IMG/VR virus record: IMGVR_UViG_3300026484_000053
Location: 124,001 to 188,000 of that record
Strand: one strand, 5' to 3'
Origin: a virus
DNA length: 64,000 nt
A program made the translations under genes and the position numbers. Under the pieces are notes generated by a model. It did not search any database and had not been told where the DNA came from. It saw nothing but the letters and a program-made list of their open reading frames with translations. Within the stretch, counting starts at the first letter, position 1. Each line of letters opens with the position of its first letter. Positions 1 to 64,000 of this stretch are shown one piece after another.

Positions 1-1244
1 TTAGCATAAACTATAGTACTATATTTGTTTAATACGTTTTCAATGTAAACACTTTTACCAGCAGCATCTTTAGTACCTTCAATAAGTGATACAATAAATG
101 TTTCTTTTACTTCACCGTTAACTCTGATAGCAATAGCAATTTCTTTTTTACTTTCAAGTGGTTTCTTAATGAATAATTCATTTAAAGAAATACCTGTGAA
201 CGCAGTAGCTTCACCTGATGCAAAATCAGCTTCTCTAGCAATAGCAATTTCAGTACCGTTAAAGTAATCTCCACAAGATTTAGCTATAAACTTAATTTTA
301 GAATCTGTACTTACAGGAATAGATACTTCTCTAGAAGCGTAATCTGTTTCGTTACCGATAAAAATTCTGTTAGGGTATAATTCAGCAGCAGTTTTAAGCA
401 CTGTACCTTCAGCAGCAGCTTCAACGAATGGATTACAAGCAAAGTCTTTAACAAGAACTTCAGCACCTACGTTAGCAATAGTAGTAAAATCAGTAGCGTC
501 GTCAAATACTAACTCGTAAGATTCACCAGGTACATTTTCAGTAGTTGTTTCTAAAGTCATAATAGTTGAACTTGAATTTACATTATCCATAGCAACACCA
601 GCAACAGATGCAGTAATAGTAATAATATTAGAACTAACAGAAATATTAGTAGCGCTTGCATCAACAGCTTCAAGTAAATCACCTAACTCAGTAGCTACTG
701 TACTAGTAGTGTCTGTGTCATTAGCTGTATAAGAAACGTCTGTACCGCTAACATTTAATGTGTATACGTTAGTATCAGCAACAGAATCAATAGTTAATGT
801 ATCAACTTGTTTTTGAGCTTCAACAGGAGCTTCAATAGCAGTAATCATATATTGGTCTTCAGCATCAGTTGCGAATCTAACTAAAGATCCAACTTGCATT
901 TTTGACGGTACGTTTTGCACTTCAACTTTACCTAATTCGTTAACAGCAGTTACAGTGTTAGTTGTACTTGTAAAAGTACCGTTTACATCAACAACTCTAG
1001 AAACTAATATAGTACCTGAATACTTTAAGAAAGAATCAACTTGGAACCAATCATTAAAATTAGAATTAGTAGGGAATCCAAAGTTTTGAGTAAAGATGTC
1101 GTGACTAGTAACAGCTACTGGTTGTCCAACAAATCCTTTAGTAAATTTTCCAGCAAATGCTCCGATTGCTGCTCCAAGTGGTGTAATAACTGTACTTAAA
1201 TCAATTTCTTTTGATCTAACTCCAGCAGAGGCGTAATTTGCCAT
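1..1244 (-). CDS. Contractile tail sheath protein (T4 gp18-like), C-terminus beyond window
   Basis: The gene starts at ATG 1244 and runs off the left edge, so about 414 N-terminal residues are visible. AAAGGAC lies 6 nt before the start. The N-terminus reads MANYASAGVRSKEIDLS, followed by GAAIGAFAGKF and SGTILVSRVV; this is the typical opening of T4-type sheath proteins, which polymerise around the tail tube and contract at infection. The middle is alanine-, serine- and threonine-rich, as in the exposed sheath domains. A T4-type late promoter box lies upstream at 1366-1373. The family call is from recognised N-terminal motifs; the C-terminal oligomerisation domain cannot be seen. Confidence 0.85.
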   Translation of the reverse strand, partial: MANYASAGVRSKEIDLSTVITPLGAAIGAFAGKFTKGFVGQPVAVTSHDIFTQNFGFPTNSNFNDWFQVDSFLKYSGTILVSRVVDVNGTFTSTTNTVTAVNELGKVEVQNVPSKMQVGSLVRFATDAEDQYMITAIEAPVEAQKQVDTLTIDSVADTNVYTLNVSGTDVSYTANDTDTTSTVATELGDLLEAVDASATNISVSSNIITITASVAGVAMDNVNSSSTIMTLETTTENVPGESYELVFDDATDFTTIANVGAEVLVKDFACNPFVEAAAEGTVLKTAAELYPNRIFIGNETDYASREVSIPVSTDSKIKFIAKSCGDYFNGTEIAIAREADFASGEATAFTGISLNELFIKKPLESKKEIAIAIRVNGEVKETFIVSLIEGTKDAAGKSVYIENVLNKYSTIVYA

Positions 1245-1365
1245 GTGTTTGTCCTTTGTCTATTAAATAGACACGCATAAAGTATAGGTAGACAATTTTT
1301 AATACAACTGCGTTAAATTGTAACCTCTATTTAGAGATGTATTGTTCTATATTCCTATCTATGTT

Positions 1366-1373
1366 TATTTATA
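1366..1373 (-). promoter_or_regulatory. T4-type late promoter box for tail sheath
   Basis: The plus strand reads TATTTATA, which is TATAAATA on the minus strand. It lies about 120 bases upstream of the sheath start. In T4 this -10-like box is read by the gp55 late sigma factor. Confidence 0.6.
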
Positions 1374-1417
1374 TAAGACAACGCTACGCAATGTTAGCTA
1401 AGTTGTTAAAAAAGATT

Positions 1418-1451
1418 TAATACAAGTTGTGTTATAATATACTTATAAATA
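1418..1451 (+). promoter_or_regulatory. Composite early plus late promoter for GNAT gene A
   Basis: An extended -10 TGTTATAAT lies at 1430-1438, preceded by TTTAATAC at 1418. A T4-type late box TATAAATA lies at 1444-1451, starting 11 bp after the TATAAT. The same 11-bp arrangement recurs before the tRNA-tmRNA cluster and before the second GNAT gene. Confidence 0.6.
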
Positions 1452-1468
1452 AATTTAAAAGGTGCATT

Positions 1469-2149
1469 ATGAAAACACTTAGAGAAATACTACATGAGCG
1501 TAGAGAAGAAATAAAAGATTTAAGCGAAGTAGATAGACTAAGAGCATTAGCTGAAGCTCCTGTACATATGCATGGAAATGCTCCATTCGAGGAGGTTAGT
1601 TTTACAAAACTAATGGATGTAAGTAATAAAATTATGGACAACGACTTTAGCTTAATATCTAAAGACTTCATTACAGTAAATGATGGTAAATTATCATTAT
1701 ATAAAGCGAACTATGGAGAATATTTTAGACTTGGTACATATCACAAAGACACAGAAGAAAAAAGTAGATTTGCTGTTATATTTTCATTAGTATTTAAAAA
1801 AGAGAAGTTCAAATCTAACCAAAAACAATTAAAAAACAAAAATACTGTTATTATAGAAACTGTTCATACAGCTAAAGAGTTTAGAGGTAATAAAATTACT
1901 ACTAAAGTATATGAACTTATTATGAAAGAAAATCAAATAATGTCAGATAGCATACAATATGACGGTGCAGTAAACTTATGGAAGAACTTTATAGCAGACA
2001 AAAACATGGTAGTATGGATATATGATTCTCTAGAAGATAAGATAATTTCTAAAGCAACACCTAAAACAGATATATCTTCTATTTGGAGTAACGGAGATGA
2101 AAGAAATTATAGCAAAATAAGAATTAGACTAATAGCTCAATATCTGTAG
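1469..2149 (+). CDS. GNAT-fold acetyltransferase-like protein A, possible capsid-targeted protein
   Basis: 226 residues. I chose ATG 1469 (MKTLREILHE), with AAAGG 6 bases upstream, over an in-frame ATG at 1427 that sits inside the promoter. The second half has a GNAT-like acetyl-CoA binding region (VHTAKEFRGNKITTKVYEL, then SDSIQYDGAVNLWKNF). It is a paralogue of the gene at 61687 (ALQYKGAVKIWKSF). The first ten residues resemble the T4 capsid-targeting peptide pattern (MKTY.EFI.E). With both early and late promoter boxes, it could be made late, packaged and injected. The substrate is unknown; the GNAT call is moderate and the packaging idea is inference. Confidence 0.6.
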   Translation: MKTLREILHERREEIKDLSEVDRLRALAEAPVHMHGNAPFEEVSFTKLMDVSNKIMDNDFSLISKDFITVNDGKLSLYKANYGEYFRLGTYHKDTEEKSRFAVIFSLVFKKEKFKSNQKQLKNKNTVIIETVHTAKEFRGNKITTKVYELIMKENQIMSDSIQYDGAVNLWKNFIADKNMVVWIYDSLEDKIISKATPKTDISSIWSNGDERNYSKIRIRLIAQYL

Positions 2150-2412
2150 CGTTATATGTAGCGTTATATGTGCGTTATGTGCGTTATGATGTATAAATAG
2201 TATTCACTTGTTTAACTAGCAAGCGGTTATCTGCAACTGAATCGTAGAAGGGAGATGCTTAGCAGCATAACACCAAAGATTATCCTTGGGATATTATAAA
2301 CTAGCTAGTACGTATTAGTTATGCGTACGCCTTTATTAACATTCACTGTTGCAATTCGCAGCGTTACACTTCGTAAAAGTATTACACCCAGCAGCTCTAA
2401 AGATATAAACTT
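2150..2412 (+). promoter_or_regulatory. Gap with late promoter box, tandem repeats and hairpins
   Basis: The region opens with imperfect tandem copies of GCGTTATATGTA that include the upstream stop codon. A late box TATAAATA lies at 2192-2199. Downstream there is a small hairpin (ATGCT-TAGC-AGCAT near 2255) and a palindrome ACTAGCTAGT near 2303. I see no convincing gene. It may be a long 5' leader for the gene at 2413 or a small RNA. Confidence 0.4.
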
Positions 2413-3036
2413 ATGAATACTGCATATACTCCATATAGTGCATATACTCCATATAATGCATATAGTGCACTACACTATATTATAAATAATTATATGAAAA
2501 AGATATCTAAAAACAAATTAACACCACAAGAACAAGAAGCAGAAATAATGATTAAAGATCTTATTAAAAAGCCAAAGTTATTAAAAGCTTCTGACTTTGC
2601 TGTTGGAAATATAGTTATGTATAGTTATACAGCTAAAACAGTTAATATATACGACACAACGCCTCTTTCTTTTATTCTAGGTAAAACTCAGAAACACATT
2701 TATGGTATAAACATTAACTGGATTCCACCAGCACTAAGAAAGGGTATCATGAAAATGATATTTGACAGTGCTAAGAATAAGAAAAATGTTAAACAAGGTA
2801 AACCTATTGAAGTACCTAAAATGCTTGTTAAAAAGATATTTAGAATGGGAGTTCCTGCATTTAGAAAATACATTAAAAAGAGAGTATCGAAAAGAGGTAT
2901 TGTTATTCCGCATCATATGTATAACAAAGTTACAGATTTAAGATCTGAAAATTTTACTGGAATATCATCTCAAGATGCATGGAAAATAGCAGTAAGTAAG
3001 CTTAAAAAGAATAAAAGAAAGGTATCTAGGAAGTAG
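2413..3036 (+). CDS. Putative DNA end-protector-like protein (cyanophage gp2-type)
   Basis: 207 residues, basic C-terminus. The N-terminus is low complexity (AYTPYSAYTPYNAYSA), encoded by short tandem DNA repeats. The core (VGNIVMYSYTAKT, IYDTTPLSFIL, then YGININWIPPALRKGI) has the layout of proteins called DNA end protector in T4-like cyanophages (Y.Y..KT, D..PL, G.N..Y/WIPP..R). If so it guards virion DNA ends and is late, which fits the late box at 2192. ATG 2494 (MKKISKNK) is an alternative start but would be nearly leaderless from a second TATAAATA at 2481. The family assignment rests on memory of this motif spacing. Confidence 0.45.
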   Translation: MNTAYTPYSAYTPYNAYSALHYIINNYMKKISKNKLTPQEQEAEIMIKDLIKKPKLLKASDFAVGNIVMYSYTAKTVNIYDTTPLSFILGKTQKHIYGININWIPPALRKGIMKMIFDSAKNKKNVKQGKPIEVPKMLVKKIFRMGVPAFRKYIKKRVSKRGIVIPHHMYNKVTDLRSENFTGISSQDAWKIAVSKLKKNKRKVSRK

Positions 3037-3038
3037 CG

Positions 3039-3581
3039 CTAGATCCAATACTGTGTGAATTCATGCTTTATATTAGCTTCGCTATAAGGATATATTTCGC
3101 CTTTATCTAACACATATAATTCAAGATTTTCGTTTATAAAAATATTAAAATATTTGTCCTTATTTCTAGCTACTCCGAAAGCACTATTATGAAACCTTGA
3201 AGATTCGAATACAGCTTTAAGATGTAACGCATCGTTTTCACCGTCTACGCCTTTAAAAGCTTTAGCAATTTTTAATATATCACTTAACATAACTGTATTG
3301 ACTTTATACTTAATGTTAAATAAAGTCCTAGCTCTACTACATTTCTTAATAACTTCTTTTACAAACACTTCATCTACTTCTTTAGCATACGCATCGTTTA
3401 AAACTACGCCAAATATTTTAGATTTTTTCTTAAGTTCTAATTCTTCTCGCATACCATTTATTTGTTCATTCATTTGTAAGTTTTGTAATTCGAAATACGT
3501 AATCTCATTTTTTAGATTCGCTTTATTAATTCTTTGCTTCGTTAATAAAGTGTTAAGGTTAATAATCGTTGCGTCCTTCAT
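3039..3581 (-). CDS. Unknown late protein, 5' part in another frame
   Basis: 180 residues from ATG 3581; not recognised. An N-terminal region rich in Lys, Leu, Asn and Glu looks helical or coiled-coil, and the rest is mixed alpha/beta. The reading frame stays open upstream of this ATG without another start codon, and its upstream translation looks protein-like (ISKGCWANEIHASSLLEGL). It joins by a -1 shift to ATG 3682, whose peptide resembles the N-terminus of the neighbouring gene. The full gene is therefore probably 3039-3682 with a frameshift at 3653-3657. It follows the 3685-3969 gene directly, as in one operon. Confidence 0.6.
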   Translation of the reverse strand: MKDATIINLNTLLTKQRINKANLKNEITYFELQNLQMNEQINGMREELELKKKSKIFGVVLNDAYAKEVDEVFVKEVIKKCSRARTLFNIKYKVNTVMLSDILKIAKAFKGVDGENDALHLKAVFESSRFHNSAFGVARNKDKYFNIFINENLELYVLDKGEIYPYSEANIKHEFTQYWI

Positions 3582-3682
3582 AGCATTATTAACCTTTAAA
3601 CCTTCTAATAAAGAAGAGGCATGTATTTCATTAGCCCAACAACCTTTACTTATTTTTCTACATACTCTTTTAAAAAATTCAT
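3582..3682 (-). other. Frameshifted 5' end of the 3039 gene
   Basis: ATG at 3682 follows the previous stop codon by 2 bases and reads MNFLKEYVEK then stop. A -1 shift at the A5 run (T5 at 3653-3657 on the plus strand) continues as ISKGCWANEIHASS into the gene at 3039-3581. A T6 run at 3672-3677 is a second possible slip site. KEYVE is shared with the neighbour's MITFKEYVEL, which favours the A5 site. Confidence 0.5.
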
Positions 3683-3684
3683 AA

Positions 3685-3969
3685 TTAGCAAGCGCAACTT
3701 GTTTGTACTTGTGAAATAAATTCTGCTGTTTTTTTATCTTTAACGTCTAGCATTATACCTTTAAGATTAAGTGCAGGTATTAATCCATTTTTAATAGATA
3801 TCGTCTTAGGTATAGATCCGTTTAACGAATAATGCACCGTCTTTTTAAGCATCATTTCTATATTTGTCATAACAGAAGTATCGTTGTCAAGTTTTAATAC
3901 TATCCATCCACCTCCAGTCTTTATTGCACTTTTTTCATGTAATTCCACGTATTCTTTAAATGTTATCAT
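3685..3969 (-). CDS. Small late protein with capsid-targeting-like N-terminus
   Basis: 94 residues, ATG 3969, with AAGGGAG about 7 bases upstream. Not recognised by function. The N-terminus MITFKEYVELHEKSA fits the T4 internal-protein targeting pattern (M-K-T-Y/F-x-E-F/Y-I-x-E) and resembles the N-termini of three other proteins in this window. The remainder has a glycine-rich strand (KTGGGWIVLKL), and it ends in CAC. The stop codon is 2 bases from the next ATG, so translation is probably coupled. It could be an internal head protein; that is inference from the N-terminus only. Confidence 0.6.
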   Translation of the reverse strand: MITFKEYVELHEKSAIKTGGGWIVLKLDNDTSVMTNIEMMLKKTVHYSLNGSIPKTISIKNGLIPALNLKGIMLDVKDKKTAEFISQVQTSCAC

Positions 3970-3981
3970 TTAGTAACTCCC

Positions 3982-4329
3982 TTATATTTTTAATAAATGT
4001 CGTATTTGCTGACTAAGTTCTAATCTCAATTCACGTATTGCAGCGTCCATTCTAGCTATCTTTTTCTCAAGATACTCATTCTCTGCAGTTAAAGATTTAG
4101 TTTTTACCTTATTCTTTTCTCTAACTATTATTTTAATTTCCTCTTCATTGTCTCTTATTAAAGAATTAATTGTTATTTCAAAATTCTTAAGCTGTTTTTC
4201 ATAATGTTTACTCATTGTAATTGCTCTGTTTAAGTCTTTGTATGTTTCTTCATTAGACCATTTCTGAAGCATTTTGTTTAGCCATTTCCATTCGAATAAG
4301 CATAACCTGTTCTTAATTTTTTCTTTCAA
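3982..4329 (-). CDS. Coiled-coil protein, unknown
   Basis: 115 residues starting at TTG 4329, supported by GGAG 6 bases upstream. The N-terminus is basic with an aromatic patch (LCLFEWKWLNKML). The rest is almost wholly charged helix with heptad-like spacing (ENEYLEKKIARMDAAIREL), so a coiled coil is likely. It begins the short operon that includes the 3685 and 3039 genes, behind a GATAAATA late box at 4349-4356. No family recognised; a small structural or assembly factor is possible. Confidence 0.6.
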   Translation of the reverse strand: MKEKIKNRLCLFEWKWLNKMLQKWSNEETYKDLNRAITMSKHYEKQLKNFEITINSLIRDNEEEIKIIVREKNKVKTKSLTAENEYLEKKIARMDAAIRELRLELSQQIRHLLKI

Positions 4330-4348
4330 TTTAATCTCCGTTTTAGTT

Positions 4349-4356
4349 TATTTATC
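4349..4356 (-). promoter_or_regulatory. Late promoter box variant GATAAATA
   Basis: The plus strand reads TATTTATC about 20 bases upstream of the TTG start at 4329. It is one base different from TATAAATA. Next to it are imperfect tandem repeats of TATGTATCTGTC (4370-4390). Confidence 0.45.
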
Positions 4357-4413
4357 ACTTTATGTATCTGTCTATGTATCTGTTTATGTAGCTTATAATT
4401 AGATTAAGCACTA

Positions 4414-4788
4414 TTATAAAGAACCTAGTATAGCATAAGCTAGTTGTTTTAACGCAGCGTCATCATAGTTAACCATCGACATTAGCTGATCAGTTTGTTC
4501 TTGCGTAAGACTAGCTGTATTAACGTAACCAGAAAGTATAAATTTACCTCTAAATGTCTTTGTTCCATCACTCATTTCATACAAACAACTAATCATATCT
4601 GTTCTGTCATCAGTTATGTTAACAGTGTCAAATTTAAATAATCCAGGTATGTTATCACTCTCTGTACAAGCGTCTGTGTCAAGAGTAAGCAGATCGTCAG
4701 TATCCATGTTTATTATCTTTATAGTAACGTCGCCGCCAGTTGGTAAGTTACCAGCTAATATAGTATTCTCGTCTTTAGTATATCTCAT
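4414..4788 (-). CDS. Small virion-type beta protein
   Basis: 124 residues, acidic, rich in Thr and Asp. GGAG lies 5-8 bases before ATG 4788. The first part (ILAGNLPTGGDVTIKIINM, then GLFKFDTVNI) looks like a beta-sandwich of the kind repeated in neighbouring surface proteins. The C-terminus is helical (ASLTQEQTDQLMSMVNYDD) and could be a connecting or trimerising segment. It follows the PKD-repeat gene by 12 bases, so it is probably in the same transcript. Not recognised by family. Confidence 0.6.
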   Translation of the reverse strand: MRYTKDENTILAGNLPTGGDVTIKIINMDTDDLLTLDTDACTESDNIPGLFKFDTVNITDDRTDMISCLYEMSDGTKTFRGKFILSGYVNTASLTQEQTDQLMSMVNYDDAALKQLAYAILGSL

Positions 4789-4800
4789 ATTGTTCTCCTT

Positions 4801-6009
4801 TTATTCCCAATCGAAGTAAGCACATTGTTCAGATGAACAATCTCCGGATTCGATTTCTATTATTTTTTCTTCTATTTCACTTGATAAGCCTTGTTCATCA
4901 AACGCTTGCAATAATAATTTAAATTTGCCGCTAGTATTAAACTTTATTGAATTATCTAAGTCAGTAGTTTGTTTAGTATCTAGGTGTATCCATGATTCTT
5001 CTGTGTTATCTCCTATAATATAATTCTTATCTACGTATACAGAAAGAGTAATATAGTCTAAGTGATCTTCTGGATCTACAGCGTTAGATTCTATTAACCA
5101 TGTTTGCGAACCGTCAGATTCATCAGTAAGAGTAGTAAGCATGTCTGTTGTAGGAGGTTGATTCTCTATCTCTATAGGTAATATTGTGTCGAAAGTAAGA
5201 TCTTCAAATCCATCATTCCATTCTGTAGTAACTTTAAAATAATAAGTACCTAAATCACTAAATTGATGTGTAAGCGTATCTGTCTCAACGTCGTCTATAT
5301 ACCAAGTTTGAGACGTTATTCTACTATCTGGATCCGTGTTCTCTATATCTACTACAGTGTCTTCATTAATTACAGGCTTTACAGGATCGTTAGTTAAGTC
5401 TACTGGTGGCTGTATATAACGTATTCTAATTGTCTTTGTAACTTCAGTTACTAATCCACATAAGTTAGTAACTTTTAATTTAATATCATAATCTCCAATG
5501 TCTGTAAACGTATGAGTAGTAATAGTATCGTAACCGTCTTCGAAATCGTATTCTATAGTGTCTATACCTACATTTGTACATAACGTAGCGCCATACCATT
5601 CTGCTCTATGGTAGTGAGTAGTGCCTTCATAATCCCATTGATATTCATCACTACTACTTTGATTAGCGCTTAACTCTTTATCTTTCCATCCATCGTTTAT
5701 AAATAACGTAGCACTAGGTGCCTGACATTCAAGTAACTGCATAGGTTGAGTATAACTGTCACTTCCATCTGATGTTATTTTAACTACGCAGCATTGCGTA
5801 TCCGTCCAACAATGAAGCAGTATAGTATCTCCATCAGCAAACACTACTCCTTGACCATCCCAGTCAGCGTCTTCTGAATCGAAGCTGACTTGTTGGTTTT
5901 CTGTTGCATGGTCATCGCTTGTATTACCGGTTTCGTAATGGAAACCATTATAATCACAATCTAACGCTACCTCGTCCTTGTCTACTATATCACTAACAAA
6001 ACTAGACAT
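4801..6009 (-). CDS. PKD/Ig-like repeat adhesin
   Basis: 402 acidic residues with PKD-type strands: THTFTDIGDYDIKLKVTN near residue 165, THQFSDLGTYYFKVTTEWND near 250, and a less regular third copy near 350. Copies of NDGW/NDGF and FEDGY mark the turns. Several cysteines near the N-terminus and a C-terminal CSSEQC suggest disulfides or a metal site. Such domains usually form rigid beta rods on surfaces, so a fibre or head-decoration role in binding the host is likely. The neighbours at 6112 and 7377 share the repeats. The start overlaps the upstream small membrane gene. Confidence 0.7.
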   Translation of the reverse strand: MSSFVSDIVDKDEVALDCDYNGFHYETGNTSDDHATENQQVSFDSEDADWDGQGVVFADGDTILLHCWTDTQCCVVKITSDGSDSYTQPMQLLECQAPSATLFINDGWKDKELSANQSSSDEYQWDYEGTTHYHRAEWYGATLCTNVGIDTIEYDFEDGYDTITTHTFTDIGDYDIKLKVTNLCGLVTEVTKTIRIRYIQPPVDLTNDPVKPVINEDTVVDIENTDPDSRITSQTWYIDDVETDTLTHQFSDLGTYYFKVTTEWNDGFEDLTFDTILPIEIENQPPTTDMLTTLTDESDGSQTWLIESNAVDPEDHLDYITLSVYVDKNYIIGDNTEESWIHLDTKQTTDLDNSIKFNTSGKFKLLLQAFDEQGLSSEIEEKIIEIESGDCSSEQCAYFDWE

Positions 6010-6103
6010 TATAAGTCCTGTCTAAACCAATAAGTACTAATAACACTATTAAAGTGCTGCCTATGTTTAATGCCATCATTTTCAAAAATATTAAAAAACT
6101 CAT
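6002..6103 (-). CDS. 33-residue single-pass membrane peptide
   Basis: ATG 6103 with AGGAG 5 bases upstream reads MSFLIFLKMMALNIGSTLIV and continues as a hydrophobic stretch ending IGLDRTYNV. The stop at 6002-6004 overlaps the ATG of the 4801 gene by 8 bases, so translation is coupled. One transmembrane helix is clear. It lies inside the adhesin operon. A lysis-related (holin-like) or membrane-docking peptide is possible; the size and hydrophobicity alone do not decide. Confidence 0.6.
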   Translation of the reverse strand: MSFLIFLKMMALNIGSTLIVLLVLIGLDRTYNV

Positions 6104-6111
6104 CTTATCTC

Positions 6112-7377
6112 CTATTCTCCATCTGCGAAGTCCCATGGTACTTCTATTGTACCATCGAATTCTTTAGTCTTAACGTAGAACGCTGTAATTTCTTTAGCGT
6201 CGCCATCTATCTGCATTAATTCGAAGTTCGTGCTACTATCTGGGTTAGTAAGATCAGGTACAAATACTTGGAATTTCTTTTCAGAAACGTCACTACTTGG
6301 GTATGATTTAACTAATTCTATAACAGTACTAGCATCATCTCCTATAATCTCAGCTACTTTATCTAAGAAGTATTCTTTAACTTTTAATCCAGGTACAGGT
6401 ATAGCAACCATTTGGAATCGGTTAGGTTGAAGTATAATAGTACCAGCTCCTCCACCTTCTGCACCTGATCCACAAACATCGAATGTAATAGTAAAGTCTT
6501 CTGTTTTTTCATGCCAGTCGTCTTCATCATCAGTAGTTCTAAGAACTAATCTATAATCTCCCTCGTATTGGAATGGATATTCATATGTTATTTCTGTACC
6601 ACTATCTATTTCTTCCCAAGTATCGTCTGTATCATCGTCTGGAGTGTCGTTGTCATCTTTTTTATATAATTTCCAAGTATAAGTTAATTCGTCTATCGCA
6701 TCATCTGTATCAGTACTTGTAGCTGTCCACTTATACGCAGGTATACATACACCTGCATCTTCTCTCGTGCTATCACTAACAGGTGGTATATTACTCATAT
6801 TCATTATTTTAGTCACGTCTGCATTCTGGGTTTGCCAACCATCCCAGTATTCTACTTTTAAGTGAAGTTCAATGCCGTCTTCTTTAGTTTCAAAAACGTG
6901 ACTAAACGTACTATCGTCTTCAACATCTACTACTTCATCAGTACCGTCTTTATAGTAATCTACATCTACTCTGTCTATTCTACCGTATTGTTTTGGTATC
7001 GTGTCGTCTCTAATATCATCGTGTTCTTGCGTAAATTCGACAGTATCTAGAACAGTTGGAGCTGCTGGAGTCCAACTAAAATCCAATACAGGTGTTTCAT
7101 ATACAAGAGCTTCTACATCTAAGTTTGTCTCGTGTTGGTATATATTATCCCATCCATCATTAAAATCTACTTCTGTATGTATGTGTTTAGCACCAGAACT
7201 TTCGTATATTTTATTTTGCGTATCTGTATTTACTTCATCTGTTAACGTAGTATCGTTATTAGAACCATCTAAAAGAGTATCTTCTATTAACCAATCAAGA
7301 GTATCTATTTGCACAGCTGTGTTGTCGTCTTGAACGTTCCAAGTATATCGTACCGTTTCTCTACCGTATATTGCCAT
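6112..7377 (-). CDS. Ig/PKD-repeat virion protein
   Basis: 421 residues, very rich in Asp and Thr. Three or four Ig-like repeats carry the FNDGWDN and YWDGWQT turn motif. Near residue 310 a glycine-rich hinge (GSGAEGGGAG) separates them from a different C-terminal domain of about 110 residues (ILQPNRFQMVAIPVPGLKVK onward, ending EVPWDFADGE). That domain resembles the C-terminal half of the 9941 gene in layout (FELMQIDGDAKEI versus FSLMQTDEDDNLV). Its start overlaps the stop of the 7377 gene by one base (operon). Probably a fibre or adhesin subunit. Confidence 0.65.
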   Translation of the reverse strand: MAIYGRETVRYTWNVQDDNTAVQIDTLDWLIEDTLLDGSNNDTTLTDEVNTDTQNKIYESSGAKHIHTEVDFNDGWDNIYQHETNLDVEALVYETPVLDFSWTPAAPTVLDTVEFTQEHDDIRDDTIPKQYGRIDRVDVDYYKDGTDEVVDVEDDSTFSHVFETKEDGIELHLKVEYWDGWQTQNADVTKIMNMSNIPPVSDSTREDAGVCIPAYKWTATSTDTDDAIDELTYTWKLYKKDDNDTPDDDTDDTWEEIDSGTEITYEYPFQYEGDYRLVLRTTDDEDDWHEKTEDFTITFDVCGSGAEGGGAGTIILQPNRFQMVAIPVPGLKVKEYFLDKVAEIIGDDASTVIELVKSYPSSDVSEKKFQVFVPDLTNPDSSTNFELMQIDGDAKEITAFYVKTKEFDGTIEVPWDFADGE

Positions 7378-9902
7378 TAGTGTGTGTACCCCTCTACATT
7401 AGTCTCATAAGTTATAGCTGAGCTGAGCTCAAATGGCGTTGCTTCAAAATCTCTATCTGTTTCATAGTAAACTACTCCACCATTACCAGATGTATTGTCT
7501 TCTCCAATCGTAGCGTCATCAGTATCATCTCTCCAACCGGTATCTATTCTAACTTGTAAATGAACATTTTTATTCAGGTTAGACGACGTAGCGCCATCTA
7601 TAGCTGTGTAAGGTTTTCTACTTGGTGTCTGCCAAGTAAACGCTTGATCTGCTCTTACTTGTTCATCATCTCTAATTGTAATTACGTCGTTATCAGTACC
7701 GAACTCAACGTCATTAAAAGTCCACTTTTCGTCTAGCTCTCTAGACGTATCTCCTGTACTATCATTTGTATAGAGTACTTCCATCTTACCAATTGTTTCA
7801 GTATTATTAGCTATAACAGGCGTAAGTAAATAATCCATTTTTGTCACTACTTTAGTTAAATGCACTTCTCTCTCGCAATAACCGTCATCGTAGTAATAAG
7901 TCATTGTAACGTTTTCATCAGTATTATCTTGGAACTTATGAGTAGGTTGTAAATCCTTATCTGTATCGTGAGATATAGTTTGTGTATTATCAACTATATC
8001 GTTACCGTAATCTGAGCTGTCAGGATTCCATTTATTATAATGATCTTCTATAGTCCAACTATAAGATCTAAATCTGTTATCGTCATCAGTACTTTCGTTA
8101 GTAAATGTAACTACCTGCGTTCTATCAGTAGGAGTAATGTCCCAAGAGAATTTAGCTTCTAATCCTTCGTACACTATTGGAGTTAACGTATGAGATATTC
8201 TTTTAGTTTGCATCTGATATCCATCATCGTATCGTATAGTTAATTCTACTGTATGCTCGTCTGTGTTTTGGTAATTATGCGACAATAAAGTATCTTTATC
8301 AAGGTCAAGATTAGTTTCGGAGTTATCTGTATCTGCTCCTGGGTTTGGGTTGTCTAGATTGCATGCCTTATATTCGTCATCCGTACTCCAGTCTATTGTA
8401 TATCCTATATCAAAACCATCTTGGGAATATTCAGAACTTGTGTTAGTACAGTCTACTTGTACTGCTCTACCTTGTGGAGCAACGTCGCTAATAGTAAATG
8501 AAGGCGTTACGTCATATTTTACAGGTGTAACTGTGTGAGTAATTGTATCTGTAACGTCTTTCCATCCATCACTGTAAGTTATTACTACAGTAACTTGTTT
8601 AGTATCTAATGAATGAAATTTAACAACTGGTTTTTCTGTATCGCCTATATCATAAGCATTATCTACTGATTGTGTATTATCTGAACTTCCTTCATCGAAT
8701 AAACTAGTTTCGTCTACGTCGAATGTATATAAGTCAGTATCTGGTGCTGGATAGTTATCTTCCATAGTCCAATCATATCTAGATATTTTATCTGTATCTC
8801 CTGAAGTATTAGCAGGATCAAACGTTACGTCTTGGTTTCTATTTCTAGGTTCTGCATCCCATGTGAACTCAGGAACTATAGTAAAAGGATAGATATCTAT
8901 ATATTGTACATCTTGAACTTCTAGGTCGTCAAATCCGTCATTCCAATAACATATAAGAGTTATCTTCTTAGTACCTTCACTCTGGAAAGCATGAGTTGGT
9001 TCGTCAGCGTATTCAGCATCTATGGTTTGAGTATTGTCACTTCCATCTTGGTTTTCATCTTCAATTATCCACTTGTAGTAATAAGGATCACTAAGTCTAT
9101 CATCTAAACAAGTCGTATCGTTATGGAAAGTTATTAGCTCTTGACCTTTTATTTTACTTCCATCCCAGTCATTAGTTTCTGTTGGTGTCCAACTAAAATC
9201 CATTATAGGTTCGTTATACTTTATAGTTATATCTTTACTTACTTCTGTAAATGTATCCCATTTTTCCTTAACTCTCATCTTAAGAGTATAATTTCCACTA
9301 GCTAAAAACGAATACGAATCGTTAGTGTTGTTAGTAATTTCTCTATCTTCTATTTCGTGCCATGTGTATGTAGTATCTATTAGTTGATGACCATCAAACA
9401 TTGCTACGTTATCATATGTTAGTTTTTGACTTGTGTCTTCTCCATAGTCATGCTCTAACCAAGATGTATTTGTATAACTATCTTCTGTCATAGTATAATT
9501 ATGCTGAGTAAGAGTTGCGTCTGGAAATGAGTAAGAGTCTATAATAGGTACTCTTTTAGGTTCCATTGTTATGTTTATTTCTAGGTCATCATCATTAGGT
9601 ATAACGTGTTGATGAAATACAGCGTCTGTTAAGTCAAGAGAGTCTATATTTTCTCCACCGCCTAACATATACGCTGTGTAGAATTTATCAGATGTTTTCT
9701 TGTAAATTCCTTCAGAACCAAGGATATTATCATCTTCACATGAGTAAGTGTAATATCCATTAGCATCTGAAGTGTATTTCTCTGTACTCCATCTACTATC
9801 GTCTGATCCACTATCCACTTTCTGGAAATACGGTAAAACTGTAACGCCGTCAAGTTTGTTTCCAGCTTCGTCTTTTATAACGCCGTATACTGAGTATCCC
9901 AT
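7377..9902 (-). CDS. Large PKD-repeat adhesin with N-terminal CarboxypepD_reg-like domain
   Basis: 841 residues; ATG 9902 has a perfect AAGGAGG 6 bases upstream and a late box at 9925-9932. Residues 1-90 (YSVYGVIKDEAGNKLDGVTV, then SDANGYYTYSC) match the carboxypeptidase-regulatory-like beta-sandwich. About six PKD/Ig-like repeats follow, each ending in an aromatic-DGW/F/Y turn (CYWNDGFDD, TYSDGWKD, RYDDGYQM, YYDDGYCE). No enzymatic motif is seen. This is probably a long rod on the virion or tail that contacts the host surface; the acidic repeats may bind calcium. Confidence 0.7.
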   Translation of the reverse strand: MGYSVYGVIKDEAGNKLDGVTVLPYFQKVDSGSDDSRWSTEKYTSDANGYYTYSCEDDNILGSEGIYKKTSDKFYTAYMLGGGENIDSLDLTDAVFHQHVIPNDDDLEINITMEPKRVPIIDSYSFPDATLTQHNYTMTEDSYTNTSWLEHDYGEDTSQKLTYDNVAMFDGHQLIDTTYTWHEIEDREITNNTNDSYSFLASGNYTLKMRVKEKWDTFTEVSKDITIKYNEPIMDFSWTPTETNDWDGSKIKGQELITFHNDTTCLDDRLSDPYYYKWIIEDENQDGSDNTQTIDAEYADEPTHAFQSEGTKKITLICYWNDGFDDLEVQDVQYIDIYPFTIVPEFTWDAEPRNRNQDVTFDPANTSGDTDKISRYDWTMEDNYPAPDTDLYTFDVDETSLFDEGSSDNTQSVDNAYDIGDTEKPVVKFHSLDTKQVTVVITYSDGWKDVTDTITHTVTPVKYDVTPSFTISDVAPQGRAVQVDCTNTSSEYSQDGFDIGYTIDWSTDDEYKACNLDNPNPGADTDNSETNLDLDKDTLLSHNYQNTDEHTVELTIRYDDGYQMQTKRISHTLTPIVYEGLEAKFSWDITPTDRTQVVTFTNESTDDDNRFRSYSWTIEDHYNKWNPDSSDYGNDIVDNTQTISHDTDKDLQPTHKFQDNTDENVTMTYYYDDGYCEREVHLTKVVTKMDYLLTPVIANNTETIGKMEVLYTNDSTGDTSRELDEKWTFNDVEFGTDNDVITIRDDEQVRADQAFTWQTPSRKPYTAIDGATSSNLNKNVHLQVRIDTGWRDDTDDATIGEDNTSGNGGVVYYETDRDFEATPFELSSAITYETNVEGYTH

Positions 9903-9924
9903 ATATTCCTCCTTGTTTTTATTT

Positions 9925-9932
9925 TATTTATA
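9925..9932 (-). promoter_or_regulatory. T4-type late promoter box
   Basis: TATTTATA on the plus strand (TATAAATA on the minus strand), 23 bases upstream of ATG 9902. It has the closest match to T4 late promoters in spacing to its gene. Confidence 0.65.
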
Positions 9933-9940
9933 AAGACTAG

Positions 9941-10825
9941 TTATATTTCTCTAAAAGGTATTATAGCTCCATCTGTGTTGTTTATAGTTTCTAAAGATTG
10001 CAGCAATAACATACTAACACCTTTAACTACTAAGTTATCATCTTCATCTGTTTGCATTAATGAAAAGTTAGCATCATTATCATCTGGTGTTTTATAAGGC
10101 TTATAATACCTAATTTTACCAGCATTTTCTTCGTAAGATCTAATGTACTTTATATAGTTACCTATCCAATTATCATCGTCTTTATCGTCCCAGACAAGAT
10201 TATACTTAAAACAAACAGCTTTAGCAAGATCTGATGCTTTAGCTTCTATCGTGTCGTCATTAATCCATTTTCCTTGATCTAAGTCAAAATAACTATATCT
10301 TTCACCTAGGAAACCAAACATATTAAATCCAAGATTCTGAAATATCTTGTCTGCTGTTATTCCACCTTCTCCACCAGAATTAGATGCTACTAAATAAGGT
10401 ACGACAAGTGTTTTAATTAGTCCGTCATTTAAGTCAAAATAACTTGGATCTAGACTTACTGGTTCAACGTAATAAAAACCTTCGCCAATTTGTGTCATAG
10501 TACCACTGTCTAACTCTTCTCCGTCTAAGTCAAATTGTTTGTATGGATTATCTTGGTCTAATACTGATGTGTAAGCAATTACTAATACTTCAGGATCTCC
10601 GACTCTTAATATACTAGACACATCGCTTTGTTTAGCTAGTATAAAGCAATCTGTACTTGGAGTACTTATTGTAGCACTATAGTAATCACCTATAGCACTT
10701 GGGGTAACAGTGTCTTTAGTTCCTAATCCGTCAGCTAAAGTAAATGTCCAGAAGTCAACGTCTGCTGAATCCTTTGAAATTATCTTAAATGATGAATCTG
10801 TAGCTCTAAAATTAGTATGTCTCAT
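9941..10825 (-). CDS. Virion/baseplate-fibre candidate, unknown
   Basis: 294 residues, acidic. The N-terminal 110 residues look like an all-beta module (DVDFWTFTLADGLGTKD), resembling the small modules at 4414 and 11596. After a glycine linker (SNSGGEGG) comes a mixed domain (ITADKIFQNLGFNMFGFLGE) and a C-terminal part (NFSLMQTDEDDNLVVKGVSM) that recalls the end of the 6112 protein. No catalytic residues stand out. A structural role in the tail-fibre cluster is inferred from position and composition. Confidence 0.6.
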   Translation of the reverse strand: MRHTNFRATDSSFKIISKDSADVDFWTFTLADGLGTKDTVTPSAIGDYYSATISTPSTDCFILAKQSDVSSILRVGDPEVLVIAYTSVLDQDNPYKQFDLDGEELDSGTMTQIGEGFYYVEPVSLDPSYFDLNDGLIKTLVVPYLVASNSGGEGGITADKIFQNLGFNMFGFLGERYSYFDLDQGKWINDDTIEAKASDLAKAVCFKYNLVWDDKDDDNWIGNYIKYIRSYEENAGKIRYYKPYKTPDDNDANFSLMQTDEDDNLVVKGVSMLLLQSLETINNTDGAIIPFREI

Positions 10826-10853
10826 GATATGTCTTTGATTTTTATTTGTATAG

Positions 10854-10877
10854 AAAACGTACGGCGTAAACCGTACG
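10854..10877 (-). terminator. Intrinsic terminator after the 10914 gene
   Basis: A 7-bp perfect stem CGTACGG / CCGTACG (10858-10864 and 10871-10877) is followed on the minus strand by TTTT (10854-10857). It lies about 40 bases beyond the stop of the 10914 gene. Confidence 0.7.
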
Positions 10878-10913
10878 CAAGTGCGTAAGCCAATAAAGAC
10901 TTACAAGTGTCAA

Positions 10914-11507
10914 CTACGATATTGCTATCATTGTTGAAGTTGCACCCATTGACTTTAATTTGTTGTCAATTTCGTCGAATCTTGAGTTACTATTAGTAAC
11001 AGCGTCATCTAATGTGTTTGTTACAACATTATACTTAAGTGCAATGTGTCCAAATTCTGGATGTGCAACAGTTACCATATACTCACCTTCAGCAGCAATT
11101 TGTGCTTCAGCTTTGTAAAGTCCTGTGTTACCAACAGCATTAAGTGTAGTAGCATCAGCGATATCAGCAACTAATGGTTTTTTAAGACCAATAACGTCAC
11201 CACTTACAGAAGTAATGTAGTAGAAGTTACCTGCACCGTCATCAAAAGCTTCACCAACAACTAGTGTAGAACCAGCAGCTAAAGTTAAAGTTTGATCACC
11301 AATTACAGCAGCACCAGCAGTATCACCTGTGTTACCAGAAGCAGTATTTAATAACTCTTCAAATGTTCCAGCACCGTCATTAACAACGTCAGAACCATCA
11401 ATCATTGATTTAATAACCATTGAGAAGTTAGATGCATCACCTAATCTATCAAATTCGGTATCAACACCAGGGTAGAAGCTTACGCCTTTTTTTATATCTC
11501 TTGCCAT
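10914..11507 (-). CDS. Abundant-type virion structural protein, unknown family
   Basis: 197 residues from ATG 11507 (MARDIKKGVSFYPG); AAGGA sits 6 bases upstream, which is better than the upstream ATG at 11528. The composition (Ala, Gly, Thr, Val) and beta-rich sequence look like a decoration or fibre subunit. Near residue 155 comes a strand-rich module (GLYKAEAQIAAEGEYMVTVA), then a short C-terminal helix (NSRFDEIDNKLKSM) that may trimerise. It has its own late promoter (11584-11591) and its own terminator (10854-10877), which suggests a separately and strongly expressed gene. Function not recognised. Confidence 0.65.
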   Translation of the reverse strand: MARDIKKGVSFYPGVDTEFDRLGDASNFSMVIKSMIDGSDVVNDGAGTFEELLNTASGNTGDTAGAAVIGDQTLTLAAGSTLVVGEAFDDGAGNFYYITSVSGDVIGLKKPLVADIADATTLNAVGNTGLYKAEAQIAAEGEYMVTVAHPEFGHIALKYNVVTNTLDDAVTNSNSRFDEIDNKLKSMGATSTMIAIS

Positions 11508-11583
11508 AAGAAATCCTTGTTTACTCATCAGAGTAATTCTTGCCTTTTTTTGTCATACTTTTCAGGACATATAATCTTTCTAA

Positions 11584-11591
11584 TATTTATA
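11584..11591 (-). promoter_or_regulatory. T4-type late promoter box
   Basis: TATTTATA on the plus strand, 77 bases upstream of the preferred start of the 10914 gene. With the terminator at 10854 it defines a one-gene late unit. Confidence 0.6.
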
Positions 11592-11595
11592 TCTA

Positions 11596-12105
11596 CTAGT
11601 AGATGGCTCTCCAACCATTTTTAAGGTCAACAATTTCTTGAGATTGTTTAGATTCTGCAGCTTGCACATCTCCAAGAGCAGCAAGTGTATCAGTCATCAT
11701 ATTACACATATCAGCCATAGAACATGCTTTTAATATAATCTTAACATGTTTCTGAAATAATAAGTCGCTTTCATCACTGTGTAACTTAAGAATAGCTCTT
11801 GTCTCTCTCCATAACGTGTCGCCTACTGATGTTTCGTTTTCCGGTATATCTATATCAAATTTCCATAATCCTGTTTTGTCTTGAAATACACCCTCAGCGT
11901 TTTCTAAAAGATACTCGTCCATTATTGGATCTACTATACTTAGTAAAGGCGTGCCGCTACCGTATTTTGCGAATGCGAAGTATTTTGCATCCATTTCTAT
12001 TTCGTCAGCTGTCTCTACTATACCGTCTTCTAGAACGTGACTAAACCTAGCACATTCTGCTAAATCCAAATCTTCTATAGTATCATATGATTCTGGATAT
12101 GCCAT
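11596..12105 (-). CDS. Small virion-type protein with beta module and helical tail
   Basis: 169 residues; AAGGAG lies just before ATG 12105. Residues 10-110 form an acidic beta-type module (ECARFSHVLEDGIVETADEI, then GLWKFDIDIPENET), which resembles the modules of the 4414 and 10914 proteins (a GL[FWY]K motif in each). The C-terminus is helical with cysteines and methionines (CSMADMCNMMTDTLAALG) and ends QEIVDLKNGWRAIY, a probable coiled-coil trimer stalk. It is likely part of the tail-fibre set. Not recognised by family. Confidence 0.6.
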   Translation of the reverse strand: MAYPESYDTIEDLDLAECARFSHVLEDGIVETADEIEMDAKYFAFAKYGSGTPLLSIVDPIMDEYLLENAEGVFQDKTGLWKFDIDIPENETSVGDTLWRETRAILKLHSDESDLLFQKHVKIILKACSMADMCNMMTDTLAALGDVQAAESKQSQEIVDLKNGWRAIY

Positions 12106-12116
12106 TTAATTCTCCT

Positions 12117-12905
12117 TTAGTAATCAATTATATCACCTATATAACCTTTTATTATAACTTTACCATTATAATAGTCCATCTCTAACTGGCCTAATTTACT
12201 GTGCTTACCAATTAATAGTCCACCTTCGTAATACCAATCTTGGGCTAATATTAACGTGTCTGTAACATGTTGAGGCAATTCTGCTCTAAGTATTTTCTTA
12301 CGTTTTGAATAGAACACGTAGTCTATACTCTGTATTTCATTACCAGTTTGTTGTACATCTATAGTTGTATCTATACTAGATACAACTCCTGTAGTATCAT
12401 TAATAGACCATTGTCTTATTATATGCTCTCCTAATTCCTTAGGAGTATATATTAGTCTATGTGTATCTGCTCCATATACTCGTTCATCATTAAACAATAC
12501 CTCGAAATAAGTATATAAGCTACTTGACAGCTCGTGCATTATTATAGATTTAACTATTGTGTTAGTACTTTCGTCTTGTGCTTGTGCTTCGTCTGAGTTT
12601 TGCACTAAACTTCCATCGTCTATAATATTATGCTCGTAATAGTTATTTCCATCAAACACAATTCTAGCACTGTACGTGTCGTCATTACTTATTATTACTA
12701 CATCGTCTTTGTTAGTGTCTTCACTTAAAGTTAATAAATTACTATCTCCTAAATTAAACTGATAAGCACCAGTCTGATTATCGTAATCTTGTTCTAACAC
12801 ATTACTAAAATCGTATTTAACATATTTCATGTTAACTGTCGTGTTCGTAATAATAGTATCGCTGCCGTCTTTAACAGTACCGTATATACAAGTGTTATGT
12901 ATCAT
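12117..12905 (-). CDS. Surface protein with CarboxypepD_reg-like domain
   Basis: 262 residues. The first 90 residues (CIYGTVKDGSDTIITNTTVN, then QTGAYQFNLGD) match the same carboxypeptidase-regulatory-like fold that opens the 7377 protein. An Ig-like segment follows (THRLIYTPKELGEHIIRQWS), then a C-terminal beta-rich domain with lysines and glycines (KLGQLEMDYYNGKVIIKGYI). It lies between 11596 and 12912 with gaps under 12 bases, so the genes form one operon. The role as a fibre or adapter protein is inferred. Confidence 0.6.
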   Translation of the reverse strand: MIHNTCIYGTVKDGSDTIITNTTVNMKYVKYDFSNVLEQDYDNQTGAYQFNLGDSNLLTLSEDTNKDDVVIISNDDTYSARIVFDGNNYYEHNIIDDGSLVQNSDEAQAQDESTNTIVKSIIMHELSSSLYTYFEVLFNDERVYGADTHRLIYTPKELGEHIIRQWSINDTTGVVSSIDTTIDVQQTGNEIQSIDYVFYSKRKKILRAELPQHVTDTLILAQDWYYEGGLLIGKHSKLGQLEMDYYNGKVIIKGYIGDIIDY

Positions 12906-12911
12906 ATTCGT

Positions 12912-13577
12912 TTACTTAGTATATCTATATTTAATAGCAAATCCAAGTTGAACATGACCAGAACCTTCAATATCGTCAGGCATTTTAATACTTAGACCTA
13001 ATCTGGCTTCATCTCCTACTTTACCAAGTTTGTTTTCATCTATAGGCTCAGAGTATATATAGCCATCTCTTGCTTCGTCATCAGTAGCACTAACATCTAA
13101 ACATGTGGATTGTGTTTTTATAGCACTAAAATTAAGACCTTGATTGTCATAACCAAGTCCATTAGTTCTTATAAGATCATCTTCTCTATCGTAATGAACT
13201 CTAAGACCCATTTCACCATTATTTTTAGCACTTAATCTAAGTAACTCATAATCAGCTGTACTTGATGTAGGAGCACCATCGTCAGTAACGCCGCCGTTTT
13301 TAAACCAGTTAGGGTTATATGGTTCATGTGCGTCTTCTTCACTAGCAACATATCCTCCCCATTCAATACCTACAGTACGTATGTAATACGCTACATTATA
13401 GATTGGATCTAGCCCATCGTGTCTTAAATAAACAAACCTAGGCAGGTACTCAGTACCTGTTTCTATATCACCAAAGTCTATACCTTGTAAGTTAGTACTT
13501 CCATCATTTTTGTAAAGTGGTTCTATCCAGTCTTCACCATATGATTGATCAGATATTTTAAGTGTTACTGTAGACAT
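12912..13577 (-). CDS. Virion surface protein, paralogue of the 13588 gene
   Basis: 221 residues, acidic, beta-rich. It shares its layout with the next gene: an early IDFGDIETGTEYLPRFVYLR segment (compare LGAMTNLQEGDDFPLLVSHT), a Y-rich strand (PIYNVAYYIRTV), and an ending in IEGSGHVQLGFAIKYRYTK (compare IEAAGIRSVALTMRLTYTF). The two thus arose by duplication. The fold is probably a jelly roll. It sits in the fibre cluster and overlaps no gene. The function is unknown beyond a structural guess. Confidence 0.6.
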   Translation of the reverse strand: MSTVTLKISDQSYGEDWIEPLYKNDGSTNLQGIDFGDIETGTEYLPRFVYLRHDGLDPIYNVAYYIRTVGIEWGGYVASEEDAHEPYNPNWFKNGGVTDDGAPTSSTADYELLRLSAKNNGEMGLRVHYDREDDLIRTNGLGYDNQGLNFSAIKTQSTCLDVSATDDEARDGYIYSEPIDENKLGKVGDEARLGLSIKMPDDIEGSGHVQLGFAIKYRYTK

Positions 13578-13587
13578 TTAAGCACCT

Positions 13588-14295
13588 TTAAAAAGTATAT
13601 GTAAGTCTCATAGTTAAAGCTACAGATCTTATACCAGCAGCTTCTATATCTGGAATACTTAAAGAAGTTTTTAATACTGCAGCATCGTTGCTAAGATAAT
13701 CAGTCCAAGGTTCTATCCAAGCTTCTTCACCACTAGGAGAATTACCAGCAGTACCAACAGATCCTGCCCATTTACCGTCGTTGTTCAGTAATTTAGAACT
13801 GTCTAACTTGTCCATTACATCAGTAGCTAGTGGAGTTGGATCTACTTCATTCCAAAATCTTAATCTCATACCGTAAAGATAATCGTCGTTATCCACAACA
13901 ACGTCGCCGTCTTCAGTTAATTTACCATCTCCCCAAGCAACTAATTCTCCAAAATCTTTGTCGACTCCATCTCTAGATCCATCTGCTTCGTCTTCATTAG
14001 CAAATCCTGTAGCGTCGCCACGCACGTTTGTACTAACTGTATAATAAAATTGAACGTTAGTAACTGGTTCAGTAGCTGTGTGAGATACAAGTAAAGGAAA
14101 ATCATCACCCTCTTGTAAGTTAGTCATAGCTCCTAAATCAAGTCCTACGCTAGCGTTATCTGCATCACCTACAAATTTAGTACCTAGGTGAGTTGTGTTA
14201 TCTGCGTCTGGTTCTTTATTCCATAAAAACGAGTCTTGCTCTGTAGGAGTTTCGTCTCCGTTCATACTCTGCCAGTAGATAATTGGTTTTGACAT
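13588..14295 (-). CDS. Virion surface protein, paralogue of the 12912 gene
   Basis: 235 residues, strongly acidic (DADNTTHLGTKFVGDADNAS). The similarity to the 12912 protein is low but runs through the whole length, with the same C-terminal strand pattern ending in an aromatic-Thr-Phe. A C-terminal aromatic often marks phage structural beta-sandwiches. It leads the operon 14295-11596, behind a late box at 14353-14360. No enzyme motif is visible; a fibre or decoration subunit is likely. Confidence 0.6.
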   Translation of the reverse strand: MSKPIIYWQSMNGDETPTEQDSFLWNKEPDADNTTHLGTKFVGDADNASVGLDLGAMTNLQEGDDFPLLVSHTATEPVTNVQFYYTVSTNVRGDATGFANEDEADGSRDGVDKDFGELVAWGDGKLTEDGDVVVDNDDYLYGMRLRFWNEVDPTPLATDVMDKLDSSKLLNNDGKWAGSVGTAGNSPSGEEAWIEPWTDYLSNDAAVLKTSLSIPDIEAAGIRSVALTMRLTYTF

Positions 14296-14352
14296 TTGCC
14301 TTCCTTATTGTTTATTTTCTTAGTACTTATTATATTACTATTTTTATGTTAT

Positions 14353-14360
14353 TATTTATA
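14353..14360 (-). promoter_or_regulatory. T4-type late promoter box
   Basis: TATTTATA on the plus strand, 58 bases upstream of ATG 14295 and just inside the 3' end spacer of the 14372 gene. It probably drives 13588 to 11596. Confidence 0.6.
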
Positions 14361-14371
14361 CTTAGATATTT

Positions 14372-16900
14372 CTATCTGTTAATGCTAATAGAGCAATCTT
14401 CTGTAACATTAACAATAAACACATAAGGCATAGGCATTTCTTTCCCATCTATATCTTCATAAAAATAAACTTCAGTGTCTTCAGTAAATCTATTCCATTT
14501 ACCAGTTTGTGGCAGCCATTTTAAAGTGTGCGTAATTTTATCTTCTATTTGATCACGTACAGCTGCGTTAAACGTCTCTTCTAGACCATCGTAAAAGAAA
14601 ACATTATCTCCTTCTGCAAACTCAAACGTATCGCTCTTATCTCTTTTAGATTTACCTAAAGTAAGATATTTCTTTTCGTTCTTATTGATTAATTTAAGAA
14701 CTCTATTGTCTAATCTGCAATTCATAAACTCTCTATAGTACATAAAGTTCTTAGTACCAACGTCTAATGTTTCACCTACTTCAATATCAAGATCAAGGTT
14801 GTTTAGTTGTTCAACAAGATTATCTGCTGTAGTAAAGTCTGTATCTTCTTTATCCCAATTCTTATCTATAGACTGATCCCAGTGGCCTTTACCATCACTC
14901 CACCAAGGTAGTAAGTTGTAACCTTCATACATCATATAATAAACAAGATCTAGAATATCAAATTGCAATTCTAAGTTTTCGTCTTTGGTTATTTCAGTAA
15001 CTGTATGTTGCATGTCTAGATTATACTCTTTACATATTGCTACAAATGTTTGTAATTCTATAGGTGCACCTTTAGCCACTTCATTAAATACTGTTATTTC
15101 AAGTGAGCTATCCATTTCTATAACTGTCATGTTAGATACTTCCATACTCTCATCTATATCTTCTCTTAATACGTATTGTACGTCTAGATTACAGTTCTTA
15201 GTTATATTTTCTACAGGTATTTGTATAGGCATTGCATAGTTCATATTTACAGAAGCAAAAGACTGAGTATCTAAACTACTATCATGTTCTACACTTATAT
15301 TGAATGTTTTATCTAAATTAAAATTTTTACTAACTTCATTACTAAATTGAATCTCTAAAGGAGATTTAAGCGTACTAAGAAGTTTCATCTGCGCAGATGT
15401 TAAAGCATTACCTATAGGAATTATTCTACCTTGTATTTTAACAACACTCTCTATAAGTGTCATATATGATACATCTATAGTTCCTTCATATGCAGCACTT
15501 TGAATCCATTGCATGTTTAATTTAGCGTCGTTGATAAATTTATCAACATTATATTCTATTTCTTGGCTGTACGTCGTATTATAGTTAAGCTTAAACTGCA
15601 TTTCTAAATTAACATCGGCAGGAATTGGCGGCGTGGCAAAGAACTGATTTTCAACTTTATATAAAGTACTCATATTAGGTACGTCTACTTGTACATCTAA
15701 ATTTTCATTTGTCTTATACGCTCTCTTAAATTGCAATTCTACAGTAGACGTCGTAGGCCAACTAACAATATTTTGCATGTCAAGGCTGTAATTAACATTT
15801 GCGCTGTTAAAGAGCTGAATATCTAGCATTTCTTTTCTGTCTTTTAACACCTCGTTTTGAAGCTCTATGCTAGCATTATCTAAATAAGCTCTTTTAAATT
15901 GCAGCTCTATGTTAGTATTAAGTTTAAACTTGTCTATGTTGAACTGCTTTTCTATATTATCAAATTGTTCTTTATGAACTTTATGCTGCATTTCTAACGT
16001 GTCTTCGCCGCTTGCTATTAACATGTTTTGTAAATCTAGGCTATCTATTCTGTCATGTAATACTTCTAATTGATTTTCCATAACTCTATCTAATGTTTTA
16101 CCATCTCTAAGTTGTATTTCAAGATTGAACTTATCAAGTTCAATCTCAGATTGAAGTTCTAAATTAGCATCGTCGTCATGAGGTGGCGTGGCAAAGAACT
16201 GATTTTCTAGGTATTCTTTCTTACTAACGTCAGCTATATCGTATTGTATAGGCAAGTCCAGCTTGGGAAATCTTATACTAAACTGTAAATGATCTAATCC
16301 GAATCCCCATGGAATATTTCTAAATTGCAGCATAGCCTTAGTACTAGGTACTGAATTATCGAACCAATTAAATGTTAGTTCAGGCCATAGTAAGTCAGCT
16401 TTAATAGCATCGAAATTATACTCATCATATTGTAGAAGGCTAATATTGTTTTCTAGGTCAAATACGCCAACTGACCAGTTTCCTATAGCATATGCGAAAT
16501 TGCTCTCGTATGCATTATTAAACCATGCTTGCGTACTTGTTTTACCGACAGTAACTTTTGGCTTGTCGCCGCCATTATTATCCACTGAGTTATCAAACCA
16601 TGCAAATCCACTAGTTAGGTATCCCATCAATAGCGTCTGTTTTGTATTTGCTGCGCCATTATCATACCAAGCTACTGTACTTCCAATTCCTACAACAAGA
16701 GTAGTACGTGTAGTGCTTGGTATCATGCTGTTGTTAAACAACGACCAGCCTCCAGTAGTACCAATTAATAATTCTGACTTAGCAACTGTTATATTGTTAG
16801 TAAACGAGCTTATTGTAGCTGCTGATAACTCTTGTACAGGTACCTTATACGCCACTCGCGAGTTATTAAACTCACCAGTAGACGAGTAATGCATTTTCAT
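14372..16900 (-). CDS. Repeat protein: W[FY][DN]N repeats then about 28 LEIQF-like repeats
   Basis: 842 residues. Residues 40-180 hold four or five copies of a roughly 28-residue unit with the signature AW[FY][DN]N (AWYDNGA, AWFDNSV, AWFNNAY, NWFDNSV). From about residue 200 to 640 there are about 28 copies of a 14-20-residue unit with the core h-[ED]-h-Q-[FN] (LELQS, LEIQL, LDLQN, LEMQH, IELQF, LDMQN). YLENQFFATPP-like and LQFKRAY/LDVQ segments recur almost exactly. A non-repeat C-terminal domain of 200 residues follows. A beta-solenoid or fibrous shaft is the natural reading. I do not recognise the repeat family. Confidence 0.7.
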   Translation of the reverse strand: MKMHYSSTGEFNNSRVAYKVPVQELSAATISSFTNNITVAKSELLIGTTGGWSLFNNSMIPSTTRTTLVVGIGSTVAWYDNGAANTKQTLLMGYLTSGFAWFDNSVDNNGGDKPKVTVGKTSTQAWFNNAYESNFAYAIGNWSVGVFDLENNISLLQYDEYNFDAIKADLLWPELTFNWFDNSVPSTKAMLQFRNIPWGFGLDHLQFSIRFPKLDLPIQYDIADVSKKEYLENQFFATPPHDDDANLELQSEIELDKFNLEIQLRDGKTLDRVMENQLEVLHDRIDSLDLQNMLIASGEDTLEMQHKVHKEQFDNIEKQFNIDKFKLNTNIELQFKRAYLDNASIELQNEVLKDRKEMLDIQLFNSANVNYSLDMQNIVSWPTTSTVELQFKRAYKTNENLDVQVDVPNMSTLYKVENQFFATPPIPADVNLEMQFKLNYNTTYSQEIEYNVDKFINDAKLNMQWIQSAAYEGTIDVSYMTLIESVVKIQGRIIPIGNALTSAQMKLLSTLKSPLEIQFSNEVSKNFNLDKTFNISVEHDSSLDTQSFASVNMNYAMPIQIPVENITKNCNLDVQYVLREDIDESMEVSNMTVIEMDSSLEITVFNEVAKGAPIELQTFVAICKEYNLDMQHTVTEITKDENLELQFDILDLVYYMMYEGYNLLPWWSDGKGHWDQSIDKNWDKEDTDFTTADNLVEQLNNLDLDIEVGETLDVGTKNFMYYREFMNCRLDNRVLKLINKNEKKYLTLGKSKRDKSDTFEFAEGDNVFFYDGLEETFNAAVRDQIEDKITHTLKWLPQTGKWNRFTEDTEVYFYEDIDGKEMPMPYVFIVNVTEDCSISINR

Positions 16901-16904
16901 ACAA

Positions 16905-19900
16905 CTACCTCTTTAATCCGTTGTAAGCCGATACTCTCCAGTACCATTTACCTTTTGGTAAGCAATCTACTTTTACATGCGCGTATGTTTTCAATAAGTT
17001 AGTACTAGGTCTTGCTCCATTACCTTCAACAAACTCAGTTGGATTTGGTATACCAGTACCAAACTCTTCCCAATTCTGACTACTATCATCAGTAGTGTCT
17101 ATTGGCATATATGGATTCCACGTACCGTCATTAAGGTAGTGCCATTCGTACTCACTGTGGTAATAACTACCTGGCTCTTTCCATGAATCAATTATTCTTG
17201 GACCATTCTTAAGTACTTTGTGACTAATTATGTTTGGTGTAACTGCATTATCGTCTGTTATTAAATACGTTCTTAGTATAGTATCTGTAGTATCTCCAAA
17301 TCCACCAGTTACAGCAACGCTATCAGTTACAGCATATAAGTCAGCATCGCTCATTCCATCGTCTTTAATAGTATTAATTTCTGTATCTGCTAACACTGCC
17401 CATGTAGCGTTCTCACTATCATAACTCTTCCACTCTTCGCCGCCATCAAAACTAATTATTGACTTAACGCTAGTCATTGCTGATCTAATCTCACTAATTA
17501 TATCCATTCTTATTATGTTGTACGTTAAACCTGCAGGTAATCTTTTCTCTATAAAGTACGAGTCTACATATCCATTATCTCTTGTAACAACACTTTCTGA
17601 ATCTAAACAAGTCATACCAATTAAGGCAAACTCTCTATCAATACTTGTTATGATAGTACTAACATCAACCCAATCACCACTTTTAGTATCTACTGCTACG
17701 TCTGAGTAATTAGATGTAATAAACCCTACGTTATTGTCATTATATCCATAACTCTCAGCTGAACTAAATAATATTTTATTATCTATATACGCGTCGTTAG
17801 TTTTACTGTATAATTTAACTAATACATTATCCTGGAATGAGCCATCTACAGGAACGAATGATAACGTGTATCTATGACCTGGTTCGAAGTTAGGTAACTC
17901 AATACTATATGTAGTAACATTAATATCCACTTTTAAATAATACGTAAGATCTGTACGTCTAAATATAATAGCATAGTACTTGTTAGAGTTACTAACACTA
18001 TGTATACCGTAAGCTATACCTATTGCAGCTTGAGTTGTTCTATCTCTATATTTATCTGTATGTATGAATTCTATTTCTGTAGCTGTATTTTGTTTATTAA
18101 TTCTACCACTTTTAATCATTGCATGCCAATTAGATGTGTAGTTCTGCTCTATTGTATTGTTAGAGTGTAGCGAGTACTGACCCATGTTATTCATACCATA
18201 CCAGTCATTATTATAGAAGCTGTAACCCATTATCATATGTTTAGTAGCATTTACGCTTTTAAAATTGTCTTTTGCTGCAAGTTTTGCACTATATCTACCA
18301 AGTAGTAGTGTTTCGTTATTACTATCGAATCCTTTATTAGTAGGATTAGCTAACATATGATTAGCAAAATGATTTAATTGTCTCACATTATTACCAAACG
18401 ACTCTCCCCATAACTCATTATCGTACATTAATTCTGTACAAGTATATGGATATTGTAATAACTTTAATGTATCGTCTCTTAAGTCATGACGTAAATGATA
18501 TACAGGTAGCTTTGATATAGCCATTACTTCATCAGCTGTTTTAGCATGGTCATACATTATGAACTCATGTATTGATCCGTAAAATGGCTCATTACCATCT
18601 TCATAGTTTCTACCAAGACATATACCAACGTCACAAACTAAGTCATCACTTTCGTCATCGTCTTCACCATCGATATATGTTGTGTAGTTATTGTACACAA
18701 TATCTTCAATAACCTTAAATCCATTATAGTACACATCACATCTATTAGTATCATACACTACAACTGTAACAGTTTGCTCTTCATCTAATGCTATTCTTTC
18801 TTGTTCTAAGTAGTTACCAGCATAGAAATATGACCACGTACCATTTACACAAAGTGCATCAGCAGTGATATCAATATAGAACATTATAGTGCTACTATAA
18901 TCTCGTCTGAAGTTAAACAAACACGATCTACCTGGCATAATTTTAGGATTGAATTTAATATGAATAGTTCTTTCTTGATGTAACTTAGTCAATGGATGTT
19001 CTTTCTTATCATCATGTGGCACAAGTTCACTCATACTAGCGTCTCCATTAAAATAAGCTATATTACCTAGATAACTGTATGGTTTAATTGCAACGTTATT
19101 ATTAGTCCATACTACGTTATTACTAACGTCGCCAAAGTCATCTTCGCTTGCATTATCACTTAACTTATAAGCAATAGTCATACCAGCATCTCCTGAGTTT
19201 GATCTTAATGGAGCATCAGTTGCCATATCAGGAACACTAACTGAACCGCTTGGTATTTGTTTAGCTTCACCTTTCACAAAGAACGTGTCTCCATGGTAAA
19301 CGATACTATCTTGCGCGTCATTTAATTCAGCACTTGTCTTACTCTCATCGTATGTACTCTCTGGTAGTACTCCTTTAACCATTAAATATGGTAGTACTAA
19401 GTCACTAACACTATTTACTCTATTATCGACTAGTTTTGACACATACGGTAGGTGTAACTTAGCTTCACTTGAACTATAGCCGCCATTTACAATGTCCAGC
19501 TCATCTACTTTCGGTTCGAAGTTACTAGTTGGGCTAATCTCTAATCTATTCTGTAACGAACCGAATCTTTGTAATGGCTCCATCCATACAAAGTCAACAA
19601 ACTCTCTATCGAACTCCTCTTCATGGTATGGTAGTATTCTTATAGGAGCATCAGGTACTTCTATTCCATTATAGTTGAATAAGAACTTATCAATACTTGG
19701 TGTCTTGTACTGTTTACTAGTTTTCATACCAACTGCTACGTCTATAGTCTTGCCATCATTATTTGCAACTAATAGTCCTGTTAGCGCTATTGTATCACTA
19801 AAACCTAATAATTCATTAATAGTATTACCGCTTGTACCTATATCAGCCAAATCTACTGAACTCGCACTTCCATCATCTACATTTATTTTAAACCAGTTTT

Positions 19901-21641
19901 CTCCTTGATCTCTACTAAGTAATACTTTCATCTCAGTATCTTCTGGTACATCAGCTTCTATCTCGAATCCATTTACTCCACTCCATAAACCAACATCTAC
20001 ATTATGTAGTCCTTTAGTGTATACTTTGTAGTATTTACCTGTCTCGTATTCTGCCATTGATGTAGTAGGTGCATTAACTTTTGTATCACTCTCGTTTATG
20101 TCAGGATATGCAGCATCTCTAACTAAGTTTTCTTTTGTAAATATTTCATACTCATTACCATCATCATCTACACCTACTGGCATATTAGCTAAGAATTCAT
20201 AGTCACTAAATATAAGTGATTTAAAACTATCGAAGTCATCCTGTACTTCTTGAAATGTACTTGTAACACCGTTTATTGTAATATCTTCAAACTCCATTAT
20301 ACTAACACCATGATTACTTAATCCGTAATACTTGATGAACTCTTCATCTCTGTTTACATAAGTATCTTGCGCATGCTGAGCTATTGTAGCAATTGGTGCT
20401 TTTGAACAATTCAATGTTATGTTTGGACACTTAACTATTGTAGTACCACCAGCACCTGTTCTAGTAGGTTGCGACGCATACCCAATAGCGTGTCGTCTAA
20501 CTGCAGGAGTAGTTATTATAGTATTCTCTTCCATTATTAATTCTTTAGTTTGCAGTACAATAATACCTCCACCATCACTACCAAATCCCCAGTACGATGA
20601 GTACATAGGGTACGATGTAGGCATACCCATGAACATCTTATCCAGATCTCCATTCGTACCTTTATATTCTTCAGGTATTTGCATAGCTGTGTATAAGTTA
20701 TCAGCATGTCTATCACCTTCAGCGTTGAATGATGAACCACCCGATGATAAGTAACCAGCATAGTCGCATAGTTCACTAGCAGCTAATGGATCGTCATTAG
20801 AACTTAAGCCATCAGATGGACTTGGTAGAAACCCACATGGAGGAACATGGTAATCATGTCTCTTTACAGTATCATCCAGTTCATCACCAGTTCTAGCCTG
20901 GTATGCGTATCCACCAAATGTACCAACATGGTTGAATATCTTACTATCTTCTAACATAGTAGTTTTATCCCTTACTTTAATGTACATAATCCCTCTAGGA
21001 TTACCTAACATCTTATTACCCCAGATATCAGACTCTGGATGTCTTACACTATCTCTCCAGTTGTATGTATTAACACCCATTGTATCATGAGCATCCATAT
21101 CTGGTTGTAGTGACAACGTAGCACCTATAGTAAGTCTATCAAATTGCATAACAAGTGTAGCTGTATTAACTGTTTCCGATCCTATATAATCATTATTAGG
21201 TGCTTTATCTAGTACATATCTATTAATACCTTCTTGATCTTCTATTACATCTACTATCTTAACTATGTCCCATTTACCAACCTCATCATATAGGTCTTTA
21301 CTAGCACAGTGTTTCTTGTATAGTATTACTTCGTCACCAGCATTGAATACACTAGTCTCAGCAAAGACACCTTGTAAGTGCGTACCGTATAACGTGTCAT
21401 TTATTATTAGCGATTGGAAGTAACAACAAGTTGGACTTAGCATCTTGTCATTAATGTACGTTTGCGAACCTAGTCTACCATCTCCGAAGAAGTTATCACT
21501 CTTTGGGTTAGTATTAATGTTACGTAATGTAGCCATACCATTATCAAAATCTATACTTAATCCATCATTAACATCGTAGTTATCAATGTTGTAAAGTAGT
21601 TTATTTTCTTTGCTGTATTCGTAATTTCGTTCTATAGACAT
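16905..21641 (-). CDS. Giant tail-fibre/adhesin with LamG-like domain
   Basis: 1578 residues, the largest protein here. The N-terminal 500 residues hold glycine-rich loops (GFGSDGGGIIVLQTKELIME, TRTGAGGTTIVKCPNITLN) that suggest beta-helix or collar structure. Residues about 860-1060 look like a LamG/concanavalin-like jelly roll (YLGNIAYFNGDAS, HIKFNPKIMPGRSCLFNFRR, DVGICLGRNYEDGNEPFYGS). A second jelly-roll-like stretch follows near 1160-1330. The C-terminus contains Trp-rich motifs (KGKWYWRVSAYNGLKR). It probably binds host glycans. A late box lies at 21682-21689; the downstream 14372 gene follows by 4 bases. Confidence 0.7.
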   Translation of the reverse strand: MSIERNYEYSKENKLLYNIDNYDVNDGLSIDFDNGMATLRNINTNPKSDNFFGDGRLGSQTYINDKMLSPTCCYFQSLIINDTLYGTHLQGVFAETSVFNAGDEVILYKKHCASKDLYDEVGKWDIVKIVDVIEDQEGINRYVLDKAPNNDYIGSETVNTATLVMQFDRLTIGATLSLQPDMDAHDTMGVNTYNWRDSVRHPESDIWGNKMLGNPRGIMYIKVRDKTTMLEDSKIFNHVGTFGGYAYQARTGDELDDTVKRHDYHVPPCGFLPSPSDGLSSNDDPLAASELCDYAGYLSSGGSSFNAEGDRHADNLYTAMQIPEEYKGTNGDLDKMFMGMPTSYPMYSSYWGFGSDGGGIIVLQTKELIMEENTIITTPAVRRHAIGYASQPTRTGAGGTTIVKCPNITLNCSKAPIATIAQHAQDTYVNRDEEFIKYYGLSNHGVSIMEFEDITINGVTSTFQEVQDDFDSFKSLIFSDYEFLANMPVGVDDDGNEYEIFTKENLVRDAAYPDINESDTKVNAPTTSMAEYETGKYYKVYTKGLHNVDVGLWSGVNGFEIEADVPEDTEMKVLLSRDQGENWFKINVDDGSASSVDLADIGTSGNTINELLGFSDTIALTGLLVANNDGKTIDVAVGMKTSKQYKTPSIDKFLFNYNGIEVPDAPIRILPYHEEEFDREFVDFVWMEPLQRFGSLQNRLEISPTSNFEPKVDELDIVNGGYSSSEAKLHLPYVSKLVDNRVNSVSDLVLPYLMVKGVLPESTYDESKTSAELNDAQDSIVYHGDTFFVKGEAKQIPSGSVSVPDMATDAPLRSNSGDAGMTIAYKLSDNASEDDFGDVSNNVVWTNNNVAIKPYSYLGNIAYFNGDASMSELVPHDDKKEHPLTKLHQERTIHIKFNPKIMPGRSCLFNFRRDYSSTIMFYIDITADALCVNGTWSYFYAGNYLEQERIALDEEQTVTVVVYDTNRCDVYYNGFKVIEDIVYNNYTTYIDGEDDDESDDLVCDVGICLGRNYEDGNEPFYGSIHEFIMYDHAKTADEVMAISKLPVYHLRHDLRDDTLKLLQYPYTCTELMYDNELWGESFGNNVRQLNHFANHMLANPTNKGFDSNNETLLLGRYSAKLAAKDNFKSVNATKHMIMGYSFYNNDWYGMNNMGQYSLHSNNTIEQNYTSNWHAMIKSGRINKQNTATEIEFIHTDKYRDRTTQAAIGIAYGIHSVSNSNKYYAIIFRRTDLTYYLKVDINVTTYSIELPNFEPGHRYTLSFVPVDGSFQDNVLVKLYSKTNDAYIDNKILFSSAESYGYNDNNVGFITSNYSDVAVDTKSGDWVDVSTIITSIDREFALIGMTCLDSESVVTRDNGYVDSYFIEKRLPAGLTYNIIRMDIISEIRSAMTSVKSIISFDGGEEWKSYDSENATWAVLADTEINTIKDDGMSDADLYAVTDSVAVTGGFGDTTDTILRTYLITDDNAVTPNIISHKVLKNGPRIIDSWKEPGSYYHSEYEWHYLNDGTWNPYMPIDTTDDSSQNWEEFGTGIPNPTEFVEGNGARPSTNLLKTYAHVKVDCLPKGKWYWRVSAYNGLKR

Positions 21642-21681
21642 TCTTGTTCCTTAAACCTTTATAGGTAGCTTTGTTTATTGA

Positions 21682-21689
21682 TATTTATA
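21682..21689 (-). promoter_or_regulatory. T4-type late promoter box
   Basis: TATTTATA on the plus strand, 41 bases upstream of ATG 21641. It is in the spacer after the 21693 gene and drives the 1578-residue fibre gene and probably the 842-residue repeat gene. Confidence 0.6.
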
Positions 21690-21692
21690 AGA

Positions 21693-22133
21693 CTAGATAC
21701 CCTTTCTAATAAGTTCTTTGTCTTCTATGTTTATAAAGGCTCTTGTTTCATAACCTATTTCTTTGCTTGACATAACAGTACGTTCAGTGTCGCCATTCAT
21801 ATGAACTGTAACTACGTCCCATATTTGTAATTTTTTATCTCGTAATGAACATATACTTCTAGATGTATGTTTAGGTATACTTTGACCAGCTAGAACTATC
21901 ATTTCTTCAAATGTCCAGTACTCGTCATGTGGAGATTCTGCAGCAAATATTTTTTTACCGCTTGGTATTAATTGAAAGCACAAAGCTTTCAAATTATTAA
22001 ATTCTTGTTTATATACTTTTTTCCAAGTGATACCTTGGTTATGATTTTCAGTAATTAGTTTACCGTTTTTAGTGAATAGCATCCATCTGCATTTAGACAA
22101 GTTTATTTCTATTTCTTTGGATTTTTTAGTCAT
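21693..22133 (-). CDS. Small late protein, unknown
   Basis: 146 residues, lysine-rich; AAAGGAAT before ATG 22133. The sequence mixes basic and aromatic residues (KCRWMLFTKNGKLITENHNQ, then DEYWTFEEMIVLAGQ), unlike the acidic surface proteins around it. No domain recognised. The single-gene spacing and a GATAAATA box at 22151-22158 suggest a separate late transcript. An assembly chaperone or adapter for the neighbouring fibres is possible, because fibre chaperones often sit next to their fibres; this is only a positional guess. Confidence 0.55.
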   Translation of the reverse strand: MTKKSKEIEINLSKCRWMLFTKNGKLITENHNQGITWKKVYKQEFNNLKALCFQLIPSGKKIFAAESPHDEYWTFEEMIVLAGQSIPKHTSRSICSLRDKKLQIWDVVTVHMNGDTERTVMSSKEIGYETRAFINIEDKELIRKGI

Positions 22134-22150
22134 TATATTCCTTTTAGAGA

Positions 22151-22158
22151 TATTTATC
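22151..22158 (-). promoter_or_regulatory. Late promoter box variant GATAAATA
   Basis: TATTTATC on the plus strand, 18 bases upstream of ATG 22133. Confidence 0.45.
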
Positions 22159-22194
22159 CTATATTGTCTATTTGCTATGCCTGCTCTATATGCT

Positions 22195-22905
22195 CTATCC
22201 TAATCTATTTCTAATTTCCATTTTAACAGTTGCACTACCTGTAATTTTAAGCCTGTGGTTAAAATCTTCTTCATCTACAGTACGTTTATGTTCTGTTTCT
22301 ATAGTTTCTTCAGTATAGTCTGTGCTATCATCTGAATTTTCCCATTTTAGAACGCATGTGTCAGCTTCGTCGTCATCGTCTTCTCCATCTATAGGGGTTA
22401 TAGTGAATATTACCCTATAAACTGTACCTCCAAGGTCTGCTAAGTTGTAAACCTCTGCTTCATCTACGTCTATATACTCAAACTCTAAGAATGTTATTTT
22501 AACAGCATAAAGGTACGTTACAGTACAAAACCAGCCATCGTAGTTGTTTGTACCTAGTGATCCTACGTTTTCTTCAAAAGTAACTTGACCTACTACTTCC
22601 CAAACTTCTAAATCGTCAGGATTCTGGACTTGGACTTCTCGATTTATACAGCCACCTATCGGCCAATACTCGGTTGTTATTTTGCCGTCTTCAATAACTA
22701 AATCATGCTCTACCTTCATACGTGATATATTAGTTTCAGTAGGATCAGAACTGATTGTACTTTCTTCTAATGCCTTAATTCTACCCGTAAGAGTTTCTTC
22801 TGAACTGTCATCACTGTACAGACCAGCATTCTTCTGCATGTTTGTAACTGAAGTGCTAAGTTCGTTTAATTTAGCAGTTAGTTTACAAAGATAATCGTTA
22901 GCCAT
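22195..22905 (-). CDS. Virion protein with N-terminal coiled coil and beta C-terminal domain
   Basis: 236 residues. Residues 1-60 look helical and trimeric-coiled-coil-like (CKLTAKLNELSTSVTNMQKN, then LTGRIKALEES). The rest is acidic and beta-rich (TYLYAVKITFLEFEYIDVDE). A helical stem before a beta head is common in short tail fibres. The ATG immediately follows the stop codon of the 22906 gene, so the two are co-translated. Not recognised by family; the fibre role is inferred. Confidence 0.6.
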   Translation of the reverse strand: MANDYLCKLTAKLNELSTSVTNMQKNAGLYSDDSSEETLTGRIKALEESTISSDPTETNISRMKVEHDLVIEDGKITTEYWPIGGCINREVQVQNPDDLEVWEVVGQVTFEENVGSLGTNNYDGWFCTVTYLYAVKITFLEFEYIDVDEAEVYNLADLGGTVYRVIFTITPIDGEDDDDEADTCVLKWENSDDSTDYTEETIETEHKRTVDEEDFNHRLKITGSATVKMEIRNRLG

Positions 22906-23508
22906 CTATATAGTCCTTTCTCTGTATAGTTCCATCGCTACGCTTATAACTATATCTTTATTAGAAGTAGGCGATGTTAGAGATATTTTTAATACAAGTT
23001 CCTTAGGTATAAACGCTGCATCAGACGATTCCATAACCATACCTGTAGTGTTTGTACCTAAAAGATGTAGTTTATTAACGAATCTACTTACTGCAACGTC
23101 TACAGGTGCTATAATATGAGTACCTATCCAAGAATCGTCTGCTGATGGAGAAGCTGTTATATACTGAGCTTCTCCATCTACTGTTATAATACAGTTACCA
23201 CTATTAGTTTCACTCTTAAGTGGAGTGTTAGCAGGTAATATAAGTTCTAGTGATATGCTGTCTCCAGGTATTGCACTTAACCAAGTAACGTATCCATCTT
23301 TAATATAAACGTCATCTATAAACTTGCCAGTTACGAAAGTTTCGTCAAGACCATCTGCATTTATTATAAGAAACTTTTCACCTTCTCCAACCGTTTGATT
23401 AATTATGTCATCAGCTGCACCAGTTATATATAAGTACGTGTCGTCTTGTTTTGGTGATGTAAACACTTTAGGAGATCCATCACTGTATATGTTAGTTAGT
23501 TTTATCAT
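22906..23508 (-). CDS. Virion surface beta protein, unknown
   Basis: 200 residues, beta-rich, opening MIKLTNIYSDGSPKVFTSPK. A strand-turn pattern (DDTYLYITGAADDIINQTVG, then ELVLKISLTSPTSNKDIVIS) suggests a beta-sandwich. It is the middle member of a run 25842-22195 with short gaps, next to the LamG-PA14 protein. Function not recognised; a receptor-binding or connector subunit is likely from position. Confidence 0.6.
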   Translation of the reverse strand: MIKLTNIYSDGSPKVFTSPKQDDTYLYITGAADDIINQTVGEGEKFLIINADGLDETFVTGKFIDDVYIKDGYVTWLSAIPGDSISLELILPANTPLKSETNSGNCIITVDGEAQYITASPSADDSWIGTHIIAPVDVAVSRFVNKLHLLGTNTTGMVMESSDAAFIPKELVLKISLTSPTSNKDIVISVAMELYRERTI

Positions 23509-23538
23509 TAGTATTCCTTTATATTCTTTTATATTCTT

Positions 23539-25842
23539 TTATATAGTTTCTTTTAGATATTCGTGTTTTACTTCTTCAGCTGTTGTATGAACATCCTTAT
23601 AAGTCATTTTTCTCATCTGATAATTAGATTCGTCCATCCATCTAGGTAACGTACCGTCAGGTAAAGCATTAATAAAAAACTTAGTTCCTCTATAATCGTC
23701 TCTATCATCAAAATCCATACCTTTAACTAAAGCTCCATTAATATAGAATTTTATTACACTACCGTCTGAGCATATGTCGATTTTATTCCATTCATACGTA
23801 AGAATTACTTTCTTAGAACTAACTGACTTCCTATTAAAATACACTTTAGCTACTTTGTTATCTACCTCTAGCGCTAACCAAGAACTCCAGTTATTATCTC
23901 CACTTCCTATGCTAAATATTCTTGACTCTTTATAGTTTCTAACATTAAGCCACAACGATATTGTAAATTCTCTAGCGTTATATCTGTCATCTGATTGAAG
24001 TTGAATTTTTTCTTTGTTTCTAACGTCTATTATGCCATCTGTAATAGAACAACTGTTACTTAAAGGACTTGGGTACATATTAGACGCTAACGTTTCGTGT
24101 ACTATATGATTTGTGTCTGAATTATCCTTTAATTCTCCAACTATATTTTCAAATTCTGACGAGCCAGGTTTTTTAACTAGGCATTTATACGAAGTTCCAC
24201 CAGAACCTTGGTAATGTCTGAATCTTAACTTATATGTCTTGCTAGAGTCTAGAAATTCCATCCCGGATTTCATAGCGTTTACGCCATGTCCACCATAATC
24301 TGCTACTATAACTTTGTTATCTATACTTAACTCTACTGCGTCGTCGCCTTGAAGTTCAAATTCATAATAACCATCTACAGAAGGGCAATATGTAGTCTGT
24401 ATAATAGTTATATAGTTTCTGTATGTCTTGAAATTGTTCCATTGTGTTAATTCAGAATTAACACCTTGTTGTACTTCATTAAACAAACAATTATTTTTAG
24501 TACCGTAAATTTTTTCAACACTGTCAAACTCAGCAAAATTGTCTATATGGTTAGTACCTCTTGTACCTGTGCTATAATATGACACCATACAACCAGGCAC
24601 AGTTGCACTTTCAGTGTTTTCTATTAGTAACTTTTCGTAAAGACCGGCTACCATACCTCCACTCATAGAATAATTAAATTCGTTAAGAGCATATATTTTA
24701 CCTCTAAGGCCGTAGTTAGAATTATATCTGTTATTACCGACTACCATAGAGTATCCGTAGTTTCGTATCTTAATAGCTCTATTAATAGTGCATACATACA
24801 GACCGTTTAAGTAAACAGTAATATGTTCTTTATCTCCGTTATATGTAATAATCAGATTGTTTACTACGCCTTCTCTTATTGTGCATATTTTAGTTGTACT
24901 TGAAGCAAAATTAAGATATAAGCTGCCATTACTAGCGTATAGATAATATTGCCCTAACTTGTATAGTATATATTGTATACTATGTTTGTCTGTTTGTTCA
25001 AAAATAATAGACATTGTAAACGGTTCTTCAGGATTGATACTTATACCTGGATCAAATTCTACGCTTGTTTTACCAGTAAACGAAGCGTCAATGTTATTCT
25101 CGAATCCTTTACATATACCAATACTCTTAGCTACAGTGTCTCTGACTTGTCCAGAAATTAAAGATAACGCGTCGTCAAATCTTGCACTAAAAAATAATCC
25201 TTTTTCAGTTTTGTCTTCTATAGGTACTTCAACTACACTGTCATCACTATAAATCTCTTGTAAGTATTGAGTTTTACTTTTTCTTTCGTTAACGTCGTAT
25301 AAACCATCCATCATTAACGTAGCGCTAACCGCTGTTACTGCTGTTATTCTAATTATTGGATCTTTAATTTGATTTTTAGCATCGAAATTAAATGTATTTA
25401 AAGAATGAACAGTTATTTTAGTCATTTTTGGTTCTATTATTTGAAATTCTATAGTACCAGATGCTGAAGTTATTACGACATTATCAAGAAATCCCTTAAA
25501 AATTATATCTTTAGTCTCTCCCCTAGTCATCGTAGCGCTTATGTTTTGGTAGTAATACATATTACTAGCTGCTGGAGCACTTCCGTCACCAGAATCTACA
25601 GTAACATTAGTTTGGGTTACCTTGTTATCAAGTATGTCAACGATTTTCTGAACAGAAGTCTCAGATACACCGTCTGCGTACATCATAGAAATGTTGCCAT
25701 CACTTATAGCTTTAACAATTTCATCTGTACCTTGTCTTAGCTGAGTAGCAGTACCCATATCTGAAATAGCCATCTCCTCGCCGCTATCTAAAGAAAGTCC
25801 CATCACGTCAAATTCTGCATCAGTTATGTTTTTAATAATCAT
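23539..25842 (-). CDS. LamG-PA14-LamG adhesin
   Basis: 767 residues. After a 200-residue N-terminal part, residues about 220-410 form a LamG/concanavalin jelly roll (PFTMSIIFEQTDKHSIQYIL, ITVYLNGLYVCTI, LRGKIYALNEFNYSMSGG). Residues about 430-570 match the PA14/GLEYA carbohydrate-binding fold (DGYYEFELQGDDAVELSIDN, then YKLRFRHYQGSGGTSYKCLV). Residues about 590-750 are a second LamG (FTISLWLNVRNYKESRIFSI, IKFYINGALVKGMDFDDRDD). All three domains bind sugars in known relatives, so this is a strong candidate receptor-binding protein. The order LamG-PA14-LamG is notable for a phage. Confidence 0.75.
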   Translation of the reverse strand: MIIKNITDAEFDVMGLSLDSGEEMAISDMGTATQLRQGTDEIVKAISDGNISMMYADGVSETSVQKIVDILDNKVTQTNVTVDSGDGSAPAASNMYYYQNISATMTRGETKDIIFKGFLDNVVITSASGTIEFQIIEPKMTKITVHSLNTFNFDAKNQIKDPIIRITAVTAVSATLMMDGLYDVNERKSKTQYLQEIYSDDSVVEVPIEDKTEKGLFFSARFDDALSLISGQVRDTVAKSIGICKGFENNIDASFTGKTSVEFDPGISINPEEPFTMSIIFEQTDKHSIQYILYKLGQYYLYASNGSLYLNFASSTTKICTIREGVVNNLIITYNGDKEHITVYLNGLYVCTINRAIKIRNYGYSMVVGNNRYNSNYGLRGKIYALNEFNYSMSGGMVAGLYEKLLIENTESATVPGCMVSYYSTGTRGTNHIDNFAEFDSVEKIYGTKNNCLFNEVQQGVNSELTQWNNFKTYRNYITIIQTTYCPSVDGYYEFELQGDDAVELSIDNKVIVADYGGHGVNAMKSGMEFLDSSKTYKLRFRHYQGSGGTSYKCLVKKPGSSEFENIVGELKDNSDTNHIVHETLASNMYPSPLSNSCSITDGIIDVRNKEKIQLQSDDRYNAREFTISLWLNVRNYKESRIFSIGSGDNNWSSWLALEVDNKVAKVYFNRKSVSSKKVILTYEWNKIDICSDGSVIKFYINGALVKGMDFDDRDDYRGTKFFINALPDGTLPRWMDESNYQMRKMTYKDVHTTAEEVKHEYLKETI

Positions 25843-25863
25843 TATTGTTCCTTATACTTATAT

Positions 25864-26526
25864 TTATTGAGGTGTATATATTTTTCTTAGTTCTAATATC
25901 AGTACAGGGTTATCTAGTTTAGTACTAAGAATTCTACCAGCTAACCATACACCTGACGATAAGTCTATATTTAATGAATCTGCGTAGAAGTAGTCAGTAG
26001 CAGTACTACCTAGGTTTACTGTAGCCAGTACGTCTACACCATCACTTATGTCTCGTATCTCCATAACTTCACCACTATTCTCGTCTGTAGTGTAGTATTC
26101 TGCTGCAACTAAGCAGTAGTCTTCATTGTCTTGTATTTTAAACGGTACCCTGTCACTTCTAATTTCCGGTATATAATTCATATACCTTCTTCTCTTACCA
26201 GTGCCATTCTCATAGAAGTTTATCTTTATGCTTTGATTAGCTAAGTATTTCTGCCTTGCCTCATCCCAGTAGTACGGTAACGATATAACTGTTAATCCTT
26301 CTACTGGATCATCTGCTTTAACTACTTTCCATTTTATCGTACCTGCATCGTCGTATGACTTTAGTATTGAGTTACCTTCTACTGGTACGGGTAGTAGTCC
26401 CTCTGGCGAGTGTTCGTTATTCGTATGCTCAGTAAATGCATCTTCCATTTCTTTCTGTGTAGCAACACCTTGCAGATTCAATTCCTCAACATACTCTCGT
26501 TTAACGCCTCTACTTCTTACAGCCAT
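25864..26526 (-). CDS. Tail-fibre-associated protein
   Basis: 220 residues. The N-terminus is basic (MAVRSRGVKREYVEELNLQG) and resembles the basic N-terminus of the next gene upstream (MAAIKRRVAFVKGLQTELDD), so both may dock to the same tail component. Residues 30-60 recall a fibre linker (MEDAFTEHTNNEHSPEGLLP). The rest is a beta domain (ISLPYYWDEARQKYLANQSI). The stop is 21 bases before the LamG-PA14 gene. The role as fibre adapter is inferred. Confidence 0.6.
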   Translation of the reverse strand: MAVRSRGVKREYVEELNLQGVATQKEMEDAFTEHTNNEHSPEGLLPVPVEGNSILKSYDDAGTIKWKVVKADDPVEGLTVISLPYYWDEARQKYLANQSIKINFYENGTGKRRRYMNYIPEIRSDRVPFKIQDNEDYCLVAAEYYTTDENSGEVMEIRDISDGVDVLATVNLGSTATDYFYADSLNIDLSSGVWLAGRILSTKLDNPVLILELRKIYTPQ

Positions 26527-26572
26527 CTTATTTCCTTATACAATCTATATCGTTTAAATAATTTATTTAAAG

Positions 26573-26600
26573 ATCTGGAGTTACGAAAGTAACTCCAGAT
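26573..26600 (-). terminator. Strong hairpin terminator after the 26606 gene
   Basis: A perfect 12-bp stem ATCTGGAGTTAC / GTAACTCCAGAT with loop GAAA (plus-strand reading). It starts 6 bases beyond the stop of the 26606 gene; a short T-rich tract (CTTTAAATA) follows on the minus strand. Confidence 0.7.
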
Positions 26601-26605
26601 TGTTA

Positions 26606-27439
26606 CTACGCGTTGTATGCGTAAGTAACTGTAGCGTCAAGTCCGTCGTAATCGCCAGCATTATCAACTGCTAGTGTAACTTCTTTAGCGTCATCAACTG
26701 TACATTCTACTAAGTCAAACGTACCGTCACCATTGTTTATACTAGCAACACCTGTAAATATACAATTATCTAATGGTTGGTTAGTTAATGTAAACTTATC
26801 AGAAGAAACTGACTTAGTTTCATTTATAAACTTAGTACTTACTGTACTAACTGCGTCATCAACATAAGTTTTAATTGTAGCTCTATCAGATAACTTAGTA
26901 GTTTCTAATGTCCAATCAGCTTCAGTTGTAACGTCACCATCTCTTAATAAGTCAGCACTTTCAGTATTATCAATCTTATCGAAATCAGTACCTGCAGTTG
27001 CTCCAACTACTGTAGCATTAGCGTAGATAGTATCATTAACTTCCATTTCAAGGCCATCAATTGTCCCCGCTACTGTTACTTTGTATAACCAACCTTTAGT
27101 TACGTCAGCTGGTAGTGCTCCACTTGATGCATCAAATCCACCTTTATAAACAACTCCACCACTAAGTCCATCTAGTAAATCTTTTAACGATTTAACTGCC
27201 TTACTTGATGCAACGTTTGTTTCACTGTCTAAATCTAAATCATTACTGATACTAGTTTTGTCTATTTTTAAGTCGTTACCAACTTTGAATGCATTAGCAC
27301 CTATGAATTTATCATCAAATGCTGCTGTACCATCTACTGTAGTAACGTCAGTTACAATGTCATTCGCTCTGTGAATTCTATCATCTAGTTCTGTCTGTAA
27401 ACCTTTTACAAAGGCTACTCTTCTTTTAATTGCTGCCAT
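26606..27439 (-). CDS. Tail-fibre-like protein
   Basis: 277 residues, no cysteine in the first 230 residues. Residues 1-100 are rich in Lys, Asp and Ser with SSKAVKSLKDLLDGLSGGVV, typical of fibre stems. Residues 95-145 (YKGGFDASSGALPADVTKGW, then YKVTVAGTIDGLEMEVNDTI) match a short collar motif common in phage tail fibres and fibre-attachment proteins. A second half repeats beta strands. AGGAG lies 7 bases before ATG 27439. A perfect terminator hairpin follows. Likely a fibre or fibre-attachment subunit. Confidence 0.7.
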   Translation of the reverse strand: MAAIKRRVAFVKGLQTELDDRIHRANDIVTDVTTVDGTAAFDDKFIGANAFKVGNDLKIDKTSISNDLDLDSETNVASSKAVKSLKDLLDGLSGGVVYKGGFDASSGALPADVTKGWLYKVTVAGTIDGLEMEVNDTIYANATVVGATAGTDFDKIDNTESADLLRDGDVTTEADWTLETTKLSDRATIKTYVDDAVSTVSTKFINETKSVSSDKFTLTNQPLDNCIFTGVASINNGDGTFDLVECTVDDAKEVTLAVDNAGDYDGLDATVTYAYNA

Positions 27440-27537
27440 AATTTTTCTCCTATTATTTTAGTATATGCGCTCTGATTAACGCGAATCTTCTCCCTTTATC
27501 CAAAGCACATGCTCCCCACTCCAGGTATTTTATTATT
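27440..27537 (-). other. Spacer between histidine kinase and fibre gene
   Basis: No gene. AGGAG before the 26606-27439 gene is visible on the minus strand. I see no clear late box here, so the fibre gene is probably read from upstream transcripts. Confidence 0.4.
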
Positions 27538-28770
27538 TTATTTTTTCAGTTTTGCAGGTATTCTTATTTCAAAAGTAGTGCCCTTAGGTGTAGACTCAAC
27601 TATTTTAACATCGCCTTTTACTTCATTAAGCAAATACTTACTTAAATACATACCATTACCTCTAGTTTCGCCAACTCCTGCTTTAGTACTAAAATTAGCA
27701 TCGAATACTTTCTTCCATATATTTTTCTTTATACCATTACCGTTATCCATAAACCTAACTGTTAAATAGCCTTTATCAAAGTCTATAAAGGCTACATGTA
27801 TTCTGTTAGCGTTAGCCTCTATTGAGTTCTTAATATAGTTAATGAATATGCTCATTAAATCTGCGTTTTTCATCTTTTCAAGTCCATAATTAGCAAGTTC
27901 ACTATCAGTGGTAAACGTAAAGTTACTTTCTATAACAGACATTGTTTTAAATGAGCCTTTCATTATATTGGCAATTGACTTATTACCGTTACTGTATCTA
28001 AGATGCTTAAATCCTTTCATTTTTTCAAGGATGGCATATATTTGTTCAGATGAAGTTTTAATATACTCAAAATCTTCGTCAAGTTTTTTAAACGTATCGT
28101 ATCTTGTTATTCTGTCTTCACTAGCGTTGTCGAGAGCGTCGATACGTGCCTTTTCTTCTTTTAAAGTCTTTATCATAACGTTATGAACTTTCTCAATCTT
28201 GTTATCTATTACTTCTAATGGTGTATTTAGTTCATGATGTATGTTTTCTGTGATGTTTATCATTGTTTTGTTGGCTAGTAACGCTTCGTTACCAGATTGG
28301 CTTACTATATTTGATAGCTTCTCGTCTTTCATAATAATGATACTTATTATCATTAAGTAAAACAATAGAAAAGGTAGAGACAGCATAAATACGAATAACA
28401 ATTTTTCTTTTTGCGCTGCTACGTCAAAAGTTATAATGTATTGTGAACATCTAAAAAATAGCTCAAAAGTCTTGAAGTCAAAACCGTAGTCGTTATATTC
28501 TACGCTAGAAGATATATTAGAGCGTGTTATCCTTTTAAGCTCTTTCTTATCGTATATATACATTTTATCCTTAAAACTTATACTTTTACATTGAAATAGT
28601 TTACAAGTATCGTCAACGCTTATAGGATGACCTTGTTTTGCTGACATGTAAAGCATTTCTTGCTTTAATTCATTTATGTCGTAAATTTTTGACATAAAGA
28701 ATATAACACCAAAAGAAGCGAGAAGCATTATTAATGATCCAAGCATTCTTTCTATTATTTTAATTACCAT
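27538..28770 (-). CDS. Phage-encoded membrane sensor histidine kinase
   Basis: 410 residues. Two transmembrane helices (about 9-27 and 124-147) enclose a periplasmic segment with CKLFQC (56-61). The cytoplasmic part has an H-box ENIHHELNTPLEVI with phosphoacceptor His179, an N-box YIKNSIEA (Asn315), a DNGNGI G1-box (342-347), and GVGETRGNGMYLSKYLL (G2). All elements needed for autophosphorylation are present. A predicted coiled coil (200-250) links them. It lies 21 bases behind the Cache-like sensor gene and near the receiver protein at 29776, which suggests a complete two-component system. No HAMP domain is obvious. Confidence 0.85.
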   Translation of the reverse strand: MVIKIIERMLGSLIMLLASFGVIFFMSKIYDINELKQEMLYMSAKQGHPISVDDTCKLFQCKSISFKDKMYIYDKKELKRITRSNISSSVEYNDYGFDFKTFELFFRCSQYIITFDVAAQKEKLLFVFMLSLPFLLFYLMIISIIIMKDEKLSNIVSQSGNEALLANKTMINITENIHHELNTPLEVIDNKIEKVHNVMIKTLKEEKARIDALDNASEDRITRYDTFKKLDEDFEYIKTSSEQIYAILEKMKGFKHLRYSNGNKSIANIMKGSFKTMSVIESNFTFTTDSELANYGLEKMKNADLMSIFINYIKNSIEANANRIHVAFIDFDKGYLTVRFMDNGNGIKKNIWKKVFDANFSTKAGVGETRGNGMYLSKYLLNEVKGDVKIVESTPKGTTFEIRIPAKLKK

Positions 28771-28791
28771 ATCTAGGCTCTGTTTAGTTAC

Positions 28792-29388
28792 TTAATAAAA
28801 TATTACAGAATAAAGAGCTGCTACTATAAAACTACCAACTATAGCAAATATAGCACTGTTAAAATACGTCATAGACTCGTCGTGTTGAGCACCTTGACCA
28901 AGAGTATATATGTTATCCTTAATCTTAAACTGTTTAAAAGAAACGTATTCTACACTCTCGTCAAACAGCCATTCAGTATTACCAGTCTTATCAGTCTGTG
29001 CAGATAAAAATTCATTAACAGCGTTAATACAAGTTTCAGGTTTTTTAAACAATTTACAAACACTTTCACTAGTCATGAATAACGCGTCAATATTGTTTAG
29101 TTTACAGTCAGTACTAGAATCCCATATTAACATTTTATCAAAATGTCTAATTACAAAAACATCACCAGTTATTCCCATACTTCTAGAACCTTTAGCACAA
29201 ACATCAAGAGCGTTTATAAAATTACGTTCGTCTTCCAGAGAACCAGGTATACCTTCTATACATACTTTTATGTTATGTATATTAAGTTCATTTTGTGATA
29301 CAGCTGTGTTTTTAACACTATATTGTAACGTGGAAATTGTAACATAACATAACGCTACTAAAATAATTATACCAGATATTTTCTTCAT
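28792..29388 (-). CDS. Cache-like periplasmic sensor with two membrane anchors
   Basis: 198 residues. A signal-anchor helix (4-22) and a C-terminal helix (about 177-197) place the middle in the periplasm. That middle looks like a single Cache domain (GDVFVIRHFDKMLIWDSST, then NTEWLFDESVEYVSFKQFKI and YTLGQGAQHDE). Seven cysteines suggest disulfides. CKLF also occurs in the kinase's periplasmic part (SVCKLFKKPETC versus DTCKLFQCKS). It has no kinase domain, so it probably senses a ligand and signals by contact with the kinase downstream. AGAGG precedes the start; the bidirectional late box at 29410 is upstream. Confidence 0.65.
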   Translation of the reverse strand: MKKISGIIILVALCYVTISTLQYSVKNTAVSQNELNIHNIKVCIEGIPGSLEDERNFINALDVCAKGSRSMGITGDVFVIRHFDKMLIWDSSTDCKLNNIDALFMTSESVCKLFKKPETCINAVNEFLSAQTDKTGNTEWLFDESVEYVSFKQFKIKDNIYTLGQGAQHDESMTYFNSAIFAIVGSFIVAALYSVIFY

Positions 29389-29409
29389 ATTCTACCTCTG
29401 TTTTATGAT

Positions 29410-29421
29410 TATTTATAAATA
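29410..29421. promoter_or_regulatory. Palindromic bidirectional late promoter
   Basis: TATTTATAAATA is a perfect 12-bp palindrome that gives TATAAATA on both strands (29414-29421 plus, 29410-29417 minus). It lies between the divergent sensor gene (start 29388) and monooxygenase gene (start 29444), 22 bases from each. Confidence 0.65.
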
Positions 29422-29443
29422 ATTATAAACTTAAGGATGTAGA

Positions 29444-29749
29444 ATGATTTACTGTATAGCTGAATTTGAAGCAAAAGAAGGACGAGCTGATGAGTTATTT
29501 AACGCTCTTAAGCAATTAGAAAAAGAAACCAGGGTAGAACAAGGGTGTATTCAGTATATCGTTATGCGGAAAATATTAAATAATTACGCTAAAGGAGATC
29601 ATAAAGGTATTATATTTAATGAAATATGGGAAACTGAACAAGATTTTAATGCGCATAATGAAAGTAATCATGTACAAAAATTCTTTAAAGAACAATGCTT
29701 AAACGAAAACGGATCTACATTATCTTGGAATGTTAACTGCTTCAGCTAA
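29444..29749 (+). CDS. Antibiotic-biosynthesis-monooxygenase (YgiN-like) domain protein
   Basis: 101 residues, AAGGA 7 bases before the ATG. The ferredoxin-like ABM pattern is visible: AEFEAKEGRADELFNALKQL, then EQGCIQYIVMRK, FNEIWETEQDFNAH and HVQKFFKEQ. Relatives oxidise quinols or other small aromatics without cofactors, or serve as regulators. It is the only plus-strand gene inside the two-component region and shares a palindromic promoter with the sensor gene. It might supply or remove the sensed molecule; that link is inference. The domain call is fairly sure, the substrate unknown. Confidence 0.75.
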   Translation: MIYCIAEFEAKEGRADELFNALKQLEKETRVEQGCIQYIVMRKILNNYAKGDHKGIIFNEIWETEQDFNAHNESNHVQKFFKEQCLNENGSTLSWNVNCFS

Positions 29750-29762
29750 CAGAGCCTGTTAG
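29746..29762 (+). terminator. Hairpin at the end of the monooxygenase gene
   Basis: CTAACAG / CTGTTAG, 7-bp perfect stem with a 3-base loop, overlapping the stop codon. No U-run follows, so it may be a transcript stabiliser rather than a terminator. It separates convergent genes. Confidence 0.45.
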
Positions 29763-29775
29763 GATTCTATATAGC

Positions 29776-30534
29776 TTACTGCTTTGAATCCTTGTGCCAA
29801 CCAAATTTAGTGCTTATAAACTTTCTTCTAGAATCCATGTCTAGCGACGTTTTATAAAGCACATACTTATTAATATTATCTCCATTCTTAGCATTAAAAC
29901 GATCAATTAAAATTTGGTTAGTTTTAATGTAAGGATTAAGATTATTTCCTGTGTAAAATAGGAAATTCACATCTGGGTTTTTATCAATCATGTCACAATA
30001 TATGTCAACACCATTTAATTTTAAATTGCCATCAGCGGTCATTGTACTTCCACCTATAGTAATATCTATTATAGCGTATTTAATGTTCAAATTATGCGTC
30101 TGTTGAAGAATTCTATATCTGAATGCAGCAAGCTTAGAGCTTATGCAAAGCACGTTAAAATCACTTAATTTTATTCTGCCCTCTTCATCAAAGTACTCTA
30201 AGTCATCTTTTAGAAATGAAACAACACCTTCATTGTCATCTATAAGTAATATAGTTTTCTTTCCTTCTTTAAATTCTTTGCCAAGTTTAAAATTCCATCT
30301 ACAACTCTTCCAACACTGTTTTGATGTACAAGACGCATCAAACTCACAGTCGTATTTACTTTCTTTGTCGTCTTTAAATAGCTGACTAGAAGTTGGTTTT
30401 TGGGTATTACGTTTCTTATCTATTAATGTTTTAGCAGTTTTAGCAGTTTTAGCAGTTTTTGATACCACTACACTTTTAATAGAAGTAATCCAGTCTTTAA
30501 TTGTTTTAAATGTTTTATAAACGTATTTCATCAT
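29776..30534 (-). CDS. Response-regulator receiver protein with cysteine cluster
   Basis: 252 residues. Residues 93-245 form a receiver domain with acidic pair Asp99-Asp100 (ILLIDDNE), phosphoacceptor Asp157 (YAIIDITIGG), Thr195 (FLFYTGNN) and Lys228 (YVLYKTSLD). Before it lie four cysteines in CEFDASCTSKQCWKSC (63-78), a possible zinc or iron-sulfur site, and a KTAKTAKTAKT linker from short tandem DNA repeats. There is no DNA-binding output domain, so output is probably by protein contact. It follows the 30549 gene by 14 bases. It is the likely partner of the kinase at 27538. Confidence 0.8.
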   Translation of the reverse strand: MMKYVYKTFKTIKDWITSIKSVVVSKTAKTAKTAKTLIDKKRNTQKPTSSQLFKDDKESKYDCEFDASCTSKQCWKSCRWNFKLGKEFKEGKKTILLIDDNEGVVSFLKDDLEYFDEEGRIKLSDFNVLCISSKLAAFRYRILQQTHNLNIKYAIIDITIGGSTMTADGNLKLNGVDIYCDMIDKNPDVNFLFYTGNNLNPYIKTNQILIDRFNAKNGDNINKYVLYKTSLDMDSRRKFISTKFGWHKDSKQ

Positions 30535-30548
30535 TTCTCCTTTATACT

Positions 30549-31007
30549 TTAAATTATGAATTTTCCAACAGCAGTTATAACTTTAATAAACGCGTCTGGT
30601 GCAAATATTGCAGCAGCAGCTAAAGTTATAATAGCAGCGTACATCATAAGAACTTTAACATCTTTTAGATTTTTAGCCTTATTGAGCACGGCACTAAACG
30701 AATTTTGATTAGTATTTGCTTGTGTTGTTTTAGATTTAATCATTTCCTTCACTATTTTTTCTTTCTGATCTATTAATTGGTTAAAAGAGTCTACAATAAT
30801 GTCACTAAACATTGATTGATTGGTTTCTAATTTATCGTTAATAAAGACTATGAATTGTATTAATTCTTGGTGTTCTGGATACTTACTAGTAAGTAAAATT
30901 AAAGAATTATGAAAATCTTGTGTACTAGAACCTATGATTTCAAGTTGGTTATTAAAATCATGTTTAAGTTCATGTAAAGACTTTTCTATATCTTTTAAAT
31001 TTTCCAT
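30549..31007 (-). CDS. Tail-anchored protein with Spo0B/AgrC-type HDFNNQL motif
   Basis: 152 residues with AAAGGAG 6 bases before ATG 31007. Residues 12-28 read HELKHDFNNQLEIIGSS, the pattern of the dimerisation/phosphoacceptor helix in Spo0B- and AgrC-type kinases (H-D-F-x-N-x-L); His16 would be the phosphorylated residue. A long helical region follows, and a hydrophobic C-terminal segment (about 117-150) should anchor it in the membrane. No ATPase domain is present. It is transcribed with the receiver gene, so it might act as a phosphotransfer or phosphatase partner. It may also be a plain coiled-coil protein; the motif is short. Confidence 0.55.
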   Translation of the reverse strand: MENLKDIEKSLHELKHDFNNQLEIIGSSTQDFHNSLILLTSKYPEHQELIQFIVFINDKLETNQSMFSDIIVDSFNQLIDQKEKIVKEMIKSKTTQANTNQNSFSAVLNKAKNLKDVKVLMMYAAIITLAAAAIFAPDAFIKVITAVGKFII

Positions 31008-31031
31008 GCAAACTCCTTTATATTTTAGTAT

Positions 31032-31039
31032 TATTTATC
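31032..31039 (-). promoter_or_regulatory. Late promoter box variant GATAAATA
   Basis: TATTTATC on the plus strand, 25 bases upstream of ATG 31007. It would drive the HDFNNQL protein and the receiver gene, and marks the divide between minus-strand late and plus-strand early transcription. Confidence 0.45.
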
Positions 31040-31070
31040 TACTAAGTTACACATATTCTGTTTTAATATA

Positions 31071-31095
31071 AATTTAATCTAAATAATGTTATAAT
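31071..31095 (+). promoter_or_regulatory. Early promoter with extended -10
   Basis: TTTAATC tract at 31072 and TGTTATAAT at 31087-31095; no -35 TTGACA. It drives the plus-strand block starting at 31128. Confidence 0.65.
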
Positions 31096-31127
31096 GTATT
31101 ATAAACAAGACAAAATAAAGGTTAAAA

Positions 31128-31346
31128 ATGATTAAAGTGTTAGAAGAAAGATTAAAATACGAGTTAAATAATATAGAGTCTCCAGGTAAATATGCAGAAG
31201 CATTAATGCTTGTTAATATAGTACAAGATTCAAAAAGTATAGATGAAGCACTTGCGTTCGTTGCAAATATGCAAAAACGAGCTAAATCACCAGCTTACGT
31301 ATTGCAATATAAAGCTTATGAAAAAAGATTAAATGCAGCTAAGTAG
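31128..31346 (+). CDS. Small helical protein, unknown
   Basis: 72 residues with AAAGG 6 bases before the ATG. The sequence looks like three helices (MIKVLEERLKYELNNIES, KYAEALMLVNIVQDSK, DEALAFVANMQKRAK) with a basic end. No family recognised. It is the first early gene of the right half and is followed by its own gap and a new promoter, so it may be a separate, quickly expressed host-takeover factor; that is only a positional guess. Confidence 0.6.
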   Translation: MIKVLEERLKYELNNIESPGKYAEALMLVNIVQDSKSIDEALAFVANMQKRAKSPAYVLQYKAYEKRLNAAK

Positions 31347-31384
31347 CGTACTAACATAACTAATCGTAATAATTAATATTGTTT

Positions 31385-31482
31385 TAATATTAATGTGTTA
31401 TAATTATATATGATTTTAATCAGTTACTTTACATCAGTGTAAATGTACTATTATTAAACAAAGTTAAATAAAGAGAGACAAA
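31385..31482 (+). promoter_or_regulatory. Early promoter and structured leader of the TelA-like operon
   Basis: TTTAATATTAA tract then TGTTATAAT (31396-31404). The leader holds GATTTTAATC and TTTACA-TCAG-TGTAAA hairpins and ends GAGAGACAAAATGG. Two other leaders (34599-34667, 52115-52189) share the ATGAT start and the GAG(A/G)CAAAATGG end. Confidence 0.6.
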
Positions 31483-32517
31483 ATGGCATCAGAATACGCA
31501 TCAGAAATAGTAGAAGTACAACTTGAACAAGAGGTTCAAACAACATCGATGGACGAATTAGAGTCGTCGTTTAACATTTTTATGGAAGATATTACTAAAG
31601 AGACTCAAAACACATCAAGCAATCTTCAAATGAACGAATTAGAAGAAATAGGTCAAAGTATTATCGATGCGCAAGTATACTTAAGTTCATTTTCAAAAGG
31701 CGAGAAGATGGATTATAAACAAAAAGCTTTTTCTCATTTAAGTAATATGCCTCTTATCGGTAATTATGCTAAAAAGAAAATTGAAGACATTAAAGAAACA
31801 AACCTTAAAAATTCAAGTGTCGTAGATGTTGTTAATAAAATGTTTAATGACTTTGAAGACAAGAAGAAAAAATTATACCAATTAACTGACACAGCAGACG
31901 CTATGCAGAAAAACATGAAAGAGCAAGAAGTTGAACTTCTTAAGTATATCAAGAAACTAGATTATATAGTTCAAAACACGGCAGTACCAAGTGAAAAGCT
32001 AAGAGCATTGTCTTTATCAAGTATGGCAGAAGTACAACAAAAACAAATACAAGAACTTGTATACAACAGAATTGCTTTTATTATGGAGCTAAACCAAGAA
32101 CTTATAGTAAAATTAAGTAAAGTTCTTCCAACTATGAAAAATCAATTATTAAATGAAACTAGCATCGCTGCAATGATTAATGCCATTAAAGATACAATTG
32201 AAATGACTAATGGATTACAAAATCTTACGAACGAGATAGCGATGAACTCAAGTGAAAAAGTTGGTAAAGTAATTATCGAAGGTACTAAAATGCTTTCTAA
32301 TAACGAAGATCAAATTAAATTCCTTGAGACTTCTCAAAAGAGAAATATAGAATATCATAAAGATCTGGCTAGTGCAAGAAAAGAGCATATTACTAAAACA
32401 GTAGAACAATACGCCCAAATAAAGAATGTTAACGCTAATAATACTAAAATGTTAGAACAAATGTCTAAAGACGAAGCTGAATTACTTCAAATTAGTCTAG
32501 AAAAAACACTAGCGTAA
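31483..32517 (+). CDS. TelA-like (toxic anion resistance family) protein
   Basis: 344 residues, nearly all helical. The layout fits the TelA/YaaN family: an N-terminal acidic segment, SNMPLIGNYAKKKI near residue 95, a long coiled region (LYQLTDTADAMQKNMKEQEV), a Leu-Ser stretch near 175, and NGLQNLTNEIAMNSSEKVGK near 250. Family members are often found in tellurite-type stress operons and affect the membrane or wall; the true role is unclear. It leads an operon with two coiled-coil partners (32544, 33053) behind a strong promoter with a hairpin leader. The call rests on pattern, not on a diagnostic catalytic motif. Confidence 0.5.
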   Translation: MASEYASEIVEVQLEQEVQTTSMDELESSFNIFMEDITKETQNTSSNLQMNELEEIGQSIIDAQVYLSSFSKGEKMDYKQKAFSHLSNMPLIGNYAKKKIEDIKETNLKNSSVVDVVNKMFNDFEDKKKKLYQLTDTADAMQKNMKEQEVELLKYIKKLDYIVQNTAVPSEKLRALSLSSMAEVQQKQIQELVYNRIAFIMELNQELIVKLSKVLPTMKNQLLNETSIAAMINAIKDTIEMTNGLQNLTNEIAMNSSEKVGKVIIEGTKMLSNNEDQIKFLETSQKRNIEYHKDLASARKEHITKTVEQYAQIKNVNANNTKMLEQMSKDEAELLQISLEKTLA

Positions 32518-32543
32518 GCACAAAGACAATAAAGGACAATAAA

Positions 32544-33044
32544 ATGAAACCAAATTTCTATACAAGAGCAGACATTCTTAGAATGCCTAAAGAAGAGTTC
32601 TATCACTTATGTAACTATAAAGACATACTACTAGAGGATATCCTTACAATAGATATTTACTCGAATAAGATAAACATGAAAGATGGTACTTCTATAAATA
32701 TATCTTCTGAAGAAAGCGCGAAAGCAATTGTTAATGCGAAAAACGTATATGATATGAGTAAGAGTTCTATTAAAGATAACGACACGATAAGCAAAACTCT
32801 TAAGGAAGTAACTGATAAACTAACTCAAACATTTAAAGAAGTTCATGAAGAGCAAGTTGAGTCTCATAATAGACAATTAGAAATAATGAGTAATTATGTA
32901 GAAGAGATGAGTAATAAGCTTACTAAAACGCAAACTAAATACAATAGTGTGGTTGAAGAGATGCAAAGTAAGTCAAAAGAATTAGATACACTTATGACTA
33001 AGGTTGATAAAATTATGAACGTGTTTGCTAAGCTTATCGATTAG
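32544..33044 (+). CDS. Coiled-coil protein in the TelA-like operon
   Basis: 166 residues. The first 60 form a small mixed domain (ILTIDIYSNKINMKDGTSIN). Residues 70-160 are one long coiled coil (ISKTLKEVTDKLTQTFKEVH, then NKLTKTQTKYNSVVEEMQSK). It starts 26 bases after the TelA-like gene with AAAGGA upstream. No family recognised. A direct partner of the TelA-like protein is a reasonable guess because both are mostly helical and co-transcribed. Confidence 0.6.
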   Translation: MKPNFYTRADILRMPKEEFYHLCNYKDILLEDILTIDIYSNKINMKDGTSINISSEESAKAIVNAKNVYDMSKSSIKDNDTISKTLKEVTDKLTQTFKEVHEEQVESHNRQLEIMSNYVEEMSNKLTKTQTKYNSVVEEMQSKSKELDTLMTKVDKIMNVFAKLID

Positions 33045-33052
33045 GAGATATT

Positions 33053-33754
33053 ATGTTCGATTTTATTAAAAAGACGTGTTATAACGTTACTAAAGAAGGT
33101 AGAGAAGAACGTGTAAAATTAAAGACTATAGAAGAGATTAAAAACAAAAGGTCTGAATTAGACGTTTTATATTCTAAACATTTAACTATGGTAAATAAAC
33201 TTAAAGACAATAATCTATTAGAAGAAAACAAAGCAGAAGTACAGTTACAATATAAAATAATAGAAGACGACTACTTTAGTACAGCACAAGTGCTGTCAGA
33301 GTTAGAACCACATGAAAGAGAATATGTAGGAGCTAAATTCAAAATACAAGAAGCACTGCCTAAAAATGCTGAACTAAGAATGCAACGTAATAAGAACGTT
33401 AAATTAGATCCCGTACTGTTAAAATTAGAAGAGTTCAGCAAAACAACCAAACTTAAGAGTAAAGTACGTGACTTTATTAGAAGTAAGTCGTTAAACTTAC
33501 TAAGAGAAGAATTAAAAGACGAGATTACGTTAAGTGAAGGATTTTCTAGTATATTAAGCAAACGTGCCGACAATGCTGGCAATATTAATGAAATAAAAGC
33601 ACTGCTGCTTTATTTAAACGCCTCGTTGAATATAATAGAAATAGAAGACGAAACGATGATACTAGGATTTAAATTTTATATAAACATCAGTAATAAGGGT
33701 TTTTTAGAAATCCTTAAAGAATACGATAGCGTGAAATTTAATGTCATATATTAA
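33053..33754 (+). CDS. Unknown protein in the TelA-like operon
   Basis: 233 residues with AGGAG 7 bases before the ATG. The first half is helical and basic (EEIKNKRSELDVLYSKHLTM), the second mixed, ending with strands (EDETMILGFKFYINISNKGF). In bacteria, TelA/YaaN genes often pair with a XpaC-type gene; this protein could hold that place, but I see no clear sequence match. Its end overlaps the next gene by 14 bases. Confidence 0.55.
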   Translation: MFDFIKKTCYNVTKEGREERVKLKTIEEIKNKRSELDVLYSKHLTMVNKLKDNNLLEENKAEVQLQYKIIEDDYFSTAQVLSELEPHEREYVGAKFKIQEALPKNAELRMQRNKNVKLDPVLLKLEEFSKTTKLKSKVRDFIRSKSLNLLREELKDEITLSEGFSSILSKRADNAGNINEIKALLLYLNASLNIIEIEDETMILGFKFYINISNKGFLEILKEYDSVKFNVIY

Positions 33755-34292
33755 CACTAACACTCTAGTAGAGGTAAGTACTACAAGTGGAATGGTTTTA
33801 ATAAACCCTTCAGAAATATTAAGCGTTGAATGCACTAAAACTCCTAAAGATAGTAAATTTAAATTATATTCAAGTAATTATGAATATGTTATAGCATCAA
33901 GTACTAAATATTTTAGATGCAAAAGCACAGATTTAGATGATATAAACTATTCTGTTCTTGATACAACGGCTAATGAAGTGATGTCTAAAAATGAATATGC
34001 TAGTATAAACTATGCTGGTAAAAACTATGCTAGTATAAACGGTACAGAATACGAAGTGCATACTAAAGTTATAGGCGAGACAGAATACGAACATTTTATT
34101 ACGCTGCATTTTAAAAGTAATAAAGGTAATAAAGGTACTTATACGTGCAAAGTACCTGATTATACTACGTTTTGTAGTATAAATCACAAAAATGAAGATG
34201 TAACTGAAAAATACTCGACTGTAGTTCAAGACGAAATAAACATAAGAGAAAAGTTTAATAAGGTTTTTAAGACAAAAGAGAGGAACATATAA
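33741..34292 (+). CDS. Unknown protein with internal tandem repeat
   Basis: 183 residues, beta-rich at the start (LVEVSTTSGMVLINPSEILS). EYASINYAGKNYASINGTEY contains a short duplication (YASIN twice) from tandem DNA repeats. Its ATG lies 14 bases inside the previous gene and its stop overlaps the next ATG by one base, so it is translationally coupled on both sides. No family recognised. It ends the operon's longer part. Confidence 0.55.
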   Translation: MSYINTNTLVEVSTTSGMVLINPSEILSVECTKTPKDSKFKLYSSNYEYVIASSTKYFRCKSTDLDDINYSVLDTTANEVMSKNEYASINYAGKNYASINGTEYEVHTKVIGETEYEHFITLHFKSNKGNKGTYTCKVPDYTTFCSINHKNEDVTEKYSTVVQDEINIREKFNKVFKTKERNI

Positions 34293-34579
34293 TGAAAACG
34301 CTAACATTTGGTAACGATACGTTAAGCATAAACGGTTTTGTTATGAGAATATCTAAAATTGACTATTTCCATTCTGTATACGAAGGTAAGTATGGTCATG
34401 GACACAAATACACCTTACGTGTATCGATTAATAGCATGGAGCATGCACTTTTGAGTAAACATTATGATGATGATGTTGATGCTGAAGCCATTATGAAGAG
34501 AAAAGATGTATTTCATAAAGAATGTATGGAAGAAATTGGAAACTTAACTGAAGAACATACTGATAATAGAGAAATTTAA
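34292..34579 (+). CDS. Small unknown protein
   Basis: 95 residues with GAGAGGA 7 bases before the ATG. Beta-strand-rich N-terminal half (LTFGNDTLSINGFVMRISKI), then an acidic, histidine-containing helix (KHYDDDVDAEAIMKRKDVFH). No family recognised. It closes the TelA-like operon; a new early promoter follows directly. Confidence 0.55.
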   Translation: MKTLTFGNDTLSINGFVMRISKIDYFHSVYEGKYGHGHKYTLRVSINSMEHALLSKHYDDDVDAEAIMKRKDVFHKECMEEIGNLTEEHTDNREI

Positions 34580-34666
34580 TACTCGTTTAAAATAGTTATG
34601 ATATAATTATACATGATAAACACTTACAGTTGTAAGATTTATCAAATATTAAACAAACGAGACAAA
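34577..34666 (+). promoter_or_regulatory. Early promoter and hairpin leader of the RNase H gene
   Basis: TTTAATACTCG and TTTAAAAT tracts, then TGATATAAT (34599-34607). The leader begins GATAAA and folds as GATAAA..TTACA..TGTAA..TTTATC, a nearly continuous 11-bp hairpin at the 5' end. It ends GAGACAAAATGG. Confidence 0.65.
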
Positions 34667-35379
34667 ATGGCTAAGAAAAAGAAAACAACTTATATATTTT
34701 TTTTGATGGTAGTTCTAAAGAGAACTACACTGGATGTGGTATATACGACATGACAAATGACGTTAAAGTACACAAAAGTAACAATAAGACAGCAAATTCA
34801 GGATACGCAGAAAAAGCAGCACTAATATTTGCTATGCAATACGCATTTGATAACAACATCAATCAACCAATGTTCTTTACAGATAGGAAAGATCTTGCAA
34901 AAACAGGTATAGCTAAGAACTTTTTAAATAAGTTTAATTTTAGGCATCCAACAGACGCAAGGTGGCAACCAGAATTACATTGGATACCAAGAGAATTAAA
35001 CAAAGAAGCAGATAAAATAGCATCTAAACCTCCTGTAGTAAACTCTATCCAAATGAAAACACCAGTACAAGATATAGTAGGTGATAAATTAAGATCTTAT
35101 TCTTTAGACAGAAGAATTAATTTATTACAGAGATTAGCTAAAACCAAACAAGAAATGGAAATGGTTATACTTATTAAAGAACAAGTTAAAGCTCAATACA
35201 ACTTCCAAATAAATAAAGATACTAAAAAATTTCAGAAGTTTATTAATACAATCATAAGTTATGATGAAATGAGTAATTATACATGGAAAAGACTTAATAA
35301 GAAAGCTCGCAAAGATACAGTAACAGAATTTAAAGGTGATGCTATAGAAAACTTCATCAGATCTAGAAACTTAATATAA
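34667..35379 (+). CDS. Ribonuclease H (T4 RNase H1-type fold), interrupted by -1 frameshift in T8
   Basis: ATG 34667 reads MAKKKKTTYIFF; the frame then has to change by -1 in a run of eight T (34697-34704) to give DGSSKENYTGCGIYDMTND and the rest to 35379. The restored protein (about 237 residues) has the RNase H1 residues: Asp of FDGSS, Glu of GYAEKAAL, Asp of FFTDRKDL and Asp of NKEADKIAS, plus HWIPRELN. Without the first part the catalytic Asp is lost. It would remove RNA primers. A programmed -1 slip on U8, a real inactivating indel or a mis-called homopolymer are all possible. The C-terminal 100 residues are an unknown helical extension. Confidence 0.7.
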
Positions 35380-35388
35380 AGGATTAAA

Positions 35389-36642
35389 ATGAAATATTTT
35401 AAAACGCCGCATAAGCCGACAGCGTCGGAACTAGTAAACTGGTTCCAAATAGAATGCCCAGAAGAGGCAGAAGCAATGAAGGATTCTGATCATCATTATT
35501 TAGATACTGTACCTAATCCTTGGCACTACGAGTCGTCTGTTTGGACGCATACAATGATGGTACTTAAAGTAGCCGAAATACACAATGCGTCTAAGACTAA
35601 TCTTATTGCAGCATTGCTACACGATGTTGGTAAGCCTTTAGCTCAAGAATTTAAAGAACTAGAAGAACACCCATTCGGCAAATATAGATTTATAGGACAC
35701 GAAGGAATATCATTTCACTTAAGTATAAAGATACTTAATAAACTAGAAAAATTACAAGTACTGAACACAGAAGAAAAAATACACGTACTTAAGCTTATTT
35801 CATTGCATGGCTCGTTATTTGACTATATTAAAGACGGTAAAGAAACGTCTAATAGCTCTAAAGTATATAATATGTTTGAAAACACATTTAAAGGTAAACA
35901 ACAATTTATAGAACTAGTTAAGATGGTAAAATATGACCATATGGGTAGATTTTCTGTAGATATGGATAGCATTGACGATACGGCTGATAAGCTTGGTAGT
36001 AACAAGCCAGATGGTATATTTAACGATGCTAATTTTGGCACCAAACATACTAAAGATTTGGTGCACAAGAAGCAGCACAAAATGCAGCACAAAATGCAGC
36101 ACAAAATGCAGCAAACAAGTCAAATAGTAATATTTACAGGGTTACCTTGTAGTGGCAAAAGTACGCTTATAGAAAAGTATATAGAGTCGTCTACTATAGA
36201 TTACGAAGTTATTTCTAGAGATGTTATACTGATGCAATACGCTAATACTAATGCTTCGTTATCAGAAGAAATTACTTACTCTAAAATATGGCAAAACTTA
36301 TCTAAAGAAGATCATAAAGAAATCGATGATGAAACTAGAAAGGCTTTTATTGCAGCAATAAAACAGGATAAGAATATTATAATAGACATGACATCTATGA
36401 GTGCTAAAAGCAGAAGAAAATGGTATAGTTCTTTACCACCAAGATATTTTAAAAAGTCAGTAGTAATGTGTACTGATATAGATACGATAAAAGAAAGAAA
36501 TACTAAAAGAAATATTGATACAGGAAAACATATACCTCACAGAGCGTTTTTAGAAATGATGAAATCTTTTACTGTACCTACGTATGCTGAATTTGATGAA
36601 ATTAGCTTCATATTTGAAAACGAAACGAAACGAAATAATTAG
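35389..36642 (+). CDS. HD-Pnk: HD-domain phosphoesterase fused to polynucleotide kinase
   Basis: 417 residues. Residues 40-190 are an HD domain (HYESSVWTHT, then LLHDVGKP with His78-Asp79, GHEG, and YDHMGR). After a linker made of QHKM repeats (229-240) comes a P-loop kinase (GLPCSGKST, 251-259; ISRDVI; a lid-like KERNTKRN). The order matches the Runella-type HD-Pnk RNA-end-healing enzyme, where HD removes 2',3'-cyclic phosphate and the kinase phosphorylates 5'-OH. It is the functional counterpart of T4 PseT. The RlaP-type gene 860 bases on supports RNA repair. The RNA ligase partner is not seen in this window. Confidence 0.8.
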   Translation: MKYFKTPHKPTASELVNWFQIECPEEAEAMKDSDHHYLDTVPNPWHYESSVWTHTMMVLKVAEIHNASKTNLIAALLHDVGKPLAQEFKELEEHPFGKYRFIGHEGISFHLSIKILNKLEKLQVLNTEEKIHVLKLISLHGSLFDYIKDGKETSNSSKVYNMFENTFKGKQQFIELVKMVKYDHMGRFSVDMDSIDDTADKLGSNKPDGIFNDANFGTKHTKDLVHKKQHKMQHKMQHKMQQTSQIVIFTGLPCSGKSTLIEKYIESSTIDYEVISRDVILMQYANTNASLSEEITYSKIWQNLSKEDHKEIDDETRKAFIAAIKQDKNIIIDMTSMSAKSRRKWYSSLPPRYFKKSVVMCTDIDTIKERNTKRNIDTGKHIPHRAFLEMMKSFTVPTYAEFDEISFIFENETKRNN

Positions 36643-37457
36643 CGCGTGCGCACAGCTTGCCCCTTGCCTTTCGCCTCTTCCCCTAGGTCTTTCCTAAATA
36701 TGATAAGAAACGCATCCTTATATTAATGGATTATAGCTTAAAAGCTATAATCACAAACGTACGTTAACACATACGTGTGTTCCTAATAAAGTATATCTAT
36801 CTTAATCTATCTTAGTACCTAATAAAGTATATCTATCTTAATCTGTGTTATATTAATGTAATTATAATTTTTTGATGGGTTAGCTTGGGTTAGCTTGGGT
36901 ATTTCCTGGTAACAAGTCCTCCTAGACCCTTATAAAAAAAGCCTCTAAAAGTCCTAAAACTTTATACTGTTAAGTATCATTTACTGTAATTAATTACACG
37001 TCGAGCCAAGGAGTTCTGAATATGACGCACTGTCGCCAGTGTAAATGTAGAGTTTGGTACACATGTTTTTTGCAGAGCGACGGCTTTTTATACCGTAATA
37101 GTTATAAAAACTATATATTTGAGACATCAAACTCAAATTTCTGCTGGGGCTTATCTCTGCAAAAAACATCTAAACCAAACTCGGTCATGGTGATACAATA
37201 ACTATTTGTACCAGTTTATCTTGTTCTGAGCAACCTTCTTATAAAGACGATATTTCAGCCAGCCTAATTAAATGGCCATCCTTTTTTTAATTTGGAGAAT
37301 TTTCTGACGCCCAGCAGAAAACTTAATTCTTTATCCAAACTTTCTTTTTATACATAGATATTTTTTGAAAAGGGTAAGTAGTTATTAATTACTTTCTAAA
37401 CTATGTGTGACGATTGTTTATTATATTTATTTAACACCGACGTGTTTTAATACCGTT
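36643..37457 (+). ncRNA. Candidate large structured RNA in an 860-base gap
   Basis: No convincing ORF. Hairpins at 36729-36752 (GATTATAGCT/AGCTATAATC) and 36766-36781; a 27-base direct repeat at 36782-36808 and 36818-36844. A long stem pairs 37050-37077 (GAGTTTGGT, then ATGTTTTTTGCAGAG) with 37155-37182; inside are three hairpins (ACGG/CCGT, ATAGTT/AACTAT, TTTGAG/CTCAAA). The segment 37138-37150 (TTTCTGCTGGGGC) can pair long-range with 37309-37320 (GCCCAGCAGAAA). The density of perfect pairs points to a folded RNA of about 450-550 nt. Boundaries, promoter and class are unknown; an origin region is another possibility. Confidence 0.6.
36782..36844 (+). repeat. 27-base direct repeat, two copies
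   Basis: Two identical 27-base copies at 36782-36808 and 36818-36844, period 36, beginning CCTAATAAAG. They sit upstream of the structured RNA region and could be protein-binding sites. Confidence 0.7.
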
Positions 37458-37478
37458 TTAATCTTAATATGTTATAAT
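37443..37478 (+). promoter_or_regulatory. Early promoter of the RlaP gene
   Basis: TTTTAATACCG and TTTTAATCTT tracts 11 bp apart, then TGTTATAAT at 37470-37478, 28 bases before ATG 37506. Confidence 0.7.
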
Positions 37479-37505
37479 ATACTATCTAAAACAAAAGGAA
37501 ATAAT

Positions 37506-38816
37506 ATGAAAAATTTAGAATTTACAATCAACAACCAGAAATACGAGCTAATGGTTCTAATGATAAGCGGTAGCAAACTATACGGCAATTCAACTCCAGA
37601 ATCAGATATCGATTACAGAGGAATTTTTAAAGCCCATAACTGCACTAAACTTGGTTTATTAAACAAAGTAGAAAAACTTGATAGTTCGTTATTAATACCT
37701 GCTTTAAGAGAAGCTGGATTAGAATTAGAAGATACAGACGACATTATGTTACATGAAGTAAACAAGTTTACAGAAATGTGTTTAGACAACAACCCAAATA
37801 TACTTGACTTACTTTGCCATGATTTTATGAGTGACAACAACTTGTTCATATCAGATATGGGTCAATTATTTTTGCAAAGTCGTAATCTGTTCTTGTCTAA
37901 AAAGATTAAGTTCACATTTAGTGGTTATGCAATCGCTCAACTAAAGAAGATTAAGTCAAGAGATAAATGGATTAACAACTATCCAGATGCTAAGAAAATA
38001 CTTAATTTATTGTCTGAACAACATGATATACAAAATATAGACTTTAACTGGATATGCGATAACTTTGGAGGCCAAGTTGCTGAAAAGATTACAGGCGAAA
38101 CACCACGGAAGAATACTTCAATAAGTTCTCTTATAACATGGGATGCATTTAACACGCTTGCATGCAGTACTATAGCTGGACTCAAAGATATACCTTTAGA
38201 GTCTTACAGAATGCCTAGAATAATACATTATTGTACAATTAAAGACTTATCAGCTAAGACATCTACTATAACTCCATTCTTAGAGGATTTTCTTAACAAT
38301 AAGGCATCGTTCAGAACTATTAGTCCAAGTATGCTTATTGTATACGACCAAGGTAAAGGTTTATTTTCGAAAGAAGGTAAGTTAAAAGTTAACGATCCTG
38401 AGAAGATTGGAGAATTCAAGTTCATGCTTAGTATCAATTATCTACAACATAAACACGATAAAGATAATATTACTAAAATGTGGCATTGGCGATGTAATAG
38501 AAATGAAAAACGATCTGTACTAGAAGAGCAAGTTGGATACGACACTAAAAACGCATCGCATTTATTTAGATTGCTACTTAGCTGTAAAGACGTTCTTCAA
38601 ACAGGTGTATATCATCCAGAGCTAAAAGCTGAGACTCTTCAGCTAGTTAAAGACGTACGTGCTGGCAAGTATACGTATGGATGCATACTAGAAGAAAGTA
38701 CTAAACTTGATAATGAGTTATCTGAACTATACAAGACAAGCGCATTACAGCCTAAGCCAAATATAAAAGCAGCTAACGATTTACTTTTATTAATATTAGG
38801 AGCTGATTGTGAGTAA
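37506..38816 (+). CDS. RlaP-type nucleotidyltransferase (RNA repair, DNA polymerase beta fold)
   Basis: 436 residues from ATG 37506 (MKNLEFTINN) with AAAGGA upstream; the longer frame to 37407 runs through the promoter and is rejected. Residues 21-42 read SGSKLYGNSTPESDIDYRGI: the G-S and D-x-D (Asp34, Asp36) of the polymerase-beta nucleotidyltransferase fold, in the form seen in the RlaP family found beside RNA ligases. Its role in repair may be nucleotide addition at broken RNA ends. The rest is helical with WHWRCNRNEKRSVLEE. The nearby HD-Pnk gene supports the call. Confidence 0.7.
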   Translation: MKNLEFTINNQKYELMVLMISGSKLYGNSTPESDIDYRGIFKAHNCTKLGLLNKVEKLDSSLLIPALREAGLELEDTDDIMLHEVNKFTEMCLDNNPNILDLLCHDFMSDNNLFISDMGQLFLQSRNLFLSKKIKFTFSGYAIAQLKKIKSRDKWINNYPDAKKILNLLSEQHDIQNIDFNWICDNFGGQVAEKITGETPRKNTSISSLITWDAFNTLACSTIAGLKDIPLESYRMPRIIHYCTIKDLSAKTSTITPFLEDFLNNKASFRTISPSMLIVYDQGKGLFSKEGKLKVNDPEKIGEFKFMLSINYLQHKHDKDNITKMWHWRCNRNEKRSVLEEQVGYDTKNASHLFRLLLSCKDVLQTGVYHPELKAETLQLVKDVRAGKYTYGCILEESTKLDNELSELYKTSALQPKPNIKAANDLLLLILGADCE

Positions 38817-39537
38817 AATAGACAAAGTAGAAACAAACGCACCGACAATATTAAAGAAAAAGCTTAGGTCTACTGGATTAAGAAAGGTAGCATCTAAAAT
38901 TGATAAAGTTCTACCTCAGCATAGAAAAGTTAAAGCTCAAAAGCTTTCACCTGAAAGGGGAATAATACTTAACGGTATGCCGTATATTTGTTCTAATCAT
39001 GTTTTACAAAGAAGAGAAAACTTTCCTGTTCTTAACGTTCAAGTAATAAACAGAATATCTAAAAAGATAGAGCAATTATTACAACTTAGTACTAAAGCTG
39101 ATGGTAAATATAAAGTAACGTTTAGAGGAGCTGTAGTTGTTTTATCTAAGCAAGATGGAAAGATAGTTATTATAACAGCTTACGAATATGATAAGTTAGA
39201 CGTACATATGATTAAGTCTATGCAGCTTTACAAAGTAACTGATCCAGACGAAGAAAAAGGCATAGAATATAGCACAGAACTTATAAATGGCTATTTTATC
39301 CCTTTAAGAAGACTTAACTCTAAAGGAAGACTACGAAAAGTTGGCCAAGTGTTTATGTCTAATGAAGGTAATGGCGACGTTAGATTTTTTGAATATATAC
39401 TTGAAAGATATATTATTAGACCAGATATTAACTGGTTAGACTTCGCTACTTTAGAAGATATTGAGTGGCTTTGTACGCTTGATTTTAATACTAATGAAAT
39501 GCTAATGCAGCAATTGATGAAGAAGATAGAAGAGTAA
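38809..39537 (+). CDS. Unknown protein, translationally coupled to RlaP
   Basis: 242 residues starting at GTG 38809, which overlaps the end of the previous gene by 8 bases. The first 50 residues are very basic (ILKKKLRSTGLRKVASKIDK, HRKVKAQKL) and could bind nucleic acid. GMPYICSNHVLQRRENFP is a Cys-His-containing segment. The C-terminal half is mixed with IRPDINWLDFATLEDIEWLC. No family recognised. Coupling to the RlaP-type gene suggests a role with RNA. Confidence 0.55.
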   Translation: MSKIDKVETNAPTILKKKLRSTGLRKVASKIDKVLPQHRKVKAQKLSPERGIILNGMPYICSNHVLQRRENFPVLNVQVINRISKKIEQLLQLSTKADGKYKVTFRGAVVVLSKQDGKIVIITAYEYDKLDVHMIKSMQLYKVTDPDEEKGIEYSTELINGYFIPLRRLNSKGRLRKVGQVFMSNEGNGDVRFFEYILERYIIRPDINWLDFATLEDIEWLCTLDFNTNEMLMQQLMKKIEE

Positions 39538-39574
39538 CGCACTAAGATGATAACGCAAGCAGTTAGAAGCCTTG

Positions 39575-39583
39575 TGTTATAAT
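39575..39583 (+). promoter_or_regulatory. Early promoter of the DNA polymerase genes
   Basis: TGTTATAAT at 39575-39583. Unlike most others it lacks the phased TTTAAT tracts, so it may be weaker or differently regulated. Confidence 0.5.
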
Positions 39584-39635
39584 AAACGTATACAAGCAAA
39601 CGTACAAACGATACACAAACATATAAAGGAGTTTA

Positions 39636-41963
39636 ATGACAAATGTACTAAACACAAAACCACAATGGGAAGAAGTAATTTCAAATACTAATAGATATCT
39701 ATATGAGCATTCTTACGAGTATGCAAAAAGACTATATGTAAGAGTATTTGATAACGATTTAAAAGATTCATATTTGTATGACCTAGGAACTCATTCATAC
39801 CAGCCTGAAATATTTGTTAGATGTACTGAAAAGACAGAATTTAAATCATTTGATAGGAAATATTATCTTAAGCAGTATCCATTTAATTCTATAGATGACA
39901 TGAAAAAAGAAGTACAGTACAATAAACGTGACAATGTTGTGTATTATGGTAATACATCAAGAATACAAAAAGTAATCAGAGACCACTGGAGTGATTCTCT
40001 TAAAGCTAACCACAAATTTAAGACGATGTGGTTAGATATTGAAACGTTATCAGGTGATATATATGCTAATGAAACTATAACTATAAAAGATAACGTTATA
40101 CAATGTAAAGATTTAGTTAAAATGGCTAGAAAGAAACAAAGTACTCTAACCAAAGGACAGAAATTAATACTTGAAGAAGAAGTTTTTGACCCTGAAGAAA
40201 ATAAAAAAGTAAAACTTAAAAACTCTTGCTTTTACAGAAAGCCTGGCTTTCCTAATTCAGATACTGCTAATTATCAAATTACGATGCTGCAAATGTACGA
40301 CACGCACACTAAAGAGTTTACAATATATGGTCTTAAAGAGTGGAATGGAACATATAAATCAAAATTTGGTAAAGTTAATTATTTCAAGTTCAGCAAAGAA
40401 AAAGATATGTTAAAAGCATTTATTAATCATTTCAGATTTACTAATCCTACAGCAGTTAACTCTTATAATGGATACGCATTCGATTACCCGTATATAGTTA
40501 ACAGAATGGAAAGAATTGGCGTAGACGCGTTAGCTCTGTCTCCAGTACGAAGTATAAAGAAAACAGAAAATATATCTACTAATGGCATGACGTATAAAGG
40601 CGTAGATATTAAAGGTGTATTCCTTTTAGATAGTATGGAATTCGTTATGAAGTACAGCTTTCTTAAAATACCATCTTTTAGCCTTAATGGAGTTGCTGCA
40701 GCGTTTAGACTTAATCCTAAAAAAGATACAAGTACATACCTGTCTTTCCAAGGATTTCAAGATGGTCATGGGTATGTATTTCCTAAAGAAGCACCGTCAG
40801 AGCCTGAAGCATTAAGAGTATATAAAACCCAATGTGATTACAGAGATGGTAAAATAAGTAAAGAAGAATTTAATTTAGTTATTTATGATAACTTCATGCA
40901 ATATTCTATCAGAGATGTCGAATTAATGTTAGAAATAGAAGAAAAAGCAAAAGTACAAGGTACAGCGCAGCTTATTGGATACATTTGTGGCGTTAATATG
41001 ACTGATGTGCAAGGTACTCTTAAGCAGTGGCTGAGTTATATGTATAATGACTGTATTAAAGATAATGTAGTTCTGCCTATAAAACAGCAAGACGCTAAAG
41101 ACGTAGTATATAAAGCTGGATGGACTACTTACTTTACTGGTAAAATTCATAAAGACGTAGTTTCATTTGATTATGCTGCACTTTATCCAAGTTGTATTAT
41201 ATCATGGAATATTGGAGCAGATACTTTAGTACCATTTGAAAAGTTGCCAGAAGAATTACAGTTAAAGTGTAAAGATAATTTTTATACAGAAGAAAACTTT
41301 GGTGAGCAAGGTCAATACACTTTAAAATATAAAAACGCTACAAATGATATACCTGAAGAGTTAGCATTCTTTTATAGACTTTATAACGATACTGAACTAC
41401 ATGATATGCTTAAGAAATATAATCTTAGTATGACTCCTAACTATCAATTCTATAGAAGAGATATAGAATCGTTCTCGGCCAAAGCAATGTCAGAGAATCT
41501 TGCTCTAAGAAATAAAGCTAAATATTCAGCCCAAGATCTTAATGCAAAATTAGAAGATATGAAAGCTAATAATTTAAAAGAAAAAGAACCGCAAAAATAC
41601 GACGAAATATTTGAAGAAGCGCAGTATCAAGAAGGATTATCAAACGCAGTTAAAACATTTAACAACTCGTATTATGGTAGTACTGCACTAAGCTCTAATC
41701 CTTTTAGTAATGGTAAACTTACGGCAGCAAGTATTACAACTGCTGGGAGATTAGCAGATATGATAGTTGCGTATGAGGTGCAGTCATATCTGCACGACAT
41801 TACAGCGACTGCTACTGTACGATTTGATGGATATTCTTATAGATGTAATGCATCTACTATTTTTACATGCGAAGATGGAGATAAAAGCATACTAACTTTA
41901 AATAACAATGATACGATAAAATGTATTACAAAATACATAAAAAAGGATAAAAATGCAGGGTAA
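39636..41963 (+). CDS. Family B DNA polymerase, N-terminal part (exonuclease, motifs A and B)
   Basis: 775 residues, AAAGGAG 6 bases before the ATG. The 3'-5' exonuclease has WLDIETLSGD (Asp134, Glu136) and NSYNGYAFDYPYIVNR, YSIRDVELM. Motif A is FDYAALYPSCIISW (Asp512); motif B is KTFNNSYYGSTALSS near residue 673. The gene stops before motif C, which is in the next gene. The last 35-40 residues (CNASTIFTCEDGDKSILTLN onward) do not look like T4-type polymerase and may be left from an insertion. Both parts together would be the T4 gp43-like replicative polymerase; split gp43 genes are known in Aeromonas T4-like phages. Confidence 0.9.
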   Translation: MTNVLNTKPQWEEVISNTNRYLYEHSYEYAKRLYVRVFDNDLKDSYLYDLGTHSYQPEIFVRCTEKTEFKSFDRKYYLKQYPFNSIDDMKKEVQYNKRDNVVYYGNTSRIQKVIRDHWSDSLKANHKFKTMWLDIETLSGDIYANETITIKDNVIQCKDLVKMARKKQSTLTKGQKLILEEEVFDPEENKKVKLKNSCFYRKPGFPNSDTANYQITMLQMYDTHTKEFTIYGLKEWNGTYKSKFGKVNYFKFSKEKDMLKAFINHFRFTNPTAVNSYNGYAFDYPYIVNRMERIGVDALALSPVRSIKKTENISTNGMTYKGVDIKGVFLLDSMEFVMKYSFLKIPSFSLNGVAAAFRLNPKKDTSTYLSFQGFQDGHGYVFPKEAPSEPEALRVYKTQCDYRDGKISKEEFNLVIYDNFMQYSIRDVELMLEIEEKAKVQGTAQLIGYICGVNMTDVQGTLKQWLSYMYNDCIKDNVVLPIKQQDAKDVVYKAGWTTYFTGKIHKDVVSFDYAALYPSCIISWNIGADTLVPFEKLPEELQLKCKDNFYTEENFGEQGQYTLKYKNATNDIPEELAFFYRLYNDTELHDMLKKYNLSMTPNYQFYRRDIESFSAKAMSENLALRNKAKYSAQDLNAKLEDMKANNLKEKEPQKYDEIFEEAQYQEGLSNAVKTFNNSYYGSTALSSNPFSNGKLTAASITTAGRLADMIVAYEVQSYLHDITATATVRFDGYSYRCNASTIFTCEDGDKSILTLNNNDTIKCITKYIKKDKNAG

Positions 41964-42915
41964 AAATTTTACTTTCACAAGAGATAAGCAAGAGAGGTTA
42001 TTACTAAATTCAGACACAGACAGTTTTTACATCTCTATAGCTCCTCTGATGGACGTATGGGACAGCAGGAACACTTCTGCAAGTGAAGAAAAAAGAATTG
42101 AAGTTCTTCTTAAGATAGTTAATACGAAAATACAACCAGTTATCGATAAAGTAGTTGATAACATTAACGATAGATTGAACTTATATGATAAAACTAGACT
42201 TATAGCTGAGAATGAAATAGTTGCAACTAGGTTTGTTAGTGCTGCTAGTAAAAGATATTTCGCACTCCAAGTAGCCAAAGATGGTACTATTCTTGCTAAG
42301 CCAAAGATAAAAGCTACTGGTATTTCTCTTATTGGTAAAGCTACGCCGCCAGAGGTTAAAGCCATACTTGAGCCGTTAACTAAGCTTATTCTTACCGAAG
42401 ATAATGACACGTTATTAACCTACATTAAAGAGAACAAAGATAGATTTTTAGCGTTAGATCCTTCTCAAGTAAGCAAAACACAAAGTGTTAATTCTCTTGA
42501 TTATCATTTCTGTAAAGCAGATAATACAGCTTGTGACTTCAAAATGGCTGTTAAAGGTACTAAAAGAGACGAAGAAAAGAATAAAAATCTTACAGCTCCT
42601 ATGAATAGTAAAGCAGCAATGGTGCATAACGCTATAGTAGATGAATTAGAGCTACAAAATATTTATGATTACGTGCATGAAGGTGATAACATTAAAATGT
42701 GTTATCTAAAAGTACCTAATCCTATTACTTACTCTTTAGACGTAGTAGGTTATAAAGATCCTAAATTTTTGGAAGACAGCGGTTTAACAAAATATGTTGA
42801 TTACGAGATACAATGGACAAAAGAATTTATAGCTAAGATTCTTCCAATTACTAATTCTCTTAAATGGACAGCAAATATAGAAGATATGTCTAATATTGAC
42901 GAAGACGAATGGTAG
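41953..42915 (+). CDS. Family B DNA polymerase, C-terminal part (motif C, thumb)
   Basis: 320 residues. ATG 41953 overlaps the stop of the first part by 11 bases in another frame and has AAAGGA 6 bases upstream, so both halves are made from one mRNA. Residues 17-26 (LLNSDTDSFY) hold motif C with catalytic Asp21 and Asp23. Then come KRYFALQV (KxY motif) and a thumb region. The C-terminus ends NIDEDEW, unlike the T4 clamp-binding tail. The halves must associate to be active because motifs A and C share the active site. Confidence 0.88.
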   Translation: MQGKNFTFTRDKQERLLLNSDTDSFYISIAPLMDVWDSRNTSASEEKRIEVLLKIVNTKIQPVIDKVVDNINDRLNLYDKTRLIAENEIVATRFVSAASKRYFALQVAKDGTILAKPKIKATGISLIGKATPPEVKAILEPLTKLILTEDNDTLLTYIKENKDRFLALDPSQVSKTQSVNSLDYHFCKADNTACDFKMAVKGTKRDEEKNKNLTAPMNSKAAMVHNAIVDELELQNIYDYVHEGDNIKMCYLKVPNPITYSLDVVGYKDPKFLEDSGLTKYVDYEIQWTKEFIAKILPITNSLKWTANIEDMSNIDEDEW

Positions 42916-42928
42916 GAGTTAAAGTAGA

Positions 42929-42974
42929 TATTTAATACTACTTTAATACTACTTTAATATTAATATGATATAAT
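42929..42974 (+). promoter_or_regulatory. Early promoter with three phased TTTAAT tracts
   Basis: Three TTTAAT tracts in exact 11-bp steps, then TGATATAAT at 42966-42974. It gives the clearest view of the phased upstream signal. It drives the 43004 gene cluster. Confidence 0.75.
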
Positions 42975-43003
42975 ATACTATCTAAAAAAAATAAAGGTAT
43001 AAA

Positions 43004-43285
43004 ATGAAAACATTTACAGAAAGACAACTTAGAAGATATGAAAGAAATGGAACTATCGAACAAAAATTAGAAGAACTTAGAATTCAAAATCATTTTGATG
43101 ATGCAGTAAAATTAGAAGAACTTAGCGTTACATCTAAAGATTGTATAATAGAATTAATTAAGTTAAGAACTCAAAAAGTTCAAGGTGTTAAGGAGCAAAA
43201 CGTTAAAGAATATATAGCATCTCAAAGAGTGCTTAAAAGATTAGAAGAATCCAAATCTTCTGAAAGTGAGCAAAAATCATGTTAG
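43004..43285 (+). CDS. Small charged helical protein, unknown
   Basis: 93 residues, AAAGG before the ATG. Almost fully helical and charged (FTERQLRRYERNGTIEQKLE, then KEYIASQRVLKRLEES). No family recognised. First gene of a dense early cluster (43004-46179) in which each gene overlaps or nearly overlaps the next, leading to the Cas4-like nuclease. Confidence 0.55.
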   Translation: MKTFTERQLRRYERNGTIEQKLEELRIQNHFDDAVKLEELSVTSKDCIIELIKLRTQKVQGVKEQNVKEYIASQRVLKRLEESKSSESEQKSC

Positions 43286-43632
43286 AAACTAAAATAGTAG
43301 AAGATATTAAGGTAGTACTTAAAATGGATGGAGATTATGTAGCATTTCATGAAGTGTGCTTAAGATTTAATTACGTGTTTGGAGAAACGAGCGCATTAGA
43401 GATCGTAGAGTTAATTATAGATGACGATAACACTACAGAGCTTGTTAGAGAGCAGTGTATTACGTTCCTTAATAAAAAAGACTTAAGTAAAGAAGAACAA
43501 GAGCAATTAGACATTATAGTTAAGGGATTTGTAGACGATGTTAATTTTGAAGACGGTTGCGATTACGGTGATTATGAAGTAAGAGATGCAATAAGAATAG
43601 ACAATAAAATTTATATTAACGTAAGAGGATAA
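43279..43632 (+). CDS. Small acidic protein, unknown
   Basis: 117 residues, very acidic, overlapping the previous gene by 7 bases. Segments such as IVELIIDDDNTTELVREQC and VNFEDGCDYGDYEVRDAIRI suggest a compact alpha/beta protein; high acidity could mean DNA mimicry, but nothing else supports that. No family recognised. Confidence 0.55.
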   Translation: MLETKIVEDIKVVLKMDGDYVAFHEVCLRFNYVFGETSALEIVELIIDDDNTTELVREQCITFLNKKDLSKEEQEQLDIIVKGFVDDVNFEDGCDYGDYEVRDAIRIDNKIYINVRG

Positions 43633-43634
43633 AC

Positions 43635-43967
43635 ATGACAAACATAACAAATGTGACAAACGACGCAATGCAAACGACGCAAACAGAATTAATAGAAGAT
43701 CAAGAACTTACTCTTGATTATGCAAAGAGAATGCTTAGAACAGAATTACAAATAAAGCAGATTCAAAATGACAGAAGATTAATCACAGCAGAAGCTAAAG
43801 ATGACGGTATTCAAATTGGTACAATTAAAAAAACAATCGCAGACCTTAAAAAGCAAAAGAAACTTGATGATTTAGAAAAACAAGAATTAAATAATTTCTT
43901 CGCTGTTTTTGAGCAAGACGTTGAACTAAACCAATTATTAGAACAACTTACACAAAAGGATGATTAG
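43635..43967 (+). CDS. Small helical protein, unknown
   Basis: 110 residues, starting 2 bases after the previous stop with AGAGGA upstream. The N-terminus is Thr/Asn-rich (TNITNVTNDAMQTTQTELIE) from short tandem DNA repeats. The rest is a charged coiled-coil-like helix (AKRMLRTELQIKQIQNDRRL). A recombination mediator of UvsY size was considered but the sequence does not show it. Unknown. Confidence 0.5.
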   Translation: MTNITNVTNDAMQTTQTELIEDQELTLDYAKRMLRTELQIKQIQNDRRLITAEAKDDGIQIGTIKKTIADLKKQKKLDDLEKQELNNFFAVFEQDVELNQLLEQLTQKDD

Positions 43968-44164
43968 TGAAAACATCAGAAAATTTATATAAAAACCCAG
44001 AATTATACACAATTATAGCTGCTACAAATCTAGAAAAGTTTCAATATCTTATTAATAGTTATGCTCAAGCGAATCCAAATCATGAGTTTATAAAACACGA
44101 ATCTAAAGAGTGGAGTCATTCATGTATAATGAAGTTGCTGCCTGATTATAAAAATGAAGTTTAA
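43967..44164 (+). CDS. Very small protein, GTG start
   Basis: 65 residues. GTG 43967 overlaps the previous TAG stop by one base, and AAAGGA lies 8 bases upstream. The end overlaps the Cas4-like gene by 11 bases. Sequence KTSENLYKNPELYTIIAATN is unremarkable. Unknown; kept because of the tight coupling on both sides. Confidence 0.5.
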   Translation: MKTSENLYKNPELYTIIAATNLEKFQYLINSYAQANPNHEFIKHESKEWSHSCIMKLLPDYKNEV

Positions 44165-44933
44165 TCCATACAGCATAAGCAAGATTGGATGCTTTAACCA
44201 ATGCCCTTTTCAGTTCAAGCTGAAGTATATAGACAAAATAAGAGTACCGTTTAAAGCTAGTAAAGCTCTTTATAAAGGTAATCACTTACACGAGATGTTA
44301 GAACATAACTTCGACTATGATACAAGCTTTGATACTAATGAAGTTTATACTGAAAAAGATAAAGAACAAACTAAAGAGATACTTAAAATATTTAAAGATT
44401 CTGAAATGGGTATGAAGTATAAGAAACTTATTAAAATAGGTACATCTGAAGAGCAATTCGGTATCAAGATAATAGATTCTAAACTACAAATATGCGATTA
44501 CTGGGATAAAGAATGCTGGTATAGAGGCGCAATGGATTTAATTTTTAAAGCACCGTCTGTTGTATATAATATAGACTGGAAGTCAGGTAAAGATAAGTCT
44601 AACGATGAAGATTTTGGTATAGAACAATCATTAGCTTACTCAATATATCTTATGCTTAAATATCCAGATATAGACACGTTTTTATCTGTATTTGTATTCG
44701 TAGAACATGGTACTGAAAAGAAAATTACTTATACTAGAGATAAGTTAAATGAGTACATTAGGTTTATGTTTAATAGAACAAAACAAGTGGAAAGTGCAGA
44801 ACACTATCCAGCTATTATAAACGGATTATGCAACTTCTGCGATTATTACAAACACGGCCATTGCGACGAACCAAATATCTTGAAAAATAAAATGCAAGAT
44901 ACTCAAAACACTAAAATATCGTTAGACTTTTAG
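44154..44933 (+). CDS. Cas4/RecB-like PD-(D/E)XK nuclease with 4Fe-4S cysteines
   Basis: 259 residues. The RecB-family core is visible: SKIGCFNQCPFQFKLKYI at the start, GNHLHEMLEHN, RGAMDLIF (Asp128), YNIDWKSGK (Asp141, Lys143) and EQSLAYSIY. Cys13 together with Cys226, Cys229 and Cys237 (GLCNFCDYYKHGHC) match the iron-sulfur cluster of Cas4/AddB-type nucleases. It most likely degrades or trims DNA ends in replication or recombination. No CRISPR array is nearby. The gene overlaps its upstream neighbour. Confidence 0.85.
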   Translation: MKFNPYSISKIGCFNQCPFQFKLKYIDKIRVPFKASKALYKGNHLHEMLEHNFDYDTSFDTNEVYTEKDKEQTKEILKIFKDSEMGMKYKKLIKIGTSEEQFGIKIIDSKLQICDYWDKECWYRGAMDLIFKAPSVVYNIDWKSGKDKSNDEDFGIEQSLAYSIYLMLKYPDIDTFLSVFVFVEHGTEKKITYTRDKLNEYIRFMFNRTKQVESAEHYPAIINGLCNFCDYYKHGHCDEPNILKNKMQDTQNTKISLDF

Positions 44934-44973
44934 ATTATAACAAATCAAACGAAGGCAAGTAAAGGAAAAAAAC

Positions 44974-45471
44974 ATGATAGAAAACATGATAGAAAAAAGA
45001 GACACTGATTTTTTAAAAGAAATTAAACGTGACGCCTTACAGGCAAGAAAGATAAAAGATCCTAAAGCTAGAATTTTAGTTACTCTTATAGGTGAAGCGT
45101 CTATGATAGGCAAGAACGATGGTAATAGAGATACTACTGACGATGAAGTTCTTAAAGTTATTCAGAAATTCGTTAAGAACTGTGATGAGAACATCATACA
45201 AAGAAAAAAGAATAACGAAGACTTAGAAGACTTCAAGTTCGAACTTGAAGTATTATCAGAGTACTTACCTAAGCAACTTGCTGAACACGATCTAAGAATG
45301 AAAATTGTGAATTACGTCGTTTTGAACGACTTAAGCTCAATGAGAGATATGGGTAAAGTAATGCAGATGCTACAGAAGCTCTTACCTGGCCAATATGAAG
45401 GCAAAATGGCCTCTAGACTCGTTAAAGAAGAATTAAAGAACATGGAAACTCTGCAAAAGGGTAGAAGATGA
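44974..45471 (+). CDS. GatB/YqeY-family protein
   Basis: 165 residues. The order LKEIKRDALQARKIKDPKAR, TDDEVLKVIQKFVKNCDENI, LEVLSEYLPKQL, then SSMRDMGKVMQMLQKLLPGQ and LVKEEL follows the YqeY family closely. YqeY resembles the tRNA-binding tail domain of GatB and is thought to act on tRNA or amidotransfer; its exact job is unknown. YqeY genes are known in several large phages. A tandem ATGATAGAAA lies at the start. It sits in the same early run as the nuclease. Confidence 0.85.
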   Translation: MIENMIEKRDTDFLKEIKRDALQARKIKDPKARILVTLIGEASMIGKNDGNRDTTDDEVLKVIQKFVKNCDENIIQRKKNNEDLEDFKFELEVLSEYLPKQLAEHDLRMKIVNYVVLNDLSSMRDMGKVMQMLQKLLPGQYEGKMASRLVKEELKNMETLQKGRR

Positions 45472-45938
45472 AAACTAAACATAATCATAAACTTCACGTA
45501 CCGCCTCAGCGTAGTGCAGGTATAGAATACGGAGAAGATATGTATTTTGTAGACTATAATCTTCTAAGAACTAACTATAGTACAGTAATGTACTATCTGT
45601 TTAACTCTAACTTTGAAGTACTGTCCAAGAATACATGTTACAAAGATATTTTAAACGTTAAATTAATAGAGGAACATCCTAGTAACGTACTTAGAGTTTT
45701 ACAAAAACATTCCAACAAGCCGTCTAAGATTGAGACGTTCGATATGGACGAAAAGTATATCAATCGCTTATGTAAGAAAGTTACATCGACATGCGTAGAA
45801 AATATTTTAGCTAGAGAAATATTGCAACGTCACGAGTATAACGAGTTATTGCACTTCGAGATGATAAAAGTTGTTAAAATACAAGACGTATACAGAGTAA
45901 GTTATAGACATACGTTAATAGGAGATTGGAGTGCCTAG
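45468..45938 (+). CDS. Unknown protein
   Basis: 156 residues, starting 4 bases before the end of the YqeY gene (AGGGTAGAAGATG). Rich in Tyr, Asn, His, with an N-terminal basic stretch (KTKHNHKLHVPPQRSAGIEY). No family recognised. It overlaps the next small Cys-rich gene by 8 bases, so it belongs to the same operon. Confidence 0.5.
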   Translation: MKTKHNHKLHVPPQRSAGIEYGEDMYFVDYNLLRTNYSTVMYYLFNSNFEVLSKNTCYKDILNVKLIEEHPSNVLRVLQKHSNKPSKIETFDMDEKYINRLCKKVTSTCVENILAREILQRHEYNELLHFEMIKVVKIQDVYRVSYRHTLIGDWSA

Positions 45939-46179
45939 CGTATGCTGCGCTAAGTGCTGGGATTACGATTGCGAATGCTCACCTGAAGAAATAGATGAGT
46001 ACAATAAAATGCAAAAGAACGTAGCGTTATATAGGAGAGTGACTGAAGCTAAGCTTGGAGATTACTCTAAAGAGCAGCTAGATAGTTACTATAAGTTTAC
46101 TGAAAATAAATTTTACAGCGAGACTATCGACATAGATAACTATCTCAACCGTTACGAATTAAATGGAACAGACAAATAA
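45931..46179 (+). CDS. Small probable zinc-binding protein
   Basis: 82 residues from GTG 45931, with AGGAG 7 bases upstream. The N-terminus SVCCAKCWDYDCECSPEE holds five cysteines in CxxC and CxC spacing, enough for one zinc ion. The rest is a charged helix. No family recognised; small zinc-knuckle proteins in early operons often bind host proteins or nucleic acid. Confidence 0.6.
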   Translation: MPSVCCAKCWDYDCECSPEEIDEYNKMQKNVALYRRVTEAKLGDYSKEQLDSYYKFTENKFYSETIDIDNYLNRYELNGTDK

Positions 46180-46217
46180 GCTGCGCAAAGCTGCGCAAAG
46201 CTGCACTAAAGTTTAGT
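46180..46217 (+). repeat. Tandem repeats upstream of the ParM-like gene
   Basis: Two perfect copies and one partial copy of a 10-base unit GCTGCGCAAA, then CACTAAAGTTTAGTG, a palindrome. The location directly upstream of parM is where plasmid parC centromeres lie, but short tandem repeats also occur after other stop codons here. Confidence 0.5.
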
Positions 46218-46253
46218 GAATAAGTAATATAATAAAATAAACAAAGGATAAAA

Positions 46254-47168
46254 ATGGAAAGTATATCAATAGACATTGGATATGGTTCAACGAAAGTTTC
46301 CTATAGTGGAAAAGTAGTGCAAGTACCTACAGCTGTAGCATTTTCAACAGATGTAGGAATGTCAGTAGGTGACAATAAAAACGTATATGAATACAAAGGT
46401 GATTCTTACATAGTAGGTAAAGAGGCAATTAATTCTGCTTTTGATACAACAAGCTTTAACTTTATAAAAGATTACGCTGGACTAATAATTTACCATATTT
46501 TAAGTAAATTTGAAGACACAGACTTCGATAGACCAATTCAAGTTAACACTGGATTAGCTATTACAGACTACGGCAGAAGACAAGAGTTCTTAGATGCTAT
46601 ATCTGTAATAGAAGTAGATGGTAGAACTATTCATATAGATGCAACATGCGTACCTCAAGGTGCAGGTATTGCTATAGATTGGACTACAAACAATAATAAC
46701 GGCGAATACCCAGAATTATTAACAGTAATTGACATTGGATTTAACACTGTTGGATTAATCTGTTTTGAAGATGGAAGACCTGTTAAGTCAAATATTAAAG
46801 GATTCCCAGGTGCTGGAGTAACAACTATTGTAGCTCCATTAAAAGACTACCTAGAGAATACGTACAGTATGAAATACACTACGCAAGAAGCTCTTAAAAT
46901 CCTTAAAAAGGGTAAATATAAGTTTAACGGCGAAGATCAGCCTGAAATTACTACTAAGATTGAAGAGTTTAAAAGAAAGTTTATTAAGACTTTATTTAAT
47001 TCAATTCTTGTATCTGAAAAGAAATTACTTGCTACGTCAGACGCAGTTGTTATCGGCGGCGGTGGAGCATACTTTATCGAATCAGTACCTACACCACCAA
47101 ATGTTGTATTAGCTAACAGCCCTTACGAATTTTCAAATGTTAGTGGCTATTCTATAGGAGGAAAATAA
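46254..47168 (+). CDS. Actin-like segregation ATPase (ParM/Alp family)
   Basis: 304 residues, AAAGGA before the ATG. The actin fold is clear: phosphate-1 loop SIDIGYGSTK (4-13), phosphate-2 loop VIDIGFNTVGL (about 161-171), GFPGAG and the adenosine loop VVIGGGGAYFI near residue 270. Such proteins form filaments that push apart plasmid or phage DNA. The next gene resembles a ParR adapter and repeats lie upstream, giving a ParMRC-like layout. On a lytic-type phage it may move genomes or position replication sites. Confidence 0.85.
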   Translation: MESISIDIGYGSTKVSYSGKVVQVPTAVAFSTDVGMSVGDNKNVYEYKGDSYIVGKEAINSAFDTTSFNFIKDYAGLIIYHILSKFEDTDFDRPIQVNTGLAITDYGRRQEFLDAISVIEVDGRTIHIDATCVPQGAGIAIDWTTNNNNGEYPELLTVIDIGFNTVGLICFEDGRPVKSNIKGFPGAGVTTIVAPLKDYLENTYSMKYTTQEALKILKKGKYKFNGEDQPEITTKIEEFKRKFIKTLFNSILVSEKKLLATSDAVVIGGGGAYFIESVPTPPNVVLANSPYEFSNVSGYSIGGK

Positions 47169-47485
47169 TGAGTATTGAAGAAAGTAAAGAAATAAACATC
47201 CCGTTAGACGATGAGTCTATTGAGATTTTAAAGAAAGTGCCAGTAATTCACAGAAATAGTATTATTAATGTTGCTATTAGGCTTGTTGCTAAAACAGATA
47301 TGTACAAAGAACTAAATACAGATAAAGACGTGCAAGTAGAGCCGTCTACAGCAGCAGACTTAGGTAATACAGACGCAGATAACGTAAAAGCTTCAGATGG
47401 CGTAAGTAACGCTAAGGTTACTAATAAAGTTGCTGTTGCTAAGGCAGAACCTGCTAAAAAAGTAAGTAGTTGGGATGACTTTTAG
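47168..47485 (+). CDS. ParR-like adapter candidate
   Basis: 105 residues; its ATG overlaps the parM-like stop by one base. The first 45 residues (EINIPLDDESIEILKKVPVI, then HRNSIINVAIRLVA) match the ribbon-helix-helix pattern of ParR/StbB-type DNA-binding adapters. The C-terminal half is a flexible Ala/Val/Lys/Asp-rich tail ending WDDF, a possible filament-binding end, as in ParR. The family call comes from the N-terminus and the neighbour. Confidence 0.6.
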   Translation: MSIEESKEINIPLDDESIEILKKVPVIHRNSIINVAIRLVAKTDMYKELNTDKDVQVEPSTAADLGNTDADNVKASDGVSNAKVTNKVAVAKAEPAKKVSSWDDF

Positions 47486-47772
47486 TGCAATACATTAGTG
47501 GAAAAATAGTTGACTTAAACAATAATATAGTACCTGCTAAATATGGTGCTGTATATGTAGATATTAATACTGAGTCAGATATATTTGAATCCACCAACGG
47601 CTTGTATAAAATACCGTTTATGGAAGATTCAACTGCTATAGTGTGGTTTAAAACTAAAAAGGGTAAGATTAAAGTGCTTGGGTTCGATTATACATCTGAT
47701 TTAGAGTGTGATTGCATAATCAGAGAAGATGAAGACGATAAAGAGCTATTATCATCGATAATAATCACGTAG
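47485..47772 (+). CDS. Small beta protein, GTG start
   Basis: 95 residues; GTG 47485 overlaps the previous TAG by one base. The sequence (ISGKIVDLNNNIVPAKYGAV, then GLYKIPFMEDSTAIVWFKTK) looks like a carboxypeptidase-regulatory-like beta-sandwich without catalytic residues. An acidic C-terminus follows. It lies after parMR in one transcript; function unknown. Confidence 0.5.
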   Translation: MQYISGKIVDLNNNIVPAKYGAVYVDINTESDIFESTNGLYKIPFMEDSTAIVWFKTKKGKIKVLGFDYTSDLECDCIIREDEDDKELLSSIIIT

Positions 47773-47793
47773 AAAGAAGAATAAAGAAAAATA

Positions 47794-47961
47794 ATGAAAA
47801 ATAAAATTAAAGATCTAGAAAGGGAAATGTTGCGAAAATATAAGCATTTGAATAACATTAAGATACTTCCAGGAGTTACATCAGCTAATGGTTTAAAAGG
47901 AATATTACTTAAAGGTAACGACAAAAGTGCAGGAGCTGAAGAACACTTCAGAGCGTATTAA
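47794..47961 (+). CDS. 55-residue protein, unknown
   Basis: ATG 47794 (AAAGAA upstream) reads MKNKIKDLEREMLRKYKHLN and ends SAGAEEHFRAY. Its TAA stop overlaps the ATG of the DHH gene (TAATG), so translation is coupled. A basic helix followed by a glycine-rich segment (VTSANGLKGILLKGND). No family recognised. Confidence 0.55.
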   Translation: MKNKIKDLEREMLRKYKHLNNIKILPGVTSANGLKGILLKGNDKSAGAEEHFRAY

Positions 47962-48947
47962 TGGATTTATGTATACTATCTCATAATGACCTTGACGGTA
48001 TAGGATGCGTCTTTAGTTTAGAAGAGTATTATAACACTAAAGCTTACAGAATACACACTAGTTATTCTAAACTTGATGAAAAATTAGAAGAATTACAGAA
48101 TTACATAGCAAGAGTAAGACCAGGCTTTGTTTACATTACAGATATAAGCCTTGAAAAGCATCAACTTGTTAAGATATCTGAATTAGCTCGTAATTACCCA
48201 GGTATTGAGTTTATAGTAATAGACCATCATCCTATAAAAAACATGACTGCTGCAGAAATATCCTCATTTAGGTCTGATAATTTAAAAATTATGATAACTG
48301 ATAAACACAGCGCTACTAAACTAACGTTTTTGTATCTTAAAAGTCTTGGATTTAAAGCAAGCGAAGAACTTGCAAAGTTCTTGTCGTATATAAACGCTTA
48401 CGACATCTGGTTAAATGAAACGCCAGAGTTTAAGCCAGGATTTATGCTAAGCGAACTGTTTTATTTTTATGGCAAAGATTCATTTAAAAGAAAGCAATGT
48501 ATAACAACAGAATTTTACAACAAGTTCTCAGGTAATTATAAAATATCATCTAAAAACAAAGAAGACTATGTAGAAATTGTTAGAAAGAAAGACAAACTAT
48601 TCAAGAAGCTTGATGAAAGTGGAAGAATAATGAGAACTACAGATAAAAGAATTCTAATGATATTTTTAGATGAGTATCAAAGCCATTTAACAATAGATTA
48701 TCCTGGTTATAAAAGCTACGTTATAGTGAAGTCATATGGCGGCGTATCTATTAGATTAGCTAACGATGTAGAAGATGCCGAGCAAGTTAAGAATAACATT
48801 GTAAAATGTATAGAAATGCATGATAATGTTAAAGTAGTTGGCGGTCATGTACATGCATTTGGTACAGCTCTGGTAGATACAGATGCTGCAAAAATAATAG
48901 AATTTAGCAGGTATATTATAAACTGCTTAGATAAGGAGATAAAATAA
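47961..48947 (+). CDS. DHH-family phosphoesterase
   Basis: 328 residues. The DHH signature is complete: HNDLDGIGC (8-16), YITDIS (Asp61), VIDHHP (Asp88-His89-His90), and the DHHA1 motif GGHVHAFG near residue 290. Members cleave short RNA, pAp or cyclic dinucleotides (NrnA/GdpP-like). In a phage it may recycle nanoRNA or remove a cyclic dinucleotide defence signal; the sequence does not choose between them. It overlaps both neighbours by one base. Confidence 0.85.
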   Translation: MDLCILSHNDLDGIGCVFSLEEYYNTKAYRIHTSYSKLDEKLEELQNYIARVRPGFVYITDISLEKHQLVKISELARNYPGIEFIVIDHHPIKNMTAAEISSFRSDNLKIMITDKHSATKLTFLYLKSLGFKASEELAKFLSYINAYDIWLNETPEFKPGFMLSELFYFYGKDSFKRKQCITTEFYNKFSGNYKISSKNKEDYVEIVRKKDKLFKKLDESGRIMRTTDKRILMIFLDEYQSHLTIDYPGYKSYVIVKSYGGVSIRLANDVEDAEQVKNNIVKCIEMHDNVKVVGGHVHAFGTALVDTDAAKIIEFSRYIINCLDKEIK

Positions 48948-49438
48948 TGAGTGTTAGTGCAGATAAAAATAAAACAAGAAGACCTAAGTCAGGACGACCA
49001 GAGCTTACTTTAGAAGAAAAAATGAGTTTAATACAGATGCCTGCAGGACCATTAGATGCAGGTATGGCGTTTAGTATTATAAACGAGAAGATTCAAGAGC
49101 AAAAATTAAGAGCCAATCTTATGTTAAAAATAATTGACTTCCAAAAAACATGCAAACACGAACATTGGAATCAAATAGGTAAAGATAGATATTGTGAAGA
49201 ATGTAGGTTAGATTTAACAGCTGCAGAGTTAAAAAAAGAGCAGGCAGATATGTTCAGGAAGAAAAGACAAGAAGCTAAAGAAGCTGCAAAAGCTGCACAA
49301 GCCAAAGCACAAGCTAAAGAAGCCAAAAATGCAGCAGAAAATAAACTTAAACAAGCTGAAGAAGCCCTTATCTTAGCAAAGAAACAAGCTGATGAGGCTA
49401 TAAGGGAAATAAAAGCATTAGGCGATAACGTGTTATGA
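48947..49438 (+). CDS. Zinc-finger plus coiled-coil protein
   Basis: 163 residues, GGAG before the ATG. Residues 68-86 hold C..H..W..........CEEC (TCKHEHWNQIGKDRYCEECR), a likely zinc ribbon. From residue 90 an alanine-, lysine- and glutamate-rich coiled coil follows (KEAAKAAQAKAQAKEAKNAA). The N-terminus is basic. It overlaps the ATPase gene by 4 bases. Unknown function; the zinc ribbon suggests nucleic-acid contact. Confidence 0.55.
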   Translation: MSVSADKNKTRRPKSGRPELTLEEKMSLIQMPAGPLDAGMAFSIINEKIQEQKLRANLMLKIIDFQKTCKHEHWNQIGKDRYCEECRLDLTAAELKKEQADMFRKKRQEAKEAAKAAQAKAQAKEAKNAAENKLKQAEEALILAKKQADEAIREIKALGDNVL

Positions 49439-49968
49439 AAGTAATTAACTTATTTGCTGGTCCAGGAGCTGGTAAAAGCACTACTGCTGCAGGTTTGTTT
49501 TATCAAATGAAGAAAGATGGATACAAAGTAGAATTACTATCAGAGTATGCTAAGAAATTAGTATACCAAGACAACATGACAGTACTTGGTGATCAGTTAA
49601 TGATTTTAGCTAAACAACACCACATGCAATTAGTACTTGACGATCAAGTCGACTACTTGATAACAGACAGCCCGTTTATTATGGGTACTGTTTATACGCA
49701 AGAGACTAAGCATATGCCAAAAGTTCAGTATGACGATCTAGTTATGTGTATGTACAACTCATATGATAACGTTAACATCTTTCTAGAAAGAAACCTTAAT
49801 GAGTATGGATACAAACAAGAAGGTAGAACGCAAACATTAGAAGAAGCTCAAGAAAAAGATAACGAAATAAAAGATATGCTAAAAGAGTTTAACGTACCGT
49901 ATTATAGTGTTTTAATGAATGATAAAACGCTGCATAAAATCATGCAAGTAGCTTGCGTAAGCTATTAA
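49435..49968 (+). CDS. P-loop AAA-type ATPase/kinase (NadR-like)
   Basis: 177 residues. Walker A NLFAGPGAGKSTTAAGL (5-21), a hydrophobic-Asp strand YLITDSPFIMG (Walker B like), and ERNLNEYGYKQEGRTQTLEE as a possible lid. The layout matches the AAA_28 group related to NadR kinases; phage members are often called ATPase or nucleotide kinase. It overlaps the zinc-ribbon gene by 4 bases. The substrate cannot be named. Confidence 0.75.
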   Translation: MKVINLFAGPGAGKSTTAAGLFYQMKKDGYKVELLSEYAKKLVYQDNMTVLGDQLMILAKQHHMQLVLDDQVDYLITDSPFIMGTVYTQETKHMPKVQYDDLVMCMYNSYDNVNIFLERNLNEYGYKQEGRTQTLEEAQEKDNEIKDMLKEFNVPYYSVLMNDKTLHKIMQVACVSY

Positions 49969-49978
49969 TTTACTACAC

Positions 49979-50023
49979 TTTAATACACCTTTAATACACC
50001 TTTAATAATTGATATGTTATAAT
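49979..50023 (+). promoter_or_regulatory. Early promoter of the helicase genes
   Basis: Three TTTAATA tracts (CTTTAATACAC repeated in 11-bp steps) then TGTTATAAT at 50015-50023, 35 bases before ATG 50058. Confidence 0.75.
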
Positions 50024-50057
50024 GTATTATATTTACATAAAAGAATAAAGGAATAAA

Positions 50058-50756
50058 ATGACAGAATCAGATATAGATTTAGAACACACTATAGTTAGGT
50101 CGCTTATGAGTAACTCAGAATTCTTTACTAAAACAGTGACTCAATTTGAGCCAAAATTGTTTGAAAGTACAGGTTCTGTAGCTATAATAGACCAAATAAA
50201 GAAGCACTTTATACAGTTTGATACCATGGGTACTTTTAAAGAGATTGGACTTGCTATTAAAGAAAATGTTAAAATGAACAAGCAATTAAAAGAGCAAGTA
50301 TTAGCAGAATTTAAGATGATCGCTAGAGACTCTGCAGTTAAAGACACAGACTTCTTGTTAGATATATCACTTAACTGGATAAAAAGAAGAAAATTAACGC
50401 TTGCTATATACAGCGCTGCTGACGTAATGCAACAAGGCGGCGAATTTGCACCTATTATAAAAGAAGTTGAAGAAGCAGTATCTGTGGATTTTTCTGGTAC
50501 TGAGAGTATAACATTTGATAAAGCTGTACAAGACAGAATAGATTACTACCAGAAGAAAGATGTGGTAATACCTTCAGGACTAGATACACTTGACAAGAAA
50601 ATGGGAGGAGGTTTTAGGCCTTCTTCACTTATTATGTTAGTATCACAAAGTCATGGAGGTAAATGCAGTGAATATAACGAAGAACTTGAGCTATATATAT
50701 CAGATGAAGAACTTGAGAGAATTAAAGCTTCTGGAGTACCCTATGAAGTCTTATAA
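50058..50756 (+). CDS. DnaB-type replicative helicase, N-part, ending in a short split N-intein
   Basis: 232 residues. Residues 1-202 are the N-terminal and first RecA-core part of a gp41/DnaB helicase (ITFDKAVQDRIDYYQKKDVV, then PSGLDTLDKKMGGGFRPSSL), breaking off in Walker A after SQSHGGK. Residue 203 is Cys, and the last 30 residues (CSEYNEELELYISDEELERI onward) do not belong to helicases; they fit intein block A. The matching C-intein and the rest of Walker A start the next gene. Protein trans-splicing should join the halves. A 30-residue N-intein is unusually short, as in AceL-TerL-type atypical split inteins. Confidence 0.88.
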   Translation: MTESDIDLEHTIVRSLMSNSEFFTKTVTQFEPKLFESTGSVAIIDQIKKHFIQFDTMGTFKEIGLAIKENVKMNKQLKEQVLAEFKMIARDSAVKDTDFLLDISLNWIKRRKLTLAIYSAADVMQQGGEFAPIIKEVEEAVSVDFSGTESITFDKAVQDRIDYYQKKDVVIPSGLDTLDKKMGGGFRPSSLIMLVSQSHGGKCSEYNEELELYISDEELERIKASGVPYEVL

Positions 50757-50851
50757 TTACTTGCACAGATTACGCAGATTGCACAGATTACGCAGTATAA
50801 TTTTTAATCATAAAATTAAGACAAACTTAGATAAGAATATAAAGGAAAACA
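50757..50851 (+). promoter_or_regulatory. Spacer between split-intein halves: repeats and possible promoter
   Basis: Tandem copies of GCACAGATTACGCAGATT (50763-50793), then GTATAAT at 50793-50799 and the usual AAAGGA before ATG 50852. No homing endonuclease is present in this spacer. Confidence 0.5.
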
Positions 50852-52072
50852 ATGAATAAATCTAACGATACGCATAGCCAACATACTCAACATACTCAGC
50901 ATAAGCCTAAATTAAACAAGATAAAGATAAAGATAGGCGACTACTTCAAGTGCAAGAATCTAGACGGCACAGATGAGATTAATGTATTTAAAAAACAAAA
51001 TGAAGAAACATTTGTAAACACACCTACTGGATTAGCTCCTGTTCTTTCTATGGTTAAAAAAGAAAAGAACAGAATAATCGAAATTAAGACTAAGAACAGA
51101 AGTGCTAAAATAGCTGAAAGACACATATTTCCTCAAAAAGATGGCTCAAATGAATATGCTATAGATGCTGAATTTATAATGACTATAGACGGCGAAGAAA
51201 AGATTATAAGTAAACAATTTATAAAAGAAGATTACGTGTATGACATTAGTATACCTAAACCGCATGTTTATTATTCTGCTAATGGTATTTTACATCATAA
51301 TACCGCTCTTAAAGTATTCTTTGCTAGACAAATGTTATTTAAAAAGAAAAATGTACTATTCATATCCCTTGAAATGCCTAAATATGAAATTATGAAAAGA
51401 ATAGACGCCTCAATACTTGGCTGCGAAATTGGTGATTTACAAACTATGGACCAAGAACTTCTTTCTAAGAAAATAAACGATGCAGCACCTTTACTTGGAG
51501 ATTTAAGAGTAGTAGATTATAATGCTGGTACTCTTAACAGTAACGGTATTAAGTCACTTCTAGATGACTTAAAGATAAAAGAAGGATTTGTACCAGATTG
51601 CATATTTGTTGATTATATTGGACTTATGACTTCGGCAAAAGTATCAGATGCAGCAAACTCTTATGATAAAGGCGGCGCAGTTGCTGAAGATCTGCATGGT
51701 ATAGCTAAAAGCACCTACGATAGTAATGGCAATAAGGGTGTTATGCTATTTACGTCTACGCAAACAAATAGAGCATCGTATAATACAGTAGAAGCTGATG
51801 CAGCAAATATTAGTGAAAGTATGAAAATATTTATGACTGCAGATTATGCTATGATGCTGTTAAGTACAGATGTTATGAAAGATCAGAATCAACAAATGTG
51901 GAAAATCATCAAGAACAGATGGTCTGGTGACATGAGTACTATGATAGTACAACCAGACTTTGCAAGAGTAAACTATACAGAATATAACGACGCTGCAACA
52001 ACAGAGATTCAGATGGATAAAATTGAAGAGCAAGTATTTGATACTGGGCTTGATTTTGGATCTATTGGCTAA
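50852..52072 (+). CDS. DnaB-type replicative helicase, C-part, starting with a 150-residue C-intein
   Basis: 406 residues. Residues 1-150 are the C-intein: a low-complexity start (HSQHTQHTQHK), a Hint region with IIEIKTKNRSAKIAERHIFP (block B with its His), block F VYDISIPKPHVYYS and block G ANGILHHN. Thr151 is the +1 residue. The C-extein continues the P-loop (TALKVFFARQMLF), then ISLEMPKYEIMKRIDASILG, Walker B DCIFVDYIGLMTS, and FTSTQTNRAS. Joining GGK to TA restores Walker A. The split lies between blocks A and B. It is the essential fork helicase. Confidence 0.9.
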   Translation: MNKSNDTHSQHTQHTQHKPKLNKIKIKIGDYFKCKNLDGTDEINVFKKQNEETFVNTPTGLAPVLSMVKKEKNRIIEIKTKNRSAKIAERHIFPQKDGSNEYAIDAEFIMTIDGEEKIISKQFIKEDYVYDISIPKPHVYYSANGILHHNTALKVFFARQMLFKKKNVLFISLEMPKYEIMKRIDASILGCEIGDLQTMDQELLSKKINDAAPLLGDLRVVDYNAGTLNSNGIKSLLDDLKIKEGFVPDCIFVDYIGLMTSAKVSDAANSYDKGGAVAEDLHGIAKSTYDSNGNKGVMLFTSTQTNRASYNTVEADAANISESMKIFMTADYAMMLLSTDVMKDQNQQMWKIIKNRWSGDMSTMIVQPDFARVNYTEYNDAATTEIQMDKIEEQVFDTGLDFGSIG

Positions 52073-52089
52073 GCAATATTAGTTCAAAT

Positions 52090-52188
52090 CTTTAATCATC
52101 ATTTAATATTAATGTGTTATAATTATACATGATAAAGCATTATACTCAAGTTATAAAATTTATTAAATTTAAAACAAACGAGGCAAAA
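52090..52188 (+). promoter_or_regulatory. Early promoter and hairpin leader
   Basis: TTTAATC and TTTAATATT tracts 11 bp apart, TGTTATAAT at 52115-52123. The leader starts GATAAA, pairs TTATA/TATAA and GATAAA/TTTATT, and ends GAGGCAAAAATGG, like the RNase H leader. Confidence 0.65.
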
Positions 52189-52260
52189 ATGGAAAACGTA
52201 GAGCAAGATTATGTATATGTTTGCAAAATTAAGAATAGATGCTGTGGATGTGTAGCATGA
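52189..52260 (+). CDS. 23-residue cysteine-rich peptide
   Basis: ATG 52189, right behind the conserved leader, reads MENVEQDYVYVCKIKNRCCG then CVA and stop. Four cysteines in the last 12 residues suggest a metal or disulfide knot. The TGA stop overlaps the ATG of the next gene (ATGA), so it may be a real peptide or a leader peptide that couples translation. Confidence 0.5.
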   Translation: MENVEQDYVYVCKIKNRCCGCVA

Positions 52261-52757
52261 TATACATTTTCAACAATCAAATAATTAATTTAGCACCTGT
52301 AAAGGTCATAACTTTGCATGTAGACACTAATACTACCCCAGTGTGCAGCGTATGTACTAGCGCCGACGGAAGACACATTCTTACTGATAGAGGCATGCAG
52401 AGATACATACGTTTAGAAGGCGATTATGAGAAATATATAAACGACTTGTCGATAGATGAAAGTCGTAATATTATGCTTAATGCAGAACGCACCGTTAAAG
52501 CAGATAATACAGCCTATTACTATAAAACAATAATACACGGAATAGAATATAATGGAGCTTCTTCATTATATATGACCGAATCGAGTTATTATTTACTTAT
52601 TGATGACGTTAAAATACACATAAAATCTATTAAGTGCTCGTCTAAATTAGTTAAAGGAAAGGTGCGCCAAGATAATGAAGAACTGTCTTTAACAGACTGT
52701 ATGGACATATTGACTGCTAATCCTTATATACCTAAATCACATCGAAGGATAATTTAA
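52257..52757 (+). CDS. Unknown protein
   Basis: 166 residues from ATG 52257 (MIYIFNNQIINLAPVKVITL), coupled to the preceding peptide by ATGA. The N-terminal half is beta-rich with CSVC; the C-terminal half has YYKTIIHGIEYNGASSLYMT. A DNA- or RNA-binding beta protein is possible but not shown. It overlaps the next gene by one base. No family recognised. Confidence 0.55.
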   Translation: MIYIFNNQIINLAPVKVITLHVDTNTTPVCSVCTSADGRHILTDRGMQRYIRLEGDYEKYINDLSIDESRNIMLNAERTVKADNTAYYYKTIIHGIEYNGASSLYMTESSYYLLIDDVKIHIKSIKCSSKLVKGKVRQDNEELSLTDCMDILTANPYIPKSHRRII

Positions 52758-53140
52758 TGAAATACGTAGCAGGAATATACAGAATTAGTTGGGAAAATAA
52801 AAACTCAAGTATATTGCAAACTTCTACAGTAGAGTTGAAGAAAGGTTGTAAATCGAATAAGCAATTATTACAAGAATTATCTTTTAAGTTAGATAATTTC
52901 GATAAAGTCTATAGAGGCGAATGCACTAAAGAGCATATTAAACTAATAGAGCAATATTATGATAGCGAGCACATTACAAAGCAAATTCATGATGGAGTAT
53001 CTGTAATAAGTGCGTCTGCAGACGATATGGAAAGCATAAACGTGTTATACGATGCTGGATACGAAATTAGTCACTTCCACGAAGACAAATGCTATCTTAA
53101 ACTACCAAGAAGTAACGCAATGCTTAACAGAGCAATTTAA
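52757..53140 (+). CDS. Unknown small protein
   Basis: 127 residues. Two alpha/beta halves (MKYVAGIYRISWENKNSSIL; ADDMESINVLYDAGYEISHF). The ATG overlaps the previous stop by one base. No family recognised. The next promoter begins just after its stop. Confidence 0.55.
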   Translation: MKYVAGIYRISWENKNSSILQTSTVELKKGCKSNKQLLQELSFKLDNFDKVYRGECTKEHIKLIEQYYDSEHITKQIHDGVSVISASADDMESINVLYDAGYEISHFHEDKCYLKLPRSNAMLNRAI

Positions 53141-53168
53141 TACTAGTTTAATATTAAGATGATATAAT
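53137..53168 (+). promoter_or_regulatory. Early promoter of the DNA ligase gene
   Basis: TTTAATACTAG and TTTAATATT tracts 11 bp apart, then TGATATAAT at 53160-53168. The upstream tract overlaps the stop codon of the previous gene. Confidence 0.7.
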
Positions 53169-53196
53169 ATAATATGAATAAAATAAAGGATTTTAA

Positions 53197-54555
53197 ATGA
53201 CAACGAACACACCAAGCGTACAGGAAATATTAGAAGAATTAAACATAGAAAATGGAAGTAACTATAAAATTACTGTTCTTAAAAAATATCAAGATCATGA
53301 ACTACTAAAAAGAGTTTTTAAAATGACTTTTGACAGAGTAGAATATGTATACGGTATCACTATGAAAAACGTTTCATACGCAAAAGGATGCCCTGTAGTA
53401 ATGAAATTAGAAGAAGCATTAGACAGGCTATTAGACCTTAATTCTAGAAAGTATACAGGTAATGCTGCTATAAAACATTTGTGCGTTACGTTAGAAGCAC
53501 TAAGCGACGAAGATCAAGAACTTCTTAAAAAGATACTTAAAAGAGACCTTAAGATAAATTTAGGTAGAACTTCTATTAATAAAGTGCATAAAAATCTTAT
53601 ATCGAAAGAGCCATATAAACGCTGCGCTATTGCTACAAAAGCTACAATAGCAAAGAATATAAACTTTAAAGAAGGTGTTTATTCTCAAGTTAAAATGGAT
53701 GGTACTTATAGATCGTGTACAATCGATGGAGATGACGTAACTTTTAAATCAAGATCAGGTAAAGAGCAGTTCTTCCCAATTCTTAAAGAGCAAATACTTA
53801 AATTAGAATTACCAAACGGTGTTCTAACAGGTGAATTAACTCTTAGAGGAGAGCAAAATAGAAATACTGGTAATGGTAATATTAACTCATCTGAACCGAA
53901 TCATGAGAATATCATATTTACTGTATGGGAATTTGTAGAAAGTGACGAATATAAACTTAAGAAAGGAACTCTTAAATATAAAGACACTTTTAAATCGCTA
54001 GCTAACAAATTATATAATGCCAACGATGCTAACGATGCCAACGCTACAAACATAGAACTTGTAGAGTATAAGATGGTTTATAGCCTTAAAGAAGCATACG
54101 AACACTTTCAAATAATAACTGCTAGAGGAGACGAAGGTACAGTTATTAAATCTCAAGATATGATATGGATGGATGGGACATCAAAACAACAGCTTAAATT
54201 AAAATTAGAGATATCTCTTGAAATGCGAATAACTTCTTTTAATGCTGGAAATGTTGGTTCTAAAAACGAAGCGTATTTTAGCGGTATTAATTTCTCTAAC
54301 GACGAAGGTACTATACAAGGTACGATTGGCGTAACGTCAATGGATGAGAAAACAAGAGATTGGTTTCACGATAATAGAGATAATGTTATAGGAAAAGTAA
54401 TTGAAATTCAGTGTAATGACTTAACGCAAGCACGAGGCAGAGAAGAATACGCTTTAAGTCATCCTAGGTATACTTGTATTAGAGAAGATAAAGATAGTAC
54501 AGATACTCTAGAGCGATCATTAGAACTTAAGCAATTAGCAATGGAATTATCGTAA
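53197..54555 (+). CDS. ATP-dependent DNA ligase (T4 gp30-like)
   Basis: 452 residues, AAAGGA before the ATG. Motif I YSQVKMDGTYR places the adenylated Lys at 166; motif III region TGELTLRG (Glu213); FTVWEFV; motif IV DEGTVIKS (312-319); motif V region KLKLEIS. The N-terminal 140 residues match the DNA-binding domain of T4-type ligases, and an OB domain follows. It seals Okazaki fragments. NANDANDANA near residue 274-284 is a low-complexity insert from short tandem DNA repeats. Confidence 0.92.
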   Translation: MTTNTPSVQEILEELNIENGSNYKITVLKKYQDHELLKRVFKMTFDRVEYVYGITMKNVSYAKGCPVVMKLEEALDRLLDLNSRKYTGNAAIKHLCVTLEALSDEDQELLKKILKRDLKINLGRTSINKVHKNLISKEPYKRCAIATKATIAKNINFKEGVYSQVKMDGTYRSCTIDGDDVTFKSRSGKEQFFPILKEQILKLELPNGVLTGELTLRGEQNRNTGNGNINSSEPNHENIIFTVWEFVESDEYKLKKGTLKYKDTFKSLANKLYNANDANDANATNIELVEYKMVYSLKEAYEHFQIITARGDEGTVIKSQDMIWMDGTSKQQLKLKLEISLEMRITSFNAGNVGSKNEAYFSGINFSNDEGTIQGTIGVTSMDEKTRDWFHDNRDNVIGKVIEIQCNDLTQARGREEYALSHPRYTCIREDKDSTDTLERSLELKQLAMELS

Positions 54556-54700
54556 ACTGTGTAGCGTTAACGCACGTTAGTGCACGTACTATGCTGCTTT
54601 AAAGTAGATATTACAGACAGAAGTCGTGGTAATAAGTATTTAGCTAAAACTAAATACAATACATCATATAAACACACACACAAACAAATAAAGGAAATAA
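54556..54700 (+). promoter_or_regulatory. Leader of the sliding-clamp gene with hairpin
   Basis: Palindrome GCGTTAACGC near 54566 and an 8-bp hairpin GTATTTAG-CTAAAA-CTAAATAC at 54636-54657. No TGnTATAAT is seen. AAAGGA precedes ATG 54701. The hairpin may be a translational operator or a processing site. Confidence 0.45.
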
Positions 54701-55405
54701 ATGTTAAATCAAAACACAAGAAAAGTTATTAGCTCGTTAGCTCAAATTAATAACAGTCAAATTATATCTTACCCGGTAACTCTGGTAAAGAGCGGCACTA
54801 ATATGCAGGCGTTCTTAGATATGACAAAGTTAGATGAAGAAGAATTTAATAAAGTAGGTTTCTTCTCTGTTACAGAGTTTTTATCAATTACAGACATTGT
54901 AGAAGACGCACAAATTGAAGCAAATGAGGCTGGTACTATTACTATTAAGAACAGCAATACTTCTGTTACTTACAACAGTACTAACATTAAAATGCTTGAA
55001 GAAGCTGGATGTAGTGGTAATTTTGACTTAATCGATAAAATTAAATCGAACGAAACAATCGCATCGTTTAAGTTACTTAATGTAGAGCTTAATAAGATTA
55101 AAAAAATGTCAGGTTTATTAAAATCAATGATAATCTTTAGACTTACTGGTAATGGTTCTGATGTAGTAGTATCTTTAGAAGGAACTGAAAAAAGTTCAAA
55201 TAATTACGCTGTTACATTTGACGACGAAGCGTCATCTTCAGAGTTTGTTATGGACGTTAATATGTCTAATATTAATAAATTACCTGGTTCAGATTATGAC
55301 GTTACAGTACACAGAAGTACTAAAGGTTCTATTATCGTAGTATTTAGTTCTATTAATGTACCTGGCTTAAATATTTTCTGTACTGAAAAAGTTAAAAACA
55401 AATGA
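54701..55405 (+). CDS. Sliding clamp (T4 gp45-like)
   Basis: 234 residues. The gp45-type layout is visible: an N-terminal strand-rich domain (ISSLAQINNSQIISYPVTLV), FFSVTEFLSITDIVEDAQIE, a second domain (FKLLNVELNKIKKMSGLLKS), and the ending LPGSDYDVTVHRSTKGSIIV. T4 gp45 is 228 residues, a close match in length. It would form a trimeric ring that tethers the polymerase. The clamp loader genes are not in this window. It overlaps the next small gene by 4 bases. Confidence 0.8.
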   Translation: MLNQNTRKVISSLAQINNSQIISYPVTLVKSGTNMQAFLDMTKLDEEEFNKVGFFSVTEFLSITDIVEDAQIEANEAGTITIKNSNTSVTYNSTNIKMLEEAGCSGNFDLIDKIKSNETIASFKLLNVELNKIKKMSGLLKSMIIFRLTGNGSDVVVSLEGTEKSSNNYAVTFDDEASSSEFVMDVNMSNINKLPGSDYDVTVHRSTKGSIIVVFSSINVPGLNIFCTEKVKNK

Positions 55406-55662
55406 AAAAAATAGTATTCGCCGTAACGGCGTTAATTTTAACTTCTGAGCTTTATGCTGGAGGTATTTGGGACATGGTTAAGAATGCGTCAAGCGACGGA
55501 ACGATAAAGACTAAACAGTACACGATGGAAGTAGCTGGAGTAGATACTAGAGCATATGTATTTTACGTAAAAGAAATGGATTCAGTTTGCGTTCAGACTT
55601 ATAGTTCTCATGGTATACCAGCTATTAGTTGTAAAACGATGAAAGAAATTAAAGCAAACTAA
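55402..55662 (+). CDS. Small secreted protein
   Basis: 86 residues; ATGA overlap with the clamp gene. A signal peptide (MKKIVFAVTALILTSELYAG, cut probably after LYA) precedes a small beta protein with two cysteines (VCVQTYSSHGIPAISC) likely to form a disulfide in the periplasm. Function unknown. A periplasmic early protein could alter the envelope or block superinfection; this is only a guess. Confidence 0.65.
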   Translation: MKKIVFAVTALILTSELYAGGIWDMVKNASSDGTIKTKQYTMEVAGVDTRAYVFYVKEMDSVCVQTYSSHGIPAISCKTMKEIKAN

Positions 55663-55698
55663 AGCAAACTAAAGCAAAGCAAACTAAAGCAAATACAA
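55651..55698 (+). repeat. Tandem TAAAGCAAAC repeats over a stop codon
   Basis: About four copies of a 10-base unit AAAGCAAACT, one shortened, spanning the TAA of the 55402 gene. Confidence 0.65.
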
Positions 55699-55703
55699 AA
55701 GAA

Positions 55704-55847
55704 ATGACACTTAAAAGAGCTAGAAAGCTAATTAAGAAGTGCACTACTGAAATTGTTAATACAACAGATGAAGGTAAAATTGATAGAATAGAAAGAAAAG
55801 TGCATATTCTTAGAGACTTTATAGTTTTTGAAATTAACGACTTTTAA
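55704..55847 (+). CDS. 47-residue basic protein, unknown
   Basis: ATG 55704 reads MTLKRARKLIKKCTTEIVNT and ends IVFEIND F. Basic N-terminal helix, then an amphipathic helix. No good Shine-Dalgarno is visible because the tandem repeats lie just upstream. Codon use is like that of its neighbours. Probably real, function unknown. Confidence 0.45.
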   Translation: MTLKRARKLIKKCTTEIVNTTDEGKIDRIERKVHILRDFIVFEINDF

Positions 55848-56004
55848 GAACTATAGGTGTTCATATCTACCTAGCTTTTAGCTGAAACGATTGACGAGGG
55901 ATTTTACGGTTGCACATCGAAAAGAATGCTAACCGTACAAACGCGTAAGTATGTATTTAGCGCACTTACCGCACTTACAGCACTTACAGCATTTAGCAAA
56001 TATT
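55848..56004 (+). other. Gap before the RNA cluster
   Basis: No gene. A stem ACGGTT/AACCGT (near 55907-55941) and tandem GCACTTACA repeats (55960-55990) are visible. Confidence 0.4.
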
Positions 56005-56026
56005 TGTTATAATACACTTATAAATA
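56005..56026 (+). promoter_or_regulatory. Composite early plus late promoter of the tRNA-tmRNA cluster
   Basis: TGTTATAAT at 56005-56013 and TATAAATA at 56019-56026; TATAAT to TATAAATA start distance is 11, as before both GNAT genes. Confidence 0.65.
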
Positions 56027-56036
56027 GATCAAATAC

Positions 56037-56118
56037 GTATCTTTAGCTCAGTTGGTAGAGCACCTTCATTTAATTACTCAGAAGGTTGTCCGAAGTTCAA
56101 ATCTTTGAAGGTACACCA
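56037..56118 (+). tRNA. tRNA-like gene with 13-nt anticodon loop
   Basis: Acceptor GTATCTT/AAGGTAC (one G-U), D-stem GCTC/GAGC, anticodon stem CCTTC/GAAGG, T-stem CGAAG/CTTTG with loop TTCAAAT, discriminator A and encoded CCA. All stems are intact, but the anticodon loop is ATTTAATTACTCA, 13 nt rather than 7. The identity cannot be assigned. Total length 82, exactly 6 over the usual 76. Confidence 0.8.
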
Positions 56119-56127
56119 TTAATATAC

Positions 56128-56203
56128 GCTTCCATAGCTCAGCTGGTAGAGCAGCTGTTTTGTAAACAGCAGGTCATCCGTTCGAATCGGATTGGAAGCT
56201 CCA
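56128..56203 (+). tRNA. tRNA-Thr (anticodon UGU)
   Basis: 76 nt. Acceptor GCTTCCA/TGGAAGC, D-stem GCTC/GAGC, anticodon stem GCTGT/ACAGC with loop TTTGTAA (anticodon TGT), T-stem ATCCG/CGGAT with TTCGAAT, encoded CCA. It reads ACA, a frequent codon in this AT-rich genome. Confidence 0.95.
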
Positions 56204-56333
56204 TTTAAATAGTCGCTGATTGCGTACAAAAGGTAATTATACCTACTTAGCCTGGCTAGGCAAAATAGTTGATTGGTTAAGACTACCGTTACCTTTAATT
56301 AGGTTGTACCTTCATATAACATATGGTACAGAT
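56204..56333 (+). other. Spacer before tmRNA with hairpins
   Basis: GGTA/TACC (56232-56243), GCCT/AGGC, and TGTACC/GGTACA (56305-56330) just before the tmRNA 5' end; these may be processing signals for the pre-tmRNA. Confidence 0.4.
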
Positions 56334-56721
56334 GGGCACGAACAGGTATCGACTAGAGAGCAAGAGAAATATCGTTCAAGTAGTCATGTAGACTTAAAGT
56401 ACAAACAGACGTAACTGCAAACAACACAAATGCACCTCAAGAGGTAGCAGCTGCTTAAACCAGCTATCTAGCTAAGCTAGACAAGGTAAAGTACTTCCTT
56501 GATTACCCAATCGTACGACCAGATGGCGATCTTAAAGCGTGATAGATGATGGTTATAATCTAACTTCGGTAATATCTAACTAGATGTACTAACGTACGTA
56601 ATTGGAGAATTATTATGGTATCTTAAACCATTAAAACAACTCAACTCAAACTTGTAGCCATTCGGCACACGTTATAATCAAACTTTTTAGCACTCCGGTT
56701 CAATTCCGGACGTGTCCACCA
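56334..56721 (+). ncRNA. ssrA: tmRNA (transfer-messenger RNA), complete
   Basis: 388 nt. The 5' end GGGCACG pairs with CGTGTCC (56711-56717), followed by discriminator A and encoded CCA. The T-arm is CCGG-TTCAATT-CCGG. The 5' part GAACAGGTATCGACTAG matches the conserved tRNA-like opening (ATTC.GGATTCGAC in bacteria). The tag frame 56417-56458 begins GCA after GTAACT and reads ANNTNAPQEVAAA then TAA; the GCAAAC resume point and the Ala-Ala ending are typical. It would rescue stalled ribosomes and tag proteins for proteolysis. It is co-transcribed with two tRNAs. Confidence 0.93.
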
Positions 56722-56747
56722 TTATTAATCTAAAACTAATCCAAATC

Positions 56748-56791
56748 TTTAATGCTATTTTAATACTATTTTAATATTAATATGTTATAAT
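56748..56791 (+). promoter_or_regulatory. Early promoter after tmRNA
   Basis: Three TTTAAT tracts in 11-bp steps, then TGTTATAAT at 56783-56791. Confidence 0.7.
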
Positions 56792-56827
56792 ACGTATAAT
56801 ACGCATAACGCATAAAGGAAAATATCA

Positions 56828-56902
56828 ATGAAAATATCAATAACGAGAGAAGAATACAAGAAGAACTTTAAAATGCGTTGTAAAGACGTAAAGACTATAT
56901 AA
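56828..56902 (+). CDS. 24-residue peptide
   Basis: AAAGGA lies 9 bases before ATG 56828. It reads MKISITREEYKKNFKMRCKD then VKTI. A strong promoter drives it, and a second small frame (56902) starts within its stop. Small size lowers certainty. Confidence 0.45.
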   Translation: MKISITREEYKKNFKMRCKDVKTI

Positions 56903-56967
56903 TGCCAGATAAAGATACAGATTATAAAAATAATAAGCACCCATATCTATTTTTAATACTCGTTTAA
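56902..56967 (+). CDS. Possible 21-residue peptide
   Basis: Starts in the TAATG overlap and reads MPDKDTDYKNNKHPYLFLIL V. It runs into the next promoter's TTTAAT tracts. Weak evidence; only the overlap supports it. Confidence 0.25.
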   Translation: MPDKDTDYKNNKHPYLFLILV

Positions 56968-56993
56968 CAATATTATGTTATAATCTATAAATA
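56952..56993 (+). promoter_or_regulatory. Early promoter with nearby late-type box, topoisomerase
   Basis: TTTTAATACTCG and TTTAAC tracts, TGTTATAAT at 56976-56984, and TATAAATA at 56986-56993 (offset 7, not 11). Confidence 0.65.
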
Positions 56994-57008
56994 AAATAAA
57001 GGATAAAA

Positions 57009-58931
57009 ATGGATAAAGAATTAAAAGACCAAGTTGTTAAAAAACTATCTGAAAAAGATCACATTCTCCAAAGAAGTGGAATGTACTTAGGTTCAAGTAC
57101 GACAGAGATAAAAGATGAATATATTTTAATTAAAGAAGATAATATCAGAAAGTTTAAACAAGTTAAACTTTCATACGTTCCTGGTTTAATAAAAATAATG
57201 AATGAGCTGATAGATAATTCTATAGATGAATACGTTAGAACTAACGGAACTTTTGCCACTAAAATAGATATTACACTTGACAACTCAACATTCTCTATAA
57301 GAGATAATGGAAGAGGTATTCCAGTTACCGAAGTAGAAGACGAACATAAAAACGTGCTGTACCAACCTGAATTAGCTTGGTGTCATGCGAGAGCTGGTTC
57401 AAATTTTGATGACGAAGTTTCAACTACTATAGGAACATACGGCGTAGGAAGTATGATATCTTCAGTTTTTAGTACAGAATTTACTGGTGTTTCAAACGAC
57501 GGTAAATTAAAATGCACAGTTAATTGCAAAGATAATAATAATACTATTAAAACTACTACAGCTAAAGCTGCAGGCCAAAGAGGCGTAGCTGTAACTATTA
57601 AGCCAGATTTAAAGAGATTTGGCTTGGATAAAATAGATGAAAGTCATATAAAGATGATAGAGAGAAGATTATACTATCTAAGTGTTTCATACCCACAAAT
57701 AACTTTTAAAATGAATGGCGAAAAAATCAGAGTTAAAGGAAAAGACTTCTTTAAAATGTTTGGTAATGAAGATGAAATTACTATTGAAGAAAATGAAAAT
57801 TTCTTAATAGCAATAATGCCAAGCGTTAACGACGAATTCCAACACTTTAGTTTAATGAACGGTTTAAATCTTGACGGCGGCGGCTCGCATATAGAATACA
57901 TATCTAACAGTATAACTTACCAAGTAAGAGAAAAACTTTTAAAGAAGCATAAAACTATTAAGCCCGCAGATGTTAAACGTAAATTATTTGTTCTAACTAT
58001 AATGAAAAACTTCGCTGCTCCTAAGTACGATAGTCAAACAAAAGAACGATTAACTAATAGTACTAAAGAAATTACAGATTATTTCACTGATCTTGATATG
58101 GACAGGTTAGTTAAAAAAGTACAGTATAATAAAACAATTATATCTTCTATTACTGATTACTTTAAAATAGCTGAAGCTTTTAAAAAGCAACAAGAGTTAA
58201 AAGCTATGGATAAGAAAACAACTAAAAAACCTAAAGACGATAATCTTATACCGCCAATTGGTCAATGGAATAGATTATTTTTAAGTGAAGGTCTATCAGC
58301 TAATGACTCTATAGCAAGTATACTTGGTAGAGAAGGTAACGGATTCTATGCTATGATGGGCTTACCTGTTAATGCTTACAGTGCACCAATTGAAACCATT
58401 ATTAAATCTGATAAATTAAAAGCGCTGCAAGCGATCATCGGATTGAAATATGGTGCAGAACATCAGCAAGATATTAACTTTAACGAGATAATACTTGCTA
58501 CCGATCAGGATCTAGCCGGATATAATATACGTGCTTTACTAATCGGTACATTCTATAGGTTTGCCAGAAACCTAATAGAAGACGGTAAGATAAAAATACT
58601 TAACACACCACTGTTCGTTTGTACTAAGAAAAGCGACAGGTCTGAAAAGCTTCAAGATTGGTTCTATAGCTTTGAAGAGCAAAGAGCACATGAGAAAAAG
58701 CACGGAGACAAGTTTATATACGCTTATAAAAAAGGTCTATCATCTTGGGATGCAAAAGGTGAACTTGATGTAGTAATCGAGAAAGCAGGTTTAGAGCCAA
58801 TGCTGCAGATACTTACGATAGAAGATGCAGAGAAAGATGCAGAGACTATAGATAACTGGTTAAGTGGATTAAACGCTGATATAAGAAAAGAAATGCTAGA
58901 AGGCTATGAGTTTTCTATCAATGCAATGTAG
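57009..58931 (+). CDS. Type II topoisomerase, ATPase/Toprim subunit (T4 gp39-like)
   Basis: 640 residues, AAAGGA before the ATG. GHKL ATPase: ELIDNSIDEY (Asn), IRDNGRGIP (Asp-Gly), and GTYGVGSM. Transducer residues follow, then Toprim with LFLSEGLSAND (Glu427; most relatives have EGDSA) and ATDQDLAGYNI (Asp499, Asp501). In T4 this part is split between gp39 and gp60, but here it is one gene. With the 58970 gene it forms the enzyme that relaxes DNA and helps replication. The Leu in EGLSA is a notable difference, but the acidic metal ligands remain. Confidence 0.9.
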   Translation: MDKELKDQVVKKLSEKDHILQRSGMYLGSSTTEIKDEYILIKEDNIRKFKQVKLSYVPGLIKIMNELIDNSIDEYVRTNGTFATKIDITLDNSTFSIRDNGRGIPVTEVEDEHKNVLYQPELAWCHARAGSNFDDEVSTTIGTYGVGSMISSVFSTEFTGVSNDGKLKCTVNCKDNNNTIKTTTAKAAGQRGVAVTIKPDLKRFGLDKIDESHIKMIERRLYYLSVSYPQITFKMNGEKIRVKGKDFFKMFGNEDEITIEENENFLIAIMPSVNDEFQHFSLMNGLNLDGGGSHIEYISNSITYQVREKLLKKHKTIKPADVKRKLFVLTIMKNFAAPKYDSQTKERLTNSTKEITDYFTDLDMDRLVKKVQYNKTIISSITDYFKIAEAFKKQQELKAMDKKTTKKPKDDNLIPPIGQWNRLFLSEGLSANDSIASILGREGNGFYAMMGLPVNAYSAPIETIIKSDKLKALQAIIGLKYGAEHQQDINFNEIILATDQDLAGYNIRALLIGTFYRFARNLIEDGKIKILNTPLFVCTKKSDRSEKLQDWFYSFEEQRAHEKKHGDKFIYAYKKGLSSWDAKGELDVVIEKAGLEPMLQILTIEDAEKDAETIDNWLSGLNADIRKEMLEGYEFSINAM

Positions 58932-58969
58932 TACTTGCTAAGTATAATATACACAAATAAAGGATAAAA

Positions 58970-60316
58970 ATGGAAGATAAATCATTATCATTAACAAATT
59001 TCTTCGCTGAGTATTACAAACCGTTTGCTCAGAACAAGAACTTCTCAAGTATAGCGTCGTTAGTAGATGGATTAAAGCCAACTGCTAGAAAAGCTGTGCA
59101 TACAGTACAAGATAATAATATAACAACTTGGATGAAAGTTGAAGGACTTGCTAACTTAACAGCTGGTAAAACAGAATATTTAGGTGGTGCAGGAAATATA
59201 TCAGGAGTAATTGCTGGTATAACGAAAACATATACTGGTTCAAATAACTACCCAATGTTTGAAGGTAAAGGTAACTTTGGTAGAAGACTTATACCTAGAC
59301 CAGGCGAACCAAGATATATTTTAGCTAGAAAGAATGCTAAAGACGGAATGTTTATTGATACCGATAAGAATATTCTTATAGAGCAAATATTTGAAGGTAC
59401 TGTGATTGAACCAAGATTTTACGTACCTACTTTACCACTAATTCTTATTAACTCAAATGAAGGATTGGGATCAGGACATAGCCAGAATATTTATTGTAGA
59501 TTAATGAAAGATATTAAAAAAGCTACTATTAGCTTCATTAAAACAGGTAAAGTAGCTATACCTGTTCCTAATTGGAATGGATTTACTGGAACAGTAAAAA
59601 GAGGCGAAAGACAGAATCAGTATATTGTAACTGGTTGCTTTAGCTTAACTAAGAATATTGTTAAAGTATCTGAAATACCAGTAGGATTAAGTTTACTGCA
59701 ATACACAAAGAAACTTGATAAATTAGTAGAGAAAAGGGTTATACAGAGTTACTCTGACAAGTCTTGTACTAAGAAGGATATATTTAATATAGAAGTAAAA
59801 CTGCCGAAAGGCTTTGACGTAAGTGACGAAAATATTATAAAAGTTTTAGGTTTAAGCGCGTCAATAACAGAAAATCTTACTTGTATAGACGAGAATAATG
59901 CTGTTAAAAGATTCGAATCTCCTGAAGATGTTTTCTTGCAGTATGCTGATGTTAAGCTTAAATTTATCCAAAAGAGAAAGGATTTTCTTATAGATCAACT
60001 TCAACGAAAGATAAATGTAAACGCTGCAAAATACGTGTTTATATCAGCAGTTGTTAACGATAAAATAATAATTTCAAAAAAGACTAAAGAGCAAATAAAC
60101 TTGCAAATTGAGAAAAATGAAAACGTTGATAAAATAGTGAAAATAGACGGCTCTTGGGATTACTTGCTTAGAATGCCTATGCACAGTCTTACTAATGAGA
60201 AGATTAAATCACTTAAAGAAGAAATCCAAATAGGAAAAGCAGAGCTTAAAGAAATGAAGATTAAAGATACTAAAGATATTTGGTTAGAAGAAGTACAAGC
60301 TGTAAAAGTTAGCTAG
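58970..60316 (+). CDS. Type II topoisomerase, DNA-cleavage subunit (T4 gp52-like)
   Basis: 448 residues, AAAGGA before the ATG. The GyrA/ParC-like winged helix shows RPSL-type SLVDGLKPTARKAVHTV, then FEGKGNFGRRLIPRPGEPRY with the likely catalytic Tyr116. LINSNEGLGSGHSQNI follows. The C-terminal coiled-coil (FIQKRKDFLIDQLQRKINVN) is the gate. Length matches T4 gp52 (442). It follows its partner by 38 bases. Confidence 0.92.
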   Translation: MEDKSLSLTNFFAEYYKPFAQNKNFSSIASLVDGLKPTARKAVHTVQDNNITTWMKVEGLANLTAGKTEYLGGAGNISGVIAGITKTYTGSNNYPMFEGKGNFGRRLIPRPGEPRYILARKNAKDGMFIDTDKNILIEQIFEGTVIEPRFYVPTLPLILINSNEGLGSGHSQNIYCRLMKDIKKATISFIKTGKVAIPVPNWNGFTGTVKRGERQNQYIVTGCFSLTKNIVKVSEIPVGLSLLQYTKKLDKLVEKRVIQSYSDKSCTKKDIFNIEVKLPKGFDVSDENIIKVLGLSASITENLTCIDENNAVKRFESPEDVFLQYADVKLKFIQKRKDFLIDQLQRKINVNAAKYVFISAVVNDKIIISKKTKEQINLQIEKNENVDKIVKIDGSWDYLLRMPMHSLTNEKIKSLKEEIQIGKAELKEMKIKDTKDIWLEEVQAVKVS

Positions 60317-60325
60317 CTTAGACAC

Positions 60326-60358
60326 TTTAATATTACTTTAATCTTAATGTGTTATAAT
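60326..60358 (+). promoter_or_regulatory. Early promoter after topoisomerase
   Basis: CTTTAATATTA and CTTTAATCTTA tracts 11 bp apart; TGTTATAAT at 60350-60358. Just downstream, GATGAACATTAAAAAA occurs twice (60366, 60397), a leader duplication. Confidence 0.7.
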
Positions 60359-60397
60359 ACTTATAGATGAACATTAAAAAAATAAAGGATTATAAAG

Positions 60398-60538
60398 ATG
60401 AACATTAAAAAATATACAAGAATAATTAATATGGCTGCACTTGATAAAGCAATGACAAGAAAATACGGTGTAAATTGGAGAGAATTACCTCAAATGATTA
60501 ATACTTATGGTAGAGAACAATTAGGACTAGGTAAGTAG
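60398..60538 (+). CDS. 46-residue protein, unknown
   Basis: ATG 60398 with AAAGGA 9 bases upstream. It reads MNIKKYTRIINMAALDKAMT and ends NTYGREQLGLGK. Its TAG stop is 1 base from the next ATG. The first codons are a copy of a short frame in the leader. Helical; function unknown. Confidence 0.55.
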   Translation: MNIKKYTRIINMAALDKAMTRKYGVNWRELPQMINTYGREQLGLGK

Positions 60539-60539
60539 T

Positions 60540-61013
60540 ATGTTAAAAGATTACGTACTAGCTCAAGAAATGAGTGCTTTAAGTGGCCTGTCTATGAGTA
60601 ATTTTAGTCAATACATTAACAACAGTAATCTTCAAGAAGGATATCATTATCTTAAATTTGGACCTGTTGTAATGTTTAATAAGAAAAATTGTGACTTTCC
60701 AAATGGATTAAAGTTTGTTAACGAAAGAGAAGATGAGTTTACAGACTTAAGCGATCTTTACCCTATGAACTATTTTCAGAATATGTTTGAGAATAACATT
60801 AGTAATATTAAAGACATGTATGAAGTTGTATTTGTTGAAGGTAAAAAGTTTATTAAGCCAAATGAAGAATTAAAAAATATTCTTAGCGAAGAATACGTTA
60901 AAAGCGTTGTAATGAATTGCGAGATTGAAGAGCTTTACGCTAAAGACTACATTGTAGGTCATATAGAGCTTACTCCTAAAAAGAGTATTTGCTGGTACGA
61001 GACAATATCATGA
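60540..61013 (+). CDS. Unknown protein with possible N-terminal helix-turn-helix
   Basis: 157 residues. The beginning (LKDYVLAQEMSALSGLSMSN then FSQYINN) resembles a helix-turn-helix, and the following HYLKFGPVVMFNKKNCDFPN could be a wing, so it may bind DNA. The rest is acidic (NEREDEFTDLSDLYPMNYFQ). The stop overlaps the next start (ATGA). No family recognised. Confidence 0.5.
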   Translation: MLKDYVLAQEMSALSGLSMSNFSQYINNSNLQEGYHYLKFGPVVMFNKKNCDFPNGLKFVNEREDEFTDLSDLYPMNYFQNMFENNISNIKDMYEVVFVEGKKFIKPNEELKNILSEEYVKSVVMNCEIEELYAKDYIVGHIELTPKKSICWYETIS

Positions 61014-61615
61014 AAACTCTTATTTTAATAAACGGTAAGAAAAGACATGGCAAAGATTACTTATGTGATCTTTTAATTAAATTGTTAAGTACTAAATATG
61101 GAATAACAGCAGCAAGAGTAGCCTTTGCAGATCCTATTAAAGAGATTATAGCTGATACTTTTAACGTTTCTTTAGAAGAATTAGAAGACTTTAAAAATAA
61201 CGGCGACGTACTTTATGAAGGAAATGATAAATTAGAAATATCTTTTAGAACTATCTTACAAAGATTTGGTACTGAAGCGATGAAAAAGCAATTTGGTGAA
61301 AATGTTTGGGCTGATTTAGGCATTAACAGCGCTATAGAAATTGATAAAGATGTTGTTATTATACCTGATTTTAGGTTTGAAAGCGAGTATAACGCTGCTA
61401 TAACAAAAGCTTGTAAAGATGGAGCCTTTAATATTATAACTGTTAAAATTTATAACGACGATATAGTAAGTACAGATACTCATGCTAGCGAAACTGAATT
61501 AGATTCATTTAATTTTGACTTTAAAATTAATAATACAGCTAAACCGAAATTAACGCATTTAACACATGGCATTAACGCTATCTCTCAGTTGTGCTGTACT
61601 TCTGATTGTATTTAA
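61010..61615 (+). CDS. Deoxynucleoside monophosphate kinase (T4 gene 1-like)
   Basis: 201 residues from ATG 61010, chosen because it overlaps the previous stop (ATGA); the in-frame GTG 61004/ATG region upstream is less likely. The P-loop is ILINGKKRHGKDYLCDLL (G-x4-GKD, the dNMP-kinase form). AFADPIKEIIADTF and FRTILQRFGTEAMKKQFGEN match the family, followed by VIIPDFRFESEYNAA and a lid region with DTHASETELD. It phosphorylates dNMPs for phage DNA synthesis. Confidence 0.88.
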   Translation: MKTLILINGKKRHGKDYLCDLLIKLLSTKYGITAARVAFADPIKEIIADTFNVSLEELEDFKNNGDVLYEGNDKLEISFRTILQRFGTEAMKKQFGENVWADLGINSAIEIDKDVVIIPDFRFESEYNAAITKACKDGAFNIITVKIYNDDIVSTDTHASETELDSFNFDFKINNTAKPKLTHLTHGINAISQLCCTSDCI

Positions 61616-61617
61616 TC

Positions 61618-61656
61618 TTCGCTTAATCTTATTATGTTATAATATATCTATAAATA
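61618..61656 (+). promoter_or_regulatory. Composite early plus late promoter for GNAT gene B
   Basis: CTTAATC tracts, TGTTATAAT at 61635-61643, TATAAATA at 61649-61656; start-to-start 11 bp as at 1433/1444 and 56008/56019. Confidence 0.65.
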
Positions 61657-61686
61657 ATAATAATAATAAAATAGATAGGAACTAAT

Positions 61687-62430
61687 ATGAGAACATTTAG
61701 AAGTATAATACAAGAACATGAGCAAGAGAAAGAAGATAACAGATTCAGTGAGGAATTAGCTAATTGGTTAAACGAATTCCAAGAACCAGAATTCGTTTTT
61801 AAGACGTTTCGTGAGTATTTAAGAGAGTCGCCGCAATGGAACAATACAGACTGTAACTTCGGTCAGGAAACATTGCAAAAGATGATGGGTAATGAGGATT
61901 TCTTAGACGAATTTAGATGGAGTGCTATACAAGATCATAGAACTTTAGTAAATAAAGGAGATAGAAGAGCTAATAAGTTTATTATACAAACAAATGATTT
62001 AAGTAAAGCGTTTTTAGGACATTGTGACGATGGAATGTTTAAAATATTATCTGAATTAACTCACATGCAACCAAAAACGTATAAGGGAATTGGTACTGTT
62101 ACTGAAATTAAGACTGTTAATACGCATTCTAAGTTTAGGAATAATGGATTCGCCGCAGCTATATACAAAAGTGTACTATATGAAGGGACAGTATTAATGT
62201 CAGATGCTTTACAATATAAAGGTGCTGTTAAGATATGGAAGTCATTTGTAAACACTGAAGAAGGTAAGGAATGGCAATCTATGATAGACGATAAAAAAAT
62301 TAAAGTATCCTTATACGATAAATTAAAAAGCAAAGTGATATATGACGATATTACTGGTATGAAAGATGAAGACATATGGAGTTCGGACGCAAGTAAATCT
62401 GAATATAGGTTAGTAGCCGAATGGAAATAA
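61687..62430 (+). CDS. GNAT-fold acetyltransferase-like protein B, possible capsid-targeted protein
   Basis: 247 residues. N-terminus MRTFRSIIQEHEQEKEDNRF fits the same M-K/R-T-F/L-R-x-I-I/L-x-E pattern as the 1469 protein. Residues 140-205 hold the GNAT core: VTEIKTVNTHSKFRNNGFAA, then AIYKSVLYEGTVLMSDALQY and KGAVKIWKSF. Similarity to the 1469 protein runs through the C-terminal half, including YDKLKSKVIYDD against YDSLEDKIISKA. Both have composite promoters. Lies between dNMP kinase and a secreted nuclease. The substrate is unknown. Confidence 0.6.
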   Translation: MRTFRSIIQEHEQEKEDNRFSEELANWLNEFQEPEFVFKTFREYLRESPQWNNTDCNFGQETLQKMMGNEDFLDEFRWSAIQDHRTLVNKGDRRANKFIIQTNDLSKAFLGHCDDGMFKILSELTHMQPKTYKGIGTVTEIKTVNTHSKFRNNGFAAAIYKSVLYEGTVLMSDALQYKGAVKIWKSFVNTEEGKEWQSMIDDKKIKVSLYDKLKSKVIYDDITGMKDEDIWSSDASKSEYRLVAEWK

Positions 62431-62440
62431 AGGACATAAT

Positions 62441-62905
62441 ATGGAAAGACTAAAATTAATAGCATTAATGATGTTTATACTAATAATGCTAGGTATAGAC
62501 TTATACTCTAAAGATCGTAAAGAGCTATTAAAAGAGAATTTTAGTGTTAAGGAAATAATATCGGTATACGATGGCGACACGTTTAGAGCAGAACTTAACT
62601 GTAAGACTAAGTTCTTTTGCAATAACATGTCTATACGAGTGTACGGAATAGATACACCTGAGAAAAGAGGTGGTACAAAGACTGGAAGAGAAAAACACTT
62701 AGCACACCAAGCGCAACAGATAACAGAAGCTTTTGTTACAAGTGCTAATCCATTGTACTTAGATGATTGCATTAAAGGTAAATATTTTAGGCTCGTATGT
62801 AAAGTACGAAACGAAAAAGGAATTTATCTATCAGATATACTTTTAAAATATAACCTAGCCGTGCCGTATTTTGGAGGTACAAAAGTAAGAGACTGGAGCA
62901 GATAA
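62441..62905 (+). CDS. Secreted staphylococcal-nuclease-like (SNase) protein
   Basis: 154 residues, AAAGGA before the ATG. A signal or anchor helix (3-19) precedes the OB-fold nuclease with YDGDTFRAEL (Asp44, Asp46, Thr47), IRVYGIDTPE (Arg66, Asp71, Glu74), and YFRLVCKVR with the second catalytic-type Arg. These cover the calcium site and catalytic residues of SNase. Four cysteines occur. Exported nucleases could destroy competing DNA in the periplasm or exclude superinfecting phages; that is inference. Confidence 0.85.
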   Translation: MERLKLIALMMFILIMLGIDLYSKDRKELLKENFSVKEIISVYDGDTFRAELNCKTKFFCNNMSIRVYGIDTPEKRGGTKTGREKHLAHQAQQITEAFVTSANPLYLDDCIKGKYFRLVCKVRNEKGIYLSDILLKYNLAVPYFGGTKVRDWSR

Positions 62906-62937
62906 TCTTTAGTTCTGCAAACGGTTTAGACATTTAA

Positions 62938-62946
62938 TGTTATAAT
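62938..62946 (+). promoter_or_regulatory. Early promoter for the leader RNA
   Basis: TGTTATAAT; a TTTAA precedes but tracts are not phased. The structured region 62953-63119 starts 7 bases later. Confidence 0.55.
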
Positions 62947-62952
62947 ACCTTA

Positions 62953-63119
62953 GATTTAAAATATAACATATGTACCTCTTAGCATATCAATATTTTAAAT
63001 CAAACTCTGGCAATGAGTATAAATAATAATAAATTAACACAAATAAACTTAAGAGGTTTTAACGATGTAGATAGCTTTTGTAATGGCTCTATCTACATCG
63101 TTAAAACAGCCATTACAAG
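62953..63119 (+). ncRNA. Structured leader RNA with two interlocking pseudoknots
   Basis: Stem 1: GATTTAAAATAT (62953-62964) with ATATTTTAAATC (62990-63001). Its loop ACCTCTTA (62974-62981) pairs with TAAGAGGT (63050-63057). Stem 2: TTTTAACGATGTAGATAG (63057-63074) with its perfect 18-base complement 63089-63106. Its loop TTGTAATGGCT (63078-63088) pairs with AGCCATTACAA (63108-63118). A late box TATAAATA at 63018-63025 lies between the stems, so late transcripts have only stem 2. The 3' end is just before the Shine-Dalgarno of the 63145 gene. Confidence 0.7.
63018..63025 (+). promoter_or_regulatory. T4-type late promoter box
   Basis: TATAAATA, 120 bases upstream of ATG 63145. Transcription from here would include stem 2 and its pseudoknot only. 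Confidence 0.55.
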
Positions 63120-63144
63120 CGACTCTTATTAATAGGAGAAACAA

Positions 63145-64000
63145 ATGAATCAAACAAACCAAACCAAACAAACAAACCAAAAAATCAATCTTATAGCATC
63201 ACCACAATTCTTATACAACTCTCTTATCACATGTTCAAACCAAAACTCAAAAATTATAAACTCACAATCAATCAAATCAAATCAAAGAAAATCAACTGTA
63301 ATTAACAATATTAGTACTAACATAATTGACGTGTTTAATATACAGTTAAAAATGCGTTTAGATCGTACAATATACGCAAACGTTACTGATACTAATAGCC
63401 CATTTTATATAGATAACGAATACGAAAAAGCATATTCTGTAGATGATATAAAAGCAAATCTAACAAACGTTACAAACGGTATGAATATGTTTAATAACCT
63501 TTCTAAAAGAACAAGAATAGGTAATAATCTTGACAAAATAGGAGTATCTAGATATGTACTAGATGAGAGCATATACCTTTTAGAAACTAAAGATACTGTA
63601 TTCTTAAGATGCGACTCTAAAGAATACGCATATATATTAAAATTAATATCTTCATTAGTTAAAATTCAGCATAATAACGAGCTTAAAGAAGAGCACCTTA
63701 ACGAATACACTAAGATATATGATGAATTAGTGCAATCTAAAAACGACTTTAGTAGAAATTTAAGTCCTCAAAAGCAAAAATCAATTACAGTTAAGACTAA
63801 TAACGATATGCTTTTACAAGATCTTGAAGCTCAAATGCGTAAAAAGAGAAATTCTAAACGCAGTGTTGGTAAAACTTATTCTAAACATACTTTTATATAC
63901 GATAAAGACACATATAACGAACTAGCGCAGTATGTGAATACTTTAAGTGAAAGGGACGAAAGCGACGCAAAGAGACAGATATCTGAGATAACTAAAATAC
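63145..64000 (+). CDS. Unknown protein, C-terminus beyond window
   Basis: 285 residues are visible from ATG 63145, with AGGAG 8 bases upstream. The N-terminus is Asn/Gln/Thr/Lys-rich (MNQTNQTKQTNQKINLIASP) from short DNA repeats. The rest is mixed helical with lysine-rich stretches (QMRKKRNSKRSVGKTYSKHT). No family recognised. Expression from a late box and through a pseudoknotted leader suggests tight control and high output. The end is missing, so function cannot be judged. Confidence 0.6.
   Translation, partial: MNQTNQTKQTNQKINLIASPQFLYNSLITCSNQNSKIINSQSIKSNQRKSTVINNISTNIIDVFNIQLKMRLDRTIYANVTDTNSPFYIDNEYEKAYSVDDIKANLTNVTNGMNMFNNLSKRTRIGNNLDKIGVSRYVLDESIYLLETKDTVFLRCDSKEYAYILKLISSLVKIQHNNELKEEHLNEYTKIYDELVQSKNDFSRNLSPQKQKSITVKTNNDMLLQDLEAQMRKKRNSKRSVGKTYSKHTFIYDKDTYNELAQYVNTLSERDESDAKRQISEITKI

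Follow-up and report, generated by a model that had tools for sequence, protein, structure and literature searches.

The Clostridioides phage phiCDHM1 carries an agrBDC module in which AgrC is a host-derived HATPase_c kinase of peptide quorum sensing; the phage encodes no response regulator (PMC3901668). A phage-borne HATPase_c kinase is common to phiCDHM1 and the gene cassette described here, but the cassette encodes a receiver too. Among jumbo phages, the receiver-like cREC proteins have been reported solely in company with NAD+/ADP-ribose enzymes, never alongside histidine kinases (PMC7824862). cREC and the cassette receiver (REC) are both divergent phage receiver folds, whereas REC adjoins its own kinase, and this genomic context excludes it from the cREC family (PMC7824862). 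T4 lysis inhibition, with the holin T and the antiholins RI and RIII, is a precedent for an envelope signal that gates a holin (PMC11413866, PMC8385771). It proceeds by direct antiholin-holin binding, without kinase, receiver, or phosphate; what it would share with the cassette, by analogy, is that envelope sensing sets the lysis time. The pinholin gp63 of phage N4 has a cytoplasmic helical regulatory domain and a C-terminal anchor (PMC12642591), the same topology as that of the cassette protein TM152, although the two have no detectable homology and TM152 has no profile identity. The N4 "Receiver domain" is the name of a region rather than a REC fold (PMC12642591), and we rejected it as a counterpart of REC. 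We found no complete phage-encoded system of histidine kinase and receiver in the open-access papers searched.

The window analyzed here is a stretch of 64,000 nucleotides, bases 124001 to 188000 of a 193.7-kb IMG/VR virus record (G000). The core genes of G000 are of the T4 type (topoisomerase II subunits, DNA ligase, DNA polymerase, capsid, terminase, and others), with roughly 25 to 50% identity to those of Campylobacter phage CC_R7. The cassette, of which TM152 is the first gene, occupies the end of the minus-strand structural block; it is located upstream of tail-fibre-like genes and adjoins a plus-strand gene block. Its features, in window coordinates, are as follows.

27538 to 28770, minus strand: HK, a membrane histidine kinase of 410 aa (HATPase_c, residues, AF2 and Foldseek)
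28792 to 29388, minus strand: P198, 198 aa, a periplasmic domain flanked by two terminal TM helices (hydropathy, one homologue)
29410 to 29417, minus strand: exact T4-type late box TATAAATA, 22 nt before the P198 start
29414 to 29421, plus strand: opposite-strand TATAAATA, overlapping the P198 box, 23 nt before the ABM ORF
29444 to 29749, plus strand: ABM-domain ORF (antibiotic biosynthesis monooxygenase type; PF03992, 9.1e-16)
29776 to 30534, minus strand: REC, a stand-alone receiver of 252 aa (alignment of 20, AF2, Foldseek)
30549 to 31007, minus strand: TM152, a helical cytoplasmic-type domain and one C-terminal TM helix (19 homologues)
31032 to 31039, minus strand: imperfect late box GATAAATA, one mismatch, 32 nt before the TM152 start

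A preliminary description of this DNA had listed four linked minus-strand genes; all four ORFs are in place, but a fifth, the plus-strand ABM ORF, had been overlooked. This ORF sits antiparallel within the cassette, between REC and P198. It is missing from the same slot in the relatives read, and nothing indicates that it belongs to the cassette. Between REC and the ABM ORF, we found no terminator hairpin, the folding being no better than that of shuffled sequences (z = −0.68). The same description had placed two units under T4-type late boxes. The box before P198 is exact, whereas the one before TM152, GATAAATA, is imperfect. At about the latter's place, before the TM gene, the exact TATAAATA is found in five relatives (L003, L004, L010, L016, and L035). 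The motif is not overrepresented in the window (16 observed versus 20 expected); half of its copies (8/16) lie 12 to 65 nt before an ORF start, compared with 9.3% for permuted 8-mers (P = 3.6e-5). Judged from these motifs, the cassette is likely expressed late in infection.

Scans of viral contigs together with a genome scan yielded 29 further contigs with the cassette, or 30 with the window. Profile searches recovered the order TM-REC-HK in 24 of the 30 viral contigs. The contig end falls within the cassette in L035 and L011, and an unassigned ORF, of 192 to 207 aa, takes the TM place in L077 and L082. Pairwise distances of the three proteins were correlated (r = 0.78 to 0.83; HK-REC, 0.83; HK-TM, 0.78), with none of 2,000 permutations as high, which as expected fits coinheritance, although correlation alone does not prove contact between the proteins. 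The conserved order and correlated divergence together indicate that the cassette is one inherited unit. Searches of 50,697 phage records with HK, REC, TM152, and the proteins of several relatives gave no cognate; apart from one weak match, to a short record of a Listeria phage, nothing was retrieved. The set was likewise absent from 84,980 species genomes in one motif scan, except for a single contig (L016; QMNM01000115.1; 5.8 kb) that is filed under a Cloacimonadota MAG and carries the phage cassette; it looks like a phage contig and is probably misbinned phage DNA. A search for a cellular ancestor returned generic kinases only and no close source. The cassette thus appears to be confined to phages.

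The kinase assignment is supported by profile, residues, and fold. HATPase_c (PF02518) matched HK at an E value of 2.6e-14 (54 bits, against a curated cutoff of 26.4), in agreement with the domain first proposed. The Pfam HisKA profile stayed below threshold (E = 0.099), a departure from cellular HisKA-type systems, yet the Foldseek matches of the AlphaFold model (mean pLDDT, 75) were solved HisKA kinases. HK has the features of the HisKA/HATPase_c class: an H-box histidine, N, G1, and G2 boxes, and two TM helices with a periplasmic domain. The H-box reads H179-E180-x-x-T183-P184, and H179, named as the kinase site from the outset, is invariant along with E180 and P184 in all 21 homologues. 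The N-box contains N311 and N315, and the G-boxes contain G344/G346 and G371/G373; N311, N315, D342, G371, and G373 are present in every row covering them (19 to 20 rows). Hydropathy places the TM helices at residues ∼2 to 20 and 124 to 142, a two-TM layout found in most homologues, and the periplasmic domain carries a conserved cysteine pair (C56 and C61).

The receiver assignment is supported by residues and fold. No Pfam family, including Response_reg, matched REC, and Response_reg on its relatives was weak at best (e.g., 0.024 and 0.054). The AF2 model, however, has the (βα)5 fold, so that the profile check suggested for this protein failed in Pfam while the receiver itself was recovered by structure. 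Foldseek gave 77 PDB matches at an E value of ≤0.001, the best 50 of which were all receiver-domain proteins; among the matches listed, Spo0F was the best (5e-6). In the model, D99/D100 follow strand 1, D157 lies at the end of strand 3, T195 is on strand 4, and K228 follows strand 5. An alignment of 20 homologues identifies D99/D100 as the pocket and D157 as the predicted phospho-acceptor, the latter being the site originally named: all three aspartates are kept in 20/20, T195 is threonine in 19 and serine in the other one, and K228 is kept in 19/20. The long loop after D157 and the missing Pfam match set REC apart from the receivers of cellular HisKA-type systems. Viral proteins matching the REC fold were response regulators from further uncultured phages and kinases from giant viruses, at ∼15% identity. 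As anticipated, we found no output domain in REC, DNA binding or other. The N-terminal ∼90 aa are variable and include four cysteines in the window copy. This segment is Cys rich in the window, L003, L004, L015, L016, L035, and L036, with C-x2-C-x5-C in several copies, and is possibly a metal or Fe-S site; other copies lack it.

HK and REC are therefore firmly a sensor-kinase/receiver signaling pair, complete as the preliminary description held, with the catalytic residues kept across homologues of both proteins. They share with cellular HisKA-type systems (HK853-RR468, Spo0F-type receivers), which are also among their Foldseek matches, the same H-, N-, and G-boxes and a (βα)5 receiver with D/D/D/T/K residues; unlike those systems, the cassette is seen only in phage-type contigs, ordered with a tail-anchored partner. 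The output of the pair we infer. It could lie in the host: HK might phosphorylate host regulators, or REC might change motility or stress responses by serving as a phosphate sink or a CheY-like mimic. Such rewiring would suit a stand-alone REC whose fold is, among the matches listed, nearest to Spo0F and CheY-like domains, and a host regulator is the presumed partner of phiCDHM1 AgrC (PMC3901668). We nevertheless regard it as improbable and favor an internal pathway because HK comes with a REC of its own and with a conserved membrane partner, all three diverging in step.

That partner, TM152, was correctly described as tail anchored: its single TM helix is C-terminal (residues 117 to 135), and a lone C-terminal TM segment is predicted in nearly all 19 homologues. 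The same description had assigned its HDFNNQL motif to a phosphorelay, in which His16 would be a Spo0B-like phosphotransfer site. SPOB_a does align with residues 2 to 25 (E = 0.0021), but the score is below the curated cutoff, and the residue is histidine in only 1 of 19 homologues, with N, K, D, R, T, I, Q, L, or S in the other 18. The Response_reg profile also found no second receiver in G000. With the presumptive phospho-acceptor not conserved, we rejected TM152 as an HPt/Spo0B phosphotransfer protein and consider a relay through it extremely improbable. As part of an internal pathway, TM152 is instead a candidate output protein.

On the input side, P198 had been called a Cache-like sensor, an assignment that profile searches did not support: no Cache family matched it at an E value of ≤1 or its homologue at an E value of ≤0.5, and searches of Pfam and PHROG gave no match of any kind. 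Its sole homologue (L073:6281-6892; 38% identity; E = 6e-37) surfaced through the HK scan, a direct viral scan for P198 relatives having found none. Because this homologue also lies between REC and HK, P198 is a genuine cassette gene, and it is probably the sensor partner of HK. Ten other contigs have, after HK, a gene for a small secreted protein, in which a G-W-x-R motif is invariant, and one for an outer-membrane-barrel-like protein of 360 to 420 aa (for example, the pair at L003:11206-12746, which has equivalents in nine other contigs and belongs to no Pfam family); two more contigs have the secreted protein without the barrel. The C-terminal residue is aromatic in all 10 barrel-like proteins, and 9 of them have a signal-peptide-like start, the exception being the broken ORF of L009. 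Among the G000 ORFs, profile searches for the two proteins turned up nothing convincing, and most other cassettes likewise lack both. In the window and L073, P198 occupies the REC-HK gap instead, and no locus has both P198 and the add-ons, which suggests that they are alternative sensor inputs.

The secreted and barrel-like proteins might, on the other hand, be the effectors themselves. The cassette would then sense envelope damage or adsorption and control the state of the outer membrane, serving superinfection exclusion or envelope remodeling rather than lysis. Their position after HK in 10 contigs and their aromatic ends and signal-like starts are consistent with this, whereas the lack of convincing matches to them in G000, their absence from most other cassettes, and the lack of a DNA-binding domain through which REC could regulate them, make it unlikely. 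The L009 locus raises a different question. Here (L009:9382-11998), alone among the homologues, HK has lost G344/G346 and with them the G1 box, and the barrel gene is split across two ORFs, through either decay or an assembly error. This might be expected if the cassette were a host two-component pair, recently captured and now decaying without function, but catalytic residues are kept in 20 to 21 homologues down to ∼23% identity and no close cellular source was found, so that we consider this very improbable.

The suggestion that the cassette times lysis found support in some relatives. A GH108 endolysin and a 3TM holin lie directly upstream of it in L038 and L039, a holin-like protein and Rz-type spanins lie directly upstream in L008, and a holin-like protein, spanins, and an endolysin lie directly downstream in L085; an M15-type endolysin is encoded close by in L053 and L073. 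In L066 and L058, the neighbors are possibly lysis associated, their labels not being firm. When whole records were searched, 12 had an endolysin, which lies within 2.5 kb of the cassette in 5 and farther away in 7; this is closer than random placement would give (P = 8e-4 by Fisher's test; P = 0.011 with one of each related pair dropped). The suggestion does not extend to G000, where the only endolysin found (68859 to 69416) is 82 kb from the cassette, and the lysis link is therefore a property of some relatives only.

Taken together, we read the cassette as a late, virus-specific membrane two-component system in which HK signals to REC, REC contacts TM152, and lysis is delayed or triggered, with a probability of about 45%. 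Phosphotransfer, TM152 as the output, and lysis as the controlled process are steps that we infer. HK would sit in the inner membrane and sense the periplasm or the state of the envelope, probably with P198 in this phage and probably with the secreted protein and an outer-membrane barrel elsewhere. It would autophosphorylate on His179 and pass the phosphate to Asp157 of REC; transfer in a single step is most likely, given the residues and established chemistry of these families and a TM152 histidine that is not conserved. Phosphorylated REC would most likely contact the cytoplasmic domain of TM152, the simplest output for a receiver that lacks an output domain and whose constant neighbor is TM152. 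TM152 would then delay or trigger lysis, making the cassette a signaling counterpart of T4 lysis inhibition. Lysis control is proposed as the purpose because of the link to lysis genes and the topology common to TM152 and N4 gp63.

A more elaborate form, in which an outer-membrane barrel, a periplasmic protein, the inner-membrane kinase, the receiver, and the tail-anchored output make up a trans-envelope, virus-only system that reads the envelope (e.g., superinfection) and gates lysis by phosphorylation, is possible but doubtful. Under the two-component reading, the cassette, found in ∼30 diverse uncultured phages, would add phosphotransfer to the known means of phage sensing (lysis inhibition, arbitrium, and quorum-sensing receptors) and opens lysis control outside T4 and N4 to experimental test. 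The same gene order in ∼30 phages and the lysis-gene neighbors in some of them suggest that phages may use bacterial-style signaling for lysis timing.

Some further features of these loci were observed. In L053, two receiver-like ORFs (6905 to 7312 and 7278 to 7709) lie directly 3′ of HK and match PF00072 at 2.1e-9 and 8.8e-5, and the first has no detectable relationship to the cassette REC. ClpX-like AAA+ proteins are encoded divergently from the TM gene in four relatives (L003:7419-8657, L004:7335-8510, L009:7039-8217, and L010:5146-6297), the L004 copy matching AAA_2 and, weakly, zf-C4_ClpX. Two replication genes of the window are split, each into two ORFs that match one CC_R7 gene: the DNA polymerase (39636 to 41963 and 41953 to 42915) and the replicative helicase (50058 to 50756 and 50852 to 52072). 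The window also encodes, at 23539 to 25842, a tail-fibre-like protein with Laminin_G_3 and PA14 domains.

Follow-up and report, generated by a model that had tools for sequence, protein, structure and literature searches.

The tmRNA gene, its neighbours and their promoter

The window analysed here (64,000 nucleotides, GC 0.32) is the stretch from base 124001 to base 188000 of the 193,700-base IMG/VR virus record IMGVR_UViG_3300026484_000053. It contains a one-piece tmRNA gene (ssrA) preceded by two tRNA genes, with the sliding clamp gene upstream and the gene for the large subunit of the topoisomerase downstream (Table 1). The virus is a distant T4-like phage of bacteria. This assignment is based on T4-type topoisomerase subunits, clamp, UvsW helicase and late promoters, all of which are present, and on the low identity of the topoisomerase large subunit, about 35–36% at most to the best listed known phages. 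The topoisomerase used as bait in viral contigs gave no match. The DNA polymerase is encoded in two overlapping ORFs (39636–42915) that match positions 10–612 and 570–843 of profile phrog_262, and short tandem repeats of AAAGCAAACT (55642–55693) lie at the end of the ORF 55402–55662.

Table 1. Features of the tmRNA region and associated phage genes. Positions refer to the window unless marked as record positions.
Feature	Position	Strand	Support or detail
DNA polymerase sliding clamp (gp45-like)	54701–55405	+	phrog_223, E 3e-18
Tandem repeats of GCACTTACA, 3.8 copies	55962–55995	+	just upstream of the tRNA/tmRNA promoter
Composite promoter of the tRNA/tmRNA cluster	56005–56026	+	extended -10 TGTTATAAT, 56005–56013; T4-type late TATAAATA, 56019–56026
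tRNA with 13-nt anticodon loop AUUUAAUUACUCA	56037–56118	+	normal arms, encoded CCA; RF00005, 51.7 bits
tRNA-Thr(UGU)	56128–56203	+	encoded CCA; RF00005, 69.1 bits; ARAGORN
tmRNA (ssrA), one-piece, 388 nt	56334–56721	+	RF00023 full-length; ARAGORN
Acceptor stem, 5' strand GGGCACG	56334–56340	+	holds G3 of the G3·U70 pair
UAACU before the resume codon	56412–56416	+	U(-5), A(-4), counterparts of E. coli U85/A86
Tag reading frame GCA...TAA, ANNTNAPQEVAAA*	56417–56458	+	resume codon 56417–56419
T-arm UCCGG-UUCAAUU-CCGGA	56694–56710	+	perfect
Acceptor stem, 3' strand CGUGUCC, discriminator A73, encoded CCA	56711–56721	+	
Composite promoter of the topoisomerase large-subunit gene	56976–56993		its own promoter
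T4-type DNA topoisomerase II, large subunit	57009–58931	+	
HD domain and P-loop kinase, polynucleotide-kinase-like	35389–36642	+	
RlaP-type RNA-repair nucleotidyltransferase	37407–38816	+	PF10127, 51.1 bits (cut-off 23)
SmpB (outside the window)	record 5514–5963		PF01668, 155.6 bits, E 1e-46
RNA ligase (outside the window)	record 34059–35174		PF09414

The Rfam model RF00023 aligns end to end with the tmRNA gene (model positions 1–374) at 57.7 bits and E 5e-20, and ARAGORN calls a tmRNA with identical ends. The gathering cut-off of the model is 47 bits, so the margin is only about 11 bits, and the alignment is weak in the central part. The preliminary description had proposed a complete phage tmRNA here, and this holds under the covariance model; the parts that it named, acceptor, T-arm, resume GCA, tag reading frame and CCA, are all intact. 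The tRNA-like domain (TLD) is of the alanine type, with a T-arm, A73, CCA and an acceptor stem of 7 bp that is paired throughout and has one G3·U70 wobble. Alanyl-tRNA synthetase (AlaRS) needs this wobble in the acceptor stem. Candidates for the pseudoknots PK1–PK4 are present, but shuffled sequence gives them too (15/60 and 20/60); the candidate PK1 stem AAGU/ACUU occurs as well in a distantly related phage contig, G082. The model for permuted two-piece tmRNA (RF04321) was rejected, as it reaches 39.7 bits against a cut-off of 47 and its match borrows the adjoining tRNA-Thr.

The first of the two tRNAs has a trait that the preliminary description does not mention, an anticodon loop of 13 nt, 6 nt over normal. 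ARAGORN can fit a standard cloverleaf to it only by assuming a 6-nt 'intron', and several of its nearest phage matches are tRNA-Thr genes that are about 6 nt shorter. An insertion, a decoy or an assembly error is possible.

In the promoter of the cluster, the late element TATAAATA starts 5 nt after TGTTATAAT. The arrangement TTATAAT-N(0-20)-TATAAATA is found 5 times in the window versus 0.20 expected, a number that 0 of 100 shuffles reach, and TGTTATAAT alone is found 17 times versus 2.86 expected. Across the record pieces there are 47 sites of TGTTATAAT; ORFs of at least 100 aa make up 85% of the record but hold just 12 of these sites. Most sites between genes are accompanied by TTTAAT tracts 11 nt apart and have no -35 box (for example window positions 56783, 56976 and 60350). 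The sigma-70 consensus of Campylobacter and Helicobacter combines an extended TGxTATAAT with a periodic A/T-rich pattern (PMC3656092), and by analogy the style of these promoters hints at a Campylobacterota host. The promoter of the tRNA/tmRNA cluster has no TTTAAT tracts; 9-nt repeats of GCACTTACA lie upstream of it instead. Transcription of the tmRNA together with two tRNAs behind a composite promoter had also been described. The promoter and both tRNAs are real, and the layout is consistent with co-transcription.

Resume codon and tag

The resume context UAACU GCAAAC shares U(-5) and A(-4) with other tmRNAs and is followed by a short tag reading frame and a stop codon (56412–56458). In E. 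coli the corresponding context is UAGUC, and A86, the -4 base, is the main determinant of the frame (PMC2481249). The contig G082 has the homologous context UUAACUGCAAACAAUACAAAU, and ARAGORN reads its tag as ANNTNYSVVVAA. For the phage studied here, ARAGORN proposes the tag APQEVAAA from a later GCA five codons downstream, which we reject because it skips the conserved resume context. Since UAACU precedes the GCA at 56417 and both context and tag start have their homologues in G082, the tag is the longer ANNTNAPQEVAAA, the sequence originally read from this locus.

The tag pattern ANNTNAP has 16 matches in 84,980 bacterial and archaeal genomes. At none of the 16 does ARAGORN find a tmRNA, and the origin of the tag in a host is therefore not traced. 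ANNTNAP gave no match in viral contigs, and for the broader pattern ANNTN the only viral match that is a tmRNA is G082. A blastn search with the tmRNA found no match among plasmids; its sole match among phages, 30 nt in Sinorhizobium phage Phosso, was discarded, as Phosso has no tmRNA over the cut-off. The tag end ...VAAA resembles ordinary degradation tags, and a search of the phage record for a homologue of the adaptor SspB found none. The earlier idea that the tag re-directs tagged proteins thus finds no positive support.

A phage SmpB and its co-occurrence with tmRNA

The same record encodes SmpB. The protein scores above the PF01668 cut-off of 27 bits over its whole length, exceeds both NCBIfam equivalog cut-offs, including TIGR00086 (150.1 versus 119.1; 157.9 versus 130), and matches 15 distinct solved SmpB sequences (best E 5e-27). 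An alignment of phage SmpBs has 23 invariant columns. The C-terminal tail of this phage's protein, the part that enters the mRNA channel, reads AKGLKHYDKR... and keeps the KG..DKR motif; by eye, the phage tail lacks a conserved counterpart of E. coli W147. The smpB gene overlaps a preceding gamma-glutamylcyclotransferase-like gene by 14 bp, and the two stand behind a TGTTATAAT promoter at record position 4924. With a distance of about 19 kb between smpB and the tmRNA gene, even assuming circular permutation, the two do not form one operon.

The phage that carries tmRNA and SmpB also has a set for RNA repair, made up of the RNA ligase, RlaP and the HD-kinase protein. The combination of ligase and RlaP has been described as such a set in jumbo phages (PMC7824862), and the HD-kinase protein may act in RNA end healing. 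A protein of the YqeY family (GatB-tail-like, tRNA-binding) is encoded at 44974–45471.

For the pair, both genes, their intact sequence determinants and the promoter motif are observed. We consider it likely that the tmRNA gene is a functional phage ssrA which, together with the phage's own SmpB, makes up a phage-borne trans-translation pair that rescues stalled ribosomes in infection.

The occurrence of the pair in other viruses bears on this reading. SmpB itself is common, as alignment confirmed it at 225 viral loci, and a tmRNA over the cut-off is present in 9 of 41 SmpB-bearing IMG/VR records tested, against 0 of 44 records that share another gene with this phage; here and in the counts below, the records were picked by search, many are fragments, and kinship among them is ignored. 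On this basis, the 9 of 41 suggest that the tmRNA–SmpB pair recurs in large phages. Both genes are found in three Lak phages (MK250016/24/29) and one 636-kb phage (LR756504). G082 (3300026484_000250) encodes an RNA ligase 54% identical to that of the present phage, an SmpB, and a tmRNA whose tag likewise starts with ANNTN. In the 193-kb viral contig G088 (3300026549_000034), tmRNA and smpB are 0.9 kb apart (169015–170647); by eye, the gene between them is M23-peptidase-like. The closest relative found is G083 (terminase about 50%, UvsW 48% and SmpB 51% identical), a fragment with SmpB and no tmRNA in its 96.8 kb. It also encodes a counterpart, about 50% identical, of the actin-like (ParM/ALP-type) protein at 46254–47168 of the window.

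No SmpB was found in the 36 IMG/VR records from tmRNA-oriented scans, which include contigs of 121–223 kb, so that phage tmRNAs often do without an SmpB of their own. The main rival to the phage-pair reading follows from here: the tmRNA may work with host SmpB while the phage SmpB serves some other or further purpose, for example aiding host tmRNA, without any dedicated pair. The SmpB without tmRNA in G083 is in line with this, as is the finding that H. pylori SmpB functions with E. coli tmRNA (PMC2862035). However, both genes are retained in the present record, G082, G088, the three Lak phages and the 636-kb phage, they are near neighbours in G088, and most of the negative records are fragments. 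We regard use of host SmpB as unlikely.

Neither SmpB nor a tmRNA over the cut-off is present in any of the 44 IMG/VR records that share one conserved gene with this phage. This absence, and the weak alignment in the middle of the molecule, would also be expected if the tmRNA were a recently captured, non-functional passenger derived from a host ssrA. Yet TLD and tag are intact, a phage-type composite promoter stands in front, smpB is retained too and a homologous tag is found in G082, which makes a passenger very improbable.

Proposed role of the pair and known systems

If the phage-borne pair is functional, the tmRNA would be transcribed with the two tRNAs, the extended -10 element serving the unmodified host polymerase and TATAAATA the T4-type late apparatus, and would be expressed both early and late. 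Host AlaRS would charge it with alanine (G3·U70, A73, CCA), and SmpB and EF-Tu would bring the charged tmRNA to ribosomes that have run to the 3' end of a cleaved or truncated mRNA and stalled there. Translation would resume at the GCA at 56417, append A-ANNTNAPQEVAAA and end at UAA, by which the ribosome is freed, and the ...VAAA end would direct the tagged product to one of the host's proteases, probably ClpXP. The most likely benefit would be that ribosomes are kept free while phage takeover or host defence cuts mRNA and tRNA, with RNA ligase, RlaP and the HD-kinase acting alongside the pair. The preliminary description had suggested replacement of a host tmRNA lost or inhibited in infection. 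This fits better than could be seen from the tmRNA alone: as SmpB is encoded too, both components specific to trans-translation can come from the phage.

A further step would be that tmRNA and SmpB are co-adapted to an orthogonal ribosome rescue which, joined by RNA ligase, RlaP and HD-kinase, overcomes host defences that act by cleaving mRNA and tRNA, and that the tRNA with the 13-nt loop belongs to the same programme, as a decoy or as a tRNA resistant to nucleases. We see this extension as decidedly speculative and rather improbable. The opposite function, an inhibitor or decoy RNA that titrates host SmpB or ribosomes and does not rescue them, has its model in mycobacteriophage DS6A, which carries little beyond the tRNA-like domain of tmRNA; such molecules can inhibit tmRNA (PMC4131195). 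Here, however, the mRNA part is complete, with a conserved resume context and a degradation-like VAAA tag end, and the phage adds SmpB and does not deplete it, so that a decoy appears extremely improbable.

Discussions of trans-translation usually assign it to the host, as a process on which some phages depend; in its absence the plating of lambda-immP22 drops about 10,000-fold (PMC2862035). In the present phage both specific parts are carried by the virus. Such a pair makes it possible to ask whether a virus protects its ribosomes from RNA-cutting immunity, and natural tmRNA–SmpB pairs are usable for tests of partner specificity.

Phage tmRNAs had been called uncommon. With 402 of 18,146 phage genomes by 2021, or 2.3% (PMC9004378), this is true in relative terms, and their rarity was overstated. 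Less common than a phage tmRNA as such is a tmRNA with an SmpB partner and an RNA-repair set in one phage. Since phage tmRNAs (PMC4131195) and SmpB in huge phages (PMC7162821) are already reported, the novelty is modest; new are the combination of tmRNA, SmpB and RNA repair in one T4-type phage of about 194 kb, a tag untraced to a host, and evidence for recurrence of the pair.

With the bacterial one-piece tmRNA (RF00023), the phage RNA shares the end-to-end model match, the TLD with G3·U70, the encoded CCA, U(-5)A(-4) before GCA and a short tag with an alanine end. It differs in being a phage gene within a tRNA cluster behind an early/late composite promoter, and the scan of bacterial genomes turned up no tmRNA with this tag. 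The huge phages (PMC7162821; Lak MK250016/24/29, LR756504) likewise have SmpB and a tmRNA over the cut-off in one phage, but in genomes of 540–636 kb, whereas the present record has about 194 kb and T4-type replication genes. G082 and G088 share the pair, and G082 also the tag start, while their SmpBs are 43–44% identical to the one described here and their other gene content differs. Mycobacteriophages Bxz1 and Wildcat and Bacillus phage G are lytic phages with a tmRNA, strongly expressed in Wildcat and scoring 67.6 bits with RF00023 for phage G in our analysis; the three are absent among the SmpB matches listed for INPHARED (60 of 67). The Melnitz/pelagiphage tmRNA (PMC9004378) likewise belongs to a marine T4-like myophage; it is two-piece, permuted and riboswitch-linked, whereas that of the present phage is one-piece.
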